Source of the DNA: Actinomyces sp. oral taxon 170 str. F0386
GTDB taxonomy: Bacteria > Actinomycetota > Actinomycetes > Actinomycetales > Actinomycetaceae
Length of the DNA: 64,000 nucleotides
Direction of reading: 5' to 3'
NCBI RefSeq assembly: GCF_000195595.1
Contig: NZ_GL882511.1
Location: 124,001-188,000 of the forward strand
The position numbers were made by a program, and so were the translations under genes. The notes beneath the pieces are model-generated. The model ran no database searches, was not told the origin of the DNA, and saw nothing but the letters and a program-made list of their open reading frames with translations. Position 1 is the stretch's first letter; each line of letters begins with the position of its first letter. This document shows, one piece after another, positions 1 through 64,000 of the stretch.

Positions 1-1
1 C

Positions 2-811
2 TCGGCCGTCTGCGTCACCCTGTTCCTGGGTGGCTGGCGCTCCACCGTCCTCAGCCTGTTCTGGGAGGGCGCCAACTCCGGGTGGTGGCCGATGCTGTGG
101 TTCATCGGCAAGGTCTGGGCCGTCATGTTCTTCATGATCTGGACCCGAGGCACCCTGGTGCGCATCCGCTACGACCACTTCATGAAGCTGGGCTGGAAGG
201 TCCTCATCCCGGTCTCCCTGGTGTGGTTCGTGCTGGTCGCGGTGGTGCGCGCCTTCCGTACCTTCTCCGGCGCCTCCGCGCAGGCCCTGCTGCTGCCGAT
301 GGCCGTCGTCTTCTGCATCATCATGCTCATCCTCTTCCTCATGCCCGACAAGGAGGACGAGGAGGAGCTCTACGACTATGACGATGACGAGTACGGCGAG
401 GCCGATGACGACGTCGAGATCATGAGTGCCGACGACGACCACATCGCCTTCCTCGAGGGCTTCCCCGTCCCGCCGCTGCCGGGGGAGTCCCTGCCGCCCT
501 CGCCGCGCGCCCGCCGCGCCGCGTTGGCCTCCGACGCCGACGGCGCGGAGGACGCCGAGGGCGGGGCGGTCACCGCCGTCGGCGTCCTGGATGACGTCGA
601 CCGCGAGGATGACGATGCCGACGACGTCGTCGAGTCGGCCGCCTCAGCCGGCTCGCCCGAGTCCGCCTCCCCGAACCGTTCCGGCTCGGACTCGGCCACC
701 GCCCTGCCCACCTTCACCCTTGGCCTCAAGGCCGACTCGGCCAGTGACACAGCCACAGACAAGGCCACCGACGAGGCCGCTGAGGTACCCCAGGAGGGAA
801 AAGATGACTGA
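2..811 (+). CDS. nuoH: NADH-quinone oxidoreductase subunit H (NuoH), 5' end missing
   Basis: This is the C-terminal part of the complex I membrane subunit at the quinone-binding junction with the peripheral arm. The frame is open from the window edge. It reads TLFLGGWR, then [16 protein letters not shown], the characteristic NuoH loop, followed by two hydrophobic helices ending near base 345. After that comes an unusual tail of about 150 residues that begins with a run of Asp/Glu ([22 protein letters not shown]) and continues as Pro/Ala/Ser/Asp-rich low-complexity sequence. Typical NuoH proteins stop soon after the last helix. The stop overlaps the nuoI start by 8 bp, so the two are translationally coupled. 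Identity is secure; the role of the tail is unknown. Confidence 0.95.
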
Positions 812-1517
812 TCGCCGCCCCAACCGCTCCCGGGGCTCCCAGCACGACGACTGGCTGCGCGACGCCCCCTCCGCCGTGGCCCGGGCCTTCGCGCCCGTGG
901 CCGGATACGGGGTCACCATCTCCTCGATGTTCCGCCCAGTGGTCACCGAGCAGTACCCCTTCGAGCCGCCCCAGGTGATGCCCCGCTACCACGGGCGCCA
1001 CCAGCTCAACCGCTACGACGACGGCCTGGAGAAGTGCATCGGCTGCGAGCTGTGCGCCTGGGCCTGCCCCGCCGACGCGATCTACGTCGAGGCCGCCTCC
1101 AACGAGCCCGGCGCCCAGTACTCGCCCGGCGAGCGCTACGGGCGCGTCTACCAGATCAACTACCTGCGCTGCATCTTCTGCGGCATGTGCATCGAGGCCT
1201 GCCCCACCCGGGCCCTGACCATGTCCACCGACTTCGACGAGCTCGTCGGCCCCGGCCGCGAGGGCCTCATCTACGAGAAGGAGGACCTCCTGGCCCCTGT
1301 GCCCGACGGCGCCGTCGGCGCCCCCCACCCCATGGTCGAGGACACCGAGGACGGCGACTACTACCGCGGGCGGGTCACCGGCTCCACCCAGGCCCAGATC
1401 GACTGGGTGCGCGCCCACCGGCCCGACGACCCCAGCCTGTCCGGCGCCCGTGCCAAGGCGGCCCCGACCGCCTCCGGCTGGAGCAGCCGGCAGACCGTGA
1501 AGGGAGCCGTGCGATGA
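804..1517 (+). CDS. nuoI: NADH-quinone oxidoreductase subunit I (NuoI), two [4Fe-4S] clusters
   Basis: NuoI is the 8Fe ferredoxin-like subunit of the complex I peripheral arm that carries clusters N6a and N6b and passes electrons toward N2. The protein is 237 residues. Two cysteine motifs are visible: [12 protein letters not shown] (C78, C81, C84, C88) and [12 protein letters not shown] (C123, C126, C129, C133). All eight ligands are present. The ATG at 804 lies about 5 bases after an AGGAGGG ribosome binding site inside the end of nuoH. A C-terminal extension of about 60 residues follows the usual end of the ferredoxin fold, as in other actinobacterial NuoI proteins. The stop overlaps the nuoJ start (ATGA). 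Confidence 0.97.
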
Positions 1518-2509
1518 GCGTCCTCCTGCTGCCCGGCGCGGTCTCCGCCGCTCCCGCGGTTCCCACCGCCCTGACCTCGGACGGCCGTCTGGGGCTGGGC
1601 GAGGCCATCGTGTTCGGCGTCGTCGCCCTGGTCACCGTGGCCTGCGGCATCGGCGTCCTGACCGCCAAGCGGGCCGTCACCGCCGCCATCAACATGATCG
1701 GCATCATGATCTCGCTGGCCGTCCTCTACATCGTCAACGAGTCGCCCTTCATGGGGATCACCCAGGTCGTCGTGTACACCGGTGCCGTGATGACCCTCGT
1801 GCTGTTCGTCATCATGCTCGTGGGCGTCGGAGGCGACGAGCCGGTGGGCGCAGCCGGCTCGGTCATGAGACGCCCGGTCCTCATCCTCCTGGGCCTGGGA
1901 CTGGCCGGGTTCCTGGCCGCCGTCGTGTGGCGCGCCGCCCTGCCGACGCCGGCCGGGCTCAAGGACGGTGCCAAGGCCGCCCCCGACCTGCTGGCCGTCA
2001 CGCTCTACAACGACCACGTCGTCACCATGGAGCTGACCGCCATCCTGCTCATCGTCGCCGCCGTCGGCGCCCTGACCCTCACCCATCGCCAGCGCATCCG
2101 GGCCCGGCTCAGCCAGCGCCGCGTGGCCGCGAACAAGATGCAGGACTACGCCTCCAAGGGCGCCCACCCCGGCCAGAAGCCGATGCCCGGCGTCTACGCC
2201 TCCACCAACTCCGCCGCCGCCCCGGCCCTCGGCGCCGACGGCGAGGCCGTCGAGGAATCCGTTCCCCGGGTCCTGCGGGCCCGCGGCCAGGGCCTGGATC
2301 TGTCCGACGTCTCCCCGGAGATGGGACTGGCCCAGCGCTCCGGGACGATCGTCTCCCGCCAGGACAGCGTAGGTGGCGTCGGCGCGATCGGCTCCCGGGA
2401 CACCGGTCGCTCCGGCATGCCGGCCATGCCCGGCGCCGCCGCCCCCGTCGTCAAGCAGCCCGTCCGCAGCACCGACGACGCAGCCCCTGAGCAGAAGGAG
2501 GAGAAGTGA
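1514..2509 (+). CDS. nuoJ: NADH-quinone oxidoreductase subunit J (NuoJ) with long soluble tail
   Basis: NuoJ is a membrane subunit of the complex I proton-pumping arm, next to NuoK. The protein is 331 residues. About five hydrophobic helices occupy the first 195 residues and include the conserved stretch [22 protein letters not shown] Gly/Ala/Pro/Ser-rich hydrophilic tail of about 135 residues follows; the E. coli protein, at about 184 residues, lacks it. The ATG at 1514 overlaps the nuoI stop, and the stop overlaps the nuoK GTG start, so the gene sits inside a tightly coupled operon. Assignment is firm from sequence and order. Confidence 0.95.
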
Positions 2510-2811
2510 GTCTCCCCATCACCGTCTACATCATCCTGGCCGGGGTGCTGTTCACCCTGGGGGCGCTCACGGTGCTGCTGCGCCGCAACGCCATCATCGA
2601 GCTCATGGGCGTTGAGCTCATGCTCAACGCCGTCAACCTCGTCCTGGTGACCTCCTCCCGGATCCACGGCAACCTCACCGGCCAGGTCTTCGCCTTCTTC
2701 GTCATGGTGGTGGCCGCCGCCGAGGTCGTGGTGGGGCTGAGCATCGTCGTATCCATCTTCCGCACCCGCAGGTCCACGTCGGTCGACGACGAGAACCTGC
2801 TCAAGAACTGA
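2506..2811 (+). CDS. nuoK: NADH-quinone oxidoreductase subunit K (NuoK)
   Basis: NuoK is a small three-helix antiporter-like (MrpC-related) subunit of the complex I membrane arm. The protein is 101 residues, the normal family length. Two membrane-embedded glutamates typical of the family are visible: one in [15 protein letters not shown] and one in [12 protein letters not shown]. The GTG start lies inside a GAGAAGTGAG overlap with the nuoJ stop and is preceded by AAGGAGGAG, a strong ribosome binding site. nuoL begins 17 bases after the stop. Confidence 0.97.
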
Positions 2812-2828
2812 GGGGAGAGGCCACCGAC

Positions 2829-4829
2829 ATGCTTCCCGCTCCTGTCACCGCCCCCGCCGTCGTGACGCCTGTGGCCGAGGCCACCGGTCCGGCCTCCTGG
2901 GCCTGGCTGCTCATCGCCGTGCCCGCGGTCTCGGCCGCCTTCCTGCTGCTGGCCGGACGCCGCTCCAACACCTGGGGCCACTGGCTGGGCCTGGCCGCCT
3001 CCCTGGCCACCGCCTGTCTGGGCGTGGGCATCCTCGTGCAGGTCCTGGGTCTGCCCGCCGAGGAACGCGTCATCGGGCTGCCCCTCTACCACTGGTTCTC
3101 CGCCGGGAACCTGAGCATCGACGTCGGCCTGCGTCTGGACCCGCTCTCGCTGACCTTCGTCACCCTGGTCACCTGCGTCGGCTTCCTCATCCACCTGTAC
3201 TCGGTGGCCTACATGGCCCACGACCGCGACCGACGCCGGTTCTTCGCCTACCTCAACCTCTTCATCGCCGCGATGCTCACCCTGGTGCTGGGCGACTCCT
3301 ACATCGTGCTCTTCGTCGGCTGGGAGGGCGTGGGCCTGGCCTCCTACCTGCTCATCGGCTTCTGGAACACGGCCGACGCCGATGCCCCCCAGGGTGAGCA
3401 GGTCACCAGCCGCGAGAACGCCGCTGCGGCCAAGAAGGCCTTCGTCATGAACCGCGTGGGCGACGTCGGCCTCCTGCTGGCCATGATGACGATGGTCGGC
3501 CAGGTCGGAGCGGTCTCCTTCGACTCCGTCTCCGCCGCTGCCGGCGACGGCTCGGTGACCACCGGCTGGCTCACCGCCATCGGCTTCTTCCTGCTCCTGG
3601 CGGCCTGCGGCAAGTCCGCCCAGTTCCCGCTCCAGGCCTGGCTGGGTGACGCCATGGCCGGCCCCACACCGGTCTCGGCCCTCATCCACGCCGCCACCAT
3701 GGTCACCGCCGGCGTCTACCTCATGGTCCGCTCCGCCGCCGTCTTCGAGGGGGCCCCGGACGCGCAGGCGGCCGTCGCCGTCGTCGGTGCCATCACCCTG
3801 CTGCTGGGGGCCGTCATCGGGAGCGCCAAGGACGACATGAAGAAGGTCCTGGCCGCCTCCACCATGAGCCAGATCGGCTACATGATGCTGGGCGCCGGGC
3901 TCGGCCCGATCGGCTACGCCTTCGCCATCTTCCACCTGCTCACCCACGGATTCTTCAAGGCCCAGCTCTTCCTGGGGGCCGGCTCGGTCATGCACGCCAT
4001 GAGCGACCAGGTCAACATGCGCCGCTTCGGCGGCCTGCGCGGCGCCATGACGATCACCTGGGTCACCATGGGCATCGGCTGGCTCGCCATCCTGGGAGTC
4101 CCGCCCTTCTCCGGCTTCTGGTCCAAGGACCGCCTCATCGAGGCCGCCTTCGTCGGTGAGGGCGCCAAGCCCTGGGTCCTGGGAACCATCGCCCTGCTGG
4201 GCGCGGGCCTGACCGCCTTCTACATGTCCCGCCTGTTCTTCATGATCTTCCACGGCAGGCAGCGCTGGACCACGGACGAGGACCTGGAGGGTGAGGTCCA
4301 CCCCCACGAGTCCGGCTGGCTCATGACCCTGCCCCTCATCGTCCTGTCCGTGTTCTCCGCCGGCCTGGGCGGGCTGCTGACCTACGACGACATGTTCGTC
4401 ACCTGGCTGGAGCCGGTCACCGGCCACACCGAGCACGGCGAGCCGGTCCTGCCGGCCACCGTCATCATGGGCGCCACCCTCGCCCTGGTCGTCGTCGGGG
4501 CCGTCGTGGCTTGGTGGATGTACGTGCGCCGCCCGGTGCCCGTTGTCCTCCAGCCGACCAACCCGCTGGTGGAGGCCGCCCGCAAGGACATGTACCAGGA
4601 CGCCGTCAACGAGGCCCTGGCCATGCGTACCGGCCAGGGACTGGTCCTGGCCACCGACGCCGTCGAGCGCTACGTCGTCGACGGCGCCGTCGAGGGCGCC
4701 GCCACGGGTACAGGCGCCCTGGGGCGCCTGACCCGCCGCACCGAGTCCGGGTACGTGCGCTCCTACGCCGGCTACATGCTGGCCGGAACGGTCCTCGTAC
4801 TCATCGCCGTCCTGGCTGCCAGGTTCTGA
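2829..4829 (+). CDS. nuoL: NADH-quinone oxidoreductase subunit L (NuoL)
   Basis: NuoL is the distal antiporter-like proton channel subunit of complex I. The protein is 666 residues and strongly hydrophobic throughout. Family residues are in place: the TM5 glutamate in VGWEGVGLASYLLIGFW (E166) and the TM7 lysine in CGKSAQFPLQAWLGDAM (K262), followed by GPTPVSALIHAATMVTAGVYL. A hydrophilic segment near residues 475-490 precedes the C-terminal helices that include the lateral helix region. The ATG is preceded by GAGGGGAGAGG about 6-10 bases upstream. The gene is followed closely by nuoM. Confidence 0.97.
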   Translation: MLPAPVTAPAVVTPVAEATGPASWAWLLIAVPAVSAAFLLLAGRRSNTWGHWLGLAASLATACLGVGILVQVLGLPAEERVIGLPLYHWFSAGNLSIDVGLRLDPLSLTFVTLVTCVGFLIHLYSVAYMAHDRDRRRFFAYLNLFIAAMLTLVLGDSYIVLFVGWEGVGLASYLLIGFWNTADADAPQGEQVTSRENAAAAKKAFVMNRVGDVGLLLAMMTMVGQVGAVSFDSVSAAAGDGSVTTGWLTAIGFFLLLAACGKSAQFPLQAWLGDAMAGPTPVSALIHAATMVTAGVYLMVRSAAVFEGAPDAQAAVAVVGAITLLLGAVIGSAKDDMKKVLAASTMSQIGYMMLGAGLGPIGYAFAIFHLLTHGFFKAQLFLGAGSVMHAMSDQVNMRRFGGLRGAMTITWVTMGIGWLAILGVPPFSGFWSKDRLIEAAFVGEGAKPWVLGTIALLGAGLTAFYMSRLFFMIFHGRQRWTTDEDLEGEVHPHESGWLMTLPLIVLSVFSAGLGGLLTYDDMFVTWLEPVTGHTEHGEPVLPATVIMGATLALVVVGAVVAWWMYVRRPVPVVLQPTNPLVEAARKDMYQDAVNEALAMRTGQGLVLATDAVERYVVDGAVEGAATGTGALGRLTRRTESGYVRSYAGYMLAGTVLVLIAVLAARF

Positions 4830-4842
4830 GAGGACACGACAC

Positions 4843-6447
4843 ATGCCGACTCTTCCCGCATCGCTGCCCGTCCTGACCGTCATGGCGATCGTGCCACTGG
4901 CCGGGGCGCTCCTGCTGTGGCTGGTCCCGCCGCTGCGCCGGCTCCACGCCCGCGCCGTGGGCCTCGTGTTCTCCCTGGCCGTTCTCGCCCTGGGCCTGTG
5001 GGCGCTGAGCGCCTTCGACCTCGGCCACGCCGGCACCATCCAGCTCGCCCACACCCAGCCCTGGATCCCCGCCATCGGCGCCTCCTGGGCCCTGGGCGTC
5101 AACGGGCTGGGGCTGGCCATGGTGCTGCTGGCCGCCTTCGTCACGCCTCTGGTGCTGCTCGCCTCCTGGGGCGAGGTCCCCGCCGACCGCCAGGGCCTGT
5201 TCACCGGGCTCGTCCTGGCTCTGGAGTTCTTCGTCGTCGTCATCTTCTCGGCCCGCGACCTGCTGCTGTTCTACCTGTGCTTCGAGGCGATGCTCATCCC
5301 GGTGTACTTCCTCATCGGATGCTTCGGCGGGCAGAATCGCCAGCGTGCCGCCCTGAAGTTCCTCCTGTACTCCCTGGCCGGCGGGCTCGTCATGCTCATC
5401 GGCGTCATCGCGGTCTCCCTGCACTCCGCCAAGGACGGCAGCCCCAGCTTCCTCATCGACTCGGTGGCCGCCAACCTGCACGTGTCCACCGGTGCCGGGC
5501 ACTGGATCTTCCTGACCTTCTTCATTGCCTTCGCCATCAAGGCGCCCCTGGTGCCGGTCCACACCTGGCTGCCCGACACCGCGGAGCAGGCCACGCCGGG
5601 CACCTCGGTGCTGCTCATCGGCATCCTGGACAAGATCGGCACCTTCGGCATGATCACCCTGGTCCTGCCGATCTTCCCGGAGGCCTCGCGCTGGGCCGCC
5701 CCGGTGGTCCTGGTCCTGGCGGTCGTCTCCATCATCTACGGGGGCCTGGCCGCCATCGCCCAGGACAACCTCTACCGCCTCATCTCCTACACCTCCGTGA
5801 GCCACTTCGGCTTCATGGTCCTGGGGATCTTCATCGGCAACCAGGTGGCCGCCAACGGTGCCATGGTCTACATGGTGGCCCACGGCCTGTCCATCGCCGG
5901 CCTCTACCTGGTCACCGGCTTCATGGCCCGGCGCACCGGAACGGTTGCCATCAGCGAGCTCGGTGGCATCGCCCGGGTCATGCCGCTGGTGGCCGGCACG
6001 TTCCTGGTCTGCGGCCTGGCCTCCATCGCCCTGCCGGGCCTGAGCGGATTCGTGCCCGAGTGGATGGTGCTCACCGGCACTTTCTCGGTCTCGCTGGCCC
6101 TGGGCGGCGCGGCCGTCGTCGGGGTGATCATCGCCGCCGTCTACATGCTGCTGCCCTACCAGCGGGTCTTCACCGGTGCACCTGCGCCCGAGCGCGTGGG
6201 CAGCCCCGACCTCGACGGGCGCGAGCGGCTCGTCGTCGTCCCCATCATCGCCGCGATGCTCGCGCTCGGCCTGGCCCCGGCCACGCTCACCCACGCGCTC
6301 GACGACGTCGCCCGGCAGGTCACGCTCATGGCGAGCCGGACTCCGGGGGCCGTCGCCTCCGCCGTCGTCCCCGGTGACAGCTCCGATGCCGACGGCGCGA
6401 CCGATGCGCCCGCCGCCTCCACCGCTACGGAAGGGAACGCCAAGTGA
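4843..6447 (+). CDS. nuoM: NADH-quinone oxidoreductase subunit M (NuoM)
   Basis: NuoM is the second antiporter-like proton-translocating subunit of complex I. The protein is 534 residues with about 14 predicted helices. The conserved glutamate in CFEAMLIPVYFLIG (E148) and the lysine in FAIKAPLVPVHTWLPDTA (K233) are present. The last 50 residues are a Ser/Ala/Asp-rich hydrophilic tail, again longer than in E. coli. The ATG lies 13 bases after the nuoL stop, with GAGAGGA upstream. The stop overlaps the GTG start of nuoN. Confidence 0.97.
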   Translation: MPTLPASLPVLTVMAIVPLAGALLLWLVPPLRRLHARAVGLVFSLAVLALGLWALSAFDLGHAGTIQLAHTQPWIPAIGASWALGVNGLGLAMVLLAAFVTPLVLLASWGEVPADRQGLFTGLVLALEFFVVVIFSARDLLLFYLCFEAMLIPVYFLIGCFGGQNRQRAALKFLLYSLAGGLVMLIGVIAVSLHSAKDGSPSFLIDSVAANLHVSTGAGHWIFLTFFIAFAIKAPLVPVHTWLPDTAEQATPGTSVLLIGILDKIGTFGMITLVLPIFPEASRWAAPVVLVLAVVSIIYGGLAAIAQDNLYRLISYTSVSHFGFMVLGIFIGNQVAANGAMVYMVAHGLSIAGLYLVTGFMARRTGTVAISELGGIARVMPLVAGTFLVCGLASIALPGLSGFVPEWMVLTGTFSVSLALGGAAVVGVIIAAVYMLLPYQRVFTGAPAPERVGSPDLDGRERLVVVPIIAAMLALGLAPATLTHALDDVARQVTLMASRTPGAVASAVVPGDSSDADGATDAPAASTATEGNAK

Positions 6448-8051
6448 GCCCCTCAGCCACTGACCCGATCGTCAACTGGGACGCCCTGACGCCGGTACTC
6501 ATCATCCTGGGCGCCGGTGTCCTGGGTGTCCTCGTGGAGGCCTTCATCGCCCGCCCCGCACGCCTGGCCGTGCAGGCCACGCTGAGCCTCTTGGCCATCC
6601 TGGCCTCCGGGGTCTCCCTCTTCCTGCGCTGGGGCGAGGTCAAGGCCGCCGGGGCCGCCGTCGAGGCGACCTACCAGGGAGCCCAGGACTTCCTACCGGG
6701 CGCCCGCATGTCCGCGGGCCTGACTGAGGACCCCTTCTCCATCGCCGCCCAGGGCGTCCTCCTGCTCATCGGCCTGCTGGCCGTCCTGGTCATGGCCGAC
6801 CGCACCGCCGTCGGCGACGGCGCCTTCGCGGCCCAGGCCGCCGACCGTCCCGGTAGCGCGGAGGAGAGCGAGTCCCTCCTGGCCGGGTGGACCACCACCG
6901 AGATCTTCCCTCTGACCCTGTTCTCCCTGGGCGGCATGATGCTGTTCGGGGCCAGCAGCGACCTCATCACGCTGTTCGTCATCCTGGAGATGATCTCCCT
7001 GCCGCTGTACGTCCTGGCGGCCACCGCTCGTCACCGCCGGCTGCTCAGCCAGGAGGCGGCGCTGAAGTACTTCGTACTGGGGGCCTTCGCCTCAGCCTTC
7101 CTGCTCATGGGGTCGGCCCTGCTCTACGGGGTGGCCGGCGCCGTGGACTACAAGGCCCTCGGCGAGGCCGTGCGCACCGTGCAGGGGCAGGACCGGCTCA
7201 TCCTGACCGGTGTCATGCTCGTCATCGTCGGCCTGCTGTTCAAGGTGGCGGCCGTGCCCTTCCACGCATGGAGCCCGGACGTCTACCAGGGCGCCCCCAC
7301 CCCGGTCACCGGCTTCATGGCCGCTGGGGTCAAGGCCGCCGCCTTCCTGGCCCTCGTGCGCTTCTACTACGTCATCGCCGGTGCCATGGGCTGGGACCTG
7401 GCCCCCGCCCTGTGGGCTGTGGTGGCGCTGACCATGCTCGTGGGCACCGTCGTCGGCGTGGTCCAGCGTGACGTCAAGCGCATGCTCGCCTACTCCGCCA
7501 TCGCCCACGCCGGCTTCATGCTCATCGGGATCCTCGCCTACTCCAAGGCAGCGATCTCCGCGCTCAGCTTCTACGCCCTGACCTACGGGATCGCCACCGT
7601 GGGCGCCTTCGGCATCATCACCCTGGTGCGCTCCAACCGCGGCGGCTCCGTGGGCGGTGAGGACGGCGACCTGGAGGCCTTCAAGGGCCTGGGACGCCGC
7701 AGTCCCTGGGCGGCCGGCGCCATGACCGTTTTCCTGCTGTCCTTCGCGGGCGTGCCTCTCACGGCCGGCTTCATGGCCAAGTTCCGGCTCTTCGCCACCG
7801 GGTTGAGCGGCAACGGGGTGCCCTTCGTCATCCTTGCCGTCGTCTGCTCGGCCGTGACCGCCTTCTTCTACATGCGGCTCATCGTCCTCATGTTCTTCCA
7901 CGAGCCCGACGGCGAGCGCTCTGTGGTCGTGGCCAGTAACGGCCCGATCATCCTGGCGGTCAGTGTTGCGGTGATGGCCACAATCGGCTTGGGGATTCTG
8001 CCGCAGGCCGCCTTCGACCTGTTCGACCGGACGGCTATGCTCCTTCCGTGA
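6444..8051 (+). CDS. nuoN: NADH-quinone oxidoreductase subunit N (NuoN)
   Basis: NuoN is the third antiporter-like subunit of complex I and ends the nuo gene set. The protein is 535 residues. The family glutamate in VILEMISLPLYVLAA (E182) and the lysine in LLFKVAAVPFHAWSPDVYQGAPTPV (K267) are visible. The GTG start overlaps the nuoM stop. The stop overlaps the GTG start of the polyprenyl diphosphate synthase gene by 4 bp, so that enzyme should be made together with complex I. Confidence 0.97.
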   Translation: MSPSATDPIVNWDALTPVLIILGAGVLGVLVEAFIARPARLAVQATLSLLAILASGVSLFLRWGEVKAAGAAVEATYQGAQDFLPGARMSAGLTEDPFSIAAQGVLLLIGLLAVLVMADRTAVGDGAFAAQAADRPGSAEESESLLAGWTTTEIFPLTLFSLGGMMLFGASSDLITLFVILEMISLPLYVLAATARHRRLLSQEAALKYFVLGAFASAFLLMGSALLYGVAGAVDYKALGEAVRTVQGQDRLILTGVMLVIVGLLFKVAAVPFHAWSPDVYQGAPTPVTGFMAAGVKAAAFLALVRFYYVIAGAMGWDLAPALWAVVALTMLVGTVVGVVQRDVKRMLAYSAIAHAGFMLIGILAYSKAAISALSFYALTYGIATVGAFGIITLVRSNRGGSVGGEDGDLEAFKGLGRRSPWAAGAMTVFLLSFAGVPLTAGFMAKFRLFATGLSGNGVPFVILAVVCSAVTAFFYMRLIVLMFFHEPDGERSVVVASNGPIILAVSVAVMATIGLGILPQAAFDLFDRTAMLLP

Positions 8052-9154
8052 TCGGATCTCTGCCGCTGAGCGCGCCCCAGCTGGAGGCGCGCATCGTCCC
8101 CGCCCTCCAGGCCATCGAGGACCGCCTCATGGAGGTGGTCACCAGCGCTGACGAGACCATCAACCCGCCGACCTCGCACCTGGCCGAGGCCGGGGGCAAG
8201 CGCCTGCGGCCGGTCCTGGCCCTGCTGACCGCCCAGCTCGGTGACCCGGCCCTGGCCGCCGGCGAGCAGATCCGCGATGCGGGCGTGGCCGTGGAGCTGA
8301 CACACATCGCCACGCTCTACCACGACGATGTCATGGACGAGGCTCCGCTGCGCCGCGGTGCCCCCAGCGCCCAGACCGTGTGGGGCAACTCCGCCGCCAT
8401 CCTCACCGGTGACGTCCTCGTTGCCCGCGCCTCCCAGCTCGTGGCGGCGCTCGGCCCGGAGGCCGTCATGGCCCACGCCAAGACCTTCGAGCGCCTGTGC
8501 ATGGGCCAGCTCCATGAGACCCTGCCGCGTCCGTCCGGCACCGACCCGGTGGATCACTACATCCAGGTCCTGGCGGACAAGACCGGCTCCCTCATCGCGG
8601 TGTCCGCCCGCTACGGGGCGATGCTCACCGGTGCCGGGGTGCGCACCGAGCGGATCGTGGAGGAGTTCGGTGAGAAGATCGGCGTGGCCTTCCAGCTGGC
8701 CGACGACGTCATCGACCTCATGAGCGACTCGGCCACCACCGGCAAGACTCCCGGCACCGACCTGCGCGAGGGCGTGGACACCATGCCGGTGCTGCTCCTG
8801 CGCAAGGCCCTGGCGGCCGGTGAGCTCGACGCCGCCGGCCAGGCGATCCTCTCGCGCCTGTCCACGGGCGACCTGTCCGATGACGCCTTCCTGGCCGACG
8901 TCGTCGCCCGTCTGCGTGAGCATCCCGTCCTGGCCCGCACTCGCGAGATGGCCATGGCCTGGGCCGCCGAGGCCGTCCAGGGCCTGGAGGGCCTGGAGGA
9001 GGCTGTTCTTGACGGGACCCGGCAGCGCCTGACCGAGGCCGGGATCGAGGATGAGGCCGCTGCGGCGGCACTGGCCGACGCCGGTGAACGGGTGGCGCAG
9101 GTGCGTGCGGCCATGGAGGACTTCGCCCGCATCCTCGTGGACCGGGCTGCCTGA
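8048..9154 (+). CDS. Long-chain polyprenyl diphosphate synthase (menaquinone side chain)
   Basis: This is a trans-isoprenyl diphosphate synthase that condenses isopentenyl diphosphate with allylic primers. The protein is 368 residues. The first aspartate-rich motif is DDVMD (residues 93-97), preceded by the GGKRLRP substrate-binding loop. The second is DDVID (219-223), in FQLADDVIDLMSD. Translational coupling to nuoN makes it likely that it builds the heptaprenyl-to-nonaprenyl tail of menaquinone, the electron acceptor of the preceding complex I. Chain length cannot be read reliably from the sequence. About 40 extra residues at the C-terminus are Ala/Glu-rich. No partner small subunit is encoded nearby. 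Confidence 0.9.
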   Translation: MIGSLPLSAPQLEARIVPALQAIEDRLMEVVTSADETINPPTSHLAEAGGKRLRPVLALLTAQLGDPALAAGEQIRDAGVAVELTHIATLYHDDVMDEAPLRRGAPSAQTVWGNSAAILTGDVLVARASQLVAALGPEAVMAHAKTFERLCMGQLHETLPRPSGTDPVDHYIQVLADKTGSLIAVSARYGAMLTGAGVRTERIVEEFGEKIGVAFQLADDVIDLMSDSATTGKTPGTDLREGVDTMPVLLLRKALAAGELDAAGQAILSRLSTGDLSDDAFLADVVARLREHPVLARTREMAMAWAAEAVQGLEGLEEAVLDGTRQRLTEAGIEDEAAAAALADAGERVAQVRAAMEDFARILVDRAA

Positions 9155-9219
9155 AGGTCGTCCTGGGGACTGAAGAGGGTTCGCAACTACCCATGACTCC
9201 CCATGGGATGGTGGGGAGC

Positions 9220-9249
9220 CGATGGGGAGAGACGGGTACCTCCCCATCG
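9220..9249. repeat. Perfect 10-bp inverted repeat after the nuo operon
   Basis: CGATGGGGAG at 9220-9229 is the exact reverse complement of CTCCCCATCG at 9240-9249, with a 10-nt loop. Further CCCCAT/ATGGGG copies lie just upstream (9198-9218), so alternative hairpins are possible. There is no T-run. It could end the nuo transcript or act as an operator for the lipoprotein gene that starts 67 bases downstream. Confidence 0.6.
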
Positions 9250-9315
9250 TGCGCGACGGCGTGGAGTGCATAGCGTGTCAGGCACATGTTCCCGATGTGC
9301 CGAAAGGTCCCCGAC

Positions 9316-10917
9316 ATGCCGTCCTCTACACCGCTGTCGCCTGATGCCTGTGCCCGAATGACCCGACGCGGTGTCCTGACCCTGCCCGCCCTGGCCGGTG
9401 CAGGAGTTGTTCTGGCAGGCTGCGGGGTGCTCAAAAAGGGCGGCTCCGCCTCGGGGAAGGGCTCGGGGACTGCGTCCCCGCGAGCTGCCGTCGCAACCGC
9501 GACTGGTCCCCATGGCGGAGTGATGCTGGAGGCGGGATGGAAAGGAGTGCCCCTCTCGGTGGAGGTGGGGCCTGCCGTCATCAAAGACAAGTACACGATC
9601 ATACGCCTGGGCATTGTGGTGAGTTCAAAGGCCAAGAAGGTGCCGACAGATTTGACTGTCAATCAGACGTTCGAAACCAAAGATGCCTGGTCTTCGATGC
9701 GAGGTCTGAAGATGCTGTCGATGGAGAAAGGGTCGGTGTTCCCGGAGCTGAGCACCAGGACGGATGGGCTTACGGACTCCCTGACGAAGGACAAGCCTGT
9801 GGAGTTGTTTCCGGTCTTCAAAGCCCCCAGTGACGGAGTGAAGACGGTTGAACTGTTTATGCCGCAGATGACAGTGGCGATCGGGCTTCCGGTGGTGGAA
9901 GCAAGTGCTGTCGATTACTCGGTTGATGATGTCCTCGCCAAGGCGGAGCTCGATGAGGCGGATCCCGGCCCCTTTGCAATGAATAGTATTATTCTTTCTG
10001 CCGACGGTTCGTCGGATACGAAAAAGAATGAGAAGTCGACAACGGTGACGGTGGATGGGGATGTGACCTTCGAGGTTGACTCCGATCAGCTCTCTGCCCA
10101 GGCTGATGCCGTACTGGCCAATGTGGTGGAGCAGATCAAGAAGTACCCCTCTGGAGGGGATCTGACGATCACGGGTCACACCGACGACGTGGCTGATGAT
10201 GCACACAATCAGGATCTGTCAGAGCGGCGTGCCAAGGCGGTGTCGAGTCGGCTCAAGAAGCTGACGGACCTGTCCACGTGGAATGAGTCGGTCTCAGGCA
10301 AGGGGGAGTCCTCGCCGCGGGTACCGAATGACTCCGATGAACACAGGCAGGCCAACCGCCGCGTGGAGATCACGCTGACGCCCTCGAAGCCCGCCGAGGC
10401 CAGTGCGTCGCCGAGCGCGAGTGCAGTGCCGTCATCAGCGACCGTGCCTGACCCGGCAGGCCCTGTGGGCAAGGGGCCCGAGGGGGTCGATGTGAAAGTC
10501 GGTGGTAAGGCCGTGCACATGTCGATTGATGGCGTCTTCCGTGTAGGAGGGTATCTCGCGGGAACTCTCATGCTGACAGCATCGGAGAAAGTCTACGTTG
10601 ACGTCTGGGAGTTCTTGATGCCGCCGGAGATTGAGGGACCTCATTCCTGGGCTGGTTGGATGATGGGTGTCTATAACCTCACGCTTCTGAGTGCTGGTCA
10701 GCGATACCTGGGGGTTGACTATTCCTATAGTAATGGGGCCTGGGTGATGCTTTCCAATGATTTCGTGTTTGAGATCCAGCCCGGTGAAGCAACACGTTTT
10801 CCAGTTGTGTGGCCAGATACGGGGGAGGACTCCGTTACATTGGATTTGCCTGGAGGTGGAGGCATTTGGGAACGTGTCGCTGCTCGCCTGACCGATATTC
10901 CTGTTGTCAATGTCTGA
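9316..10917 (+). CDS. OmpA-domain lipoprotein, copy 1
   Basis: Predicted exported lipoprotein of 533 residues. The N-terminus has a twin-arginine-like stretch (TRRGVLTL), a hydrophobic segment and a lipobox VLAGC with C36 as the lipidated residue. A Gly/Ser/Lys linker follows. Residues about 245-355 form an OmpA-like peptidoglycan-associated domain (TITGHTDDVADDAHNQDLSERRAKAV and ANRRVEITL). The region before it and the C-terminal 150 residues match no family I recognise. I chose the ATG at 9316 because GAAAGG lies 8 bases upstream; in-frame ATGs at 9286 and 9295 lack this. It is followed with an 8-bp overlap by a paralogue. Base composition is less GC-rich than in neighbouring genes. Confidence 0.85.
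   Translation: MPSSTPLSPDACARMTRRGVLTLPALAGAGVVLAGCGVLKKGGSASGKGSGTASPRAAVATATGPHGGVMLEAGWKGVPLSVEVGPAVIKDKYTIIRLGIVVSSKAKKVPTDLTVNQTFETKDAWSSMRGLKMLSMEKGSVFPELSTRTDGLTDSLTKDKPVELFPVFKAPSDGVKTVELFMPQMTVAIGLPVVEASAVDYSVDDVLAKAELDEADPGPFAMNSIILSADGSSDTKKNEKSTTVTVDGDVTFEVDSDQLSAQADAVLANVVEQIKKYPSGGDLTITGHTDDVADDAHNQDLSERRAKAVSSRLKKLTDLSTWNESVSGKGESSPRVPNDSDEHRQANRRVEITLTPSKPAEASASPSASAVPSSATVPDPAGPVGKGPEGVDVKVGGKAVHMSIDGVFRVGGYLAGTLMLTASEKVYVDVWEFLMPPEIEGPHSWAGWMMGVYNLTLLSAGQRYLGVDYSYSNGAWVMLSNDFVFEIQPGEATRFPVVWPDTGEDSVTLDLPGGGGIWERVAARLTDIPVVNV
9418..9467 (+). repeat. Near-identical 50-bp segment shared with 11015-11064
   Basis: The stretch encoding the lipobox cysteine and the Gly/Ser/Lys linker differs at only two positions from 11015-11064 in the second lipoprotein gene, although the flanking DNA has diverged strongly. 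This suggests recent gene conversion or strong constraint on this part of the duplicated pair. Confidence 0.75.
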
Positions 10918-12508
10918 GGAGTCTGTGGGTGTGAGTGTGGTGAGTCCTGTGGTGATGTCTCGTCGTGCAGTCCTGTCGGTGGCTGCGGTTGCCAGTGCTG
11001 GCGTGGTTCTGGGTGGCTGCGGGGTCCTCAAGAAGGGCGGCTCCGCCTCGGGGAAGGGCTCGGGCTCCGCCGCCTCTGCTCATGCGGCGGTGGCGGCTTC
11101 GACTGGGCCTCATGGTGGTGTGGTGCTGGAGGCGGGAATCGAGGGTAAGCCGGTTTCGGTGGAGGTGGGGCCGGCTGTGGTAGTTGGTGAGCGCACGGTG
11201 GTCAGGCTGGTGGTGTCCACCAGCCAGGCTGAAGGACACATCATGGTCTCTAGCATGTTCGGGACGACGCGTGCGCCGATCACGCTGCTTGATGTGCAGA
11301 TGCTTTCGTTGGATAAGGGGCTGGTGTTCCCTGAGCTCAGTCTTAGCCATGAGGGGCTCTATCAGGATGTGACAAAGGATGATCCGGTGGAGCTGTTCCC
11401 GGTGTTCGCTGCCGTGGGTGGCGGCGTTAAAACTGTGGAGGTTCTTCTGCCGCATATGGGAGTGGTTGTTGGGGTGCCGGTCGCGGAGGAATCTAAGGCT
11501 GGGTACTCCGCTGCCGACGTGCTGGCCAAGGCGGAGCTCACGACGAGTGATCCGGGTCCCTGTAGGCTGCAGAGTCATACGGTGGCTGCTGATGGCTCGT
11601 CGGATGTGAAGCGCGATGAGGCGTCGACGACGGTGACGGTGGCTGGGGATGTGACTTTTGCGGTGGACTCTGATCAGCTCTCGGCTCAGGCTGACAGTGT
11701 GCTGGCTGGTGTGGTGGAGCAGATCAAGAAGTACCCTTCCGGAGGGGAGTTGACGATCACGGGTCACACTGATGATGTGGCCGATGATGCTCATAACCAG
11801 GATCTGTCGGAGCGGCGGGCCAAGGCGGTGTCGGGCCGGTTGAAGACGTTGACGGATCTGTCGGCGTGGAAGGAGGCGGTGTCGGGTAAGGGGGAGTCGT
11901 CTCCTCGGGTGCCCAATGACTCTGAGGAGAACAAGCAGGCCAACCGCCGCGTGGAGGTCACTTTGAAGCCGTCGAAGCCTCAGGAGGGTGATTCTGCTCA
12001 GGGCGCGAGCGCGGCTTCGTCGTCGACCGCGGTGCCGGAGGCTACCGGCCCGGTGGGCAAGGGGCCTGAGGGCGTGGACGTGAACGTGGACGGTAAGACC
12101 CTGCACATGTCGATTGACCGCGTGGTTCGGATCGGGAAGTACCTGACCGGCTCCGTGGAGCTGAGCTCCGACCAGGATGTATCGATTTCAGGGGCGTCCT
12201 TCGCGCTGCCGGAGACGATGCAGAAGGTGCACGGGGGCTGGGTGATCGGTGGTGTGTACAGCTTGACCCTCCTAAGTGGGAGTACTCGCTACATGGAGAC
12301 TGACTGTGAACCTCCGGCCGGGGACCGGCTACCTATAGCCATGACCAGTTTCGGTTCCTCAGTGAAGCCTGGCGTGCCGGTGCGCCTTCCGGTCGTCTGG
12401 CCGGATCCCGGTGGGGACTCGGTCACCATTGACCTGCCGGAAGGCGAAGCGCGACTCAGCGGCCGTATTGTCGCCCGCCTCACCGACATCCCGGTCACCA
12501 ACGCCTAG
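10910..12508 (+). CDS. OmpA-domain lipoprotein, copy 2 (tandem paralogue)
   Basis: Predicted lipoprotein of 532 residues, a tandem duplicate of the preceding gene with the same architecture. It has a twin-arginine-like start (SRRAVLSV), lipobox VLGGC with C37, the same KKGGSASGKGSGS linker, an OmpA-like domain at about residues 247-353, and the same C-terminal domain ending in VARLTDIPVTNA. The central region before the OmpA domain has diverged most. The ATG at 10910 overlaps the first gene's stop; an in-frame ATG at 10955, just before the twin-arginine motif, is an alternative start. Third-position T is unusually common here compared with the rest of the window. Both copies probably act outside the membrane on or near the wall; the ligand is unknown. 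Confidence 0.83.
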   Translation: MSEESVGVSVVSPVVMSRRAVLSVAAVASAGVVLGGCGVLKKGGSASGKGSGSAASAHAAVAASTGPHGGVVLEAGIEGKPVSVEVGPAVVVGERTVVRLVVSTSQAEGHIMVSSMFGTTRAPITLLDVQMLSLDKGLVFPELSLSHEGLYQDVTKDDPVELFPVFAAVGGGVKTVEVLLPHMGVVVGVPVAEESKAGYSAADVLAKAELTTSDPGPCRLQSHTVAADGSSDVKRDEASTTVTVAGDVTFAVDSDQLSAQADSVLAGVVEQIKKYPSGGELTITGHTDDVADDAHNQDLSERRAKAVSGRLKTLTDLSAWKEAVSGKGESSPRVPNDSEENKQANRRVEVTLKPSKPQEGDSAQGASAASSSTAVPEATGPVGKGPEGVDVNVDGKTLHMSIDRVVRIGKYLTGSVELSSDQDVSISGASFALPETMQKVHGGWVIGGVYSLTLLSGSTRYMETDCEPPAGDRLPIAMTSFGSSVKPGVPVRLPVVWPDPGGDSVTIDLPEGEARLSGRIVARLTDIPVTNA

Positions 12509-12978
12509 CGTCTCGTCTGCTCTGACGGGTATGGCCTTGCCGATGAGAGGTGACACGGCTGGGGAGCGAGCAGTTTCAGTGTCTATGGAGTGACGTGGTC
12601 GTCGTCGCAACCTGCCTGGCTGACGGGAAATCCTAGAATTCCGCGTTTACACTCAGCCTACGATGCCTATGCGGCATTGGTGTCCACTGTGTGGACGACC
12701 GAACGCGCCATCGTGGCCAGTCGGCGCTCCGTACCGCGCCGTACTGATCGGCTCCCCGGCGGAGGACTCACCGACCGGTCCCGTCGGCACCTCGTCGACG
12801 TGACGCGGCTCAAAGCGGCAATGTTGCCCGCGCCCTGGGGGAGTCCCCGCCTTCCTCCATAGACTGTTCCGCGGTGCCCCGCCGTCATCGCCGTTGTCCC
12901 GGGCCCGGATCACCGGCCTCCCCAGCTGCGGGCGCGTGGGTACCACGTCCACGTCCCCTGAATCAGGAACGAAGAACA
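12509..12978. other. 470-bp intergenic region with no convincing gene
   Basis: A 470-bp gap lies between the second lipoprotein gene and fprA. Short open frames here have no recognisable protein features. It contains a TAGAAT hexamer (12634-12639) and, 41 nt downstream, a 15-bp dyad (12682-12696). The same arrangement recurs at 48.3 kb. The fprA promoter should lie in this gap, but I could not place a clear -35/-10 pair. Confidence 0.6.
12681..12697. promoter_or_regulatory. TGTCCAC-TGT-GTGGAC palindrome, copy a
   Basis: TGTCCACTGTGTGGACG has 6-bp perfect arms around a TGT centre. Apart from its last base it is identical to the perfect 17-bp palindrome at 48369-48385. TAGAAT lies 41 nt upstream. 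It looks like a dimeric regulator site or an RNA hairpin; the cognate factor is unknown. Confidence 0.6.
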
Positions 12979-14466
12979 GTGAACGCACGTCCTCTCAATG
13001 TCGCCGTCATCGGAGCTGGCCCCGCAGGCATCTACGCCTCGGACATCCTCTCGAAGTCGGGCATGGAGGTCTGTATCAACCTGTTCGAGCGGCTTCCTGC
13101 GCCCTACGGGCTGGTGCGCTACGGCGTCGCCCCCGACCACCCGCGCATCAAGCAGATCATCGTGGCCCTCTACAAGATCCTCCAGCGCGGGGACATCCGG
13201 CTCATCGGCAACGTTGAGGTCGGCCGTGACATCTCGGTGGCCGAGCTCCATGAGCACTACGACGCCATCGTCTTCTCCACCGGTGCTGACACCGACGCGC
13301 CGCTGGACATCCCCGGCGTCGACGCCCCCGAGTGCCACGGCGGCGCCGACTTCGTCTCCTGGTACGACGGTCACCCCGACCACCCGCGCACCTGGGACCT
13401 GAGTGCCAAGGAGGTCGCCGTCATCGGCGTCGGCAACGTGGCCCTGGACATCGCCCGCGTCCTGGCCAAGCACGCCGACGACCTCATGACCACCGAGATC
13501 CCCGCGAACGTCGCCGCCACCCTCAGGGAGTCGCCGGTCACCGAAGTGCACGTCTTCGGCCGCCGTGGCCCCGCTCAGGTGAAGTTCACCCCGCTGGAGC
13601 TGCGCGAGCTCGGCAAGCAGCCCGACGTCGACGTCATCGTCGACGAGGAGGACTTCGAGTACGACGAGGGCTCGCAGGCGGCCCTGGCGTCCTCCAACCA
13701 GCAGCGCCAGGTGGTCAAGGCCCTCGAGGGCTACGCGATGCAGGAGCCGGAGGACCTCACCGCCTCCCACCGCATCCACATCCACCTCTTCTCCGCCCCT
13801 CACGAGGTCCTCACCGACGACGACGGCCATGTCGTGGGCCTGCGCACCGAGCGCACCCGCCTGACCGGCGATGGCAGCGTCACCGGTACCGGCGAGTACC
13901 GGGACTGGCCCGTCCAGGCGGTCTACCGCGCCGTCGGATACGCCTCCAGCGCCATCGAGGGCCTCCCCTTCGACGCCGAGCGGCACGTCGTCCCCAACGA
14001 GGGCGGCCGCGTGCTCGGCGAGGACGGCAAGCCGCTGACCGGCCTGTACGCCACCGGTTGGATCCGCCGCGGCCCCGTGGGCCTCATCGGCTCCACCAAG
14101 TCCGATGCGCAGGAGACCATCACGAACCTCGTGGCTGATGCCAACGCCGGCCTCCTGCACGCCGAGACCGACGACGAGGCCCAGGTCGGCCACGACGCCC
14201 TCATCGCCCTGCTGGAGTCCCGCGGCATCCCCTTCACCAGCTGGGAGGGCTGGGAGCTGCTGGACGCCTACGAGCGCGAGCTCGGCGAGGACTACGGCGA
14301 GGTCGTCGTCACCGGCGGGGACTCCAAGCCGCGCGAGCGCGTCAAGGTCGTCTCCCGTGACGCCATGACCGCGATCTCCCGCTCCACCGAGGTTCCCGAG
14401 GACCTCATCGGCCGACCCGAGGCGGACCGCGTCCCCGAGCGCGTCGCCCACCGCCTGGCCGACTGA
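12979..14466 (+). CDS. Ferredoxin/flavodoxin-NADP+ reductase, FprA (adrenodoxin reductase) type
   Basis: Flavoprotein that moves electrons between NADPH and a small iron-sulfur or flavin carrier in the cytoplasm. The protein is 495 residues. The N-terminal FAD motif is VIGAGPAGIYASD (G12, G14, G17), followed by PYGLVRYGVAPDHPRIK, which is diagnostic of the adrenodoxin reductase family. A second dinucleotide motif VIGVGNVALDIARVL (G150) binds NADP(H), and the C-terminal GWIRRGPVGLIGSTKSDA is also typical. The GTG at 12979 is the start, since the conserved fold begins at residue 8. It is about 40 residues longer than mycobacterial FprA, mostly in a C-terminal extension. It stands alone between a regulatory gap and a strong hairpin. 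Confidence 0.9.
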   Translation: MNARPLNVAVIGAGPAGIYASDILSKSGMEVCINLFERLPAPYGLVRYGVAPDHPRIKQIIVALYKILQRGDIRLIGNVEVGRDISVAELHEHYDAIVFSTGADTDAPLDIPGVDAPECHGGADFVSWYDGHPDHPRTWDLSAKEVAVIGVGNVALDIARVLAKHADDLMTTEIPANVAATLRESPVTEVHVFGRRGPAQVKFTPLELRELGKQPDVDVIVDEEDFEYDEGSQAALASSNQQRQVVKALEGYAMQEPEDLTASHRIHIHLFSAPHEVLTDDDGHVVGLRTERTRLTGDGSVTGTGEYRDWPVQAVYRAVGYASSAIEGLPFDAERHVVPNEGGRVLGEDGKPLTGLYATGWIRRGPVGLIGSTKSDAQETITNLVADANAGLLHAETDDEAQVGHDALIALLESRGIPFTSWEGWELLDAYERELGEDYGEVVVTGGDSKPRERVKVVSRDAMTAISRSTEVPEDLIGRPEADRVPERVAHRLAD

Positions 14467-14511
14467 GCCGAGCACGGTCTAAGGCTCAGCCCAGCCGACG
14501 TCGCATCACCC

Positions 14512-14544
14512 GTCCGGCACCGGTCCCCACGGCCGGTGCCGGAC
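14512..14544. terminator. Strong hairpin after fprA
   Basis: GTCCGGCACCGG (14512-14523) pairs perfectly with CCGGTGCCGGAC (14533-14544) across a 9-nt loop. It lies 45 bases after the fprA stop and 34 bases before the next start. There is no T-run, so it is a hairpin terminator of the GC-rich type or a leader structure. Confidence 0.65.
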
Positions 14545-14578
14545 GGCGTCGTCACCGAGATGGAGAGGAAGAAGCCCT

Positions 14579-15157
14579 ATGAGGATCCGACACATCCGCT
14601 TCGCCAGCGGGACGGATCGCTGGGCGCACGACCTGTATCGGCGTGCCTTCCCCGAGGAGGAGCGCCTGTCCTGGGCCCTCATCCACCTGCTCAGCCTGCG
14701 TCGCGGCATCGACCTCGTCGCCTGGTGGGACGAGCCCTCCGGCCCGTCCTCGGACGCCTCGCCGGCCCCCAGAGCCCTGACCTGGACCGTGCGCCGCCCC
14801 GGCTCCCGGCTGCTCTACCTCTTCTACCTCGCCGTCGACGACGCCGCCCGCGGGCGAGGCCTCGGGACCCGCCTCCTGGCCGAGGTTGAGCGCCGCCACC
14901 CCGGCTGCACCATCGTCCTGGACATCGAGCCCGTCATCGCCGAGGCCGACAACGCCGAGCAGCGTCGCCGCCGGCTCTCCTTCTACGAGCGGGCCGGCTT
15001 CCGCGACACCGGGTACGCGGTCCTCGACTCGATGGGGGAGTACTGGACCCTCGTGCGCGAGGCACCGGGATCCACCTTCCGGCCCGACGACTTCAGGGAC
15101 GCCCTGCGCTACCTGGACTACGGCCTCAGTACCGCTCGAGTGGTCCCGCGCGGCTGA
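14579..15157 (+). CDS. GNAT family N-acetyltransferase
   Basis: Predicted acetyl-CoA-dependent N-acetyltransferase of 192 residues. The acetyl-CoA binding motif A is visible as DDAARGRGLGTRLLAEVE at about residues 84-101, preceded by the beta-strand LLYLFYLAV. The later RRRLSFYERAGFRDTGY stretch corresponds to motif B. The substrate cannot be inferred. The ATG at 14579 has GGAGAGGAAG upstream. The gene stands alone between fprA and htpX. Confidence 0.85.
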   Translation: MRIRHIRFASGTDRWAHDLYRRAFPEEERLSWALIHLLSLRRGIDLVAWWDEPSGPSSDASPAPRALTWTVRRPGSRLLYLFYLAVDDAARGRGLGTRLLAEVERRHPGCTIVLDIEPVIAEADNAEQRRRRLSFYERAGFRDTGYAVLDSMGEYWTLVREAPGSTFRPDDFRDALRYLDYGLSTARVVPRG

Positions 15158-15258
15158 GCCCGCGCCCCGTCTGAGCCGCGCGGAGCCTTGCCGTTATTCC
15201 TTGATCCGCCAATGGCCGCACGCGCCGGTGGACATAGGTGGGACACAGGTTCATCCCA

Positions 15259-15264
15259 TAGTCT
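15259..15264 (+). promoter_or_regulatory. -10 box for leaderless htpX transcript
   Basis: TAGTCT ends 6 nt before the htpX ATG (15271) and the intervening bases are all C, so there is no ribosome binding site. Confidence 0.55.
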
Positions 15265-15270
15265 CCCCCC

Positions 15271-16140
15271 ATGACAAGGACTCACCACTACAACGGTCTC
15301 AAGACCGCCGTCCTCCTGGGCGGCATGTGGAGCCTGCTCCTCCTGATCGGCTACGTACTGGCCCGAGGGACGGGCTCCTACATCTGGCTGATCATTGCGC
15401 CGGTCATCGGCCTGGTACAGACCGCCTTCGGCTTCTGGAACTCCGACAAGATCGCGGTGCGCTCCATGGGCGCCATCGAGGTCACCGAGGACCAACAGCC
15501 CCAGATGTACGCCATCGTGCGTGAGCTCTCCGCCGCCGCCGGCCAGCCCATGCCGCGCCTCTACGTGGCCCCCACGATGAGCCCCAACGCCTTCGCCACC
15601 GGACGCAGTCCCTCGCACGCTGCCGTGTGCTGCACCCAGGGCATCCTCCAGCTTCTCAATGAGCGCGAGCTGCGCGGCGTCCTGGGCCACGAGCTCTCCC
15701 ACGTCTACAACCGCGACATCCTCACCTCCTCGGTGGCCGCGGGCATCGCCGGCGTCATCTCCTCGATGGTCACCATGGCCATGTGGTTCGGCGGCGGCAA
15801 CCGGCGCGACCGGGACGGCGGCAACATCATCGCCGTTCTGCTGCTCTCCCTCCTGGCGCCCCTGGCCGCCGCCATCACCCAGTTCGCCATCTCCCGGACC
15901 CGTGAGTACGACGCCGACCACGACGGCGCCGAGCTCACTCAGGACCCGCTCGCCCTGGCCAGCGCGCTCAGCAAGCTCGAGTCGGGCATCTCGAGCGTGC
16001 CCATGGGGCAGGACCCGCGCCTCGAGCCGGTCTCCTCCATGATGATCGCCAACCCCTTCGGGAGCCTGCGCAACCTCTTCTCCACCCACCCGCCCATGGA
16101 CAAGCGCATCGCCCGCCTCGAGCAGATGGCCGGGTACTGA
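15271..16140 (+). CDS. htpX: M48 family membrane zinc metalloprotease, HtpX-like
   Basis: Membrane-bound endopeptidase that degrades misfolded membrane proteins. The protein is 289 residues. Two N-terminal hydrophobic segments (about residues 10-52) are followed by the zinc motif HELSH (140-144) and the third zinc ligand in REYDADHDGA (E212). Two further hydrophobic segments sit between them, as in HtpX. The C-terminal THPPMDKRIARLEQM is typical of the family. The start is the ATG at 15271, with a -10 box directly upstream suggesting a leaderless message. A small P-loop gene begins 3 bases after the stop. Confidence 0.92.
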   Translation: MTRTHHYNGLKTAVLLGGMWSLLLLIGYVLARGTGSYIWLIIAPVIGLVQTAFGFWNSDKIAVRSMGAIEVTEDQQPQMYAIVRELSAAAGQPMPRLYVAPTMSPNAFATGRSPSHAAVCCTQGILQLLNERELRGVLGHELSHVYNRDILTSSVAAGIAGVISSMVTMAMWFGGGNRRDRDGGNIIAVLLLSLLAPLAAAITQFAISRTREYDADHDGAELTQDPLALASALSKLESGISSVPMGQDPRLEPVSSMMIANPFGSLRNLFSTHPPMDKRIARLEQMAGY

Positions 16141-16142
16141 CG

Positions 16143-16685
16143 GTGACCCTGACCGTCGTCGGCGGTCTGCCCGCGGTCGGCAAGACCGCAGTGTGCCGGG
16201 AGCTCCTGCGCCTGCGGGCAGAGTCGCAGTCGCCGGATGGGCCGCCGACCTGGCTGCGCATCGACTCCATTGAACAGGCACTGCGGGACAGCGCCGAGAT
16301 GCTCCCCGGAATGCCTGGAGGTGCCGGATACTACGCGGCCGCCGCCGTCGCCCGAGACGTCCTGGCCTCGGGCGGTGACGTTCTCGTCGAGTGCGTCAAC
16401 CCGCTGCCCGTCACCCGCCGCTTGTGGGAGGAGACGGCTTCGGTCCGGGGGTGCCGGTTCCTCGCCGTCGAGCTCATCTGCTCCGATAGGGCCGAGCACC
16501 GCCGCCGCGCCCAGCAGCGGGTCAGCGACATCGAGGGTCTTGAGCCGCCGGACTGGCAGGCTGTAGAACGCCGCGACTACGCCCCCTGGCCCGAGGCCGA
16601 CCTCCGCCTGGGCACCGCCCGGCTCACCACCACCGAGGCCGCTCGGACCATCATCTGCCACGGCCTCACAGGCGGGGCCAGGTGA
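16143..16685 (+). CDS. P-loop kinase-like protein
   Basis: Small cytoplasmic nucleotide-binding protein of 180 residues. Its only clear motif is the Walker A loop GLPAVGKT (about residues 8-15). DVLVECVNPLPVTRRLWEE and the lid-like RAEHRRRAQQRV resemble the AAA_33/zeta-toxin-type kinase fold that phosphorylates small molecules. It begins 3 bases after htpX and precedes an APH-type phosphotransferase by 24 bases, so the three may be cotranscribed. Substrate unknown. It could be a sugar, nucleoside or antibiotic kinase; there is no sign of an antitoxin partner. Confidence 0.7.
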   Translation: MTLTVVGGLPAVGKTAVCRELLRLRAESQSPDGPPTWLRIDSIEQALRDSAEMLPGMPGGAGYYAAAAVARDVLASGGDVLVECVNPLPVTRRLWEETASVRGCRFLAVELICSDRAEHRRRAQQRVSDIEGLEPPDWQAVERRDYAPWPEADLRLGTARLTTTEAARTIICHGLTGGAR

Positions 16686-16709
16686 CGGTGGGAATGGTGG
16701 GATAGGGGA

Positions 16710-17696
16710 GTGCACAGCCCTCCATTGCCCGACGATGATCTCGCCCGACGCATCCGGGCCGCCGTCGATGCCGGTGAGTTGCACGGAGTGACGGCCGAGC
16801 CGGGGGATCCTGAGATCGCGCCGCTCGGATCCGGCGAGAGCTACACCGCCTGGCGGATCGGCTCCGGCGACCAGGCCCGGGTCCTGCGCGTTCCTCGCCG
16901 TCCTCCCCATGAGATGCCTCGTTCCATGGAGGCCGAGTTCGAGGTCCTCAGGCGCGTCCCGCCCGAGCTCGGCACCAGCGCCGTCGCCTTGGAGACCGGA
17001 GCCGACAGCCCGCTCGGCGCCCCCTACATGGTGACCACCCACGTTCCCGGCCGGGCCCTGCGAGCCGCAGACTGGAACCCGCGGCTCGCGACCTCCCTCG
17101 CCCATCAGATCGCCCGCCTGCATGTGGCCTTCGCGGCCGGTCCCGCGCCGTCGGCCGCGAGCGTGCCGAGCGCGAGTGAGCAGGGGGAGGAGCTGCTGAC
17201 CTGGTGGGGCAGGTACCACCCGGAGACACTCACCGATCCACGCGTCAGTGCGCTTCTGCCCGCCTGGCTCCGTGAGCTCACCCGACTCGCCCCGGCATTC
17301 GAGGCCGTCCCCACCCACCCGCTCATCCACGGCGACGTCGTCGCCACCAACGTGATCCTCGGCCCCGACGGCGTTCCACGACTCATCGACTTCGAGTGGT
17401 CGGGCCCCGGCGATACCGCGAAGGACCTGGCCCTCATCGGCGGCCGGGTGACCGGCGGGCCCTGGTACCTGCCCATGACGCCCGACGACGTCGCCGCCCT
17501 CGTCACGGAGTACTCGCGGTACTCTCGTCACGCTGGTGCCATCGACCCGCAGCAGCTGCTCGCCCGCCGCGACGTTTACGAGCTCCTCGACCGCTTGGGC
17601 AACCTCCTGTACTGCCTCAGCCGCCCCGGCGAAGCCCGCTACGGGAGATGGGCCGACGATCTCGCCTGCAATCTGACCGATCGGCTCGCAGACTGA
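16710..17696 (+). CDS. Aminoglycoside/macrolide phosphotransferase-family (APH) kinase
   Basis: Protein-kinase-like small-molecule phosphotransferase of 328 residues. Visible motifs are the catalytic loop LIHGDVVATNVIL and the metal-binding IDFEWSG (DFG equivalent), with an N-terminal nucleotide-binding lobe (LGSGESYTAWRI). The layout is closest to the Mph/APH(2'') group. Family membership alone does not show antibiotic resistance; many such proteins in Actinobacteria phosphorylate sugars, choline or unknown metabolites. The GTG at 16710 is the first start in this frame after an upstream stop, with a purine-rich run immediately before it, so the exact start is uncertain. Confidence 0.82.
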   Translation: MHSPPLPDDDLARRIRAAVDAGELHGVTAEPGDPEIAPLGSGESYTAWRIGSGDQARVLRVPRRPPHEMPRSMEAEFEVLRRVPPELGTSAVALETGADSPLGAPYMVTTHVPGRALRAADWNPRLATSLAHQIARLHVAFAAGPAPSAASVPSASEQGEELLTWWGRYHPETLTDPRVSALLPAWLRELTRLAPAFEAVPTHPLIHGDVVATNVILGPDGVPRLIDFEWSGPGDTAKDLALIGGRVTGGPWYLPMTPDDVAALVTEYSRYSRHAGAIDPQQLLARRDVYELLDRLGNLLYCLSRPGEARYGRWADDLACNLTDRLAD

Positions 17697-17774
17697 CATG
17701 TCGGGCTAGCCCCACCAAGGCCTCGCCAGGTGGCAGGATTGGGCGTGATTCCAGGCCTGAGGAGGATATGAGGC

Positions 17775-19037
17775 ATGAACCGATCAGTATGGGCCGTGCG
17801 CTACCGTCGCCTCGGCAGGGATGCCGTCTTCCTCCTCCTCAGCTGGCCACTGAGCCTGCTCGCCTTCTGCCTCGCCGTGCCGCTGACCGTCCTCGGCGCG
17901 GGCACCGTCATCATCTGGGTGGGACTACTGGTGCTCGTCATCGACCTGAGCATCGCCGGGGGCTTCGCCAATATGGCCCGCCTCGCCGTGGCGCGTGTGG
18001 ACGGACGCGAGCCGGTGCCGGGCGGCTACCTCATCTCAGAGCCAGGAACCTCTGCGCGCCGTCGGCTCTTCCGGCGCCTGCGTGATCCTCAGCGCTGGAT
18101 GGACCTGCTGTGGACCATCGTCTACTTCCCGGTCTCCCTGGTCACTTGGATCCTCACCGTCGTGTGGCTGGCTCTGGCCGTGGGCGGCCTCCTCGCCCCT
18201 ATCGCCGATGTCATTACCGAATCAATCCTTGGAGACCAGCGCCAGGGTCTGTCCGATCTTCTGGGCCTGTATCCGCCCCTGCTCTGGGACGTCGTCATCG
18301 ATCTCGTAGGCGGCGTCATCTTCTCCCTGACCGCCCCCTTCGTCCTACGGGGCCTGGCCGCCATGCAGACGGGACTCATCCGAGGCATGCTCTCCTGGCG
18401 CAGTGAGGTCAGCCGCCTCCAGACCTCCCGGGCCGCCGTCCAGCGCGCCGAGGCCGACACCCGCCGCCGCCTCGAGCGCGACATCCACGATGGTCCCCAG
18501 CAGCGCCTCGTGCGCTTGCGTATGGACCTGGCCCGTGCCCAGCGCCAGGCCGAGAAGGACCCGGCGGCGGCCTCGGCGATCATCCAGGGTGCCATGGATC
18601 AGACCCAGCAGACCCTCGACGAGCTGCGCCAGCTCTCCCGAGGCATCGCACCACCCGTCCTCGTCGACCGTGGCCTGGCCGCCGCCATCACCGAGGCCGC
18701 CACCCGCTCCTCCGTGCCCGTCACGGTGAGCACCGAGCTGTCCGGGGTGGACCTGCCCGACCACGTCTCCCAGGCCGCCTACTTCGTCGTCAGCGAGTCC
18801 CTGGCCAACCTCAACAAGCACTCCGGGGCCACGGCCGCCGGCGTCGATGCCCGCGTCGTCGACGGCGCCCTGTACGTGGGGATCAGCGACAACGGCATAG
18901 GCGGGGCCTCGACCGCCAAGGGCCACGGCCTGGCCGGTCTGGTCGAGCGGATCAGCGGTGTCGACGGTAGGCTCACGGTCACGTCCCCGACCGGCGGGCC
19001 GACCATGGTGGAGGCGATGATCCCGTGCGCGTTCTGA
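17775..19037 (+). CDS. Sensor histidine kinase, NarL/DesK class with actinobacterial Sensor domain
   Basis: Membrane histidine kinase of 420 residues. The N-terminal 205 residues hold about four hydrophobic segments that resemble the actinobacterial putative 'Sensor' domain. A HisKA_3 dimerisation domain carries the phosphorylated histidine in ERDIHDGPQQRL (H238). The HATPase domain follows, with the N-box in ESLANLNKHSGAT and the G-box ISDNGIGGA. GAGGAGG lies upstream of the ATG. The last 13 bases overlap the downstream LuxR-type response regulator, its evident partner. The stimulus is unknown; kinases of this build often respond to envelope stress. Confidence 0.9.
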   Translation: MNRSVWAVRYRRLGRDAVFLLLSWPLSLLAFCLAVPLTVLGAGTVIIWVGLLVLVIDLSIAGGFANMARLAVARVDGREPVPGGYLISEPGTSARRRLFRRLRDPQRWMDLLWTIVYFPVSLVTWILTVVWLALAVGGLLAPIADVITESILGDQRQGLSDLLGLYPPLLWDVVIDLVGGVIFSLTAPFVLRGLAAMQTGLIRGMLSWRSEVSRLQTSRAAVQRAEADTRRRLERDIHDGPQQRLVRLRMDLARAQRQAEKDPAAASAIIQGAMDQTQQTLDELRQLSRGIAPPVLVDRGLAAAITEAATRSSVPVTVSTELSGVDLPDHVSQAAYFVVSESLANLNKHSGATAAGVDARVVDGALYVGISDNGIGGASTAKGHGLAGLVERISGVDGRLTVTSPTGGPTMVEAMIPCAF

Positions 19038-19669
19038 TCGCTGATGACTCCGTCCTCCTGCGCGAGGGACTGGCACTCATCCTGACCGACGGCGGCCACG
19101 AGGTCGTCGGAGGAGTGGGGGACGGCGAGGCCCTCGTGAGCGAGGCCCTGCGGTTGCGGCCCGACGTCGTCGTCGCCGACATCCGCATGCCGCCCTCCCA
19201 CACCGACGAGGGCCTGCGCGCCACCACCCGTATCCGCGCCCAGTGGCCGGGCGCGCCCATCCTGCTGCTGAGCCAGTACGTCGTCGCCGGCTACCTGCCC
19301 GACCTCCTGGCCGACGGCGGCGGGTCCCTGGGCTACCTCCTCAAGGACCGGGTTGGCGACATCGACGCCTTCCTCGGAGCGGTCGAGCGGGTGGCGCGCG
19401 GTGAGCTCGTCCTGGACCCCGACGTCGTCTCCCAGGTCCTCCAGCGAGGCCGGCGCGACGACCCTCTGCAGGAGCTCACGCCCCGCGAGCGGGAGGTGCT
19501 GGCGCTCATGGCCGAGGGGCGCACCAACGCCGGCATCGCCGAGATCATGGTGGTCACCGAGGGGGCGGTGGAGAAGCACACCCAGCGGATCTTCGCCAAG
19601 CTCGGCCTGCTACCCGACGCCGCCGTCCACCGCCGCGTCAAGGCCGTCCTGGCGCTGCTGTCGGCCTGA
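19025..19669 (+). CDS. NarL/LuxR-type response regulator
   Basis: DNA-binding response regulator of 214 residues, partner of the kinase it overlaps. The receiver domain has the acidic pair DD near residues 7-8, the phospho-acceptor D52 in VVVADIRMPPSH and the lysine in YLLKDRVGD. The C-terminal GerE-type helix-turn-helix reads LTPREREVLALMAEGRTNAGIAEIM and VEKHTQRIFAKLGL. The GTG start is inside the kinase gene. Targets are not evident; the neighbouring genes on the other strand encode an ABC importer. A bidirectional hairpin follows. Confidence 0.92.
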   Translation: MRVLIADDSVLLREGLALILTDGGHEVVGGVGDGEALVSEALRLRPDVVVADIRMPPSHTDEGLRATTRIRAQWPGAPILLLSQYVVAGYLPDLLADGGGSLGYLLKDRVGDIDAFLGAVERVARGELVLDPDVVSQVLQRGRRDDPLQELTPREREVLALMAEGRTNAGIAEIMVVTEGAVEKHTQRIFAKLGLLPDAAVHRRVKAVLALLSA

Positions 19670-19682
19670 ACAGCGTGCAATA

Positions 19683-19715
19683 CGCGGCCCCGAACCCGGT
19701 GGGATCGGGGCCGCG
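19683..19715. terminator. Bidirectional hairpin between convergent genes
   Basis: CGCGGCCCCGA (19683-19693) and TCGGGGCCGCG (19705-19715) are perfect 11-bp arms around an 11-nt loop, between the convergent response regulator and solute-binding lipoprotein genes. It probably ends both transcripts. Confidence 0.75.
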
Positions 19716-19762
19716 AGCAGCTTCCGAGAGCGTCAGTGCCGTCGGGGACGACGCCGGAGTCG

Positions 19763-20881
19763 CTACTGGGGATCCTTGGCCGCTATGATGAGCTTCACCT
19801 CGTCGTCGGTCAGGTCGTAGCTGAGATAGGTCTTGTAGAAGGTCTTCACCTTCTCCTCGATCTTGAGGTCGGGGAAGAGATCCGGGTGGAGGAGGGCTGA
19901 GACCCACTGCACCTGAAGAAGCTCCTCAACGCCGTAGCGGTCCCAGCCGAAGACACCCTTGGGGTTGACGTAGACCTTCTGATCCTGGACTGCCTTGATA
20001 CTCGCCCAGTTCGGGTCGGCGAGGATCTGCTCGGCCTCCCCGGCCTTGCCCGTGATGATGACATCGGGGTTCCAGGAAAGGATCTGCTCCATCGTGAACT
20101 GGGCCTGGGCGTTGCCCTTCGTCGATACGTCGACGGCGTTCCTCGCACCGGCCGTCTTGATCCACTCGTCCATGATGGTGCCGGTGCCGTCGAGGTTCAG
20201 GGTGTAGACACTGCCGCCGTGCATAACCGTGGGGCGCTGGTCATCGCTCAGGCCGTCGGTCTTCGCCTTGACATCCTTGACCGCCTGATCCAGCTCGGCG
20301 TTGTACTTCTCGGCGATCTTAGGGGCGTCCCCGCCGAAGACCTGCGCGGTCATCGTGATGGACTTCTTCATGTCCTCATAGGTCTGGAACATGCAGTTGA
20401 CCACCGGGATGCCGACCTCCGTGGCCTTGTCCCGCAGGGTCTCCTTGGAGTCGAAGATGACTTGAGGATTCAGCGCTGCCAGGTCCTCGAAGTTGAAGTC
20501 GTCCCCGAATGTCGAGGTCGCCTTCGACATGTTCGGGCAGACCTTGTACATCCAGGGGAACTTCTTGGGATCACAGTGCGTGGCGACAAGCCCCTTGGCT
20601 CCGGTGAGCATGATCGTCACCTCGTTGTGGGCGTACCAGCCGTCCGCATAGGCGGTCGGGTTCGTGGGCACCTCGACCTGCGTGCCGTTCATATCGGTGA
20701 TGGTCTGGGTGCCCGCTGAGGCCGAGGCGCTGCCGCCCGTCTTGGGAGACTTGGAGCCGCAGGCGGCCAGCAGGCTCAGCCCGACGGCGCTCCCCGCCCC
20801 GGCGCCGGTGAGCCTGAGCAGGTCGCGGCGGGACAGCGGTGAGGAGGATGAAGATACGGATGAAGGACGAGGTGAGGTCAT
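19763..20881 (-). CDS. Iron-siderophore/cobalamin-type ABC transporter substrate-binding lipoprotein
   Basis: Extracytoplasmic solute-binding lipoprotein of 372 residues. The signal has a twin-arginine motif (SRRDLLRLTG) and the lipobox LLAAC with C41. The mature part is a periplasmic-binding (FecB/BtuF-like) fold: VEVPTNPTAYADGWYAHNEVT near the start, NPQVIFDSKE in the middle, and WNPDVIITG and VYVNPKGVFGWDRYGVEELLQ near the end. The partner ATPase and FecCD permease are encoded just upstream on the same strand. A His/Cys-containing loop (THCDPKKFPWMYKVCPN) may contact the ligand. The ligand could be a ferric siderophore, heme or cobalamin. GGAG precedes the ATG. Confidence 0.87.
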   Translation of the reverse strand: MTSPRPSSVSSSSSPLSRRDLLRLTGAGAGSAVGLSLLAACGSKSPKTGGSASASAGTQTITDMNGTQVEVPTNPTAYADGWYAHNEVTIMLTGAKGLVATHCDPKKFPWMYKVCPNMSKATSTFGDDFNFEDLAALNPQVIFDSKETLRDKATEVGIPVVNCMFQTYEDMKKSITMTAQVFGGDAPKIAEKYNAELDQAVKDVKAKTDGLSDDQRPTVMHGGSVYTLNLDGTGTIMDEWIKTAGARNAVDVSTKGNAQAQFTMEQILSWNPDVIITGKAGEAEQILADPNWASIKAVQDQKVYVNPKGVFGWDRYGVEELLQVQWVSALLHPDLFPDLKIEEKVKTFYKTYLSYDLTDDEVKLIIAAKDPQ

Positions 20882-20949
20882 AGATACTCCTTGGGGGAGT
20901 GCGGAGGTTGACGCGATCGGTTCGGTGAACCCGCGCCCTCCTGTAATTC

Positions 20950-20964
20950 ACTATATGAGATATA
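20950..20964 (-). promoter_or_regulatory. Possible promoter/operator of the binding-protein gene
   Basis: The 122-bp gap upstream of the lipoprotein gene has an AT-rich island. On the minus strand it contains TATAGT (20950-20955), a fair -10 box, overlapping a small dyad TATAT-GAG-ATATA (20952-20964). This suggests that the gene has its own promoter besides read-through from the ATPase gene. No DtxR/IdeR-type iron box was recognised. Confidence 0.35.
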
Positions 20965-21003
20965 AGGTGGGATCGTGATCAATCCGCCGTGAGACATGGG
21001 GGC

Positions 21004-21849
21004 TCAGACGAGGTAGAGGGAGGGTAGGCAGGTTCGCATTGCCTCACCGTCGGGACTTGTGGCCTCCAGGACCCGTACTCGCGTGCCGTAAGCGGCCCGG
21101 AGGTTGTCCTCGGTGAGCACCTCGTCGACCGGGCCGGAGAGAATCTCCCGGTCCCGGGTGATGAGAACGGCCCGAGTCGCCACCAGGAAGGCATGATCCG
21201 GGTTGTGCGAGGTCATGAGAACTCCGTGGCGCTCATCGGCCAGGTCTCGTACACAGCGCAGAACCGTTGCCTGGTTGCGTAGGTCGAGGGCTGCCGCAGG
21301 CTCGTCCATGACCAGGATCCTCCCGTCCTGGACCAGGGCGCGGGCGATGAGCGCCATCTGCTGCTCGCCGCCGGAGAGCTCGGTGAAGGGGCGCGCGGAC
21401 AGGTGCGCGATTCCCAGCCTGTCCAGGACCTCCTCGGTTCGCCGGCGGTCCCGACGGGAGGGGGAGTCGAGCAGGCCCAGGCGTGAGACGCAGCCCGTCA
21501 GGGCGACGTCGAACACGGAGAAGGCGAACGGCGGTTCGTGCAGCTGTGGGACGTAGGCGATGTGGCGGGCCATCTCGCGGCGGGAGAGGCGCGATCGTTC
21601 TCGGCTGCTGATCTCTACCCGGCCCTCGACCGGCGGTAGGCTACCCAGCAGCGTGCGGAAGAGGGTCGTCTTGCCGACGCCGTTGGGCCCTAGGAGGCAG
21701 AGCACCTCACCAGTGCGGACCTCCAGGTCGACTCCGGTCAGGATGGCCTTGCTGCGGTAACCGCAGGACAGGTTCCTCGCTGTGACGGTGGGGCGCTCGG
21801 GAGGTTCAGGGCGGTCCTTGCCTGATGCTCGGTCCTCGGGACGACTCAC
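21004..21849 (-). CDS. ABC transporter ATP-binding protein (iron/cobalamin type)
   Basis: Cytoplasmic ATPase of an importer, 281 residues. Motifs are Walker A GPNGVGKTT, signature LSGGEQQMALIARAL, Walker B ILVMDEP, and the switch histidine in LMTSHNPDH. It resembles FecE/BtuD. The frame is open further upstream, but the GTG at 21849 overlaps the permease stop as GTGA and gives a normal-length protein, so I chose it. It is translationally coupled to the permease gene. Confidence 0.9.
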   Translation of the reverse strand: MSRPEDRASGKDRPEPPERPTVTARNLSCGYRSKAILTGVDLEVRTGEVLCLLGPNGVGKTTLFRTLLGSLPPVEGRVEISSRERSRLSRREMARHIAYVPQLHEPPFAFSVFDVALTGCVSRLGLLDSPSRRDRRRTEEVLDRLGIAHLSARPFTELSGGEQQMALIARALVQDGRILVMDEPAAALDLRNQATVLRCVRDLADERHGVLMTSHNPDHAFLVATRAVLITRDREILSGPVDEVLTEDNLRAAYGTRVRVLEATSPDGEAMRTCLPSLYLV

Positions 21850-22898
21850 TCTCGGCCCCCTTGCTGGGTGCGCAGAAGGATGATGAAGAACAGCGGGGCG
21901 CCGATGACGCTGGTGAGGATACCCAGCGGGATCTCGGAGGGCATGACGGAGCGGCATACCGTATCGACCGCGATGAGGAAGGCTCCGCCCAAGATGACGG
22001 ACAGGGGGACGACGATCCGGTTGTCCGGGCCCGCGACGAAGCGCACCACGTGCGGCATGATGAGGCCGATCCAGCCGATGACGCCCGAGATCGCTACGCA
22101 GGAAGCGGTGAGCAGGGTCGCGCAGACGATGCAGACCAGGCGCAGCGCGGCGACGTTGACCCCCAGCGATTCGGCCTCCTCGTCCCCGAAGGCCAGGATG
22201 TTAAAGCGCCACCTCAGGGCCAGGAGCGGGACGACGCTCAGGATGAAGGGAATCGCGAAGAGCCTCAGGTCGCTCCATGTCACCTTGGCGATGGATCCCA
22301 TGAGCCAGTACGTGATCTCCGGGAGCTTGGAGTCGGGGTCCGCCGTGTACTTGATCGTGGAGACGAAGGCTTGAAAGAGGGCCGAGACGATCATGCCGCA
22401 CAGGACCAGCAGCAGAACCTGGTTGGTTCCGCGCCCGATGCTCCGGGCTGCCGCGCAGGTGACGAAGACGGCAGCCAGTCCTCCACCGAAGGCCGCTGCC
22501 TGAACCGGCAGGTGCCCCAGGGAGAACAGCAGCGCCAGGGCCGCCCCGAAAGAGGCGCCTGTGCTCGCACCCAGGATGTCGGGGGAGACCATGGGGTTGC
22601 GGAACAGACCCTGATAGGTGGTTCCCGAGACCGCCAGGGCGGCTCCGATCACGGCCGCCGCGATGACGCGGGGCAGGCGGATGTTGAGGACGATATTGCG
22701 CGATATGAGGGGCGTGTGGCCGTCGCCGGTGGCCGACTGCCACAGGACGTCGATGACGGTGCCGGGTGAGAGCATCGCCCGGCCCACCGCCATGGCTCCC
22801 ACTGCGACGGCGACGAGAAGGACGAGACTGACGACAGTGAGCGTCAGGTGCTTGAGAAGGTGGCCGCTGGCCGCAGGCGGGGCAAATGGCACACGCAT
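21846..22898 (-). CDS. FecCD-family ABC transporter permease
   Basis: Inner-membrane permease of 350 residues with about ten hydrophobic segments. FecCD/BtuC hallmarks include LPRVIAAAVIGAALAVSGTTYQGLFRNPMVSPDILGASTGA and GVIGWIGLIMPHVVRFVAGPDNR, the loop that contacts the ATPase. It works with the adjacent ATPase and the lipoprotein to import a metal chelate. The ATG lies 9 bases downstream of the yajQ stop on the same strand, so read-through from yajQ is likely. Confidence 0.92.
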   Translation of the reverse strand: MRVPFAPPAASGHLLKHLTLTVVSLVLLVAVAVGAMAVGRAMLSPGTVIDVLWQSATGDGHTPLISRNIVLNIRLPRVIAAAVIGAALAVSGTTYQGLFRNPMVSPDILGASTGASFGAALALLFSLGHLPVQAAAFGGGLAAVFVTCAAARSIGRGTNQVLLLVLCGMIVSALFQAFVSTIKYTADPDSKLPEITYWLMGSIAKVTWSDLRLFAIPFILSVVPLLALRWRFNILAFGDEEAESLGVNVAALRLVCIVCATLLTASCVAISGVIGWIGLIMPHVVRFVAGPDNRIVVPLSVILGGAFLIAVDTVCRSVMPSEIPLGILTSVIGAPLFFIILLRTQQGGRE

Positions 22899-22907
22899 CG
22901 GCCCGAC

Positions 22908-23405
22908 TCAGCGATAGTTGATGAACTGGAGAGCGGCGTCGACGTCGAGGTTCTTCAGCAGGGCGATGACCGACTGGAGGTCGTCGCGGGACTTGGAGGT
23001 CACGCGCACCTCGTCGCCCTGGATCGTGGCCTTGACGCTCTTGGGGCCCTCGTCCCGAATCGCCTTGGTGATCCTCTTGGCCACCTCCTGAGTGAGCCCC
23101 TCGCGCAGGGGGCAGGCCAGGCGGTAGATCTTGCCTGAGGGGCGCGGCTCCTTATCTCCCAGATCCAGGGCCTTGAGGGAGACGCCGCGGCGGAAGAGCT
23201 TGGACTCCAGGACGTCCAGGATCGCCAGGACCCGCTCGGCCGTGTTGGCCTCCAGGATGATGGTGTCGCCGGACAGGCTCACGGAGGCGTCGACGTCGCG
23301 GAAGTCATAACGCTGGGAGATCTCCTTGGCGCACTGGTTGACGGCGTTGTCCACCTCCTGGCGATCGAGGCGGGAGACGACGTCGAAGGAGGAGTCGTTG
23401 GCCAT
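22908..23405 (-). CDS. yajQ: YajQ family nucleotide-binding protein
   Basis: Small cytoplasmic protein of 165 residues, the family length. Hallmarks are the start [22 protein letters not shown], the central [17 protein letters not shown] and the C-terminal [22 protein letters not shown] followed by a terminal FINYR. The family has two ferredoxin-like halves. In Xanthomonas a YajQ protein binds cyclic di-GMP; the role in Gram-positives is not established. The ATG at 23405 is preceded by GGAAAGGA. It lies upstream of the FecCD importer genes with only a 9-base gap. Confidence 0.93.
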
Positions 23406-23564
23406 GGCGGTAGTCCTTTCCGGGGTAGGGACTTCAGTCGACCCGAGTCTAGGCGGGTTGTTCTGTGAGGAGGGTCCTACAGGGGCGATTGGCGCCGCGC
23501 GTCGCCGCCTTGCTATTCTTCCACGGCGCCAAGCGATGGCCGAGAGGCCGGAGCGCGGAGCCAA

Positions 23565-23646
23565 GGCGGGTTGCCCGAGCGGCCAATGGGAGCTGACTGT
23601 AAATCAGCCGCGTAATGCTACGGGGGTTCGAATCCCTCACCCGCCA
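23565..23646 (+). tRNA. tRNA-Tyr (GTA)
   Basis: The acceptor stem GGCGGGT/ACCCGCC closes the molecule. The anticodon stem-loop CTGA-CTGTAAA-TCAG carries GTA at 23599-23601, there is a long class II variable arm, and the T-loop is TTCGAAT. The discriminator is A; CCA is not encoded. Confidence 0.97.
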
Positions 23647-23757
23647 CGCTGATCACTCGTTGATCGCACCTCGCCTCCCGGCGAGACCCGCAGTGAGCGA
23701 AGCCACGGCGGACCGAATTGCCAGAGAGGTTCGGATCTGCCTACGATTCGGCTCGTT

Positions 23758-23830
23758 GCCCCGATAGCTCAGTCGGCAGAGCGTCTCCATGGTAAGGAGA
23801 AGGTCAAGGGTTCGATTCCCTTTCGGGGCT
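23758..23830 (+). tRNA. tRNA-Thr (GGT)
   Basis: The acceptor stem GCCCCGA/TCGGGGC is perfect. The anticodon stem-loop TCTCC-ATGGTAA-GGAGA carries GGT at 23791-23793, and the T-arm is AAGGG-TTCGATT-CCCTT. The discriminator is U; CCA is not encoded. Confidence 0.97.
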
Positions 23831-23838
23831 CTCGCAGC

Positions 23839-23855
23839 GGGGGCCACTGGCCCCC
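23839..23855 (+). other. Hairpin between tRNA-Thr and tRNA-Met
   Basis: GGGGGCC-ACT-GGCCCCC is a perfect 7-bp stem with a 3-nt loop, 9 bases after tRNA-Thr and 14 before tRNA-Met. It may be a terminator or a processing signal in a tRNA precursor. Confidence 0.5.
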
Positions 23856-23868
23856 ATTGTGTTCCTAT

Positions 23869-23942
23869 GGCGAGGTAGCTCAGCTGGTTAGAGCGCACGA
23901 CTCATAATCGTGAGGTCGAGGGTTCGAGTCCCTCCCCCGCTA
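23869..23942 (+). tRNA. tRNA-Met (CAT), elongator type
   Basis: The anticodon stem-loop CACGA-CTCATAA-TCGTG carries CAT at 23903-23905. The D-arm is GCTC/GAGC and the T-arm GAGGG-TTCGAGT-CCCTC. The acceptor stem GGCGAGG/CCCCGCT has the usual G1-U72 pair of actinobacterial elongator tRNA-Met, but also an A5-C68 mismatch. CCA is not encoded. Confidence 0.93.
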
Positions 23943-24003
23943 CGCAAGTTTTCGAGTACAGCGCACCCGTCGCATGCTCGAGGATCGACACGAGGAGACA
24001 AAC

Positions 24004-24174
24004 GTGGCCAGCAAGTCCGCCGACGTTCGCCCCAAGATCACTCTGGCCTGCTCGGAGTGCAAGGAGCGCAACTACATCACCAAGAAGAACCGTCGGAACA
24101 CCCCCGACCGTCTCAGCATCGCCAAGTTCTGCGCTCGCTGCGGCAAGCACACCGAGCACCGCGAGACCCGCTGA
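24004..24174 (+). CDS. rpmG: 50S ribosomal protein L33, zinc-binding form
   Basis: Large-subunit ribosomal protein near the E site, 56 residues. Two CxxC zinc motifs are visible (CSECK and CARCGKH), so this is the zinc-containing paralogue type. The GTG at 24004 is chosen because GAGGAGAC lies about 6-10 bases upstream and the length fits the family; the frame is open from 23974. It sits directly downstream of tRNA-Met and is followed by a hairpin terminator and a MaoC-like gene, an arrangement like rpmG-hadA in mycobacteria. Confidence 0.96.
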
Positions 24175-24214
24175 GCAGCGCGTTCCGATCCCGGTCGTAG
24201 CGGCTCGGGAGCAG

Positions 24215-24240
24215 GCCCCGTCGACATGATTCGGCGGGGC
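24215..24240 (+). terminator. Hairpin terminator after rpmG
   Basis: GCCCCGTCGA (24215-24224) pairs with TCGGCGGGGC (24231-24240) with one mismatch around a 6-nt loop, followed by TTCGTCGT. Confidence 0.65.
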
Positions 24241-24267
24241 TTCGTCGTATCCGAGACGGGCGCCGCC

Positions 24268-24273
24268 TAGCAT
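24268..24273 (+). promoter_or_regulatory. -10 box for leaderless MaoC-like gene
   Basis: TAGCAT ends 7 nt before the GTG at 24281, with no ribosome binding site between. Confidence 0.5.
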
Positions 24274-24280
24274 CGGTGAC

Positions 24281-25111
24281 GTGAACGCCTCCCGTCTCTC
24301 CGACGACGCCGTCGAGCGGCTCGCAGCGGTCCTGGCCGAGGTTCTTGCGACAGGATCGCCCGATCCCTCCAGTCCATCTGAGCCGTCTGAAGCATCTGGG
24401 GCCGAGGTTCGCCGTCTGGCCCTGCGCGGTGCGGCGGCGATTCTCCCCGCCGTCCTGGCCATGCAACAGGTCCAGGAGTGGGTTCGGATCCGCGGGGGAG
24501 TCGCCTGGGGCGGCCTGCTGCACCGTCGCTGTGTCATGGTTCCGACCCCCTTGCGTGTCGATGCTGCTGGGCCGCCCTTCAGCGTCGGGGGGACCACGGT
24601 TCGGCGGGCTGACCGCTCCGGGTGGGAGCTCCTGCGGGCAACAACTGAGGTGAGCGCGGGAGGGTGCCACTGGCAGGTGACCCATGACCTCGCCCGCCGC
24701 ACCTCGGTGCATTGGGCGGCCGCGACTGGGGCGGGAAAACTCACGGATCCCGGGGATGGATTTGATCTGCCGTCCGGTGGCAGATTCTACCGACTGGCAT
24801 ACCGCGACATCCGCTCCTGGGCGGAGGCAACCGGGGACCGCAACCCCATCCACCTCCTACCTGGCGGGGCGGTCGAGGCAGGGCTGCGAACCGGTCCCGA
24901 CGACGTCGTGGCTCACGGTCTCCTCATCGCTGCACTCAGCCTCGCTGTCGTTCAGCCTTCGACAGATCGGCGTATTTCCTTGAGATTCATTGGTTCTGTT
25001 GATGTTCCTGCGTCACCTCGCAGTGGGGTGGAGGCGTGGGCGACGGTCGCCGTCGAGCCTGGCACCGGTGTCGTCATCCAGGATCGATGCCCTGTTCTGC
25101 GGCGCGGGTAA
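24281..25111 (+). CDS. MaoC-like (hotdog) dehydratase-family protein
   Basis: Predicted cytoplasmic protein of 276 residues. The C-terminal half has the MaoC/R-hydratase signature YRDIRSWAEATGDRNPIHLLPGGAVEAG (catalytic Asp and His in the D-x4-H arrangement) and later VAHGLLIAALSLA. The N-terminal half looks like a degenerate second hotdog, giving the double-hotdog layout of HadAB-type 3-hydroxyacyl dehydratases. Its position beside rpmG matches the hadA locus of mycobacteria. The role is probably in fatty acid or lipid metabolism; the substrate is unknown. A -10 box 7 nt upstream of the GTG suggests leaderless translation. Confidence 0.75.
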   Translation: MNASRLSDDAVERLAAVLAEVLATGSPDPSSPSEPSEASGAEVRRLALRGAAAILPAVLAMQQVQEWVRIRGGVAWGGLLHRRCVMVPTPLRVDAAGPPFSVGGTTVRRADRSGWELLRATTEVSAGGCHWQVTHDLARRTSVHWAAATGAGKLTDPGDGFDLPSGGRFYRLAYRDIRSWAEATGDRNPIHLLPGGAVEAGLRTGPDDVVAHGLLIAALSLAVVQPSTDRRISLRFIGSVDVPASPRSGVEAWATVAVEPGTGVVIQDRCPVLRRG

Positions 25112-25614
25112 CGGTGCCCGGACCGCGTCGGGCACAAGAGGACGGTTGTGGGCGCTGATCGATCTCCTATCGCCGTATGAGGAAATAATGATTACCACTG
25201 AAGGTAATTCTGACGGCGATTCGCTGTTGTCTTGATGATGGCGAGATGAGAAGGTGGAAACGAATTGTTGACCCCCTCCGATCATCGGTCAGTGGGGATG
25301 ATAGCGTAACAAAGGTGGGTAATTATATTGTCAATCTGATGGATGTCAGGGTGACGCCGAGGTGGTGCGGAAATTTCTTTCCCGGGAAGGTGGTGTCCGC
25401 CGCGTTTCGCGCTATGTCAGTGAAAGGTGTCGACGATGGAGATGGTGTGGCGGTTGTTGGATGTTCTGAGCGGCGGTGCCGACATGCTGTCGGTCTGACC
25501 GAGTGTGATAAAAATGAACCAGAGTTGCACTTGTAGGAAAGCCAAAGGCAGACGGCAAGTGAGCGCTTAAGGGTTCGCGACCTATCCGGGTCGGTGCTGA
25601 GAGGAGTCGATAAG
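25112..25614. other. 503-bp AT-richer intergenic region with hairpins
   Basis: No convincing gene; a 96-codon frame at 25246-25536 has no protein-like features. It begins with a hairpin GTGCCCG/CGGGCAC (25114-25120 and 25129-25135), a likely terminator for the MaoC-like gene. ATTACC/GGTAAT (25191-25196 and 25203-25208) and the 10-bp palindrome TTCCCGGGAA (25379-25388) could be operators for the downstream MarR gene. Composition is visibly less GC-rich than in the flanking genes. Confidence 0.55.
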
Positions 25615-26319
25615 GTGATTACCGCAGAGCGGACGATGGTGAAGCCGACGGCCTACACTGAGGACGTCGAGATGAAGTGGACTCAGAGCGATCAGGAAGC
25701 CGTCGAAGCCACCTACAGCCAGGAGTCGGCTGTGGCCGGCTCGACCGAGTACGGCCGGAGGTCGTCCGATGCGTGTGGTCAGGAGCCTGCTCAGACCTGC
25801 GGCCAGAATGACTCCTCCCAGTGGCAGGAGGGCTTCCGTCGGCTCGACGAGATCGAGATGGACGCCTGGCGCTCCTTCCTGGCCGCTTCCACCTCTGTCA
25901 CCGCGCGCCTCAACCGCGAGCTCGAGGTCGGGTGCGGCATCTCCATGCACGAGTACGAGATCCTGGTGCGTCTGTCCGAGGCGCCCGAGCAGACGCTGCG
26001 TATGTCCACCCTCGCCGAGCACGTCTCCCACTCCCGCTCCCGGCTGACCCACACGGTTCGTCGCCTGGAGAACGTGGGCTACGTCGAGCGCAGCTCCTGC
26101 GACTCGGACCGCCGCGGTGTCAACTGCACACTGACTCAGGTCGGTCTCGACTTCCTGCGTGAGGCCGCGCCGGTTCATCTCGACGGCGTGCGCCGCCACG
26201 TCATCGACCGCCTCAGCCGCGAGCAGCAGGTCGCCCTGGCCGAGCTCATGAAGGCCGTGGCCCAGGCCCCGGAGTCCTCCTGCGGGGCCTCTGCTGCATC
26301 GGCCTCGTCGCCGTCCTGA
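25615..26319 (+). CDS. MarR family transcriptional regulator
   Basis: Winged-helix regulator of 234 residues. The N-terminal 75 residues are Ser/Gln/Glu-rich and not part of the fold. The MarR domain follows: ISMHEYEILVRLSEAPEQTLRMSTLAEHVSHSRSRLTHTVRRLENVGYVER and the wing SDRRGVNCTLT. The GTG at 25615 has AGGAG 8 bases upstream; another in-frame GTG at 25594 lacks one. No effector or target gene is adjacent, and the long upstream gap with palindromes suggests autoregulation. Convergent with maf. Confidence 0.9.
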   Translation: MITAERTMVKPTAYTEDVEMKWTQSDQEAVEATYSQESAVAGSTEYGRRSSDACGQEPAQTCGQNDSSQWQEGFRRLDEIEMDAWRSFLAASTSVTARLNRELEVGCGISMHEYEILVRLSEAPEQTLRMSTLAEHVSHSRSRLTHTVRRLENVGYVERSSCDSDRRGVNCTLTQVGLDFLREAAPVHLDGVRRHVIDRLSREQQVALAELMKAVAQAPESSCGASAASASSPS

Positions 26320-26355
26320 CCCCCTGAGTGACCGTCCGCAGATCGGTGGGCGTCG

Positions 26356-27009
26356 TCAGCCGGCTCCACTGTCGGCGGGCGGCGCCCATAGGTCTGTCCA
26401 GCGCACCCCCAGATCGGCCAGGAGCCTGCGCAGCAGCGGCAGAGAGATGCCAACGACCCCGTGCGGGTCGCCGTCGATCCCCTCGATGAAGGCCCCGCCC
26501 AGTCCGTCGATGGTGAAGGCTCCGGCGCACCACAGCGGCTCGCCACTGGCGATGTAGGCCTCGACCTCAGCCGGGGAGGGGGAGCCGAAGCGGATGGTGG
26601 CCGAGCTGACCCCCTCGGCGATGGCGCCGTCAGCGGTGCGTACCAGGAAGTGCCCCGTGTGCAGGGTACCGGTTCCTCCGCTCATCGTCCGCCAGCGCTC
26701 GCGGGCGTCGGCGGCGTCGGCGGGCTTGCCGACCACCCGGCCGTCGATCTCCAGCATGGAGTCGCAGCCCACCACCACCTCGGTCTCCTGCGGGTCGGTG
26801 TGGGCTGCGACGTCGAGCGCCTTGGCTCGGGCCAGGGCCTGGACCTGCTCGGCGGCGCTCGGGGCGGCCAGCCCGGCGGTCCGACGCCGCTGGGTCAGCT
26901 CGTGAAGGACGGCCTCCTCGTCGACGGAGGAGACCCTTACCCGCGGCTCCACGCCGGCGGTGCGCAGGGTGGCCAGGCGGCCGGAGGACTTCGAAGCCAG
27001 AAGAATCAC
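26356..27009 (-). CDS. maf: Maf-family nucleoside triphosphate pyrophosphatase
   Basis: Housecleaning enzyme that hydrolyses non-canonical or modified nucleoside triphosphates to monophosphates. The protein is 217 residues. Family landmarks are the N-terminal LLASKSSGRLATLRTAG (usually LASxSPRR), VVGCDSMLEIDGRVVGKP and the C-terminal DGDPHGVVGISLPLLRRLL. The substitution of the usual SPRR by SSGR is mild. The start is GTG at 27009, with a -10-like TAGGGT 6 nt upstream. It is transcribed divergently from birA across only 34 bp. Confidence 0.92.
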   Translation of the reverse strand: MILLASKSSGRLATLRTAGVEPRVRVSSVDEEAVLHELTQRRRTAGLAAPSAAEQVQALARAKALDVAAHTDPQETEVVVGCDSMLEIDGRVVGKPADAADARERWRTMSGGTGTLHTGHFLVRTADGAIAEGVSSATIRFGSPSPAEVEAYIASGEPLWCAGAFTIDGLGGAFIEGIDGDPHGVVGISLPLLRRLLADLGVRWTDLWAPPADSGAG

Positions 27010-27015
27010 GCCGCC

Positions 27016-27037
27016 ACCCTATACGGGCAGGTAGGCT
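27016..27037. promoter_or_regulatory. Compact divergent promoters of maf and birA
   Basis: On the plus strand TAGGCT (27032-27037) ends 6 nt before the birA ATG. On the minus strand TAGGGT (27016-27021) ends 6 nt before the maf GTG. Both boxes sit within the 34-bp gap, so each gene's -35 region overlaps its neighbour's coding start. Both messages are predicted to be leaderless. Confidence 0.5.
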
Positions 27038-27043
27038 CGGTTC

Positions 27044-27958
27044 ATGAGCTCAGGCAGCAGCCCCTTCTCGCGTCTTGACACCGTCCCCGTGACAGGCTCC
27101 ACCCAGGATGACCTGCGCGGCGTCCTCACGGGCCCCGAGGCCGGATCCTGGCCGCACCTGTCGGCTCTTCGGGCGCTGAGGCAGACCGCCGGTCGAGGGC
27201 GGTCCGGGCGCACCTGGGTCACTCCCGACGAGGGAGCCCTCCTGGTCTCCGTGGTCCTGCGGCCCCTCGTCCCCGCTGAGCACCTGGCATGGCTGCCGCT
27301 GCTGGCCGGCCTGGCCGTGCGCGACGCCCTGACGTCCTTCGTCGACGACCTGCCCTGGCAGCTGGGCACCAAGTGGCCCAATGACGTCGTCGCCGTGCCC
27401 GAGGATCCGGCAGTGGTCGCTGCGGTGCCCGGGTGGGCCGGCACCCGCAAGATCGCCGGCGTCCTCAGTGAGCTCGTCACTGCAGAGCCCTCCGGGGGCC
27501 GTGCTCATGGGCGGCTCGCACCCGACGAGGTACCGGCCGGACGTGACGAGGCCCCGATGGTCATCCTCGGCATCGGTGTCAACATCGCTCAGGAGGCAGG
27601 TGACCTGCCGGTGGCCTGGGCGGGTTCGTTGCGCACGCTCGGTGCGGTTGACGTGGACGGTAAACCTGCACACGCGGCTGTCGCAGAGGTCGTCCTCGAC
27701 GGGATCGGCCGTCAGCTGGTCCGGCGCCTGGAGCAGTGGGAGGATGCCTGCGGTGACGTCGATGCCGGGGACGGAGTCCTCGGGAGCGAGTTGCGCGCAG
27801 CGCTGACCACCCTGGGGCAGCAGGTCAGTGTCCAGGCGCCTGACGGTGAGCTCAACGGCCTGGCCATCGATGTCACACCCGCCCTGGTGCTGCGCAATCA
27901 GGCCGGTGACACCGAGGTGCGTGCGGGCGACGTCTCTCTGGTGCGTGTTACAGGCTGA
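27044..27958 (+). CDS. birA: Biotin--[acetyl-CoA-carboxylase] ligase
   Basis: Enzyme that activates biotin as biotinyl-5'-AMP and attaches it to carboxylase carrier domains. The protein is 304 residues. Motifs are the STQDD substrate start, the ATP/biotinyl-AMP loop GRGRSGRTW, KWPNDVV and KIAGVLSE, then VILGIGVNI. There is no N-terminal helix-turn-helix, so this is a monofunctional class I ligase and not a repressor. The C-terminal small domain ends DTEVRAGDVSLVRV. The ATG is probably the first base of the message. Confidence 0.93.
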   Translation: MSSGSSPFSRLDTVPVTGSTQDDLRGVLTGPEAGSWPHLSALRALRQTAGRGRSGRTWVTPDEGALLVSVVLRPLVPAEHLAWLPLLAGLAVRDALTSFVDDLPWQLGTKWPNDVVAVPEDPAVVAAVPGWAGTRKIAGVLSELVTAEPSGGRAHGRLAPDEVPAGRDEAPMVILGIGVNIAQEAGDLPVAWAGSLRTLGAVDVDGKPAHAAVAEVVLDGIGRQLVRRLEQWEDACGDVDAGDGVLGSELRAALTTLGQQVSVQAPDGELNGLAIDVTPALVLRNQAGDTEVRAGDVSLVRVTG

Positions 27959-28042
27959 GCCTGCGAAGGGTGATGAGAGTTGCGGACGGGTTGCTGTCCT
28001 GGGCGGAGAGCCTCCCGACAGGCGTTGGCGTGTGATCTCCGC

Positions 28043-28048
28043 TACTCT
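28043..28048 (+). promoter_or_regulatory. -10 box for leaderless adenylate cyclase gene
   Basis: TACTCT ends 6 nt before the GTG at 28055. Confidence 0.45.
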
Positions 28049-28054
28049 GGCAGG

Positions 28055-29209
28055 GTGATACTAGACAGCCAAGCGAGCAAGGGGCGCGCACCGGACCCAT
28101 CCGGGGTCCGGGAGGGCGTCCAGCAGAAGGCTCACGCGGGTGCCCAACGTGTGGAAGGTGAGACCGCTGTCGGGGCGGACCCCGCGGAGCGGGCCACGCT
28201 GGCGGGACACGAGCACCTGCTGCTGGGAGAGGCTCCCAGTCTCACTCTGACCGAGGTGGCCCAGCGGGCCGGCACCAGCCTGGAGGTGGCGCAGAAGTTC
28301 TGGCGCGCCATGGGCTTCGCCGACGTCAAGCCCGATACGGTCCACTTCACTGAGCAGGATGTCGCCGCGCTTCAAGACACTGTGGCGCTGCTCGATGAGA
28401 CCAGTGACTCCCCCCTGGCCTCGGCCAGCGTGCTCGAGCTCCTGAGGGCCCAGTCCTACACGATGGACCGCCTGGTCCTGTGGGAGCTGGAGACCTTCGT
28501 GACCGACCTCAGTGAGCGTCTCGGCCTGGATGACACCTCCGCGCGGCTGGTCGCCCTCGACCGCATCGACGACCTTGTGGAGCTCCTGTCGCGTCAGCTG
28601 ACCTACGTGTGGCGCCGCCACATGGTCTCCATCCTGGGGCGCACCGACGCCGAGGTCTCCGCCCGCGGGCGGGAGGACACCGGCCCCGACCTCTACCCGC
28701 TCATCCGATCCCTGGGATTCGTCGACATCGTCTCCTTCACCCAGCGGGCCCAGGGCATGACCAAGGCCGCCTTGACCCACATGCTCGAGGACTTCGAGAA
28801 CACGGCCCGCGACGTCATCACCTCGCGGGGCGCGCGGGTGGTCAAGACAATCGGTGACGCCGTCATGTACATCTCCGACGACCTGCTGATCGCCGCCGAC
28901 GTCGTCACTGCCCTGGTTGATGAGCTGCAGAAGGGGCCGGACGCCATCCGGGTCCGAGCCAGCCTCGTTGAGGGGCGGGTCATCTCCCGCTCCGGGGACG
29001 TCTTCGGTCCGACCGTCAACCTGGCCTCACGGCTCGTGGACGCGGCCGAGCCCGGCGGCATCCGCCTGGATGAGGCCACTGCCATGGCTATTCTCCACTC
29101 GCCTCAGGCCGGTAGGTACCGGGTGGGGCAGTGCCATGAGGTCGTGGCCAAGGGGCTGGGACAGATCGTGCCCTGGTCCCTGGAGAGGACCTCCCCGACC
29201 CGGCCCTGA
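28055..29209 (+). CDS. Class III adenylate/guanylate cyclase, Rv1264-like
   Basis: Soluble nucleotidyl cyclase of 384 residues. The N-terminal half (about residues 65-165), with LTLTEVAQRAGTSLEVAQKFWRAMG and later helical segments, resembles the autoinhibitory pH-responsive domain of mycobacterial Rv1264. The catalytic half starts near residue 220. It has both metal aspartates (D224 in FVDIVSFT and D268 in IGDAVM), the purine-selecting lysine K264, and the transition-state pair N322 and R326 in VNLASRL. The set fits an active adenylate cyclase. The GTG at 28055 is chosen because a -10 box lies just upstream; the frame is open from 27980. No cAMP receptor or phosphodiesterase is adjacent. Confidence 0.87.
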   Translation: MILDSQASKGRAPDPSGVREGVQQKAHAGAQRVEGETAVGADPAERATLAGHEHLLLGEAPSLTLTEVAQRAGTSLEVAQKFWRAMGFADVKPDTVHFTEQDVAALQDTVALLDETSDSPLASASVLELLRAQSYTMDRLVLWELETFVTDLSERLGLDDTSARLVALDRIDDLVELLSRQLTYVWRRHMVSILGRTDAEVSARGREDTGPDLYPLIRSLGFVDIVSFTQRAQGMTKAALTHMLEDFENTARDVITSRGARVVKTIGDAVMYISDDLLIAADVVTALVDELQKGPDAIRVRASLVEGRVISRSGDVFGPTVNLASRLVDAAEPGGIRLDEATAMAILHSPQAGRYRVGQCHEVVAKGLGQIVPWSLERTSPTRP

Positions 29210-29326
29210 GGGCGGTCCGTAGAGCCTGAGGTCTCTGTTACCATCTCGTTATTCTTCGGTTCTCCAGCCGCTGAGATGTCACATCGACATCGCGGTTTAC
29301 CGCTGTATCTCATGAGAAAACCGCTC

Positions 29327-29346
29327 CGCCCCACGAGCGTGGGGCG
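29327..29346. terminator. Hairpin in the cyclase/response-regulator gap
   Basis: CGCCCCAC-GAGC-GTGGGGCG, 8-bp perfect arms with a 4-nt loop, 117 bases after the cyclase stop and 90 bases before the response regulator. It is likely a terminator; there is no T-run. Confidence 0.5.
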
Positions 29347-29423
29347 CTCAACCCACTCGATTCGGGTCTCGTCTTGGTATCTTCTCCGCCCCCGGGACGA
29401 TGGCGGGTTGTTGCGTCGTCGCC

Positions 29424-29429
29424 TAACAT
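29424..29429 (+). promoter_or_regulatory. -10 box for leaderless response-regulator gene
   Basis: TAACAT ends 7 nt before the GTG at 29437, with no ribosome binding site. Confidence 0.5.
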
Positions 29430-29436
29430 CGCGGAT

Positions 29437-30108
29437 GTGACAACTGTTCTGCTCGTCGAAGACGACCCCGCTATCTCCGAGCCCCTCGCCCGCGCCTTCG
29501 GGCGCGAGGGCTATGAGGTCCTTACCCACGGCACCGGCAAGGGCGCCCTCGAGGAGGTCTCGGCTGCTGACATCATCGTCCTGGACCTGGGGCTGCCGGA
29601 CATTGACGGTCTGGACGTGGCCCGTCAGGTGCGTGCCCAGGGCCTGACCATCCCGATCCTCATGCTCACCGCACGCAGCGAGGACTCCGATCTCGTCGTC
29701 GGCCTCGATGCCGGAGCCGATGACTACGTGACCAAGCCGTTCCGCCTGGCCGAGCTGCTGGCCCGAGTGCGGGCCCAGGTGCGCCGCGCCTCAGGGGAGG
29801 CCACGGAGGATGAGCTGAGCGTCGGAGAGATCCGCGTCGACGTCGCTGCCCACCGGGCCTTCGTCGGCCCGCGCGAGCTGCAGCTGACGACGCGCGAGTT
29901 CGAGCTGCTGCGGGTCCTGGTGCGTGCCGGAGGCGAGGTCGCCTCTGGCGAGGACATCCTCAAGGAGGTTTGGGGCGAGGACCCCACCGGCAGTCCTCAG
30001 ACCCTCCAGATGCACGCCACCTGGCTGCGCCGCAAGCTCGGTGACGACGAGGAGCAGCCCACGCTCCTGCTGGCTCAGGAGGACGGATACCGCCTGGCCA
30101 TCGGCTGA
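29437..30108 (+). CDS. OmpR-family response regulator
   Basis: DNA-binding response regulator of 223 residues. The receiver domain begins TTVLLVEDDPAISEPLARAF, with D50 in IIVLDLGLPDIDG as phospho-acceptor and the lysine in DDYVTKPFRLAELLARV. The C-terminal winged helix is of the OmpR/PhoB type (LTTREFELLRVLVRAGGEVASGEDIL and LRRKLGDD). The GTG at 29437 gives the normal start of the fold directly after a -10 box. It is paired with the histidine kinase 83 bases downstream. Regulon unknown. Confidence 0.92.
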   Translation: MTTVLLVEDDPAISEPLARAFGREGYEVLTHGTGKGALEEVSAADIIVLDLGLPDIDGLDVARQVRAQGLTIPILMLTARSEDSDLVVGLDAGADDYVTKPFRLAELLARVRAQVRRASGEATEDELSVGEIRVDVAAHRAFVGPRELQLTTREFELLRVLVRAGGEVASGEDILKEVWGEDPTGSPQTLQMHATWLRRKLGDDEEQPTLLLAQEDGYRLAIG

Positions 30109-30191
30109 GCCGCTGATCGGGACGGCCCACCGGATGCCGTTGAGTCCGGGAGCCGCCTCGCAGAACTGATCGCGTCTGAAGGAGGACAGCC

Positions 30192-31268
30192 ATGCGCCGC
30201 TACGCCATGACGATGACGATGGCGGCGGTGTCCGTGGCCGTTCTTCTCCTGGGGCTTCCGCTGGGGGGAGCCTGGATCGCAAGTGCGCTGCGCACCGCAG
30301 GGGGTGGGGACCGGGTCACCATCGTCGGCACGGTCATCCTCACGGTCCTGGTGCTCACCGGTACCGCCCTGACGGCCGCCTCCGTCGTGGCCTCCCGTGT
30401 ATCCAGGCGCATCTCCGCACCCCTCATCTACCTGGCGGCCGAGGCCGAGCAGCTCGGTAGCGGGCAGGTGCGTCCGCGGCTGCGCTCCTCGGGGATCGAG
30501 GAGATCGACCTGGTTCAGGCCGAGCTCGTGCGCTCGGCCGAGCGCGTGGCAGGGCGGATCGCGGCCGAGCGACAGTTCGCCTCCGACGCCTCCCACCAGC
30601 TGCGCACGCCGCTGACCAGCCTCTCCCTGCGCCTGGAGGAGATCGAACTGCTTGCCGGTGACGAGGCGGTGCGTACCGAGGCCCACGCCTGCCTGGAGCA
30701 GGTCGAGAGGCTCACCGGCGTCGTCGAGGACCTGCTCAAGGTCTCACGCCGGACCGGCGGCGGAACCACGGAGGCCCTCCACCTCAAGGACATCTTCGCC
30801 CAGCAGAGAGAGGAGTGGGGGCCGGCCTTCGAGCAGGCCGGGCGCCCCCTCACCTTCTCTGACGAGATCAGTCACCCGGTCCTGGCCACCCCCGGGTCCC
30901 TGGCCCAGGTCCTGGCCACTGTTATCGAGAACTCCCTGCGCTATGGGGCCGGAGCGACCTCGGTGAGTGTGCGCAGCGCCAGCGGAGGCCACGCCGTCTT
31001 CATCGACATCGCTGACGAGGGAGAGGGCGTGGCCGAGGACATCGCCCCGCACGTCTTCGAGCGGCACGTCTCCGGCTATGGTTCCACCGGTGTGGGCCTG
31101 GCGCTGGCCAAGGACCTCGTCGAGGCCGACGGCGGCCGCATCGAGCTGTCCCAGCGCAGCCCGGCCATCTTCTCCATCCTGCTCAACGCCGTCCCCAAGT
31201 CCCTGGACCCCAACAACGTCCTGCCCCAGGGCGCACTGGTCTCCGTGGGACGCCGTCGTCGCTTCTGA
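30192..31268 (+). CDS. Sensor histidine kinase, HisKA type
   Basis: Membrane sensor kinase of 358 residues, partner of the OmpR-type regulator upstream. Two hydrophobic segments (about residues 7-30 and 44-65) flank a very short external loop, so it may sense within the membrane. A HAMP-like region follows. The dimerisation/phosphorylation motif is ASDASHQLRTPLTSL (H135). The ATPase domain has ATVIENSLRYG (N box), DIADEGEGV (G1) and GSTGVGLALAKDLV (G2). AAGGAGGA precedes the ATG. The signal is not evident. Confidence 0.9.
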   Translation: MRRYAMTMTMAAVSVAVLLLGLPLGGAWIASALRTAGGGDRVTIVGTVILTVLVLTGTALTAASVVASRVSRRISAPLIYLAAEAEQLGSGQVRPRLRSSGIEEIDLVQAELVRSAERVAGRIAAERQFASDASHQLRTPLTSLSLRLEEIELLAGDEAVRTEAHACLEQVERLTGVVEDLLKVSRRTGGGTTEALHLKDIFAQQREEWGPAFEQAGRPLTFSDEISHPVLATPGSLAQVLATVIENSLRYGAGATSVSVRSASGGHAVFIDIADEGEGVAEDIAPHVFERHVSGYGSTGVGLALAKDLVEADGGRIELSQRSPAIFSILLNAVPKSLDPNNVLPQGALVSVGRRRRF

Positions 31269-31387
31269 CTCTCGCCGCTGAACGCCTGTGGAACGCGAGG
31301 ACGCAGTATGAGTCGCGCGAGGACTGAACCTGGGAAGCAGTCCACGAGCGCTATGGTGCGTCCACGGGGGATGAAACGGAAGAGGCG

Positions 31388-32131
31388 TCAGGACTTCTGG
31401 CGGCGGGACTTGATGAACTGGGAGATGCCGGAGATGAGCATCGGCGCCACCGAGACGAAGACGATCCCGAGGATCATGGCGTCGATGTTGTCCTGGATCC
31501 ACTTGATCGTTCCCAGGAAGTAGCCCAGCCAGGTGATACCGAAGGCCCAGAGGGTGGCGCCCAGGATGTTGAAAGTGACGAAGTGGCGGTAGCGCATCTT
31601 GCCCACACCGGCGATGACGGGGGTGAAGGTGCGCACGATCGGCACGAACTGGGCCAGGGTGACGGCCTTGCCGCCGTGGCGCTCGAAGAACTCCGAGGTG
31701 CGGTCCACGTACTCCTGCTTGAACAGTCGCGAGTCGGGCTTGTTGAAGATCGCTGGGCCGGCCTTGCGGCCGATGAGGTAACCGGTCTGGTTACCGGCGA
31801 TGGCGGCGAGCCACACGAGGGGGGCCGCCACCCAGATGGGGACGGGGACGCCATCGGCCGGGTTGGTCTCGCCGATTGCCACGAACATCCCCAGGGTGAA
31901 CAGCAGGGAGTCGCCGGGCAGGAAGAAGCCGATGAGCAGGCCCGTCTCGGCGAAGACGACGAGCATGACGCCAAGGATGGCCCAGGGGCCGATCCACCCG
32001 ACGAAGGCTTTGATGATGAAGGTGGCGTCGAGCCACTCGGGGCCGAGCACCGGGGCGTGGGTGGCGGGGAGGGAGGCGAGATGGGCGGCGGGCAGGTCCA
32101 GTGCCGGGGCCAAGGCGGTCAGGGCAGTCAC
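31388..32131 (-). CDS. DedA family membrane protein
   Basis: Polytopic membrane protein of 247 residues. DedA/VTT-domain hallmarks are FAETGLLIGFFLPGDSLLFTLG, GNQTGYLIGRKAGPAIF and QFVPIVRTFTPVIAGVGKMRYRHF. The family includes proteins that act as undecaprenyl-phosphate or phospholipid flippases, or are needed for membrane homeostasis. A link to lipid-carrier recycling for the glycan genes nearby is possible but not shown. The GTG at 32131 has TAGCCT 6 nt upstream on the minus strand. Convergent with the histidine kinase gene. Confidence 0.92.
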   Translation of the reverse strand: MTALTALAPALDLPAAHLASLPATHAPVLGPEWLDATFIIKAFVGWIGPWAILGVMLVVFAETGLLIGFFLPGDSLLFTLGMFVAIGETNPADGVPVPIWVAAPLVWLAAIAGNQTGYLIGRKAGPAIFNKPDSRLFKQEYVDRTSEFFERHGGKAVTLAQFVPIVRTFTPVIAGVGKMRYRHFVTFNILGATLWAFGITWLGYFLGTIKWIQDNIDAMILGIVFVSVAPMLISGISQFIKSRRQKS

Positions 32132-32137
32132 CGTGCA

Positions 32138-32143
32138 AGGCTA
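32138..32143 (-). promoter_or_regulatory. -10 box for leaderless dedA-family gene
   Basis: On the minus strand TAGCCT ends 6 nt before the GTG at 32131. Confidence 0.5.
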
Positions 32144-32243
32144 AGCGGTGCTCCGGCGGCAATGCCGTGAGAGTGGTCCTCTCCGGATTGTGGAATCGGG
32201 CACCCTCAGTCGGTGCCTCGGATGGTGCCGGTCCGCTCCATGC

Positions 32244-32810
32244 TCAGGGGCGGACCACGACAGGGGCGGTTCGGGGCTCGACATTGTCGCCAATCGAGCC
32301 TCCGCTGCTGGCGCTGCTGCCGGATCCGTCAGTGCCGTCATCGCCGGTTCCGTGGTCCTTGTGCCCGGTGAAGACGATGTAGTGGTAGAAGACGAACCGG
32401 AACGCGGTCCCCAGGCCGAAGCCGACGACGTAGGCCGCGATGTTGTCCGCCAACGGTGAGGTCAGCCCCAGCACATGGTGGGTGAAGAGCAGGCAGAACT
32501 GGGTGATGGCGATTCCGCCGAGGTTGGCGATGACGAACAGGGTGGCCTCTCGGGCCACGTTCTTCTGGGTGCGGTCCCGGTAGGTCCAGTAGCGGTTCGC
32601 CAGCCAGGAGAAAACGGTCGCGATCGAGGAGGCCAGCAGCTGGGCGGAGTTCGGGTGGCCCGAGAGGAACCCGACCGGGCCGTGCTGGAACAGGTTGAAC
32701 AGGCCTGCGTCGATCACGTAGGCGAGTGCGCCCACCATGCCGAACTGCATGAACTCCTTGACCAGGGCGATGAGCCGCTGAGTCAGGGAATTATCGGGGG
32801 CGCGCGTCAT
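32244..32810 (-). CDS. GtrA family membrane protein
   Basis: Small membrane protein of 188 residues with four hydrophobic segments: FGMVGALAYVIDAGLFNLF, ASSIATVFSWLANRYWTYRDR, the stretch around IANLGGIAITQFCLLF, and IAAYVVGFGLGTAFRFVFYHYIVF. These match the GtrA domain, whose members help move polyprenyl-phosphate-linked sugars across the membrane. The tail of about 40 residues is Gly/Asp/Ser-rich. The ATG at 32810 lies 6-7 bases after TAGGAT. The neighbouring PIG-V-like mannosyltransferase upstream is a likely partner. Confidence 0.88.
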   Translation of the reverse strand: MTRAPDNSLTQRLIALVKEFMQFGMVGALAYVIDAGLFNLFQHGPVGFLSGHPNSAQLLASSIATVFSWLANRYWTYRDRTQKNVAREATLFVIANLGGIAITQFCLLFTHHVLGLTSPLADNIAAYVVGFGLGTAFRFVFYHYIVFTGHKDHGTGDDGTDGSGSSASSGGSIGDNVEPRTAPVVVRP

Positions 32811-32817
32811 GACGGGC

Positions 32818-32823
32818 ATCCTA
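32818..32823 (-). promoter_or_regulatory. -10 box for leaderless gtrA-family gene
   Basis: On the minus strand TAGGAT ends 7 nt before the ATG at 32810. Confidence 0.5.
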
Positions 32824-32859
32824 TGCCGGTATGAGTCGGGTTGTGCAAGCGGACGTGAG

Positions 32860-34143
32860 TCATGGCACCCAGTGGACACTGACGCTGCCGAAGTCCCACA
32901 CCCAGGAGACCCACACGAGCTGGCCGACGACGCAGGCCGCCAGCAGCGCCAGGCGTCGACGGGTGGTGCCGGCTGCTGTGGCCAGAGCCCATCCCGCCGG
33001 GGCCAGGGGGAGTAGAAGGCGCAGCACCGACGTCGTCGGATCGAAGAAGACCAGGAGATAGAGCAGGTAGCCCAGGCACCAGAACCAGGCGACCGGGCCC
33101 AGGGAGCGCAGGCTCGGAGCACTCAGCAGTAGCCCGACGATGACCAGAACGACGGCGAGCAGGATGAGTCCCAGATGAGGGCCCACCCAGTCTCCCAACC
33201 GGGTCAGCCACGGGACGAAGGGGGCCAGGTCGGCACCGCGCCAGGAGGTCTCGGTGGCTGTATAGGCATCCTGACGGCCTGTGGTCAGCCAGGCGATCGC
33301 TGGCCAGGTCAGGGCGGCTGCGCAGGTGGACAGTGCCAGGGCCAGCAGCCGCCAGCGCCCGCCCGGGCCCTGAGGGCTGCGCCCCGGAAGAAGACGGGAG
33401 AACCAGATGGGCGGGAGCCAGCCGCGGGCGCAGGCCACCTCCCAGGACCACCACAGCCCCAGCGCCGCCCCCAGCGGGACACCGACGGGGCGGGCGAAGC
33501 AGGCCGCCAGTGCCACGGGGATCGCTGCCAGTGCCCGTCCGCGGCTCGCCAGCCACAGCGTCAGCCCCACCAGGGCCAGCCCCAGGGACTCGGCGTAGGG
33601 GACCTGGAGGATCGCCGCGCACGGCGAGGACCAGACCAGGGCCACGGCCCACAGGGAGGTCCGCCGTCCCGTGACCGGCGAGAGCCAGCGGTCCATGACG
33701 AGCGCCGCGCCCGCCGAGGCCAGGATTGAGACGATCGCGGCGCGCACGTAGAAGGACCAGCCGGTCCAGGCCAGCAGCGAGGCCAGACCGCTCAGCAGCG
33801 GCATGAAGGCCCAGGTGTTCTGCGTCACCCGCCCATCGGCGCTCACGGGCAGCTGGTCGGGGTAGCCCTCCTCGACGATCCGGTTGTACCAGCCGGCGTC
33901 CCAGAAGCGCATGTGCTCCTCCCAGGACGGTGCGGCCCCGCCCCACGGGGTGGCTGGTGTGTCCTGGGCGCCCAGTCGCAGGATGAGGAAGGTCAGGGCG
34001 CTCGCCGTGGCCCAGACCGCCAGGGCCTGGAGCGGGCGGGGCAGGCGGGAGAGCATGCCATGCAGCGGTGGGGAGGCTGTGTTCGAGGCGAGGGGCTGCT
34101 GGGCGGTGGAGGACGTGGAGGACTCTGCGGCGGGTGGCGTCAC
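32860..34143 (-). CDS. PIG-V-like (GT-C) integral membrane mannosyltransferase
   Basis: Polytopic membrane glycosyltransferase of 427 residues with about ten hydrophobic segments. The first external loop FWDAGWYNRIVEEGYPDQLP, followed by FMPLLSGLA, matches the PIG-V pattern (WDxxWY...I...GYP, then F-P-L). The invariant acidic residue in WDAGWY would be the catalytic base. Such enzymes use polyprenyl-phosphate-mannose on the outer face of the membrane. The GTG at 34143 is preceded by TAGGCT 7 nt upstream on the minus strand; the frame is open further upstream but without protein-like sequence. It runs toward the gtrA-like gene and diverges from purK. Confidence 0.82.
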   Translation of the reverse strand: MTPPAAESSTSSTAQQPLASNTASPPLHGMLSRLPRPLQALAVWATASALTFLILRLGAQDTPATPWGGAAPSWEEHMRFWDAGWYNRIVEEGYPDQLPVSADGRVTQNTWAFMPLLSGLASLLAWTGWSFYVRAAIVSILASAGAALVMDRWLSPVTGRRTSLWAVALVWSSPCAAILQVPYAESLGLALVGLTLWLASRGRALAAIPVALAACFARPVGVPLGAALGLWWSWEVACARGWLPPIWFSRLLPGRSPQGPGGRWRLLALALSTCAAALTWPAIAWLTTGRQDAYTATETSWRGADLAPFVPWLTRLGDWVGPHLGLILLAVVLVIVGLLLSAPSLRSLGPVAWFWCLGYLLYLLVFFDPTTSVLRLLLPLAPAGWALATAAGTTRRRLALLAACVVGQLVWVSWVWDFGSVSVHWVP

Positions 34144-34150
34144 GGCCTCA

Positions 34151-34205
34151 AGCCTACGGTCTTGCGCCACGCCTGCGGTGAGGGCCGGCTGCGGGCGGGT
34201 AGCCT
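34151..34205. promoter_or_regulatory. Divergent -10 boxes between the mannosyltransferase gene and purK
   Basis: On the minus strand TAGGCT (34151-34156) ends 7 nt before the GTG at 34143. On the plus strand TAGCCT (34200-34205) ends 7 nt before the GTG at 34213. Neither start has a ribosome binding site; both transcripts are predicted leaderless. Confidence 0.5.
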
Positions 34206-34212
34206 TGAGGTC

Positions 34213-35508
34213 GTGAGTGCACCCATCGTTGCCGTGATCGGAGGCGGGCAGCTGGCCCGCATGATGCAGGAGGAGGCCAGCGCCCTGGGCATCCACCTGA
34301 GGGCCCTGGTGGAGGCCGCCGACGGTTCCACCGGCCAGGTGACCCCGGACGCCCTCGTCGGTGCCGCCGACGACGAGGCGGCTGTGCGCGCCGTCGTCGC
34401 CGGTGACGGTACTCAAGGACCCGGCGGCGAGCCGGCAGCGGTGGTCACCTTCGAGCACGAGCACCAGGATGCCTCCCTCCTGGAACGGCTCCAGGCCGAG
34501 GGCGTGAGCGTCCAGCCCGCCCCCCAGGCCCTCGAGCTGGCCCGCGACAAGCTGGCCATGCGCCGGGCGATGAGCCAGGCCGGACTGCCGCAGCCCGCCT
34601 GGGCGGAGGTCGGCGGACCCGGCCAGGAGACCGCCGAGCAGATGGCCGACGCCGTCGAGGCCTTCGCCGTCGAGCACGGCTGGCCCGTGGTGCTCAAGAC
34701 GCCGCGCGGTGGCTACGACGGCCACGGGGTCCTGCTCGTGCGCAGCGCCGAGTCCCTGCATGAGGGGGAGGCTGCCGAGTGGCTCGCCTCGGTGGCTCGT
34801 GCGCGCGCCGGTCAGGGTGACGGTCGGGGAACCGGCGGAGGAGGCAGTCTCGGTGGCGCCGCGGTGACCAGCCTCCTGGTGGAGCAGGCCATCCCCTTCA
34901 CCCGCGAGCTGGCGGTTCTGCTGGCACGTCGTCCCAGCGGGCAGATCGCTGTGTGGCCGGTGGCCCAGACGGTCCAGGATGACGGCATGTGCGCCGAGGT
35001 CCTGGCCCCGGCGCCCGGCCTTGACTCCGTCGCCGTTGAGGAGGCCGAGCTCATCGGCCGGACGGTGGCGGAGCGCACCGGGGTGACCGGGGTGCTCGCC
35101 GTCGAGCTCTTCGCCGTCGAGACCTTCGGGGAACCCACGCGCCTATACGTCAACGAGCTGGCCATGCGCCCCCACAATTCCGGGCACTGGACCCAGGACG
35201 GCGCCGTCACCAGCCAGTTCGCCCAGCACCTGCGGGCGGTGCTCGACCTGCCGCTGGGGGCGACCGACACAACGGCGCCCACCACCGTCATGGTCAACCT
35301 CATCGGTGGTCAGCACGAGCCGGGAGCCGATGCGCTGGCACGGGCCATGGCCGCCCAGCCCGAGGCCCGGATCCACCTCTACGGCAAGCAGTGGCGCTCC
35401 GGGCGCAAGCTCGGGCACGTCAACATGACGGTCGGCCAGGGGCAGGAGGTCGCCGACGTCGTCGAGCAGGCGCGCGAGGCCGTCGCCATCCTGCGCGGGG
35501 ACGCCTGA
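34213..35508 (+). CDS. purK: 5-(carboxyamino)imidazole ribonucleotide synthase
   Basis: ATP-grasp enzyme of purine synthesis that makes N5-CAIR from AIR, bicarbonate and ATP. The protein is 431 residues. It starts [22 protein letters not shown], the family N-terminus. The ATP-grasp core shows [17 protein letters not shown] and the metal-binding region [24 protein letters not shown]. An insertion rich in Gly and Arg (about residues 195-215) is longer than usual. The GTG at 34213 follows a -10 box. purE lies 62 bases downstream, so the two catalyse consecutive steps. Confidence 0.95.
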
Positions 35509-35570
35509 GTCGGGAACACCACCAACGGCAAGCAGCACGAGCAGATACGGAACAGACAAGGAGACAGCGC

Positions 35571-36122
35571 ATGAGCGAGGTCAGTGAAACGGCGGAGAAC
35601 GCGGTAGACGCTGCTCGGCCGGTGGTCGGCATCGTCATGGGCTCGGACTCGGACTGGCCGGTCATGGGGGCCGCCGCCGAGGTCCTCGACGAGTTCGGCG
35701 TGGCCTATGAGGCCGACGTCGTCTCCGCCCACCGCATGCCCACTGAGATGATCGACTACGGGCGCGCCGCCGCCGAGCGGGGACTGCGGGTCATCATCGC
35801 CGGCGCCGGGGGAGCGGCGCACCTGCCCGGGATGCTGGCGGCCGTCACCGAGCTGCCGGTGATCGGGGTGCCGGTGCCGCTGAAGTACCTTGACGGCATG
35901 GACTCCCTGCTCTCCATCGTGCAGATGCCCGCAGGGGTGCCGGTGGCCACCGTCTCCATCGGCGGGGCTCGCAACGCCGGGCTGCTGGCGGTGCGCATCC
36001 TCGCGTCCGGTCAGGGGCAGAAGGCCGCCCGTCTGGCCGCCGCGATGCGCGCCTTCCAGAAGGACCTGGGGGAGGTAGCCCATGCCAAGGGCGCCGTCTT
36101 GCGCGAGCGCCTAAGCGACTGA
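35571..36122 (+). CDS. purE: N5-carboxyaminoimidazole ribonucleotide mutase
   Basis: Converts N5-CAIR to CAIR, the step after PurK. The protein is 183 residues, with the class I PurE motif [13 protein letters not shown] and the active-site [16 protein letters not shown] (His in SAHR), then [14 protein letters not shown]. The N-terminus has about 15 extra residues. GGAGACAGC precedes the ATG. It is probably cotranscribed with purK. Confidence 0.96.
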
Positions 36123-36179
36123 GCCACCGTCGACCATCTCTCTGAAGTTCGTTTCTGTTCGATTCTGGGCGATCGTGTG

Positions 36180-36185
36180 TAGACT
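36180..36185 (+). promoter_or_regulatory. -10 box for leaderless galE
   Basis: TAGACT ends 6 nt before the galE ATG at 36192. Confidence 0.5.
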
Positions 36186-36191
36186 GAGGGC

Positions 36192-37181
36192 ATGAGCATT
36201 CTCGTTGCTGGAGGCGCCGGCTACATCGGCGCGCACGTGGTCCGACTTCTCCTCGAGCGTGGGGAGGAGGTTGTCGTCGTCGACGACCTCTCCTACGGGA
36301 CACCGGAGCGAGTCAAGGGTGCTGATGTCGTCGAGCTCGACGTCGCCAGTGGCCGGGCCCCTGAGGCTCTCGCCGAGGTCATGAGCTCGCGCGGAGTCGT
36401 CGCCGTCATCCACTTCGCCGCCCGCAAGCAGGTGGGCGAGTCCGTCGAGCGCCCGGCCTGGTACTACCAGCAGAACGTGGGCGGCCTGGCGAACATGCTG
36501 CTGGCCATGGAGGCCGCCGGCGTCAACCAGATGATCTTCTCCTCCTCGGCGGCCGTCTACGGCATGCCGCCGGTGGAGGTCGTGCCCGAGGACATCGACT
36601 GCCGCCCCATCAACCCCTACGGCGAGACCAAGCTCATCGGCGAGTGGATGATGGCCGACGCCGAGAAGGCCTGGGGACTGCGCTGGGCCGGTCTGCGCTA
36701 CTTCAACGTCGCCGGCGCTGGCTGGGACGACCTGGGCGACATGGCCACCCTCAACCTCATCCCCATGGTCCTCGACCGCCTCTCCAAGGGCGAGACCCCC
36801 AAGATCTTCGGCACCGACTACCCCACCCCCGACGGCACCTGCGTGCGCGACTACATCCATGTCAAGGACCTGGCCGTCGCGCACATCGCCGCCCTGGACT
36901 ACCTGGCCGGCGGCCAGGAGATGGCCGAGCACGTCTTCAACGTCGGCACCGGTCAGGGCGCCTCGGTGCGCGAGGTCGTCTCCAAGGTGATCGCCTCCAC
37001 GGGCCTGGACCTGGAGCCGGAGGAGCTTGCCCGCCGCGCCGGTGACCCGCCCCAGCTCATCGGCAACGCCACCCGCATCGGTGAGGTCCTGGGGTGGAAG
37101 GCCGAGCACGACCTGGACGACATCGTCACCTCCTCCTACACCTCCTGGCAGGCGGATCCGAACCGGCCCCACTTCGGTTGA
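36192..37181 (+). CDS. galE: UDP-glucose 4-epimerase
   Basis: NAD-dependent short-chain-type epimerase that interconverts UDP-glucose and UDP-galactose, and possibly the GlcNAc/GalNAc forms. The protein is 329 residues. Visible are the Rossmann motif VAGGAGYIGAHVV, the serine in FSSSAAVYG, the catalytic pair Y and K in INPYGETKLIGEW, and YFNVAGA. It supplies sugar nucleotides for the surface glycan genes downstream. It is followed by the strongest terminator in the window. Confidence 0.94.
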   Translation: MSILVAGGAGYIGAHVVRLLLERGEEVVVVDDLSYGTPERVKGADVVELDVASGRAPEALAEVMSSRGVVAVIHFAARKQVGESVERPAWYYQQNVGGLANMLLAMEAAGVNQMIFSSSAAVYGMPPVEVVPEDIDCRPINPYGETKLIGEWMMADAEKAWGLRWAGLRYFNVAGAGWDDLGDMATLNLIPMVLDRLSKGETPKIFGTDYPTPDGTCVRDYIHVKDLAVAHIAALDYLAGGQEMAEHVFNVGTGQGASVREVVSKVIASTGLDLEPEELARRAGDPPQLIGNATRIGEVLGWKAEHDLDDIVTSSYTSWQADPNRPHFG

Positions 37182-37200
37182 GCGGTCCTGAAACCACTGT

Positions 37201-37245
37201 GTGAGGGCCGGCTCCCCCTCCCGGGGAGCCGGCCCTCACTTGTTT
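37201..37245 (+). terminator. Rho-independent terminator after galE
   Basis: GTGAGGGCCGGCTCCCC (37201-37217) and its exact complement (37223-37239) form a 17-bp stem with a 5-nt loop, followed by TTGTTT. It also ends the convergent LCP gene, at 37265, in the other direction. Confidence 0.92.
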
Positions 37246-37264
37246 GCAGTCGGTGTATACGGCG

Positions 37265-38782
37265 TCAGGACTGGTTGAAGTCGGCCGCCGTCAGCTTTCC
37301 GTCGCGCAGTCTGGAGAAGAAGTCGGGCGCGGTCGTGTCCTGCAGTAGGACCGTCTCACCGATATCGGCGTCCTCAGGGGAGTAGGCCGTGTCCTCGATG
37401 GGCGGGGCGCCGGTCAGGCCGTCGCCGGAGGCCGACCGGAAGGCCAGCACCATCCTGGCGATGCTCATGGTGCCGGCACTCTCGTCCACCGTGAGGGCAT
37501 TCGTGCCAGCGTCGACCAGCGCGTCCTGACGGGAGAAGGAGATGGCGGTGGTCGGTGAGGCCGCCTTGGAGACCACTGCGGAGATGACGGCGCGCTGGCG
37601 CAGACCGCGCCCGACGTCACCGGTCGGGTCCGACTTGCGCATCCGGGAGTAGGCAAGTGCCTTCGTCCCGTCCACCGTCTGGCACTGGCCCTGGGAGGTG
37701 TCCCAGACCAGTCCCGAGTCCTCGTCGGCGACGTCGTAGTCCAGGCAGACGTCGACCCCGCCGACGGCGTCGACCATTTGCGACACGCCGGTCATGCCGA
37801 CCTCCACGTAGTGGTCCACCGTCAGGCCGGAGAGCTTCTCGACGGTCTGGACCAGCAGCTTGGGGCCGCCGAAGGAATAGGCCGCGTTGATCTTATTCTC
37901 ACCGTACTCGGGGATGTCTACGAAAGTGTCGCGTGGCAGGGAGGTCAAGCTCGTCTGCCCGTTCTCCGCCTGGTGCAACAGCATGACCGAGTCGGCGCGG
38001 GCTCCCTCGGTGTCATCCTGGATGACGCCGCCGCGCGCGTCCGACCCCACGATGAGCCAGGTCTCGCCCGGCGTGTCCGCAGCCCCGGAGAGAGCATCGA
38101 TGCGGTGGAGCTGGGAGGAGACGTCATTCCACAGCCAGGCGACCCGGGCCGCGATAAGGGCCAGGATGACGACGATGGCAATGACTGTCCAGCGCAGGAT
38201 CCGGCGCCAGCTCGGCCGGGGACGCCTCGGACTGCGGGACGGCTCGGGCTCGAGCGCCGGCCTGCCCGGAACCGGCTCCTCCGGGGACTGAAGACCCTGA
38301 GTGCCGACGGGATAGGCTCCGCGCCGAGCCGGCATCGCCCGAGTACGCTCAGGCCCGGCTGCGCCGCTGCGACCGTCAGCCCCCGGCTCCAGAGGTACCG
38401 CGCTCGACCCGGCCCGAGCGTGACTGCCGCGTTGAGACGGAGCAGCGGAACGACGGGGCTGGACCGAAGGGGGCTGCTGAGCCGCCCGCTCAGATGCCGG
38501 TGGAGACGAAGCCGACTCACCACCGTCCTGACGGCCCAGGACCGAGTGCCGCTGAGGCTGCCGGGCGGAGGCCGACGACCGGGTGGGGGACGGCGACGCC
38601 GGACGTCGTGGGGAGCCGCCGGCGACGTCGGCGGGCTGGGTACCGGCCTCGCCGCCGGGTGCCTCTGCACGCTCGCGGCTGCGCCGGTTGACGGCGTCGA
38701 TGGGGCGCTGCCGGCGCGAAGGCCTCCCTCCGCCGGAGCCGGGGGTGATCGAGGGCGGCAGCGAGTCGTCTGTCGGGGTCAC
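37265..38782 (-). CDS. LytR-CpsA-Psr (LCP) family glycopolymer ligase with long N-terminal region
   Basis: Membrane-anchored enzyme expected to transfer polyprenyl-linked glycopolymers to peptidoglycan. The protein is 505 residues. The first 185 residues are a Pro/Ser/Arg-rich disordered cytoplasmic region, followed by one membrane helix (RWTVIAIVVILALIAARVAWL). The LCP domain shows WLIVGSDARGG, DSVMLLHQAENGQTSLTSLPRDTFVDIP and ALAYSRMRKSDPTGDVGRGLRQRAVISAV, with the arginine-rich pyrophosphate-binding positions intact. It starts with GTG. It lies 15 bases downstream of a second LCP gene and is probably cotranscribed with it. Confidence 0.92.
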   Translation of the reverse strand: MTPTDDSLPPSITPGSGGGRPSRRQRPIDAVNRRSRERAEAPGGEAGTQPADVAGGSPRRPASPSPTRSSASARQPQRHSVLGRQDGGESASSPPASERAAQQPPSVQPRRSAAPSQRGSHARAGSSAVPLEPGADGRSGAAGPERTRAMPARRGAYPVGTQGLQSPEEPVPGRPALEPEPSRSPRRPRPSWRRILRWTVIAIVVILALIAARVAWLWNDVSSQLHRIDALSGAADTPGETWLIVGSDARGGVIQDDTEGARADSVMLLHQAENGQTSLTSLPRDTFVDIPEYGENKINAAYSFGGPKLLVQTVEKLSGLTVDHYVEVGMTGVSQMVDAVGGVDVCLDYDVADEDSGLVWDTSQGQCQTVDGTKALAYSRMRKSDPTGDVGRGLRQRAVISAVVSKAASPTTAISFSRQDALVDAGTNALTVDESAGTMSIARMVLAFRSASGDGLTGAPPIEDTAYSPEDADIGETVLLQDTTAPDFFSRLRDGKLTAADFNQS

Positions 38783-38797
38783 GCCTACGATTCTGCC

Positions 38798-40057
38798 TCA
38801 GGCGGGGCAGGTCTGAGTGGTGGGCTTCGCGGCGGGCTGCTGGGAGGATCCCGTCTGCGGTGCCTGCGTCTGAGGTGCCGGCGTGGTGGCCTCCTCCTCA
38901 GCGGGCTCGCTGGTCTCCTCCTGCGAGGAGGAGTCCTCCGTGGCGGTGCCCGCGTCGGTTGTGGCTGGGGCTACGGCGTCGGCGGGAACGGGTTTGTCCT
39001 CCTTGAGGGCCTTCCAGACCTTCTTGGCGTTCTCGGTGGGGACCACGTGGTTCGGGTCGTTCTCAGAGGGCTCATGCGGCATGGTGATGAAGTTGATCTT
39101 GTCCATGCCGACGCCCTGGACGGAGTAGGCCAGGCCTGACAGGTTGCCGATCTGACCGATGCGCTCCGAGGTGGTGAGGGTCTCCAGGGTGCTGGTCAGG
39201 AAACCCGACTGGGTGAGCACGTTACTGGCCAGAGCCTTGGAGGCCATGGCGCTCATGAGCTTCTGCTGACGGGAGATGCGGGAGATGTCCGAGCCGTCGC
39301 CAACGCCGTGGCGGACACGGGCGTACTGCAGTGCGGCCTGCCCATCGAGCTTCTGGCAGCCCGCATCGAGCTGGAAGCCGGTGTAGTCGGGATCGTCGAT
39401 CGCCTCATCGACCTGGACGTGGACTCCTCCGAGGGAGTCGACCACCTTGGACAGTCCGTTGAAGTCCACGACGACGAAGTCGTCAATGCGGATATCCATC
39501 AGCGTCTCCACGGTCTTCCAGGTGCAGGCGGCCCCGGAGGCGACGGCCTTCTTGTCACTGCCGGTGCCGGCTCCGTTGGCGAAGGCGGAGTTGAACTGCT
39601 GATTCTCCTGAGCCTCGGCGGTCTCGCCGTCGAGGCTCTTGCACTCGGGGATGTCCACCTCCGTGTCCCGGGGGATGGAGACGGCGTCGATCCGCTTGCG
39701 GTCGGCGGAGATGTGCATGACCAGCGCCGTGTCCGAGCGGGCCACGGAGACTTCGTCGCTGCCCTCGGAGCCGTCCACGTTGTTGTTGCCGGAGCGGGAG
39801 TCGGTGCCCAGTACCAGCAGGTTGACGGCGCGGCCGTCATAGCTGTCCGGTGGTTTGGTGCCGGGGCGGCCCTCCTCGGAGAGGATGCTGTCGACGTTGA
39901 AGTAGGTGATCCGCGACTGGATGTTGTGCCATGCGAAGCCTGCGCCGGAGACGACGAAGAGCGCCACCGCGAGGACACTGAGCCCTGCTCGGCGGGCCAG
40001 GCGGCGTCCGAGTTCTTTGGAGGAGTGCCGCGCGCGCGGCTTACTGAGCTGAGGCAC
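38798..40057 (-). CDS. LytR-CpsA-Psr (LCP) family glycopolymer ligase
   Basis: Second LCP protein, 419 residues. A short basic N-terminus and one membrane helix (SVLAVALFVVSGAGFAW) are followed by the LCP domain: VNLLVLGTDSRSG, SDTALVMHISADRKRIDAVSIPRDTEVDIP and LQYARVRHGVGDGSDISRISRQQKLMSAM. The C-terminal 70 residues are Thr/Ser/Pro/Gln-rich and probably wall-exposed. It has two cysteines within the domain (PECKSL and AACTWK) that could form a disulfide, as in actinobacterial LCP proteins. The GTG at 40057 is preceded by TATCAT 7 nt upstream on the minus strand. Confidence 0.93.
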   Translation of the reverse strand: MPQLSKPRARHSSKELGRRLARRAGLSVLAVALFVVSGAGFAWHNIQSRITYFNVDSILSEEGRPGTKPPDSYDGRAVNLLVLGTDSRSGNNNVDGSEGSDEVSVARSDTALVMHISADRKRIDAVSIPRDTEVDIPECKSLDGETAEAQENQQFNSAFANGAGTGSDKKAVASGAACTWKTVETLMDIRIDDFVVVDFNGLSKVVDSLGGVHVQVDEAIDDPDYTGFQLDAGCQKLDGQAALQYARVRHGVGDGSDISRISRQQKLMSAMASKALASNVLTQSGFLTSTLETLTTSERIGQIGNLSGLAYSVQGVGMDKINFITMPHEPSENDPNHVVPTENAKKVWKALKEDKPVPADAVAPATTDAGTATEDSSSQEETSEPAEEEATTPAPQTQAPQTGSSQQPAAKPTTQTCPA

Positions 40058-40064
40058 GGGAGTG

Positions 40065-40169
40065 ATGATAGGGAATCATTGAGGAGATCTATATGGGTCT
40101 TCCTACACCTGACGCATGAGATTCGCCTGAGAGGAGTGAGGCCTCTCACGTGGATCACGGCGCTAGGCT
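40065..40169. promoter_or_regulatory. Divergent -10 boxes between the LCP gene and the GT2 gene
   Basis: On the minus strand TATCAT (40065-40070) ends 7 nt before the LCP GTG. On the plus strand TAGGCT (40164-40169) ends 6 nt before the glycosyltransferase GTG at 40176. Both are predicted leaderless. Confidence 0.5.
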
Positions 40170-40175
40170 CTCTCC

Positions 40176-41228
40176 GTGACCAATGTTGTGAAACCCACGC
40201 CAGCCAGTGCCTCAACTGCTCCCGTCGTCCCATCGGGTCGGGTAGGGAAGCCCATCGGCTCCAAGCCCGGCAGCCCTGTCGAGGATGGGGAGGCCGGTGG
40301 CGCGGTTGGTGGAATCGGCCAATCGGGAGGGCCGTTGAGTCCGGCCTCCGCGGATGCGCCGTTCCCCACCGCCTCTGATGAGCAGAGCGTGCGTGTGGTC
40401 ACCGTGGCCTTCAATCCCGGTGAGGAGCTCGATCGCTTCCTGGCCTCCCTGGCCGCGGCCACGGTGCGTCGGCTCACCGTCGTCATCGCGGACAACGGGA
40501 CCGAGCACGACGTCGTCACCGCCGCCGCCCAGCGCTACGGGGCCCGCGTCGTCGGTGACGGGACCAACCTCGGCTACGGGGCCGGTGCCAACCTGGCGGC
40601 CGCCGACCTTCAGGAGGACTGGCTCGTGGTGGCCAACCCCGATCTCATCTGGAGGCCGGGCAGCCTTGATGTCCTCATTGACGCGGGTCTGGCCAACCCC
40701 GCCGCCGGGTGCCTGGGGCCGCTCCTGCTCAACACCGACGGCACCGTCTACCCCTCCGGGCGCGCCCTGCCCTCCCTGGTCAAGGGCGCCGGCCACGCCG
40801 TCCTGGGCAAGATCTGGCCGGCCAACCCCTTCTCCGCCGCGTACCACACCGCCGATGAGGGGGGCTCGGGCGGGTCGCGGACGGTGGGCTGGCTCTCGGG
40901 GGCCTGTCTGCTGCTGCCGGCGGCCGCCTGGCGGCGCCTGGGAGGATTCGATGACGACTACTTCATGTTCTTCGAGGACGTGGACCTGGGGGAGCGGGTC
41001 GGGCGGGCCGGCTGGCTCAACGTGCAGGTCCACGACTCCGTTGTCATCCACGAGCAGGGGGCCAGCTGGAAGGCCCGCCCCGAGAAGATGATCCGGGCCC
41101 ACCACGCCTCGGCCCGCCACTACCTCTCCGGGGTCTACGACGCCCCGTGGCAGGTACCGGTGCGCTGGGCGCTCTGCGCCGGGCTGCACCTGCGTGAGGA
41201 GCTCGAGGTGCGCGCCTCTCGGGGCTGA
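40176..41228 (+). CDS. GT2-family glycosyltransferase, rhamnosyltransferase-like
   Basis: Predicted cytoplasmic or membrane-associated glycosyltransferase of 350 residues. The first 70 residues are Pro/Gly-rich and outside the fold. The GT-A domain starts RVVTVAFNPGEELDRFLASL, with VVIADNGTEHDVV, GTNLGYGAGANLA (ribose/diphosphate loop), LVVANPDLIW (DxD equivalent) and DDDYFMFFEDVDLGERVGRAGW, the acceptor-side motif of WbbL/RfbF-type rhamnosyltransferases. The donor cannot be fixed, but dTDP-rhamnose is common for this subgroup. It diverges from the LCP genes. Confidence 0.88.
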   Translation: MTNVVKPTPASASTAPVVPSGRVGKPIGSKPGSPVEDGEAGGAVGGIGQSGGPLSPASADAPFPTASDEQSVRVVTVAFNPGEELDRFLASLAAATVRRLTVVIADNGTEHDVVTAAAQRYGARVVGDGTNLGYGAGANLAAADLQEDWLVVANPDLIWRPGSLDVLIDAGLANPAAGCLGPLLLNTDGTVYPSGRALPSLVKGAGHAVLGKIWPANPFSAAYHTADEGGSGGSRTVGWLSGACLLLPAAAWRRLGGFDDDYFMFFEDVDLGERVGRAGWLNVQVHDSVVIHEQGASWKARPEKMIRAHHASARHYLSGVYDAPWQVPVRWALCAGLHLREELEVRASRG

Positions 41229-41252
41229 GCTCGACGCTCAGGTGGTGCAGGC

Positions 41253-41684
41253 TCATGGAGTGCGAGGCGTCTTGTGCTCCTGCTCCGGGGTGAGCCTGGC
41301 CGCAGTGGGCGGCTCGGGGGCGTCGTCCAGGGCGATGCGCCGCGCCAGGTGCGTGATCTGCCGCTCGCGTGCGCCATTGCGGCGGAAGGAGGACAGGATC
41401 TGCGCCAGGAACGCGATGACCAGGGCGTACAGCAGGAGGTCCGTGCCACGGCCGACCCCCACCCGGTGCGCGATCGCGGTCATCACCGAGGGGAAGGCGA
41501 TCGCCGCGACGGCGAAGGCGACGAAGGCCAGCGTGGCCAGTCGGCGGCCGGCCTGATGGCGAGCCCCTCCCGGGGTGCGCAGCATCATCCAGCCCACGGC
41601 CGCCACGGCCAGGATGAGGACGGCCTGAATGAGGAACTGACGGTTCGTCGTCGGAGCGATCTGGGTGGCGATCTGAGGAATCAT
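41253..41684 (-). CDS. DUF2304 family membrane protein
   Basis: Small membrane protein of 143 residues with three hydrophobic segments and a cytoplasmic tail containing a coiled region (RRNGARERQITHLARRIAL). It matches the DUF2304 pattern, which is typically encoded next to a polyprenyl-phosphate glycosyltransferase of the GT2 family, as here: the gene follows one on the same strand by 46 bases. It is probably an accessory subunit for that enzyme. Start is ATG at 41684. Confidence 0.8.
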   Translation of the reverse strand: MIPQIATQIAPTTNRQFLIQAVLILAVAAVGWMMLRTPGGARHQAGRRLATLAFVAFAVAAIAFPSVMTAIAHRVGVGRGTDLLLYALVIAFLAQILSSFRRNGARERQITHLARRIALDDAPEPPTAARLTPEQEHKTPRTP

Positions 41685-41730
41685 GGCTCTGTGCCTTCCG
41701 TGCCGGGCTCAGGAGGGAGCGCTGGAGTAC

Positions 41731-42447
41731 TTAGGAGAAGAGCAGGTCGACCAGGATGTTGACCGAGTTCCACAGGGACTGACCCTTGGAGCGCGAGTAC
41801 TCCGTGTAGACGATGTGCACCGGGAACTCCCGCCAGGGCAGCCCGGTGGCGCCGATCTGGCGGATGATCTCGCTGGCGTGCGCCATCCGGTTCTGCTTGA
41901 GGTCCAGGCGTGCCAGGACGTCGCGGCGGATGACCCTCAGGCCGTTGTGGGCGTCGGTCAGACGCATGCCGGAGGTGCGTGAGCTGACCGCTGCCGCTGT
42001 GCGCAGGACGAGTCGCTTGAGCCATCCCACCGGGGAGGGCCCCTCCAGGAAGCGCGACCCGAGAATGACGGCAAGCCCCTCCTCGCGCGCCGCGGCGACC
42101 ATGGCCGCGGCGTCGGTCGCGGAGTGCTGGCCGTCGGCGTCGAAGGTGACGACGTAGGCGGCGTTGGTCCTCTCCAGGACGTAGGAGAAGCCCGTCTGCA
42201 GCGCCGCACCCTGGCCGAGGTTGATCGGGTGACGCACGACGACGGCTCCCGCGGCGGCCGCATCACGGGCCGAGTCGTCCTTGGAGCCGTCGTCGACGAC
42301 GACGACGTAGGGGAAGACTTCGCGGGCCTGGGAGATGACCTCACGGACGACGGTCGCCTCGTTGTACAGGGGGATGACGAGCCAGGTGTCGGTGACCCTG
42401 GGCGCCGAGGCGGGCCCGCCGACCTGTGTCACGTTGGAGGTAGTCAC
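41731..42447 (-). CDS. GT2-family glycosyltransferase, polyprenyl-phosphate sugar synthase-like
   Basis: Glycosyltransferase of 238 residues with a complete GT-A fold: TWLVIPLYNEATVVREVI, VVVVDDGSKDDSA, HPINLGQGAALQTGF, VVTFDADGQHSATDAA (DxD), ILGSRFLEG, and the C-terminal FPVHIVYTEYSRSKGQSLWNSVNIL. This resembles dolichyl/polyprenyl-phosphate mannose or glucose synthases. Together with the DUF2304 protein it probably makes a lipid-linked sugar for GT-C enzymes such as the PIG-V-like one. The GTG at 42447 is chosen because AAGAAT lies 6 nt upstream, in the same leaderless arrangement as its neighbours; the frame is open further upstream. Confidence 0.87.
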   Translation of the reverse strand: MTTSNVTQVGGPASAPRVTDTWLVIPLYNEATVVREVISQAREVFPYVVVVDDGSKDDSARDAAAAGAVVVRHPINLGQGAALQTGFSYVLERTNAAYVVTFDADGQHSATDAAAMVAAAREEGLAVILGSRFLEGPSPVGWLKRLVLRTAAAVSSRTSGMRLTDAHNGLRVIRRDVLARLDLKQNRMAHASEIIRQIGATGLPWREFPVHIVYTEYSRSKGQSLWNSVNILVDLLFS

Positions 42448-42572
42448 TTCTGCATTCTTGCACGCGACGATGGGAGACCGCCCTTCCTGCCTAGGGGCCG
42501 CACTCACCGTCGCTGGTGGGTTAGGTCTCGTCCGGGTTACGCCCAGGCGTCGTCTGAGGCGGGCGAGTCCCC

Positions 42573-42578
42573 TAGGAT
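42573..42578 (+). promoter_or_regulatory. Possible -10 box of the wlb-type operon
   Basis: TAGGAT lies 124 bases upstream of the acetyltransferase GTG at 42703. It has the same shape as the leaderless -10 boxes elsewhere, but here a ribosome binding site (AGGAG, 42693-42697) serves the start. In-frame ATG 42577 and GTG 42589 exist but would add a low-complexity leader. Confidence 0.35.
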
Positions 42579-42702
42579 GGGGCCGGTCGTGCAGCGTCCG
42601 CCACCGTCCCTGCGACCGGAGCGGCACGGCCCCGGCAACCACCAGGTTGACCGGTCTCACTCGATCGTCAGGGCGGCCCGGGCCGTCCGCACAGGAGCTG
42701 CC

Positions 42703-43326
42703 GTGGCCACCCGAATCGCCCCGTCCGCCGACGTCTCCGAGGAGGCTGTGCTCGGCGAGGGCACCAGCATCTGGCATCTCGCCCAGGTGCGTGAGCACGC
42801 CGTCCTCGGCCGGGACTGCATCGTGGGCCGTGGCGCCTACATCGGCGAGGGCGTGGTCATGGGGGACAGCTGCAAGGTGCAGAACTACGCCCTCGTCTAC
42901 GAGCCGGCCCGCCTGGCCGACGGGGTCTTCATCGGCCCGGCGGTCACGCTGACCAACGACCACTTCCCCCGGGCCGTCAACCCCGACGGCACCCTCAAGT
43001 CGGCCGCCGACTGGGAGCCCGTGGGAGTCACCATCGATGAGGGAGCCTCGATCGGGGCCCGCGCCGTGTGCGTCGCCCCGGTGCACGTGGGCGCCTGGGC
43101 AACGGTGGCCGCCGGCGCCGTCGTCACCAAGGACGTGCCCGCTCACGCCCTGGTCGCCGGGGTCCCCGCCCGCCGCATCGGCTGGGTGGGACGCGCCGGC
43201 GAGCCGCTCACTCCCGCCGAGCCCGATCCCGACGGCGCGCGGCGCTGGCGCTGCCCCGTCACCAGGACCCTGTACCAAGAAGCAGGCACTGAGTCCGATA
43301 CCACCATCCGAGAGGTCACCCACTGA
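42703..43326 (+). CDS. wlbB: UDP-GlcNAc3NA-type N-acetyltransferase (WbpD/WlbB-like)
   Basis: Left-handed beta-helix acetyltransferase of 207 residues with hexapeptide repeats through most of its length. The order IAPSADVSEEAVLGEGTSIWHLAQV, then KVQNYALVYEP, VFIGPAVTLTNDHFPR and AVVTKDVPAHALVAGVPAR, is that of WbpD/WlbB. Those enzymes acetylate the 3-amino group of UDP-2-acetamido-3-amino-2,3-dideoxyglucuronate. It forms an operon with the aminotransferase (1-bp TGATG overlap) and the dehydrogenase of the same pathway. AGGAG lies 5 bases before the GTG. A QdtC/FdtC-like sugar acetyltransferase is the main alternative. Confidence 0.85.
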   Translation: MATRIAPSADVSEEAVLGEGTSIWHLAQVREHAVLGRDCIVGRGAYIGEGVVMGDSCKVQNYALVYEPARLADGVFIGPAVTLTNDHFPRAVNPDGTLKSAADWEPVGVTIDEGASIGARAVCVAPVHVGAWATVAAGAVVTKDVPAHALVAGVPARRIGWVGRAGEPLTPAEPDPDGARRWRCPVTRTLYQEAGTESDTTIREVTH

Positions 43327-44459
43327 TGTCACGCGAGTTCATCCCCGCCGCCAAGCCGATCATCGGGCAGGAGGAGCGCGACGCCGTCGACGCCGTCCTG
43401 GCCTCCGGCATGGTTGTCCAGGGGCCCCAGGTCAAGGCCTTCGAGGAGGAGTTCTCCGCCCAGGTTGTCGACGGCGTCGAGTGCGTGGCCGTCAACTCCG
43501 GCACCTCGGCCCAGCACGTGGCCACCCTGGCCAGTGAGCTCCGGGAGCGCGCCGAAGGTGCCCCGGAGGTGATCGTCCCCTCCTTCACCTTCGCTGCCAC
43601 CGGAAACTCGGTGGCCATCAGCGGGGCCGTGCCGGTCTTCGCCGACATCGACCCGGTGACCTTCACCCTGGACCCCGCCAGCGTCGAGGCCTCCATCACC
43701 GAGCGCACGGCGGCCATCGAGGTGGTCCACCTCTACGGACTGCCCGCCAGCATGCCTGAGATCCTCGACATCGCCGAGCGCCACGGCCTGGCCGTCTTCG
43801 AGGACTGCGCCCAGGCGCACGGCGCCGCCATCGAGGGCAAACCGGTGGGCACCTTCGGCGCCTGGGGCTCCTTCTCCTTCTACCCCACCAAGAACATGAC
43901 CAGCCTCGAGGGCGGCATGATCACCACCGCCGACGCCGAGCTGGCCCGCCGCTGCCGCCTCATCCGCAACCAGGGCATGGAGCAGCAGTACGCCAACGAG
44001 CTGGTGGGCCTCAACAACCGCATGACGGACGTGGCCGCCGCCGTCGGCCGCGTGCAGCTGACCAGGCTGGCCGACTGGACCGCCACCCGCCAGGCCAATG
44101 CCGCGCGCCTCAACGACCTGCTGGGGGGCGTGGACGGCGTCGTCACCCCCCACGTCCCTGAGGGCTACACGCACGTCTACCACCAGTACACGATCCGCCT
44201 GGAGGGGGCCTCTGCCGCCGAGCGTGACGCCGTCCAGGCCGCCCTGCGCGAGGAGTGGCAGGTGGGCAGCGGCGTCTACTACCCGATCCCCAACCATCGC
44301 CTGGCCTCCCTGACCCACTACGCTGAGGGCCCCGAGCTGCCCGGAACCGAGCAGGCCGCTCGCGAGTGCCTGTCCCTGCCGGTCCACCCCTCCCTGAGTG
44401 AGGCCGACCTCGAGCGCATCGGCCGGGCCGTGGCCGCCACCGTCAAGGCGGGTGCCTGA
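43326..44459 (+). CDS. wlbC: DegT/DnrJ/EryC1 (PLP) sugar aminotransferase, WbpE/WlbC-like
   Basis: PLP-dependent sugar aminotransferase of 377 residues, expected to transfer an amino group to C3 of UDP-3-keto-GlcNAcA. Motifs are IIGQEERDAVDAVLASGMVVQGPQVKAFE, NSGTSAQH (phosphate-binding), VVHLYGLPA, EDCAQAHGA (Asp to the pyridine N) and SFYPTKNMTSLEGG (Schiff-base lysine), then RNQGMEQQY. The gene lies between the pathway acetyltransferase and dehydrogenase with no gaps. Specificity is inferred from this context. Confidence 0.88.
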   Translation: MSREFIPAAKPIIGQEERDAVDAVLASGMVVQGPQVKAFEEEFSAQVVDGVECVAVNSGTSAQHVATLASELRERAEGAPEVIVPSFTFAATGNSVAISGAVPVFADIDPVTFTLDPASVEASITERTAAIEVVHLYGLPASMPEILDIAERHGLAVFEDCAQAHGAAIEGKPVGTFGAWGSFSFYPTKNMTSLEGGMITTADAELARRCRLIRNQGMEQQYANELVGLNNRMTDVAAAVGRVQLTRLADWTATRQANAARLNDLLGGVDGVVTPHVPEGYTHVYHQYTIRLEGASAAERDAVQAALREEWQVGSGVYYPIPNHRLASLTHYAEGPELPGTEQAARECLSLPVHPSLSEADLERIGRAVAATVKAGA

Positions 44460-44460
44460 C

Positions 44461-45531
44461 GTGTGTGAGAACGTTGCCCTCGACGGCTTGGCCACAACCA
44501 CCGGCCTTCCCGAGGCCCATTACCTGTCCGACAAGGGCACGGCCGACAGCCCCCTGCGCGTGGGGCTCATCGGCCTGGGCTCCATGGGACGCCACCACGC
44601 CCGGGTCATCCGCGCCACCGAGGGCATGGAGCTGGTGGCCGTGGCCGATCCGGGCGGCGACCGCTTCGGCGTGGCCGGGGACCTGACGGTCCTGCCCGAC
44701 GTCCACGCCCTCATCGACGCCGGGCTCGATGCCGCCATGGTGGCCGTCCCCACCGTCTACCACGAGGACGTCGCCCTGGCCCTGGCCGAGGCCGGCGTGC
44801 ACACCATGGTGGAGAAGCCCATCGCCCACGACGCCGTCGCCGGCCGCCGCGTGGCCGCCGCCTTCGCCGAGCGCGGGCTGGTGGGCGCCGTCGGCTACGT
44901 GGAGCGCTGCAACCCGGCCCTGCGGGCGCTTCGCGAGCGCCTCGACGCCGGTGAGCTCGGCGAGGTCTACCAGGTCCTCACCCGCCGCCAGGGCCCCTTC
45001 CCGGCGCGCATCAGCGACGTCGGCGTCGTCAAGGACCTGGCCACCCACGACATCGACCTGACCTCCTGGGTGGCCGGCGCCCGCTACACCTCCGTGGCCG
45101 CGCAGGTCACGCACCGCTCCGGCCGGCAGACCGAGGACATGATGGTGGCCACCGGCCTGCTGGAGGGCGGCATCGTCGTCAGTCACCAGGTCAACTGGCT
45201 CACCCCCTTCAAGGAGCGCGTCACGATCGTCACCGGTGAGAAGGGCGCCTTCGTGGCCGACACCCTCACCGGCGACCTCACCTTTCACGCCAACGGCACC
45301 GTGGCCTCCACCTGGGACCAGGTCGCCGTCTTCCGGGGGGTCAGTGAAGGCGACGTCATCCGCTACGCGATCCCCAAGCGCGAGCCGCTGGCCCTGGAGC
45401 AGGAGAGCTTCCGCGACGCCGTGCGCGGCGTGGCCCAGCGCCACGTCACCATGGCCGAGGGCGTGGCCACGCTCGACGTCGTCGAGGCGGTCCTGACCTC
45501 GGCGAGCGAGAACCGGACGGTCGAGCTCTGA
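44461..45531 (+). CDS. wlbA: Gfo/Idh/MocA oxidoreductase, UDP-GlcNAcA 3-dehydrogenase-like (WbpB/WlbA)
   Basis: NAD-dependent sugar dehydrogenase of 356 residues. The N-terminal Rossmann motif LRVGLIGLGSMGRHHARVI starts near residue 37, after a non-conserved leader. Then come VEKPIAHD (the conserved EKP lysine) and ATHDIDLTSWVAG with the usual catalytic His. In this operon it should oxidise C3 of UDP-GlcNAcA to the keto sugar used by the aminotransferase. The GTG at 44461 follows the upstream stop by one base; a start closer to residue 35 is possible. Confidence 0.85.
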   Translation: MCENVALDGLATTTGLPEAHYLSDKGTADSPLRVGLIGLGSMGRHHARVIRATEGMELVAVADPGGDRFGVAGDLTVLPDVHALIDAGLDAAMVAVPTVYHEDVALALAEAGVHTMVEKPIAHDAVAGRRVAAAFAERGLVGAVGYVERCNPALRALRERLDAGELGEVYQVLTRRQGPFPARISDVGVVKDLATHDIDLTSWVAGARYTSVAAQVTHRSGRQTEDMMVATGLLEGGIVVSHQVNWLTPFKERVTIVTGEKGAFVADTLTGDLTFHANGTVASTWDQVAVFRGVSEGDVIRYAIPKREPLALEQESFRDAVRGVAQRHVTMAEGVATLDVVEAVLTSASENRTVEL

Positions 45532-45536
45532 GCCGC

Positions 45537-46859
45537 TTGCCTGCTTCGACGGGCCCGCTGGCAGCGCTGCTCGCCCGGGCCCGGTCGGTCATGGACTCCT
45601 CGCCGTTCCTGCGCCACGTGCTGACGCTGGTGACGGGCACGGCGGTGGCTCAGGGCGTCACCTTCCTCATGAAGATCGTCCTGGCCCGGGTCTACACCCC
45701 TCATGACATGGGGCTGCTGGGGACCTACGTGTCGGTGGCCTCGATCCTGGTGGCGGTCGCCGCGCTGCGCTACGACATGGCGATCATGCTGCCCAAGAAG
45801 GAGGCCGAGGCGCTGAGCGTGGCCCGCCTGGGCATGGTGTGCCTGACCGTGGTCTCGCTGCTGGCAACAGTGGTCTCCTTCCCACTCAACGGCGTCATCG
45901 CCCGGCAGTGGGGGCACGAGGTGGCCCTGTGGATGCCGCTGGTGGGGCTGACGACCTTCCTCATGTCCGGCGTGGAGCTGTTCAAGTACTGGTTCAACCG
46001 CAACAGCGACTACCGCGCGATCGCGGTCAACCAGGCCGAGCAGCAGATCGGCCTGACCGGGGGCCAGTTCATTCTCGGGATCGCGGGCCTGGGAGGAATG
46101 CCCGGACTGGTGCTCGGGCACACGGCGGGCCAGATCTTCGCCTTCGCCAACCTGGGGCGTCAGGCCAAGGCCCTGTGGCGACGGCTCCCCGAGGGCGCTC
46201 CGTCTCTGCGCTGGTCGGCCCACCGATACCGTCGCATGCCGCTGCTCAACGGCCCCAACGCCCTGGGGGACGCGCTGCGGACCAACGGCATCGCCCTGCT
46301 CATCTCGGGCTACTCGGTGGCCTCCCTCGGGCAGTTCCAGATGGCGTGGGGGGTGCTCGATGCACCGCTCATTCTCATCAACGGCGCCGTGGCCAGGGTC
46401 TTCTTCCAGAAGCTCTCCACGATCGAGCCCGGGCAGATGCGTCCGCTGGTCCGGGTCACCATCAGGCGGGCGGTGCTCATCGGGATCATCCCCTTCGCGC
46501 TCATCTACGTGCTCTCGCCGTGGCTCTTCCCGCTGCTGTTCGGGGAGCGGTGGGCCGAGTCCGGGAGCTTCGCCCGCGCACTGACCCCCTGGCTGTTCAT
46601 GATGCTCATCACCTCACCGATCTCGAATCTCTTCATCGTCACCGAGCACCAGGACTGGATGCTGGGGTTCAACGTCTTCTACACGGCGTTGCCCCTGGCC
46701 TGGCTGTACTGGTCCCCGCTGGACCTGCTGGCCACCTGCTACGTCCTGGGCGCCATGATGGCCGCGTTGCTGGTGGCCAACACCGCCCTGGCCGACCACG
46801 CCGCCAAGCAGTTCGACGCCGGCGAGCGCGTGGGCAGCTTCCAGACCCAGGAGAGCTAG
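45537..46859 (+). CDS. Wzx-like polysaccharide flippase (MOP superfamily)
   Basis: Membrane protein of 440 residues with about twelve hydrophobic segments, from LRHVLTLVTGTAVAQGVTFLMKIVLARVYTP to the last helices before residue 420. The N-terminal pattern (G-T-x-x-A-Q, then LAR-x-Y-x-P-x-D-x-G) is typical of polysaccharide biosynthesis proteins that flip lipid-linked repeats. It lies 5 bases after the uronate-pathway dehydrogenase and ahead of a GT4 glycosyltransferase. The start is uncertain: TTG at 45537 follows the upstream stop directly, and ATG at 45591 would remove 18 residues. Confidence 0.85.
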   Translation: MPASTGPLAALLARARSVMDSSPFLRHVLTLVTGTAVAQGVTFLMKIVLARVYTPHDMGLLGTYVSVASILVAVAALRYDMAIMLPKKEAEALSVARLGMVCLTVVSLLATVVSFPLNGVIARQWGHEVALWMPLVGLTTFLMSGVELFKYWFNRNSDYRAIAVNQAEQQIGLTGGQFILGIAGLGGMPGLVLGHTAGQIFAFANLGRQAKALWRRLPEGAPSLRWSAHRYRRMPLLNGPNALGDALRTNGIALLISGYSVASLGQFQMAWGVLDAPLILINGAVARVFFQKLSTIEPGQMRPLVRVTIRRAVLIGIIPFALIYVLSPWLFPLLFGERWAESGSFARALTPWLFMMLITSPISNLFIVTEHQDWMLGFNVFYTALPLAWLYWSPLDLLATCYVLGAMMAALLVANTALADHAAKQFDAGERVGSFQTQES

Positions 46860-46875
46860 GAAGGACCACGGGACT

Positions 46876-48186
46876 ATGACGCACGCACCGCGCCCGAGCA
46901 ACCGCACGGGCCCGACCACGCAGCGGTCTGGCCGACGCAGCCTGCTCCTGCTCACCGACTTCTACCCCTACGAGGTGGGGGAGGAGTTCCTCGAGCAGGA
47001 GATCGAGACACTGTGCGCCGCCTACGACGAGGTCGTCGTCGTCCCGGTGCGCCTGAGCGAGGGCGCCCGTCAGACCCGCGCGCTGCCGGCTAACGCCCGC
47101 TGCGCTCTGTTGCCGGCCTCTCGGCTGCCCGACTGGCGCTTTCACGCGATTCTGCGCGCCCCGCAGATCCTGCTGGGACGGGAACGGATGGTGGAGACCC
47201 CGCCGTGGAAGAGCTTCGGGCGCTTCGGGATGGATGTGCGCTTCGCGGCGATCGCCCTGAGCGCCTACGGCCGGATGCGCCGGCTCCTGCCGGGCCTCGG
47301 TCTGGAGGGCGCCGATCGTCTGACGATCTACTCCTACTGGTTCTTCACCGGGGCGGCTCTGGGCGGGATGCTGCGGCGCCGCGAGCTGAAGGGGCGGCCG
47401 GTCAAGGTCGTCTCCCGGGCGCACGCCTACGACGTCGACGAGGCCGACGCGCCGCGCGGCTACGTCCCCTCGCGCCGCTTCGTCATGCGGGCCGTGGATC
47501 GGGTCTACCCGATCTCGCAGTACGCGGCCGGCTTCCTGCGCCGCCGCTTCCCCAAGGCCGACACCATTGAGGTGCGCCGCCTGGGCGTGCCGGCCGCCCC
47601 GCGCCACGAGCGGCATCGGACTGAGCCCTTCCAGCTCGTCTCCTGCTCGCACATGGCGCCTTACAAACGGGTCCACCTCATCGTGGATGCCGTCGCTGAG
47701 CTGGAGAGGCGCGGCCGGAAGGTCACCTGGACTCATATCGGTGAGTTCGACGACGAGCGCCTGACGGCCATGCGGGCCCGGGCCGAGGAGCGGATCGACT
47801 CGACCCCGGTCACCTTCACCGGGCACCTGACCAACACCGAGGTCCGCGAGCTCTACGCGACGACGGACTTCTCCTGCTTCCTCAACTGCTCCGACGGCGA
47901 GGGCGTGCCGGTGGCCGTCATGGAGGCGCAGGCGGCGGGGCTGCCGGTGGTGGCCACGGCCGCCGGGGGGACCGGCGAGATCGTCCACGACCGCGAGAAC
48001 GGCCGACTCATCCCGGTGGAGACCACCGCCGAGCAGATCGCCGACGCCATCGAGTCGGTCATGGACCTCGGCGACGCGGAGTACGAGGCCATGAGCCGGG
48101 ACGCGCACGCCACCTGGGCCGAGATGTCCGACGCCCAGCGCCAGTACCGCGAGTTCGTCGACGGCCTCATCGCCCTCGAGGGCTGA
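46876..48186 (+). CDS. GT4-family glycosyltransferase
   Basis: Retaining GT-B glycosyltransferase of 436 residues. The N-terminal half contains LLLLTDFYPYEVGEEFLEQEIETL. The donor-binding half shows VSCSHMAPYKRVHLIVDAVAELERRG and the E-x7-E motif region in EGVPVAVMEAQAAGLPVVATAAGGTGEIV. GGAAGGA precedes the ATG. It lies 16 bases after the flippase gene and is the last gene of this co-directional group. Donor and acceptor are unknown. Confidence 0.9.
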   Translation: MTHAPRPSNRTGPTTQRSGRRSLLLLTDFYPYEVGEEFLEQEIETLCAAYDEVVVVPVRLSEGARQTRALPANARCALLPASRLPDWRFHAILRAPQILLGRERMVETPPWKSFGRFGMDVRFAAIALSAYGRMRRLLPGLGLEGADRLTIYSYWFFTGAALGGMLRRRELKGRPVKVVSRAHAYDVDEADAPRGYVPSRRFVMRAVDRVYPISQYAAGFLRRRFPKADTIEVRRLGVPAAPRHERHRTEPFQLVSCSHMAPYKRVHLIVDAVAELERRGRKVTWTHIGEFDDERLTAMRARAEERIDSTPVTFTGHLTNTEVRELYATTDFSCFLNCSDGEGVPVAVMEAQAAGLPVVATAAGGTGEIVHDRENGRLIPVETTAEQIADAIESVMDLGDAEYEAMSRDAHATWAEMSDAQRQYREFVDGLIALEG

Positions 48187-48368
48187 ATTCAAGGTGCCTC
48201 GCGGGCTATTCATGAGGTCCGTCGTCGGATCTGCCGTTCTCCTGCGGTGTGTCAGCGGCTCGGTGCCCACACAGCGGATATGACTGACTCGACGGTCAGA
48301 GTATGTCTCAGAGAAGGCCTTAGAATCCTGCGGTTCTCGTGTGTGCTATGACATGACTGTGGCGCTTA

Positions 48369-48385
48369 TGTCCACTGTGTGGACA
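48369..48385. promoter_or_regulatory. TGTCCAC-TGT-GTGGACA palindrome, copy b
   Basis: Perfect 7-bp arms around TGT. TAGAAT lies 42 nt upstream, matching the 41-nt spacing at copy a (12681). Confidence 0.65.
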
Positions 48386-48514
48386 CTAATCGCCGTCAAA
48401 TCGTCGCTCCTACCGATAGTCACAACGACAGGCCGGATGAATGATCCCTTAAGGCCTATTCACGGGGTTTGACGCGATGCTTGGCGCGAGGGGCGCTGGA
48501 TCCGCGGTGACAGG

Positions 48515-48531
48515 TGTCCATGCTGCGGACA
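48515..48531. promoter_or_regulatory. TGTCC-dyad, degenerate copy c
   Basis: TGTCCATGCTGCGGACA retains the outer TGTCC/GGACA arms with a degenerate centre. No GAAT hexamer at the 42-nt position. Confidence 0.45.
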
Positions 48532-48617
48532 TGAAGGTTACAAGGACGTTGGAAGCCGAGTGAGAACCGCGGAATTTCAAGGATGCTCGTCGATCGCGTC
48601 GGCTGCGGGCTCAGCTA

Positions 48618-48634
48618 TGTCCGCTGCGTGGACA
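48618..48634. promoter_or_regulatory. TGTCCGC-TGC-GTGGACA palindrome, copy d
   Basis: Same framework as copies a and b, with one mismatched pair. CGGAAT lies 42 nt upstream. It is the copy nearest to the membrane gene at 48795. Confidence 0.55.
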
Positions 48635-48794
48635 CCGGTTCGCTCGTGTTTCACAGGAGGATGGTGGAACCGACTGCGAATCCCGCGAATAAAATCCTTC
48701 AATAGTTGAATCGACGAGCGAGTTCCACTGAGGGCTCTCAGGGTGTTTCTATTTCAAGGTTGATTGGACTTTGTGCTGGTGATACAAATGACGC

Positions 48795-50297
48795 ATGATG
48801 GATCACGATGTGTCGCCTAGTACGCAGAGCGCTCCGTTTCGCTCGCTCAAGTCTTCTCGCAGGCCCGGATTTATTGGAAGTTTGTTGTTTGGTCTCATTG
48901 CTACGTCATGGTGGTGTGCCGTTGCTGTTCTGGTGCATTTGTTGATACGGCCACGCCTTCGTGCCTCTTTTGAGGATAATCCACTCAGTGTTTTCGGGTT
49001 GTATTTTAACTTATTCAAAGACCTTACTGTGGAAGAATCCAATGCCGGTTCGTCTGCATTGTTTAGTCTCTTGGCTGCGGTGGTTGGGTTGGCGATAGTG
49101 TTACGTGGAATGGTGTGGGAGGTGCAAGATCTTCCTGAAGACTCGCACGTGTATCGAGCTTGGTTGCAACGAACGATGGATGCTTCCGTAAGGGAAGACA
49201 CAGCCATTTTTCTCACGGCAATGCTCTGTGGTCTGTATGGGTTTATAGTGGTTTGCTACGGATTTCTAGCTGGAGGTAGAGGCTGGAGGGGATTCAGTCT
49301 TGTGGTCTTCCTGGTTCTGGTTGTCTTGAGTTTAATTGTTTCAATCTTACCCGCCTTTGTTATAAGAAGTAGCGCAGGAGTGGTTAGTAGCTATGCGTAT
49401 AGTCTTATTCGTTTAGCGAATCTAGCAGAATATAGATGTCATAATGAAAGTGGTGACGCCCATCCTTTTAAGGTCGGAAAGGACGGAGAATTACCTCGGA
49501 TTAAAAAGGTAGTGAGCGCTTTAGTGTGTAAAAATGGTAAGGGGCGGTGGGCGTTATTGGGAAAAAATGCAGGTGTGTGTCTTGCGGTGCTTGCATCATT
49601 TGTAGTAATTGTGGCGAGGTTTGGTTCCGCAAATATTGGCGGTGTCGTTGTGTTGGCTGCCTATATGGTGTTTGTGGCTCTACTTTTTGAGTTGTTGATT
49701 CCGTTAGCTCTCTATGCGAATTCTAATAGCATCGCGGTGGGTGGGTCGAATTTTGGGCGCGGTGCACTATTTGTATTTGCTTCCATGCTTTCCCTTCTAG
49801 GGTGGGCGATGTATGTAATGTTATTCATCGGAGCAGTATCGTCTTGCTGGGGGATTGTAGTAATTTGCCTGCCTGTCTGGTGGTTTATTCGGTTTCTTCT
49901 AGCTCTATTTGTGAAACTTTCTGCAGGAAATGGCGATTCAAATGACGGTGGTAAACCAAAAGGAAATGACGATTCAAACAACGATGGTCAACCGAAGAAA
50001 GCCAATGCGTTTCAGAGAATTTGTGCTTTTTTGAGGGATGAGGTTGGCTTACGTGATGCGATGTTGGTCTGTATTGATCAGTGCATGCTTGAAAGTGGGG
50101 GTTTGGTGAATTCCTGTGTCGATCGAAACGTGCAGGTCGCCACTGAATTGAATGCTGTATTCGATCAAGTTGTGCCTGAGGGGTGTGTCGTAAGTCGCGG
50201 TGATGGCGGGGAGGTGGATTTAAGGAATTATCTGTCTGAGACGGTGAAGGTGACCGCGCCTCCGGTGCCGGAGACTGGCTCTGGTGCCGGCAAGTAG
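48795..50297 (+). CDS. Orphan multi-pass membrane protein, unlike its neighbours in composition
   Basis: Protein of 500 residues that I do not recognise. About eight hydrophobic segments occupy residues 28-375 in pairs: 28-50, 85-105, 138-160, 168-190, 260-280, 285-310, 318-340 and 345-370. A hydrophilic linker at about residues 377-402 contains two copies of a 12-residue repeat, followed by a soluble C-terminal domain of about 95 residues with four cysteines. The DNA is visibly AT-richer and uses AT-ending codons throughout, unlike every neighbour, so recent transfer is likely. Tandem ATGs at 48795 and 48798 are the start candidates; no clear ribosome binding site precedes them. It breaks up the glycan cluster. 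Confidence 0.8.
   Translation: MMDHDVSPSTQSAPFRSLKSSRRPGFIGSLLFGLIATSWWCAVAVLVHLLIRPRLRASFEDNPLSVFGLYFNLFKDLTVEESNAGSSALFSLLAAVVGLAIVLRGMVWEVQDLPEDSHVYRAWLQRTMDASVREDTAIFLTAMLCGLYGFIVVCYGFLAGGRGWRGFSLVVFLVLVVLSLIVSILPAFVIRSSAGVVSSYAYSLIRLANLAEYRCHNESGDAHPFKVGKDGELPRIKKVVSALVCKNGKGRWALLGKNAGVCLAVLASFVVIVARFGSANIGGVVVLAAYMVFVALLFELLIPLALYANSNSIAVGGSNFGRGALFVFASMLSLLGWAMYVMLFIGAVSSCWGIVVICLPVWWFIRFLLALFVKLSAGNGDSNDGGKPKGNDDSNNDGQPKKANAFQRICAFLRDEVGLRDAMLVCIDQCMLESGGLVNSCVDRNVQVATELNAVFDQVVPEGCVVSRGDGGEVDLRNYLSETVKVTAPPVPETGSGAGK
49926..49997 (+). repeat. Tandem 36-bp direct repeat (two units) inside the orphan gene
   Basis: Units 49926-49961 and 49962-49997 are alike at most positions and encode GNGDSNDGGKPK and GNDDSNNDGQPK, a flexible linker between the membrane part and the C-terminal domain. 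Confidence 0.8.
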
Positions 50298-50304
50298 GAG
50301 GAGT

Positions 50305-50409
50305 GAGAACGTACTTTTCTCGCGAGGACTGCGCTTTGTCGTTGACGACTGATGTCAGACCGCAGTCGTCGATGATGAAAGTACGTCCCCACAGCAAATC
50401 GCCGTTCTC
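50305..50409. other. Nested inverted repeats between convergent genes
   Basis: ACGTACTTT (50309-50317) pairs with AAAGTACGT (50378-50386). GACGACTG (50344-50351) pairs with CAGTCGTC (50363-50370) inside it, and GAGAAC (50305-50310) can pair with GTTCTC (50404-50409) outside. A large cruciform or bidirectional terminator between the orphan gene and the epimerase gene is possible. The rest of the gap to 50492 shows nothing clear. Confidence 0.6.
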
Positions 50410-50492
50410 AAGATGCGCAGAAGTTCAGGCCCGGCCGCCCGGCCCCAGTGCGCTCCGGGAGAGTGCCTGCTGTGCGTCGTCGAATCCGGCCG

Positions 50493-51575
50493 TCAGCCGG
50501 GCAGGTGAGCGGTGAGTTCCTGGACGACGCGCTCGGCGGCGTGGCCGTCGCCGTAGGGGTGTGCGTCGGCCTGGGGCGGCTCGGCCGGCCGTGGTCGCGA
50601 TGCCGCCTCCACCAGCGCCTCCCCGGGCTCGACCAGCCGGTTCCACCCCAGCTCCACCGTTTCCACCCACTCGGTCTGAGGACGCACCGTGGTGCACGGC
50701 ACCCGCAGCAGGAACGCCTCCTTCTGCAGGCCGCCGGAGTCGGTGATGACGCCGCGGGCATGAAGCGCCGAGGCGATGAGGTCGGGGTAGGCCAGCGGAG
50801 GATGAATCAGCAGCGATCCCCGGCTCTCCAGGGCCAGGCCGTGCTCGGCGCACTTGGCCACCAGGCGCGGGTGGGCCAGGATGACGACGGGATGGTCCAC
50901 CCGGGCCAGGGAGTCCAGGACGCTCTTCAGGCGCTCGGCGTCGTCGGTGTTCTCGGCCCGGTGGATCGTGGCCAGGGAGTAGGAGCCCTCAGTCAGCGAG
51001 AGCTCCTCCATGACCGGGCTGGGGGAGCCCGAGACCCGGTCGCGCACCTGGAGGAGCACGTCGGTCATGACATCGCCGACGACGACGGTGCTGCTCGCCA
51101 GCCCTTCGGCGGCCAGGTGCTCGGCCCCCACCACGGTGGGCGTCAGGAGCAGGTCCGCGGCGTGGTCGGTCAGGACCCGGTTGATCTCCTCGGGCATGGC
51201 CCGGTTGAAGGAGCGCAGCCCCGCCTCCAGGTGGGCCACCGGGATGTGCAGCTTGACGGCCGCCAGGGCCGCAGCCAGCGTCGAGTTCGTGTCCCCGTAG
51301 ACCAGGACCCAGTCCGCAGACAGGGGCGGCAGGGCCTCATCGAGCGCGGCGAGCATCGCCCCGGTCTGGGCGCCGTGCCCGCCCGAGCCCACGCCCAGGT
51401 GAACATCGGGCGCCGGAATCCCCAGGTCGGTGAAGAAGACGTCGGAGAGCATCGGGTCGTAGTGCTGCCCGGTGTGGATGATGACGTGCTCCACCCCGGC
51501 AGCAGCCATGGCGTGGGCGACCGGGGCGAGCTTGACGAACTGGGGCCGGGCCCCGACGACGGAGACAACGCGCAT
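50493..51575 (-). CDS. wlbD: UDP-N-acetylglucosamine 2-epimerase family, WbpI/WlbD-like
   Basis: Non-hydrolysing UDP-sugar 2-epimerase of 360 residues. The start VVGARPQFVKLAPV, then HTGQHYDPMLSDVFFTDLGIP, VLVYGDTNSTLAAALAAVKLHIPVAHLEAGLRSFNRAMPEEINRVLTD, follows the WbpI/WlbD pattern. E. coli-type WecB instead reads GTRPEAIK and ...EAGLRTGDLYSPWPEE. WbpI converts UDP-GlcNAc3NAcA to UDP-ManNAc3NAcA, which fits the acetyltransferase, aminotransferase and dehydrogenase genes 5-8 kb away. Ordinary UDP-GlcNAc 2-epimerase activity remains possible. The ATG has TAGGAT 6 nt upstream on the minus strand. Confidence 0.87.
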   Translation of the reverse strand: MRVVSVVGARPQFVKLAPVAHAMAAAGVEHVIIHTGQHYDPMLSDVFFTDLGIPAPDVHLGVGSGGHGAQTGAMLAALDEALPPLSADWVLVYGDTNSTLAAALAAVKLHIPVAHLEAGLRSFNRAMPEEINRVLTDHAADLLLTPTVVGAEHLAAEGLASSTVVVGDVMTDVLLQVRDRVSGSPSPVMEELSLTEGSYSLATIHRAENTDDAERLKSVLDSLARVDHPVVILAHPRLVAKCAEHGLALESRGSLLIHPPLAYPDLIASALHARGVITDSGGLQKEAFLLRVPCTTVRPQTEWVETVELGWNRLVEPGEALVEAASRPRPAEPPQADAHPYGDGHAAERVVQELTAHLPG

Positions 51576-51886
51576 GGGCCGATCCTATGCGCAGCACAGG
51601 TGCCGATGCGCGGCCTCCTCCTGAGGCCCCGACGGTGGGGTGCTGGTATGCCGTATGGGCTGCGCAACCTGCGCTCACATCTGGCCACCTGAGGTGGCGC
51701 CGATCAAGCCCGGCGCGACACGACCGGCCGCCGGCGCCGTCGGCGGCCAGGGTGTCCACCCCAGGTGGATCCGTGCCACCTGACCTCACGGGATTCCAGC
51801 GACCATCACGTTGCTCGAATGCGTGCCCCGGGTCAGGCCCCCACACGGCCAGGCTCCTGCCTAGCGATAGGCCCTAGCATGGGGGC
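51576..51886. promoter_or_regulatory. 311-bp divergent promoter region with two dyads
   Basis: No gene. On the minus strand TAGGAT (51582-51587) lies 6 nt before the epimerase ATG. On the plus strand TAGCAT (51875-51880) lies 6 nt before the GT4 ATG. Both fit leaderless transcripts. Between them are two related dyads, GCCACCT-G-AGGTGGC (51684-51698) and TCCACC-CCA-GGTGGA (51755-51769), and a further half-site GCCACCTGA (51775-51783). They could bind a shared regulator. Confidence 0.5.
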
Positions 51887-53020
51887 ATGCGCGTCACCGT
51901 CGTCACCACCTGGCTCCCCACCGACCGGGCACCCAGCTCGGGCTCCTTCGTCCTGCGCGACAGCGCGGCGATCCGCGACGCCGGACAGGACGTGCGCATC
52001 ATCCACCTGGTCCCGCCCCACCAGGACGACGGCGCCCGCCACCGCACCCTCGAGGGCATGCGGGTCCTGTCCATCCCCATGAAGCCCTCCAACCCGCTGT
52101 CCGTCGCCCGGGCCGCCGACCGGCTGCGTCCCGCGCTCAAGGGCACCGATGTCCTGCACTCCATGGCGATGAGCACGCTCCTGCCGCTGACCGCCCTGGA
52201 CCACGCCCAGGCTCTGACCCTGCCCTGGGTCCACACCGAGCACTGGTCCGGCCTGACCAACCCGGACACACTCGGCCCCGCCCTGCGCGCCGCCATCCCC
52301 GTCGTCGGCCACGGCCTGGCCCGCCCCGACCTGGTGACCGCCGTCTGCGAGTACCTGGCCACCCCGATCCGCGCCCTGCGACGCGGCCTGCCCACCAAAG
52401 TCGTCCCCTGCATCGTCGAGCCCCAGGGCGCGGTGAGCAAGCCATCCGGTGGCGAGGACACCGGCAGCATCAACATGGTCACCGTCGGCGGACTCGTGGA
52501 GCGCAAGGATCCCATGGCCTGCCTCGACGTCCTGACCGAGTTGACTGCCCGGGGAGTCCCGGCCACGATGACCTTCGTGGGAGAGGGGCCGCTGCGCGCC
52601 GACATCGAGGAGCGCCTGGCCGCCGACCCCGCCCTGGGCGAGCGCACCCGCCTGACCGGCAACCTCGACGCCGCGGGCGTACGCGCCGAGCTCGCCCGCG
52701 CCGACGTCTTCATCGGCCCCACCCGCGGGGATAACTTCTTCGTCTCGGCGGCCGAGGCCATCACGAGCGGGCGGCCCGTCGTCGTCTCCGACGCCGGAGG
52801 CCAGGCCGAGTACGTCACCGACGCCAACGGCACGGTCCTGCCCCTGGGGGCCGGCAGCCGGCAGTGGGCCGATGCCGTCGTCGATACCGTGGAGCGCCTC
52901 GCCCCCCTCGGCGCGGCCGCCATCGCCGCCACCATTGGGGACAGCTTCTCCTCGGCCCAGGTGGGTGCTGCCTACCGCCGCCTCCACGAGGAGGTCGCCG
53001 GCGGTTCTCTCACACACTGA
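51887..53020 (+). CDS. GT4-family glycosyltransferase
   Basis: Retaining GT-B glycosyltransferase of 377 residues. The N-terminus MRVTVVTTWLPTDRAPSSGSFVLRDSAAI is typical of GT4 enzymes with a glycine-rich acceptor loop. The C-terminal half has MVTVGGLVERKDPMACLDVL, FVGEGPLRADIEERL, and the EAITSGRPVVVSDAGGQAEYV region with the E-x7-E pattern altered. The message is probably leaderless. It converges with the asparagine-synthetase-like gene. Confidence 0.9.
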   Translation: MRVTVVTTWLPTDRAPSSGSFVLRDSAAIRDAGQDVRIIHLVPPHQDDGARHRTLEGMRVLSIPMKPSNPLSVARAADRLRPALKGTDVLHSMAMSTLLPLTALDHAQALTLPWVHTEHWSGLTNPDTLGPALRAAIPVVGHGLARPDLVTAVCEYLATPIRALRRGLPTKVVPCIVEPQGAVSKPSGGEDTGSINMVTVGGLVERKDPMACLDVLTELTARGVPATMTFVGEGPLRADIEERLAADPALGERTRLTGNLDAAGVRAELARADVFIGPTRGDNFFVSAAEAITSGRPVVVSDAGGQAEYVTDANGTVLPLGAGSRQWADAVVDTVERLAPLGAAAIAATIGDSFSSAQVGAAYRRLHEEVAGGSLTH

Positions 53021-53039
53021 TCGCGCATCGACCTTTTCT

Positions 53040-53071
53040 TCACAGGCGACACGTAGCCGCGTCGTCTGTGA
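53040..53071. terminator. Hairpin between convergent genes
   Basis: TCACAGGCGAC (53040-53050) and GTCGTCTGTGA (53061-53071) pair across a 10-nt loop with one G-U. Flanking CCTTTTCT/GGGAAAGG extends the symmetry. No proper T-run on either strand; probably a bidirectional terminator. Confidence 0.6.
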
Positions 53072-53084
53072 GGGAAAGGACGGT

Positions 53085-54800
53085 TCACTCCTCCGAGGCC
53101 GCCGCCTCCAGCTCAGCCGGGGAGGCCACAGGCAGGTCGGTGAACAGCCGGCACCGCCGGCACCAGGCGTCATTCACGAAGGCACGCGTCCAGAAGCCCA
53201 GGAGCTTGCGCCCGCCCATGAGCTCGGCGGCCGCCACCGGCAGGGGCGTGTCCGTGATGAAGGCCTCGAAGGCCATGGTCGAGTGCAGCGACGCCCACGC
53301 CGAGAAGGTCCGCTCGGCCAGCCCCAGCAGGTGCAGGCGCGACAGCACGGTCTTGAGCCGCGAGCGCGTCTCCTCACTGACCTCGGTGGCGGCGAAGTAG
53401 GGCAGGTCCGCCTCTGCATCACGGCCTGCGGCGTCCGCCTCGGCCCCGGCGGCCAGTGCGGTCGCCCGGGCCCACAGGCGCCCGATGAAGACCGCGTAGA
53501 AGTCCCGTGTGGCCGTCAGCTCCACGGCGCCGCGGTGCCAGGCCTCCCAGAACTCCACGTCCAGCATGGGCAGCGCCCACTCCAGCCCCAGGTGCTCGTA
53601 GGCGCGCATGGAGTTGTTGATGTACTTGGTCTGGCGCTCGCGGACGTTGTAGGACTCCAGGATGCTCTGCACGTCACGCGGACTGCCGGTGAAGGGCCAC
53701 AGCGCCAGGAAGTCGCGGACCTTCGCGGCCCGGTAGGGGTCGGCATAGGCGCGCCGCTGGTCCCCCTGGAGCTCCTGGTGGTGGACGAGGATCGCCCTGG
53801 CCACCCGACCGCGGGTGACGCGTGGTTCCTCCAGGAGGTGCTCGTCGTGCATGTTGCCCACGATCGTGTGCCCCGGCAGGACGACGTCGCCCGGACGCAC
53901 CACGCCGCGCTCCAGGAGGCTGCGCAGGGCGTACCAGTCCTGCACGTGCGGCAGCGCCCCCAGGGCGTAGCCGTACTCCAGGAAGTCGGCTGCGTCCTGC
54001 GTCTGCCAGGCCTCGCGCAGCTCGGCTGGGACGTAGTCAACGGCGTGCCACTCCAGGCCCACCGCCTCGGCCACCTTCCGCGAGACCTCGACCTCCCGGG
54101 TTCCGGGGCGTCCGTAGGTGAAGGCCACCGCCCTGTCCAGGGTGCCGTGAAGTGTCAGCCACGCCACCAGCAGCCTCGAGTCCAGTCCTCCCGACAGGGG
54201 CAGCACGAGCCGCGGTGAGCCCGGCCGGGCCGCCAGGTCCTCCAGGACCCGGCCCATGCCGGCGTCGAGCGCCGCCAGGAGCAGGCCGGAGAACTCCTCG
54301 GGGTCGGTGACCATGGCGGACTCCTCGGAGAACCGCGCCAGGGAGTGGGTGACCGTGCGGGCCCGGCCGGTGTCGCGGTCGATGTGCACGATCGCGCCCT
54401 GCTCGGTCTGGTGGACCCCGGCCAGCAGCGTGTCGGTGCCGGAGATGAAACCGGCGTCCAGGAACTCCCGGCGGGCTCGCGGATCCAGCCGGGGGGCGCT
54501 CAGGGCCCCGCGCATGGCGGTGGCGTCGTCGCTGATGATGAGCCGCCGGCCGTCGGCCCCGTTCTCAAGGGCCCAGAACAGGGGCCAGGAGCGCAGCCGA
54601 TCCTGAGCCAGGATGACCTCATCGTCGTTGACCCGGATGGCGGTCAGGCGTCCCGGGTGGGAGGCGAGGACCTCTGGATCGGTCGGATCAGGGCAGGATG
54701 TGTCGCAACGCATCCACAGGGACTCGGCGGTGCCGTCCGACGGCCCGGTCTGCTGCCACTGCGGACTCGTCAGCCGAAGCTCGACGTCGATAACGTTCAC
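53085..54800 (-). CDS. Asparagine synthetase-like ATP-dependent amidotransferase without N-terminal Cys
   Basis: Protein of 571 residues. The C-terminal synthetase domain has the PP-loop LPLSGGLDSRLLVAWL (S203-R209) that binds ATP. The N-terminal region resembles a degraded class II glutaminase domain (RLTAIRVNDDEVILAQDRLRSWPLFWAL and DPRARREFLDAGFISGTDTLLAGVHQ), but no catalytic cysteine follows the initiator. It may therefore use free ammonia or another nucleophile, as beta-lactam synthetases and some glycan-amidating enzymes do. It lies among glycosyltransferase and uronate genes, so amidation of a sugar uronate is plausible (compare WbpS). The GTG at 54800 has GAGGGCAAC upstream; the frame stays open to 54974 and includes two cysteines there, but without a start that places one at position 2. 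Confidence 0.8.
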   Translation of the reverse strand: MNVIDVELRLTSPQWQQTGPSDGTAESLWMRCDTSCPDPTDPEVLASHPGRLTAIRVNDDEVILAQDRLRSWPLFWALENGADGRRLIISDDATAMRGALSAPRLDPRARREFLDAGFISGTDTLLAGVHQTEQGAIVHIDRDTGRARTVTHSLARFSEESAMVTDPEEFSGLLLAALDAGMGRVLEDLAARPGSPRLVLPLSGGLDSRLLVAWLTLHGTLDRAVAFTYGRPGTREVEVSRKVAEAVGLEWHAVDYVPAELREAWQTQDAADFLEYGYALGALPHVQDWYALRSLLERGVVRPGDVVLPGHTIVGNMHDEHLLEEPRVTRGRVARAILVHHQELQGDQRRAYADPYRAAKVRDFLALWPFTGSPRDVQSILESYNVRERQTKYINNSMRAYEHLGLEWALPMLDVEFWEAWHRGAVELTATRDFYAVFIGRLWARATALAAGAEADAAGRDAEADLPYFAATEVSEETRSRLKTVLSRLHLLGLAERTFSAWASLHSTMAFEAFITDTPLPVAAAELMGGRKLLGFWTRAFVNDAWCRRCRLFTDLPVASPAELEAAASEE

Positions 54801-55091
54801 CGTTGCCCTCAATCCTTCGAAATCCTCTGATCGGTCCGCGGCGTCGAGTCGCCCGAGTAGGCTCGGTGCTGCGGTGCGCCTGCGCCGCTTGACGGCGCTC
54901 AGTGTGTCACAGTTGTGACACGTGACGCGGAAGACGCCCAGCGGATTCCACTGGGCTTCAGCGTTGCCCGACAATAGGGAAGCGCCTCATCGGTTCTTGT
55001 GAGGCGTGAGATGATCGCTCAGCATCCCGTGGGTCGGAAGTCCTACCCACTGTGGGCCGCCGGGACCCATGCACAAGACGGAGGTGACGTC

Positions 55092-56231
55092 ATGAGCGCA
55101 GACAGGCTCATGGTCTTCCACGCTCCTTTTCCGCTTCAGCCGGATCGGGTGGCCGCCTCCATGCTGCGTCCCCTGGCGATGCGACGGGCCTTCGCAGACC
55201 TCGGCTACCGGATCATGGAGGTCACCGGCTACGCCGCGCAGCGGCGTCGGGCGATGGCCCGGGTATGGGCGGCGATCGCGGCAGGGGAGCGAATCGAGTT
55301 CGTCTACAGCGAGAACGCGACCATCCCCAACGCGCTGACCGAGCCGCTCCACCTGCCCGTCCACCCCGTGCTCGACGCCGCCTTCTTCCGTCACTGCCAG
55401 CGCTCCGGCGTGCCCGTTGGCGTCTTCTACCGTGACGTCTACTGGCGCTTCCCCCGATTCCGTGAGGGCATCAACCCGATTCTCGAGGCCGGGCTCCAGG
55501 TCGCCTACCGCAGCGAGCTCATGGCCTTCGACAAGGCGGGCCTCCACCTCTTCCTGCCCAGCCGGGCCATGGCCCGCCACGTCCCCCACGTGGACCCGGC
55601 ACGCATGAGCGCCCTGCCGCCCGGGGCGCCCGACGTCGAGCCCGGTGACGCGTGCGGCAATGGCAGCGACGGCAGTGACGATGGCGGGGACCTCGAGCTG
55701 CTCTTCGTGGGCGTGCTTCAGGACAACTATCGGCTGGACGCCTGCCTCCAGGCTGTGAGCCGGGCCCCGGGAACACGGGTGACACTGTGCGTGCGCCAGG
55801 AGACCTGGGAGGAGACCCGCGAGCACTACACCCCGCTCCTGCCCGCCGGACGGGCCGACGTCGTCCACCGCTCCGGCAGTGATCTCCTACCGCTCTACGA
55901 GCGAGCCGATCTCGGGGTCCTGTTCACCGAGCCCAACCCCTACTGGGACTTCGCAGTCCCCTACAAGCTCTACGAGTACCTGGCCCACGAGCTGCCCGTC
56001 ATCGCCGTGCGTGGGACCCAGACCGGCCGCCTCGTCGAGGAGATGAGGATCGGCTGGGTCCTGGACTACGACACCGATGCACTGAGCGGCCTGCTGCGGC
56101 GTCTGCGGGAGGTCCCCGAGGAGATCGAGGCCGTGCGCCGCCGCATGCGTCAGGTCCTGCCCGATCAGACCTGGAGGGCCCGGGCCCGCACCGTCGCCCA
56201 GGTCCTGGGTGGGACAGAGAGGAAGCCATGA
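55092..56231 (+). CDS. Glycosyltransferase, GT-B fold (GT4-like)
   Basis: Predicted glycosyltransferase of 379 residues. VFYRDVYWRFPRFREGINPI and LHLFLPSRAMARHV lie in the acceptor half. The donor half has LELLFVGVLQDNYRLDACLQAV, the PLYERADLGVLFTEPN stretch and FAVPYKLYEYLAHELPVIAVRGTQTGRLVEE. The ATG at 55092 has a perfect GGAGGTGA ribosome binding site; the frame is open from 54999. The stop overlaps the next start (ATGA), beginning a three-gene coupled operon. Sugar specificity unknown. Confidence 0.85.
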   Translation: MSADRLMVFHAPFPLQPDRVAASMLRPLAMRRAFADLGYRIMEVTGYAAQRRRAMARVWAAIAAGERIEFVYSENATIPNALTEPLHLPVHPVLDAAFFRHCQRSGVPVGVFYRDVYWRFPRFREGINPILEAGLQVAYRSELMAFDKAGLHLFLPSRAMARHVPHVDPARMSALPPGAPDVEPGDACGNGSDGSDDGGDLELLFVGVLQDNYRLDACLQAVSRAPGTRVTLCVRQETWEETREHYTPLLPAGRADVVHRSGSDLLPLYERADLGVLFTEPNPYWDFAVPYKLYEYLAHELPVIAVRGTQTGRLVEEMRIGWVLDYDTDALSGLLRRLREVPEEIEAVRRRMRQVLPDQTWRARARTVAQVLGGTERKP

Positions 56232-57463
56232 CCCGGTTCCCACGAGGTGGGGCGCTGCTGGCCACCCGTATCCACCTGCCCGAGGCCGCTGCCGCCTCCT
56301 TCCGGCTCGACGGTGTCGAACGCGCCCTGGCTCGCCACGGTGTGCCGGTGCGGGCCCTGACCACGACCGTGCCCGGGCGGGACGGAAAACCGGCGCCTCA
56401 GGTCGACGACCCCCGGGGCGTACGCGTCTCGCGCTGGCCGGCCCTGCGAGACGCCAGCGGCTACCTGCGCGGCTATCTGCCCTACCTCTCCTTCGACGTG
56501 CCCCTCGCCCTGCGTCTGGGCCTGGCCTCCCGACCCGATGTCGTCCTCGTCGAGCCGCCGCCCACCACCGGCGTGGTGGCGCGCACCATCTGCGCACTGC
56601 GCCGTCTGCCCTACGTCTGGTACGCCCCTGACGTCTGGTCCGACGCCGCCGCCTCCACCGGTGCCCCGGATACGGTGGTGCGGGCGGTGCGTGCCGCCGA
56701 GTCCTACGCGATGCGTGGTGCCCGGTGCGTCATCGCCATCAACGAGGAGGTCGCCGAGCGCGCCCGCGCCCTGGGCGCCCGCAACGTGGTGGTGGTTCCC
56801 AACGGCATCGACACCGACGTCTTCGAGCCCACCGGCGAGCCGCCCTCCGACGCCGAGCGTGCCGAGCTGGGCATCACCGGCCCCTATCTCATCTACGCCG
56901 GTACGGCCTCGGAGTGGCAGGGAGCGGACATCTTCGCCTCGGCACTGGCACAGGTGCGGCGCACTCACCCCACCGCTCAGATCCTCTACATCGGGCAGGG
57001 CTCGGACTGGGAGAAGATTGCCCAGGTCGCCTCGACTCTGCCGCCCGACCCCGACGGTGCCCCCGCCGTCGTCATGCATGGCCTCATGGACGCCTCTGAC
57101 GCAGCTCGCTGGCAGCGGGGCGCGGTTGCCAGCCTCGTGTCCATCCGTCCGGGGCAGGGCTATGACTTCGCCTACCCCACCAAGGTGCTGGCCGCCCTGG
57201 CCTGCGGCGTCCCGGTGGTCTACGCCGGGGTGGGCCCCGTCGTCGAGGATCTCACCACCCACGACCTGGGATGGGTGGCCGACTACACCGAGGACGACGT
57301 CGCCCGGGCCATGACCCGGGCGCTCGACGAGACCGACCGGATCGCTGCGCAGGACACCTCCCGGGCCCGCCGGCTCCACGCCTGGGTGCGGGACCACCGC
57401 TCCCTGCGAGCCACCGGTGAGGCCGTGGCACGACATCTACGCACGGTGGTGCGCGGCGCATGA
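56228..57463 (+). CDS. GT4-family glycosyltransferase
   Basis: GT-B glycosyltransferase of 411 residues. Visible are the N-terminal ATRIHLPEAAAASFRLDGVERALARHGVPV, DVVLVEPPPTTGVVARTI, VVVVPNGIDTDVFEPTGE (linker to the donor domain), YLIYAGTASEWQGADIFASAL and KVLAALACGVPVVYAGVGPVVED. It is coupled by ATGA overlaps to the glycosyltransferase before it and the large membrane protein after it. Probably WcaI/PelF-like; donor unknown. Confidence 0.9.
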   Translation: MTRFPRGGALLATRIHLPEAAAASFRLDGVERALARHGVPVRALTTTVPGRDGKPAPQVDDPRGVRVSRWPALRDASGYLRGYLPYLSFDVPLALRLGLASRPDVVLVEPPPTTGVVARTICALRRLPYVWYAPDVWSDAAASTGAPDTVVRAVRAAESYAMRGARCVIAINEEVAERARALGARNVVVVPNGIDTDVFEPTGEPPSDAERAELGITGPYLIYAGTASEWQGADIFASALAQVRRTHPTAQILYIGQGSDWEKIAQVASTLPPDPDGAPAVVMHGLMDASDAARWQRGAVASLVSIRPGQGYDFAYPTKVLAALACGVPVVYAGVGPVVEDLTTHDLGWVADYTEDDVARAMTRALDETDRIAAQDTSRARRLHAWVRDHRSLRATGEAVARHLRTVVRGA

Positions 57464-59673
57464 CCTGGATCGTGACCTGGCTCTCTGCCCTGCCGCTGCT
57501 GGTCGCGCTGATCGCCGCGACCTTCGTTCCCGGCTGGCTGCTCCTCGTCGCGGGCGGAGCACGGTTCCGACTGGCGCGCATCGCCTGCGCCCCGGCCCTC
57601 ACCTTCCTGCTCATGGGGCTCGGGGGAGTGCTCTTCCGGGGCCTGGGCGTGTGGTGGCACCTGCCCACCATCATCACCTACCTGCTCCTGTGCGCCGCGG
57701 TCGTCGTCGTGGGGCGATGGCTGTGGGTCAGGCGCAAGGGTCAGGTGCTCACGCTGCGCACCTGGTTCGCCCCCGAACCGGCCCCGCACGGGTTGCCGGC
57801 GCCCAGCCCGTACTCCAGCTCCATGGGAGCGCCGGGTGAGCCCGAGATGCCCGACACCCGCTCCATTCTCGGCTCCCAGCCACTGATGTGGGCCGCCATC
57901 GCGGTCACCTGGATCATCATGATCCTGCCGATCCTGCCCAGATCGTCGCCCACCATCCCGATCCAGTCCGCCGACTCCCTCTACCACTACAACCAGGCCT
58001 GGCTCATTGAGCACACCGGCAACGCCTCGATGCTCGACGGCAACGCAGGCATGTTCGGGATGGACGGTCACCACTCCTTCTACCCGATGGTGTGGCACGA
58101 GATCGTCACCCTCGCCTCGGTCGGCTGGTACCAGGTGGTCCCGGCCACCAACACCCTGCTGCTCGTGGTGCCCCTCGTGTGGCTCATTGGCATGGCCTAC
58201 CTGGCCCGGGTCATCCTCCCGGAGATCCGTGGCTCGGTGTACCTGGTCCTGGGGGCCGGCGCACTCACACCGATCTTCCCCATCCGGCTGCTGACCGACA
58301 CGGCCGTGTGGCCCTACGGGCTGGCTCTGGCTGCGTGCCCGGCCACCGTCGCCTGGGCGGTCGCCGCCTGGCGCCGTGCCGCCTGGCTCATCACCGTGGG
58401 GCGCCGACGCCGTCCCCTCATCGTCCTGGCGGCACCGGCCGCCGCGGTCATGGGCTCAGTCGTCACGCATCCGGCGACCGCGATCATCATCGGCTGGCCC
58501 CTGGTGGCCGTGGCCTGGATGGGGATCGTCCTGGCGGGGATCCGGGGACTGCGTCAGCACGATCGCGCCGCCCGACGACGCGGCATCATCCTGCTGAGCA
58601 TCGCCATCGCTGTCGTCATCGCGGTCGCCGTCTTTGTCATGGCGCCCGGACCGCAGCAGGCGCACTTCGGCAGGCGACCCGACCGCAGCTGGGATCCACT
58701 GTTCGCCAAGCTGGTCATCCCGTTCCTGCTCTATTACGGCGGAGGCGGCTGGGAGATCCGCGCCGCCTACATCATCATGGCCTGCCTCAGTGTGCTCGGC
58801 GCGGTGCTGGCCTACTGGCGCAGGCACCACCGGGGCATCGTGGTGGCCTGGGTCGCCTGCATGCTCCTCATCCTGGCGGCGCTGGCCCCGGTTCCGGTCC
58901 TGTCAGCCATGACCGGCGTGTTCTACAACAACCCGCACCGGATCAAGGCCATGACGGTGGTCCCCGCGCTCCTCCTCGTCACACTCGGGCTGGATGCGCT
59001 GACCGGCTGGTTCCTGGCGTGGCGGCGTCGGCGGGTCGGGAAGGCCGGCACCGCGGCCGACGGCAATGACAGGAGCCCCGATCAGGCCCGGATGAGTCGT
59101 CCTGGAGCCCCGGCGGGCCGAGCACCGGCCGGCCGGATCATCACGAGCAGCCCCGTCGTGGTCGGCGCGCTCGTCCTCATCCTGGGGGTGGCCAGCAGCA
59201 TGAGCGCGGTCAAGGCGGACGTCAAGGGCGCCTTCTCCCCGAAGTACGGCCAGTCCCGTCTGGTGGCCTCACCCGCCGAGATGGACATGATCAAGCGCCT
59301 GAGTACGGAGCTCCCCCCGGACGCCTACGTGCTGGGCGACCCCGTTGCGGGCACCGCCATGCTCCCCTTCATGGCCGGACGCAGCCCGGTATGGATGTTC
59401 GCGGGGCAGGCGGACAGTGACGCCGACGGCCTCTACCTGCGCACCCACTTCCGTGACATCCACTTCGATCCACAGGTGTGCGAGATCGTGCGCCGCCATC
59501 GCATCACCCACTTCTACAGCGACGAGCCGCAGCGCTTCAACGGCGTGGCCAACCAGAAGCTGCGCCCGGGTCTGTACGACGTCGACGTCTCCAACGGCTT
59601 CACCCTCGTCGACCAGGGTGGAACGGCGGCCGTCTACCGCATCGACCTGTGCTGGCCCTCCGGCGAGCAGTAG
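57460..59673 (+). CDS. Large polytopic membrane protein, DUF6541-like (possible GT-C)
   Basis: Membrane protein of 737 residues with about twelve to fourteen hydrophobic segments and an extracytoplasmic C-terminal region of about 130 residues. A large loop after the fourth helix contains SADSLYHYNQAWLIEHTGNASMLDGNAGMF and FYPMVWHEIVTLA, which resemble the acceptor/metal loop of GT-C glycosyltransferases. The C-terminal part reads LPPDAYVLGDPVAGTAMLPFMAGRSPVWMF. It shares this architecture and several motifs with the protein at 61110. Translationally coupled to the preceding GT4. Transfer of a lipid-linked sugar on the outer face is an inference. Confidence 0.75.
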   Translation: MTWIVTWLSALPLLVALIAATFVPGWLLLVAGGARFRLARIACAPALTFLLMGLGGVLFRGLGVWWHLPTIITYLLLCAAVVVVGRWLWVRRKGQVLTLRTWFAPEPAPHGLPAPSPYSSSMGAPGEPEMPDTRSILGSQPLMWAAIAVTWIIMILPILPRSSPTIPIQSADSLYHYNQAWLIEHTGNASMLDGNAGMFGMDGHHSFYPMVWHEIVTLASVGWYQVVPATNTLLLVVPLVWLIGMAYLARVILPEIRGSVYLVLGAGALTPIFPIRLLTDTAVWPYGLALAACPATVAWAVAAWRRAAWLITVGRRRRPLIVLAAPAAAVMGSVVTHPATAIIIGWPLVAVAWMGIVLAGIRGLRQHDRAARRRGIILLSIAIAVVIAVAVFVMAPGPQQAHFGRRPDRSWDPLFAKLVIPFLLYYGGGGWEIRAAYIIMACLSVLGAVLAYWRRHHRGIVVAWVACMLLILAALAPVPVLSAMTGVFYNNPHRIKAMTVVPALLLVTLGLDALTGWFLAWRRRRVGKAGTAADGNDRSPDQARMSRPGAPAGRAPAGRIITSSPVVVGALVLILGVASSMSAVKADVKGAFSPKYGQSRLVASPAEMDMIKRLSTELPPDAYVLGDPVAGTAMLPFMAGRSPVWMFAGQADSDADGLYLRTHFRDIHFDPQVCEIVRRHRITHFYSDEPQRFNGVANQKLRPGLYDVDVSNGFTLVDQGGTAAVYRIDLCWPSGEQ

Positions 59674-59773
59674 CGCGGCCAGTGAGGCAGGACGCCCGGT
59701 CGCCAGCCGGGCGGCGCGAACGAACGAGTATGGTGGACCCGCCACGCCAGAAGCCACGGAAGGACCAACCCGC

Positions 59774-61078
59774 ATGCGCATCGCCGTCGTCGCCCTGGGC
59801 AAGATCGGACTGCCCCTGGCTGTCCAGTACGCAGACAAGGGCCACGAGGTCATCGGGGTCGACGTCAACCCCGCCGTCGTTGAGGCCGTCAACGCTGGAA
59901 CCGAGCCCTTCCCCGGCGAGGCCCACCTGGCCGAGAAGCTCGCCCCGCTGAGCCCCGCCACCGGCAACGGCGCCCTGCGCGCCACCACCGACTACGCCGA
60001 GGCGATCCCGGGCGCCGACGCGATCGTGCTCGTCGTGCCGTTGTTCGTCGACGACGCCACCTGGGAGCCGGACTTCGCCTGGATGGATGATGCCACCCGC
60101 TCCCTGGCCGCCCACCTGACCCCGAACACCCTCATCTCCTACGAGACCACCCTGCCGGTGGGCACTCTGCGGGGCCGCTTCAAGCCCATGATCGAGGAGA
60201 TCAGCGGGCTGAAGGAGGGCGCCGACTTCCACCTCGTCTTCAGCCCCGAGCGGGTTCTCACCGGTCGTGTCTTCGCCGACCTGCGCCGTTACCCCAAGCT
60301 CGTGGGTGGTCTGGACGAGGCCGGCACCCGAGCCGGCATCGCCTTCTACGAGTCCGTTCTCGACTTCGACGAACGCGATGACCTGCCCCGTCCCAACGGC
60401 GTGTGGGACATGGGCATCGCCGAGGCGGCCGAGATGGCCAAGCTCGCCGAGACCACCTACCGCGACGTCAACATCGGCCTGGCCAACCAGTTCGCCGTCT
60501 ACGCGGACAAGGCGGGCTTCGACATCGAGCGCGTCATCGAGGCCTGCAACTCCCAGCCCTACTCGCACATCCATCGCCCCGGCATCGCGGTGGGTGGGCA
60601 CTGCATCCCGGTCTACCCGCGCCTGTACCTGTCCACCGACCCCGACGCCTCGGTGGTGCGCACCGCCCGCACCTTCAACGCCACCATGCCCGCCTACGTG
60701 GTGGGACGGGCCACCGAGGTCCTCGGCTCGCTGAAGGGTCTGCGTGTCGTCGTCCTGGGCGCCTCCTACCGCGGCAAGGTCAAGGAGACCGCCTTCTCCG
60801 GCGTCTTCCCCACCGTGAAGGCTCTGCGCGAGGCCGGTGCCGAGGCTCTTGTCCACGACCCCATGTACACCGACGACGAGCTGGCCGGCTTCGGCTGGAC
60901 CGCCTACCACCTGGGGGAGCCGGTCGACGTCGCCATCGTCCAGGCAGACCACCCCGAGTACCGCGAGCTCACCCCCGCCGACCTGCCCGGGCTGCGCCTC
61001 CTCCTGGACGGTCGCCGCGCCACCGAAGCCGCCAGGTGGGCGGGAGTTCCCCGCCTGACCATCGGCGGAGGCGAGTGA
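59774..61078 (+). CDS. UDP-N-acetyl-D-glucosamine/mannosamine 6-dehydrogenase (WbpA/WecC family)
   Basis: NAD-dependent four-electron UDP-sugar dehydrogenase of 434 residues. The N-terminal Rossmann motif VVALGKIGLPLAVQYADKGHEVIGVDVN is followed by VFSPERVLTGRVFADLRRYPKLVGG and TTYRDVNIGLANQFAVYADKAG. The catalytic cysteine is C277 in AVGGHCIPVYP. The C-terminal domain has VVLGASYRGKVKETAFSG. The GGHCIPV and NQFA forms mark the N-acetylhexosamine branch rather than UDP-glucose dehydrogenase. It would make UDP-GlcNAcA, the entry metabolite for the uronate pathway genes at 42.7-45.5 kb. It lies between two related membrane protein genes. Confidence 0.88.
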   Translation: MRIAVVALGKIGLPLAVQYADKGHEVIGVDVNPAVVEAVNAGTEPFPGEAHLAEKLAPLSPATGNGALRATTDYAEAIPGADAIVLVVPLFVDDATWEPDFAWMDDATRSLAAHLTPNTLISYETTLPVGTLRGRFKPMIEEISGLKEGADFHLVFSPERVLTGRVFADLRRYPKLVGGLDEAGTRAGIAFYESVLDFDERDDLPRPNGVWDMGIAEAAEMAKLAETTYRDVNIGLANQFAVYADKAGFDIERVIEACNSQPYSHIHRPGIAVGGHCIPVYPRLYLSTDPDASVVRTARTFNATMPAYVVGRATEVLGSLKGLRVVVLGASYRGKVKETAFSGVFPTVKALREAGAEALVHDPMYTDDELAGFGWTAYHLGEPVDVAIVQADHPEYRELTPADLPGLRLLLDGRRATEAARWAGVPRLTIGGGE

Positions 61079-61109
61079 TCCGGGAGATGCACTGACCCCG
61101 GCGGCAGGC

Positions 61110-63176
61110 GTGAGCGCGAGCGCGGCGGCGGAGCTGGCCGGTGCCTCCGGCTGGACCCTGGCGGCCGCCACGCTCGTCGTGGCCGGCCTGCTGCTCGTGC
61201 CCGGCTGGGTCGTCGGGCGAGCTGCTCGCCTGAGGGCACTGCTGTCACTGGCAGTGGCCCCCGCCATAGGAGCGGCGCTCATTGGGGCCGCGGAGATCCT
61301 CGCTCACGCTCTGGCACTGTCCTGGCGCCCCTGGGGATGGGCGGTCATCGCCGCGCTGACCGCGATCGCAGCGCTTCTGGCGCGCCTGGTCGCCGGCCCC
61401 GCGTCAGAGCGCGAGCGACGATCAGCGCCGTGGAGCCGGGCCGAGCGGATGATCCTGGCCGGTGGGTTGGCCGTGGCCATTGTCGTGCCGGCCGGTGCGA
61501 TCCTGTCCGCCCTGCCCGGCCCCGGCTACCCCGCGCAGGCCTTCGACGCGACCTTCCACCTCAATGCGGTGGCGGCCATCCGGGAGGGGGGCAACGCCTC
61601 CATGCTGGGAGGCTTGTCCGCCCTCTACTCCGGTCGCGCCGTCTACTACCCCACGGTCTGGCACGGGGCCCTGGCACTGGCTCCGGGCGGCCCGGTCCCA
61701 GTCAGTACCGCTGGGGCCCTGAGTCTGACCACGGTGGTCTGGCCGCTGAGTCTCCTGGGCCTGCTCGCCCGGGTCACCGGCCTCGACGCCGCCTGCGAGT
61801 CGGAGGCGGAGGGCGCCGGCCGGCGGCAACGGGTCTGCGCGGTCGCCGCGGTGCTGGCGCTCAGCGCCGGGGTCGTGGGTTTCCCCATGCTGCTCACGAC
61901 GTCCCTGACGGTATGGCCCTACACCCTGAGCGTCCTGGGGCTTCCCGGTGTTCTCGTGCTCTACGACCTGCTGCGCCGGGGAACCGGTTCGTGGCGTCCT
62001 CACCTGGCACGGATACTCCTCACCCTGGCCGCGGCCGGTGGCGTGGTGGCCGCGCACGGCACCGGCCTGTTCAACCTCGCCGTCCTGCCCCTGCCCTTCC
62101 TAGTGGACGCAGCCGCCTCCCTGTGGCGCCGCAGCACAGGCAGCCGGGGCGGCCGGGCCCTCCTTACGACTGGAGCGGTCGCGGTCGTGCTGGTGCTGGG
62201 CACGGGAGCCTGGCTCATGCGCGGCTCCCTGGCCTCCGTCCTGGGCTATCAGCGTCCCGCCGGGGGAGTGGCCAGCGCCGCGGCAACCCTGGGGCAGGCG
62301 CTCATCGACCTGCCGATGTACGGGGCGGTCCCGGGTGCCACCGTGCCCATCGGGATCGTGATCGGCCTGCTCACCCTGGCAGCGGCGTGGTCGGCACATG
62401 CGCGACGGGAGCATCGTCCCTGGCTCGTCATGTGGATGCTGGTGCTGCTCCTGCTGGTTCTGGTGGGCGGCCCCCAGTGGGCCGGCCGGCAGCTCGGCTC
62501 CCCCTGGTACCTGCAGAAGGCCCGGATCCTTCCGCTCGCCATCCTGCCGGCCTTGATCCTCGTGGCGCAGGCGGGCGCCGGACAGCCCGGGCAGCGACTG
62601 TGGGCGACGCTGCGCCGGACGGCCTCACGGGTCGGCGGGGCGCGGCCGGGGAGGACGGCTACCGCCATGCTGGTAGCGCTCGTGCTCCTGCCGGTGGCGG
62701 CGCGGGTCCCCTTGGAGCGCAATCTCGTCGCCTCCGTCTACGACCCGCAGCGCATCCAGTACGGGACGCTCCTGACCGAGGACGCCATGAGGTTGATTCA
62801 ACGGTCTCGTGGCACGTTGCCCGACGACGCCGTCGTCCTGGGTGCGCCGTCGCGAGGAGCCACCTACTGGTGGTCCCTGGGCGGGGTGCACGTGGTCTAC
62901 CCGACGCGCGCCGGAGCCGATGAGGACACGCCGGAAGACGCCCTGGCCTCCGTCTGGCCCACCCTGGGACAGGAGGGCTCTGAGGTCTGCACGCTCCTCA
63001 ACCGGCTGGGCGTCAGGTACTTCTACAGCAGCTCGGACGCCACGGCGTCGGGCTCAGAGACGGGATCAGCCCCCCTGCGCTGGGACTCCGCCCTGACTCA
63101 GGTCCCCGCCGAGGGGCTCGAGCTCGTCGACTCCGAGGGCAGCGCCTCCCTGTGGCGCATCACGGCCTGCGGCTGA
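61110..63176 (+). CDS. Large polytopic membrane protein, DUF6541-like (paralogue)
   Basis: Membrane protein of 688 residues with about twelve or more hydrophobic segments. Its external loop FDATFHLNAVAAIREGGNASMLGGLSALYSG and YYPTVWHGALALA aligns by eye with LYHYNQAWLIEHTGNASML...FYPMVWHEIV in the protein at 57460, and both end in an external domain (LPDDAVVLGAPSRGATYWWSLGG here, LPPDAYVLGDPVAGTAMLPF there). Two cysteines near the C-terminus (EVCTLLNRLG and RITACG) are matched in the paralogue. Probably a GT-C-like glycan enzyme; function not established. The GTG at 61110 lies 31 bases after the dehydrogenase stop. Confidence 0.75.
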   Translation: MSASAAAELAGASGWTLAAATLVVAGLLLVPGWVVGRAARLRALLSLAVAPAIGAALIGAAEILAHALALSWRPWGWAVIAALTAIAALLARLVAGPASERERRSAPWSRAERMILAGGLAVAIVVPAGAILSALPGPGYPAQAFDATFHLNAVAAIREGGNASMLGGLSALYSGRAVYYPTVWHGALALAPGGPVPVSTAGALSLTTVVWPLSLLGLLARVTGLDAACESEAEGAGRRQRVCAVAAVLALSAGVVGFPMLLTTSLTVWPYTLSVLGLPGVLVLYDLLRRGTGSWRPHLARILLTLAAAGGVVAAHGTGLFNLAVLPLPFLVDAAASLWRRSTGSRGGRALLTTGAVAVVLVLGTGAWLMRGSLASVLGYQRPAGGVASAAATLGQALIDLPMYGAVPGATVPIGIVIGLLTLAAAWSAHARREHRPWLVMWMLVLLLLVLVGGPQWAGRQLGSPWYLQKARILPLAILPALILVAQAGAGQPGQRLWATLRRTASRVGGARPGRTATAMLVALVLLPVAARVPLERNLVASVYDPQRIQYGTLLTEDAMRLIQRSRGTLPDDAVVLGAPSRGATYWWSLGGVHVVYPTRAGADEDTPEDALASVWPTLGQEGSEVCTLLNRLGVRYFYSSSDATASGSETGSAPLRWDSALTQVPAEGLELVDSEGSASLWRITACG

Positions 63177-63204
63177 TACGGCTGACGGTCCCAGGCCCCC
63201 GTAC

Positions 63205-63489
63205 TCAGGCCTCGATGTACTGGACCACTGACGGTGGTTCGGCGGCGAGGCCCACCATCCGGGGCACCAGGGTCGTGAAGTGCGCCGAGGCGTTGTGGGA
63301 CTCGATCGCGGCGTCGTCGCGCCACACCTCGAGCACGACGAAGGAGGCCGCATCGTCCCGGGCCACGCACAGGTCGTAGGCGATATTGCCCTCCTCCGCC
63401 CGCGAGCCCTCAACGAGCTCACCGGCGAGTGCGCGGAACTCCTCGACGGCGTCGGGGCGGACATGGAACGTGGCGACGATGCGGATCAC
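63205..63489 (-). CDS. ABM-domain protein, putative quinol monooxygenase (YgiN-like)
   Basis: Small ferredoxin-like-fold protein of 94 residues. The ABM pattern is clear: IRIVATFHVRPDAVEEFRALAGELVEGSRAEEGNIAYDLCVARDDA, then FVVLEVWRDDAAIESHNASAHFTTLV. Such dimeric proteins act as cofactor-less monooxygenases or heme/aldehyde-binding enzymes; the substrate is not evident. AGGAG lies 6 bases before the GTG. It is convergent with the large membrane protein gene and unrelated to the glycan genes by sequence. Confidence 0.88.
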   Translation of the reverse strand: MIRIVATFHVRPDAVEEFRALAGELVEGSRAEEGNIAYDLCVARDDAASFVVLEVWRDDAAIESHNASAHFTTLVPRMVGLAAEPPSVVQYIEA

Positions 63490-63605
63490 GGGAATCTCCT
63501 CACAGGGGTGATAGCGGATGGTTCACGAGGGTGCTTCAGGAGGCTGTGGCCAGCTTTCGTACGACATACTGATTCAAGCTGATGGACTGTTCTGCTGCCT
63601 CCATA

Positions 63606-64000
63606 TCAAGATGTGAGCTGTCCTTCATGGGGTGGGGGCACTGGTTCCCAGGTGGCGCGGTCGGTGCCCAGCAGGACGGCGAGCCCGATCGGCACCACCA
63701 TGATGATGGGCTCCATGTAGCGGAACGGCGTGACCGTGGGGGCCGCGATCATGAGCGTCGCCCACAGCAGGACCATGGGGGTGTAGATCGCCACCCACTC
63801 GCGCCGCCCGGCGTAGACGAACCCCACCACGCTCAGCACCAGCGCCCACATCCAGGTCCCCTGACCTGGCGTGGCCTCCATGCCCCGCGCGGCGGCGCCC
63901 CCCACCGGCCGCAGCAGCCGGGGAAGGAGCGAGTGGTTGACGACGCCTGCCCGGGCGTAGGCACGGATCAGCCGGTCCCGATCGGCCGGGTAGTTCGAGA
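63606..64000 (-). CDS. Integral membrane protein, C-terminal fragment (continues beyond window)
   Basis: The frame is open to the window edge, so the N-terminal part is missing; about 131 residues are visible. YPADRDRLIRAYARAGVVN leads into a segment with three to four hydrophobic stretches (MWALVLSVVGFVYAG, AIYTPMVLLWATLMIAAP, PIIMVVPIGLAVLLG) and the motif FRYMEPIIM. This resembles the C-terminal end of DUF6020/GT-C-type membrane glycosyltransferases, where a conserved F/Y-R-Y occurs in the last helices, but the fragment is too short to be sure. The 116-bp gap to the ABM gene shows no clear signal. Confidence 0.65.
   Translation of the reverse strand, partial: SNYPADRDRLIRAYARAGVVNHSLLPRLLRPVGGAAARGMEATPGQGTWMWALVLSVVGFVYAGRREWVAIYTPMVLLWATLMIAAPTVTPFRYMEPIIMVVPIGLAVLLGTDRATWEPVPPPHEGQLTS

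Follow-up and report, generated by a model that had tools for sequence, protein, structure and literature searches.

OmpA-domain lipoproteins of Actinomyces and the occurrence of their relatives at Tad (Flp) pilus loci

OmpA-like domains in described envelope proteins

In the TagL/TssL anchors of type VI secretion, an OmpA domain fixes a trans-envelope machine to the cell wall; these machines belong to Gram-negative bacteria with diaminopimelate (DAP) walls. The domain itself, the OmpA C-like domain (PF00691), is represented by A. baumannii OmpA (3td4/3td5) and PorE, and its published DAP motif reads TD(x)7NxxLSxxRA (PMC5104382). Related domains have been described in spirochaetes with ornithine walls: in Tp0624 of Treponema the pocket Asp is replaced by Ala and, according to that account, DAP is not bound (PMC5104382), while in BpiP/BB_0167 of Borrelia it is replaced by Glu (PMC8092773). 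A further wall anchor has been proposed in the Tad pilus system. CpaD of Caulobacter is a lipoprotein of 225 amino acids with a predicted OmpA-like fold, encoded in the tad/cpa locus, which is needed for Tad biogenesis and resides in the outer membrane, bound to the secretin CpaC (PMC13170226). For single-membrane (monoderm) bacteria, a 2019 review calls the Tad (Tfpc) machine minimal, since it lacks RcpB, RcpC and TadD, and asks what holds the assembly complex together; in its treatment of the subject, wall anchoring of pilus machinery appears only as speculation on PilO, which belongs to another pilus type (PMC6916266).

Two adjacent three-domain lipoproteins

The window, a 64,000-nucleotide stretch of an Actinomyces genome, carries two adjacent genes, here called P0001 and P0002, with the following features (P0002 assumed to start at 10910):

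6444..9154, + strand: a putative NuoN-like gene and a putative polyprenyl synthase-like gene, named from their sequence; upstream of P0001, locus markers in oral Actinomyces
9316..10917, + strand: P0001, a 533-aa Tat-type lipoprotein with N-terminal beta, OmpA and C-terminal beta domains (PF00691, homologue alignment, AlphaFold2)
9358..9423, + strand: P0001 twin-arginine signal and lipobox (Cys36), from 44 homologues
9514..9915, + strand: P0001 predicted N-terminal beta domain, residues about 67-200 (AlphaFold2, pLDDT of 10-residue blocks 86-97)
10042..10383, + strand: P0001 OmpA domain, residues 243-356 (PF00691; VIA match 3td5 with Z 14.8 and rmsd 2.2 over 114)
10183..10230, + strand: P0001 pocket motif Asp290, Asn298 and Arg305, matching TD(x)7NxxLSxxRA
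10465..10914, + strand: P0001 predicted C-terminal Ig-like domain, residues 384-533 (separate AlphaFold2 model, pLDDT 89.1)
10910..12508, + strand: P0002, a 532-aa paralogue with the domain order of P0001 (PF00691, pair alignment)
10910..10917, + strand: ATGTCTGA, 8 bp shared by the P0001 and P0002 reading frames
11018..11020, + strand: P0002 lipobox cysteine (Cys37), from the pair alignment
11630..11971, + strand: P0002 OmpA domain, about residues 241-354 (PF00691 match 249-346)
11771..11818, + strand: P0002 pocket motif Asp288, Asn296 and Arg303, from the alignment
12053..12505, + strand: P0002 C-terminal domain, from the alignment with P0001

The pair had been described from sequence alone as overlapping paralogues of 532-533 residues. 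Their lengths and paralogy hold (60% identity, 310 of 520 alignment columns), and so does the overlap for a P0002 start at 10910, but an alternative start at 10955 (MSRRAVL...) would abolish it. The central regions, which had been said to diverge, do not do so as a whole: amino-acid identity is 87% in the OmpA domain, against 51% in the N-terminal and 49% in the C-terminal domain. The linker DNA is nearly identical, as had been noticed (50 of 54 bases in the signal/linker, including a 32-bp exact run); gene conversion is a possible source of this likeness, though the orthologue from another genome (G025) is almost as similar to P0001 (48 of 54 bases). The family tree places P0001 and P0002 in two separate groups, each of which also holds other species; thus, the duplication is old, and a recent species-specific one is ruled out. 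A larger group (support 84) unites both with copies from Tad loci such as L068. A search for promoters and terminators gave nothing above chance.

Both proteins are probably exported by the Tat pathway and anchored by lipid in the single cytoplasmic membrane. The Tat-like signal and lipobox recognised earlier are upheld by the conservation of R17, R18 and C36 of P0001, each retained by 90% or more of 44 homologues; read as a motif, the family has RR ahead of a hydrophobic stretch and a lipobox Cys, and a loose pattern match finds the twin arginine and the Cys together in 80 of 95 family members. These 95 are what remained of a cluster of 113 genes after those shorter than 430 aa and those with the same last 200 residues had been dropped, and the set omits members known only from loci L001-L036, among them L021.

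The OmpA assignment rests on PF00691 scores of 57 (P0001) and 52.1 bits (P0002) against a cut-off of 27.2, and at E<=1 Pfam contained no other family matching either protein. All 50 VIA matches listed for the predicted P0001 OmpA fold (Z 13.8 to 17.9) are of OmpA type, judged by their titles, with the TagL/TssL structures 5m38 and 4b62 near the head of the list. Scores for narrower families stay below the NCBI cut-offs for Pal (TIGR02802, 43.4 and 42.0 bits against 125.35) and for YiaD family lipoproteins (NF053611, 96.5 and 97.0 against 175); among the models listed, the same is true of P0001 and MotB/MotS (PRK07734.1, 37.2 against 301; PRK06925.1, 30.5 against 264). Predicted fold, Asp/Asn/Arg pocket and Pfam score thus resemble those of A. 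baumannii OmpA and PorE, but P0001 and P0002 are membrane lipoproteins of a single-membrane bacterium from a non-DAP-wall genus, their OmpA domain is central in a three-domain protein, and it has an extra Asp (TDD).

From the presumed wall chemistry of the host, the sequence-only reading had argued that the domain must bind something altered. Alignment of the DAP-contact residues gives no sign of this at the pocket: the pocket Asp, Asn and Arg are unaltered in both proteins, and TD(x)7NxxLSxxRA is intact in 91 of the 95 unique full-length members (P0001 and P0002 included) and, by eye, in all seven OmpA domains found in the host. In Tp0624 and BpiP/BB_0167, in contrast, Ala or Glu takes the place of the Asp (PMC5104382, PMC8092773). 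The full motif is missing from two L048 paralogues and from L021; therefore, not every member can bind in this way. The extra Asp follows the pocket Asp in 91 of 91 members that match the motif and mostly tracks the three-domain architecture (loci examined by eye; exceptions L145, L146 and L151). As a signature of a non-DAP wall, TDD is ruled out, because two other host OmpA proteins have TDS.

Neither MurE nor DapF decides the wall type of the host: its MurE carries DENPR, which is close to the DNPR motif of DAP-type MurE, and DapF, also present, is needed for lysine synthesis as well. The host is an Actinomyces, as had been surmised, and the emended description of the genus names L-lysine or L-ornithine as the diamino acid (PMC6113628; genus-level). 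OmpA-type domains in non-DAP walls are not a first, having already been reported in spirochaetes (PMC5104382, PMC8092773). Nor are OmpA domains an oddity in this Gram-positive group, as the earlier reading implied: of 297 genomes from the order, 95 matched an OmpA-containing profile at E<=1e-10, with four candidates scored per genome.

Linkage to one class of Tad locus

In five genera, namely Actinomyces, Cellulomonas, Promicromonospora, Myceligenerans and Pengzhenrongella, many relatives of P0001 and P0002 belong to a Tad (Flp) pilus cassette whose order is TadE-TadA-TadB-TadC-kinase-regulator-Flp-[lipoprotein]-TadG, the relative standing between the Flp pilin and TadG. The cassette of A. timonensis (L105) was checked against Pfam, and its Flp and TadG are below the cut-off. 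At another locus, L044, TadG and a TadZ-like ATPase exceed the cut-off, and the Flp gene has only a sub-threshold DUF4244 match. RcpC/CpaB is also over the cut-off at L044, the one such Tad locus scanned for it.

Viewed from the Tad side, an OmpA-domain gene, a term that here includes genes for proteins without the C-terminal domain, lies within 15 kb of 20 of the 24 class-1 TadA genes, spread over nine families, and of 2 of the 49 class-2 genes in the sample of the order (TadA matches at E<=1e-80). The Fisher value of 5e-12 for this difference ignores relatedness, and the class cut-off was chosen after a gap in the list had been seen. Among 61 genomes with TadA, 17 have no OmpA-domain match, and none of these has a class-1 TadA. 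The linkage is one-directional: a class-1 TadA usually has an OmpA-domain gene nearby, and the reverse does not hold.

The tentatively favoured explanation, which falls somewhat short of an even chance, is that the family provides a membrane-to-wall anchor, used by one Tad class in single-membrane bacteria and also elsewhere. The OmpA domain, with its intact pocket, would grip the wall non-covalently, and the two flanking beta domains probably bind partners. One class of Tad locus in the order is usually accompanied by OmpA-domain proteins, of this family or of a related make, which would most likely fix the machine to the wall, as proposed for CpaD of Caulobacter. The likeness to CpaD is one of make and gene setting: a lipoprotein with a predicted OmpA-like fold, encoded in a tad/cpa locus (PMC13170226). 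At the sequence level, a Pfam scan at E<=1 gave only PF00691 for P0001 and P0002, which also have two more domains and, unlike many relatives, lie outside the Tad locus. An outer-membrane secretin such as CpaC is not expected in their single-membrane host.

A doubtful but serious competitor is that the proteins have no part in pili and act as a general tether between membrane and wall, or as lipoproteins for envelope stability; their proximity to tad genes would then be an inherited shared neighbourhood. Among 76 loci (the best 80 of 208 relatives, with Tad neighbours counted by tblastn), at least two Tad genes are found at 20 (12 of 45 in Actinomyces and 8 of 31 in other genera, counts that are not a census because only these best relatives were scanned). 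The remaining 56, which speak for a tether, have fewer than two within about 6 kb, and in 12 of these cases the neighbour is pcrA or sucCD. Likewise, the 12 genomes with near full-length members among the matches listed (model start <=28, end >=480) comprise four with a class-1 TadA, one with a class-2 TadA and seven with no TadA match at E<=1e-80; therefore, three-domain members often occur in genomes without Tad. The host itself has seven OmpA-domain genes, of which two are on the contig that carries its TadA and TadB (C1), 7.5 and 9.9 kb from TadA, a closeness that in turn counts for the anchor. A pure tether would, however, leave aside the linkage with one TadA class across nine families, with hardly any to the other class, and the recurrence of the Flp-TadG position in five genera. 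Under the anchor explanation, members in genomes without such a TadA would point to other uses of the anchor, and P0001 and P0002, as old paralogues, would work for the Tad machine at a distance from its locus or would be a general tether between membrane and wall.

Flanking domains and wall recognition

The N-terminal segment of P0001 matches no Pfam family, nor does the C-terminal part, in keeping with the earlier view of a shared, unrecognised C-terminal domain. Its predicted fold may be that of the Ig-like exported proteins and lipoproteins of the type that we label MPT63/DUF4352 (1lmi, 3cfu, 4r4g, 3qfg), but here it is fused to an OmpA domain, and no Pfam family of that type was matched in the C-terminal part of 44 members or in P0001. 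MPT63 (1lmi) is the top VIA match of the model (Z 8.7, rmsd 3.7 over 117), with 3cfu (Z 7.3) and 4r4g (Z 7.2) among further ones, values at or just above the level that the tool calls common. Comparison of the N- and C-terminal domains by hhalign (probability 52%, E 1.4e-4) is no more than suggestive of a duplicated pair.

The second-best match of the C-terminal model, YxkC as modelled with DacA (Z 7.8; 108 aligned at rmsd 3.6), raises the idea of a scaffold: the beta domains would bind a D,D-carboxypeptidase or other wall enzyme, and the OmpA domain would attach to the wall. This appears improbable, since such Z values are at or little above what the tool calls common, a shared fold does not show the partner, and no wall enzyme was recognised among the recurrent neighbour groups listed, most of them judged without a family library; a search for literature on YxkC/DacA found none. 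It is just as hard to credit that these are variable surface antigens or adhesins, multi-copy lipoproteins whose outer domains diversify (51% and 49% identity around the 87% OmpA core) while the wall-binding core stays fixed, even though single genomes hold as many as 9-11 matches (counting fragments), tandem arrays occur and gene conversion may have passed linker DNA between copies, as a membrane lipoprotein beneath a thick wall would be an unlikely surface antigen.

A bolder extension of the anchor explanation, rather unlikely as it stands, is that what the OmpA pocket recognises is a D-amino-acid head group displayed on a side chain, and not DAP as such, and that an entire monoderm Tad class relies on such a protein for anchorage in the wall. 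In A4/A5-type Lys/Orn walls, the head group would be the D-Glu or D-Asp of the bridge, so that an unchanged OmpA domain could anchor machines in these walls. Among the literature matches listed, in a search whose scope lay mostly outside subscription journals, a link between an OmpA protein and monoderm Tad pili is unreported. An OmpA-domain protein regularly found beside one monoderm Tad class is a concrete candidate for a wall anchor, and the intact DAP pocket in a lysine/ornithine-wall genus makes recognition by the OmpA domain directly testable. If true, the reading of the OmpA pocket as a head-group-binding anchor would answer how monoderm Tad machines hold to a thick wall.

Architecture of the tandem lipoproteins

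Two adjacent genes of the window encode the proteins considered here:

9316-10917, + strand: P0001, lipoprotein of 533 amino acids
10910-12508, + strand: P0002, paralogous lipoprotein of 532 amino acids

Both fit the tandem paralogous OmpA-domain lipoproteins described in the sequence-only reading. The divergence that it placed in the central regions is borne out for the flanking domains (N-terminal 51% and C-terminal 49% identity) and not for the OmpA domain, which is the most conserved large part of the two proteins (87% amino-acid identity). An AlphaFold2 model built from a 44-sequence alignment (pLDDT 83.5, pTM 0.82) comprises, in order, a low-confidence lipoprotein linker, an N-terminal beta domain, the OmpA domain, and a C-terminal beta domain. 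In fold searches with the whole model, the matches listed were OmpA domains, including 3td5 (Z 14.8), which has a DAP pentapeptide bound, and 3td3, which has glycine bound. Folded separately (pLDDT 89.1), the C domain has MPT63 as its best match (Z 8.7) and also resembles the Gram-positive proteins or putative lipoproteins 3cfu (Z 7.3), 4r4g (Z 7.2), and 3qfg (Z 6.4), values at best little above the background of Z 7-8 stated for the tool. When each flanking domain was scanned against Pfam in 44 family members (E<=10), only stray matches appeared, in one or two members each (best E 0.02). From its model, we read the C domain as probably Ig-like, of the broad MPT63/3cfu/4r4g/3qfg kind.

Peptidoglycan pocket and wall chemistry

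According to the available part of PMC5104382, DAP binding depends on the motif TD(x)7NxxLSxxRA, in which Asp, Asn, and Arg are critical; in PorE, as described in the accessible portion of PMC7192894, Arg holds the DAP carboxylate while Asp and Asn hold the amine. It had been proposed that the Actinomyces domain must bind something altered and that the DAP-contact Asp and Arg be checked by alignment. These residues are kept in both window proteins, and the pocket shows no such alteration: the full motif is present in P0001 and P0002, in all 7 OmpA domains identified in the host genome (3.1 Mb in 76 contigs, including the window), and in 91 of 95 unique full-length members of the three-domain family, the window pair counted. 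The exceptions are a member at locus L074, which retains Asp, Asn, and Arg and has Val in place of the final Ala; two paralogues at L048 that have lost the pocket; and one gene call at L085 where the motif could not be located. The pocket-less paralogues (L048:3866-5581 and L048:5629-7302) lie in a tandem array of genome G013. Outside the 95, L021:1498-2976 has a shortened pocket loop (GHVDSSAHEALAEQRA) that departs from the motif.

The emended description of the host's genus, Actinomyces, in the part available (PMC6113628), gives L-lysine or L-ornithine as the wall diamino acid, a statement about the genus rather than this host. In spirochaetes with ornithine walls the pocket is altered, whereas in the P0001/P0002 family it is kept. 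The existence of the glycine-bound complex suggests that the OmpA pocket needs just an amino-acid head group. If a bridge D residue is joined via its side-chain carboxyl, its free end might resemble the D end of meso-DAP. Bridge D-Glu or D-Asp is present in the walls of some genera having family members; the available excerpts of the descriptions give L-Orn-D-Glu for Pengzhenrongella and type A5-alpha, with D-Glu, for some Actinomycetaceae, and in some Actinotalea L-Asp is given in place of the D residue. Even if the family were confined to genera with a D-Glu/D-Asp bridge, shared descent would confound the pattern. One family match comes from a Dermatophilus MAG, which presumably has a DAP wall.

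Association with Tad loci

Clustering of neighbours at the named loci and extra stretches revealed a recurrent cassette of TadE, TadA, TadB, TadC, histidine kinase, response regulator, Flp pilin, lipoprotein, and TadG, incomplete at some loci. By tblastn, at least two Tad genes are present at 20 of the 76 named loci and not at the other 56. In the A. timonensis cassette, TadE, T2SSE, two T2SSF, kinase, regulator, and OmpA exceed the Pfam cut-off, and Flp (19.2 vs 32.2 bits) and Tad (20.2 vs 22.3) are sub-threshold; a second cassette gave matches over the cut-off for RcpC/CpaB, a TadZ-like ATPase, and a TadE/G-like protein.

Across the order, TadA was found at E<=1e-80 in 61 of 297 genomes, 44 of which contain OmpA domains. 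The TadA genes were divided where the list of scores showed a gap, into a high-scoring class 1 (24 genes, 23 genomes) and a lower class 2 (49 genes, 44 genomes). An OmpA-domain gene lies within 15 kb of 20/24 class-1 genes vs 2/49 class-2 genes. Three class-1 misses (G190, G009, G068) have no OmpA match on the TadA contig; the fourth is one of two TadA copies in G232, the other of which does have an OmpA gene nearby. Some of the OmpA loci fetched from this sample are three-domain and others end soon after the OmpA domain; therefore, the association with Tad takes in OmpA-domain proteins beyond the three-domain form.

The reverse direction, from family to Tad, is weak. Among the matches listed, near full-length family members occur in at least 12 genomes; of these 12, four carry class-1 TadA (G000, G009, G062, G314), one carries class 2 (G240), and seven (G028, G031, G111, G180, G219, G231, G294) have no TadA match at E<=1e-80. 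Since class-1 TadA occurs in 19 of the 285 remaining genomes, the family is enriched with class-1 Tad, yet clearly also exists without it.

Two further observations concern the surroundings of family genes. On the host contig carrying Tad genes (C1), L003:530-1827 is a split version: a 204-aa lipoprotein-like protein (N-domain profile E 2.3e-9) followed directly by a 228-aa OmpA-domain protein. A small protein, 120-157 aa where seen and which we take to be DUF192-like, recurs near family genes at L045, L067, L071, L072, L075, L081, L105, L122, and L124.

Place and descent of the window pair

P0001 and P0002 lie outside any Tad locus. At the same place in other oral Actinomyces, downstream of putative NuoN-like and polyprenyl synthase-like genes, there are one to three family copies. 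In the tree, an A. oris copy and the third copy of G006 form a group with P0002 (support 99), and six copies from other genomes join P0001 (support 91); the duplication therefore predates these species. P0001 and P0002 both fall inside a 23-row group (support 84) that includes Tad-locus copies such as that at L068. The G+C content at the pair's locus is 58-63% vs 68-71% in the surroundings, a low value that recurs in other oral Actinomyces; for the genes themselves (9316-12508) it is 58.9% and 63.1% (GC3 0.66 and 0.73), against about 65-71% across the window. The host Tad contig is also low (57.6%, family gene left out), which fits, short of proof, descent of the pair from a Tad-locus copy. 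Elsewhere in the window, 48500-50500 is a low-G+C stretch (45-56%) inside what we assume to be a polysaccharide gene region; a GC3-based caller placed no gene there, a result that does not show the stretch to be gene-free.

The OmpA domain and the lipoprotein are ordinary parts; among the literature listings searched, no report was found of such a lipoprotein combined with Tad and a DAP-type pocket. The closest functional parallel is CpaD, as presented in the available part of PMC13170226. All functions assigned to the family are putative: P0001 and P0002 would be wall-anchor-type lipoproteins. Relatives of the pair are found alongside one class of Tad locus in monoderms, and both proteins have kept the DAP-type pocket unaltered, in a genus whose wall is described as lacking DAP.
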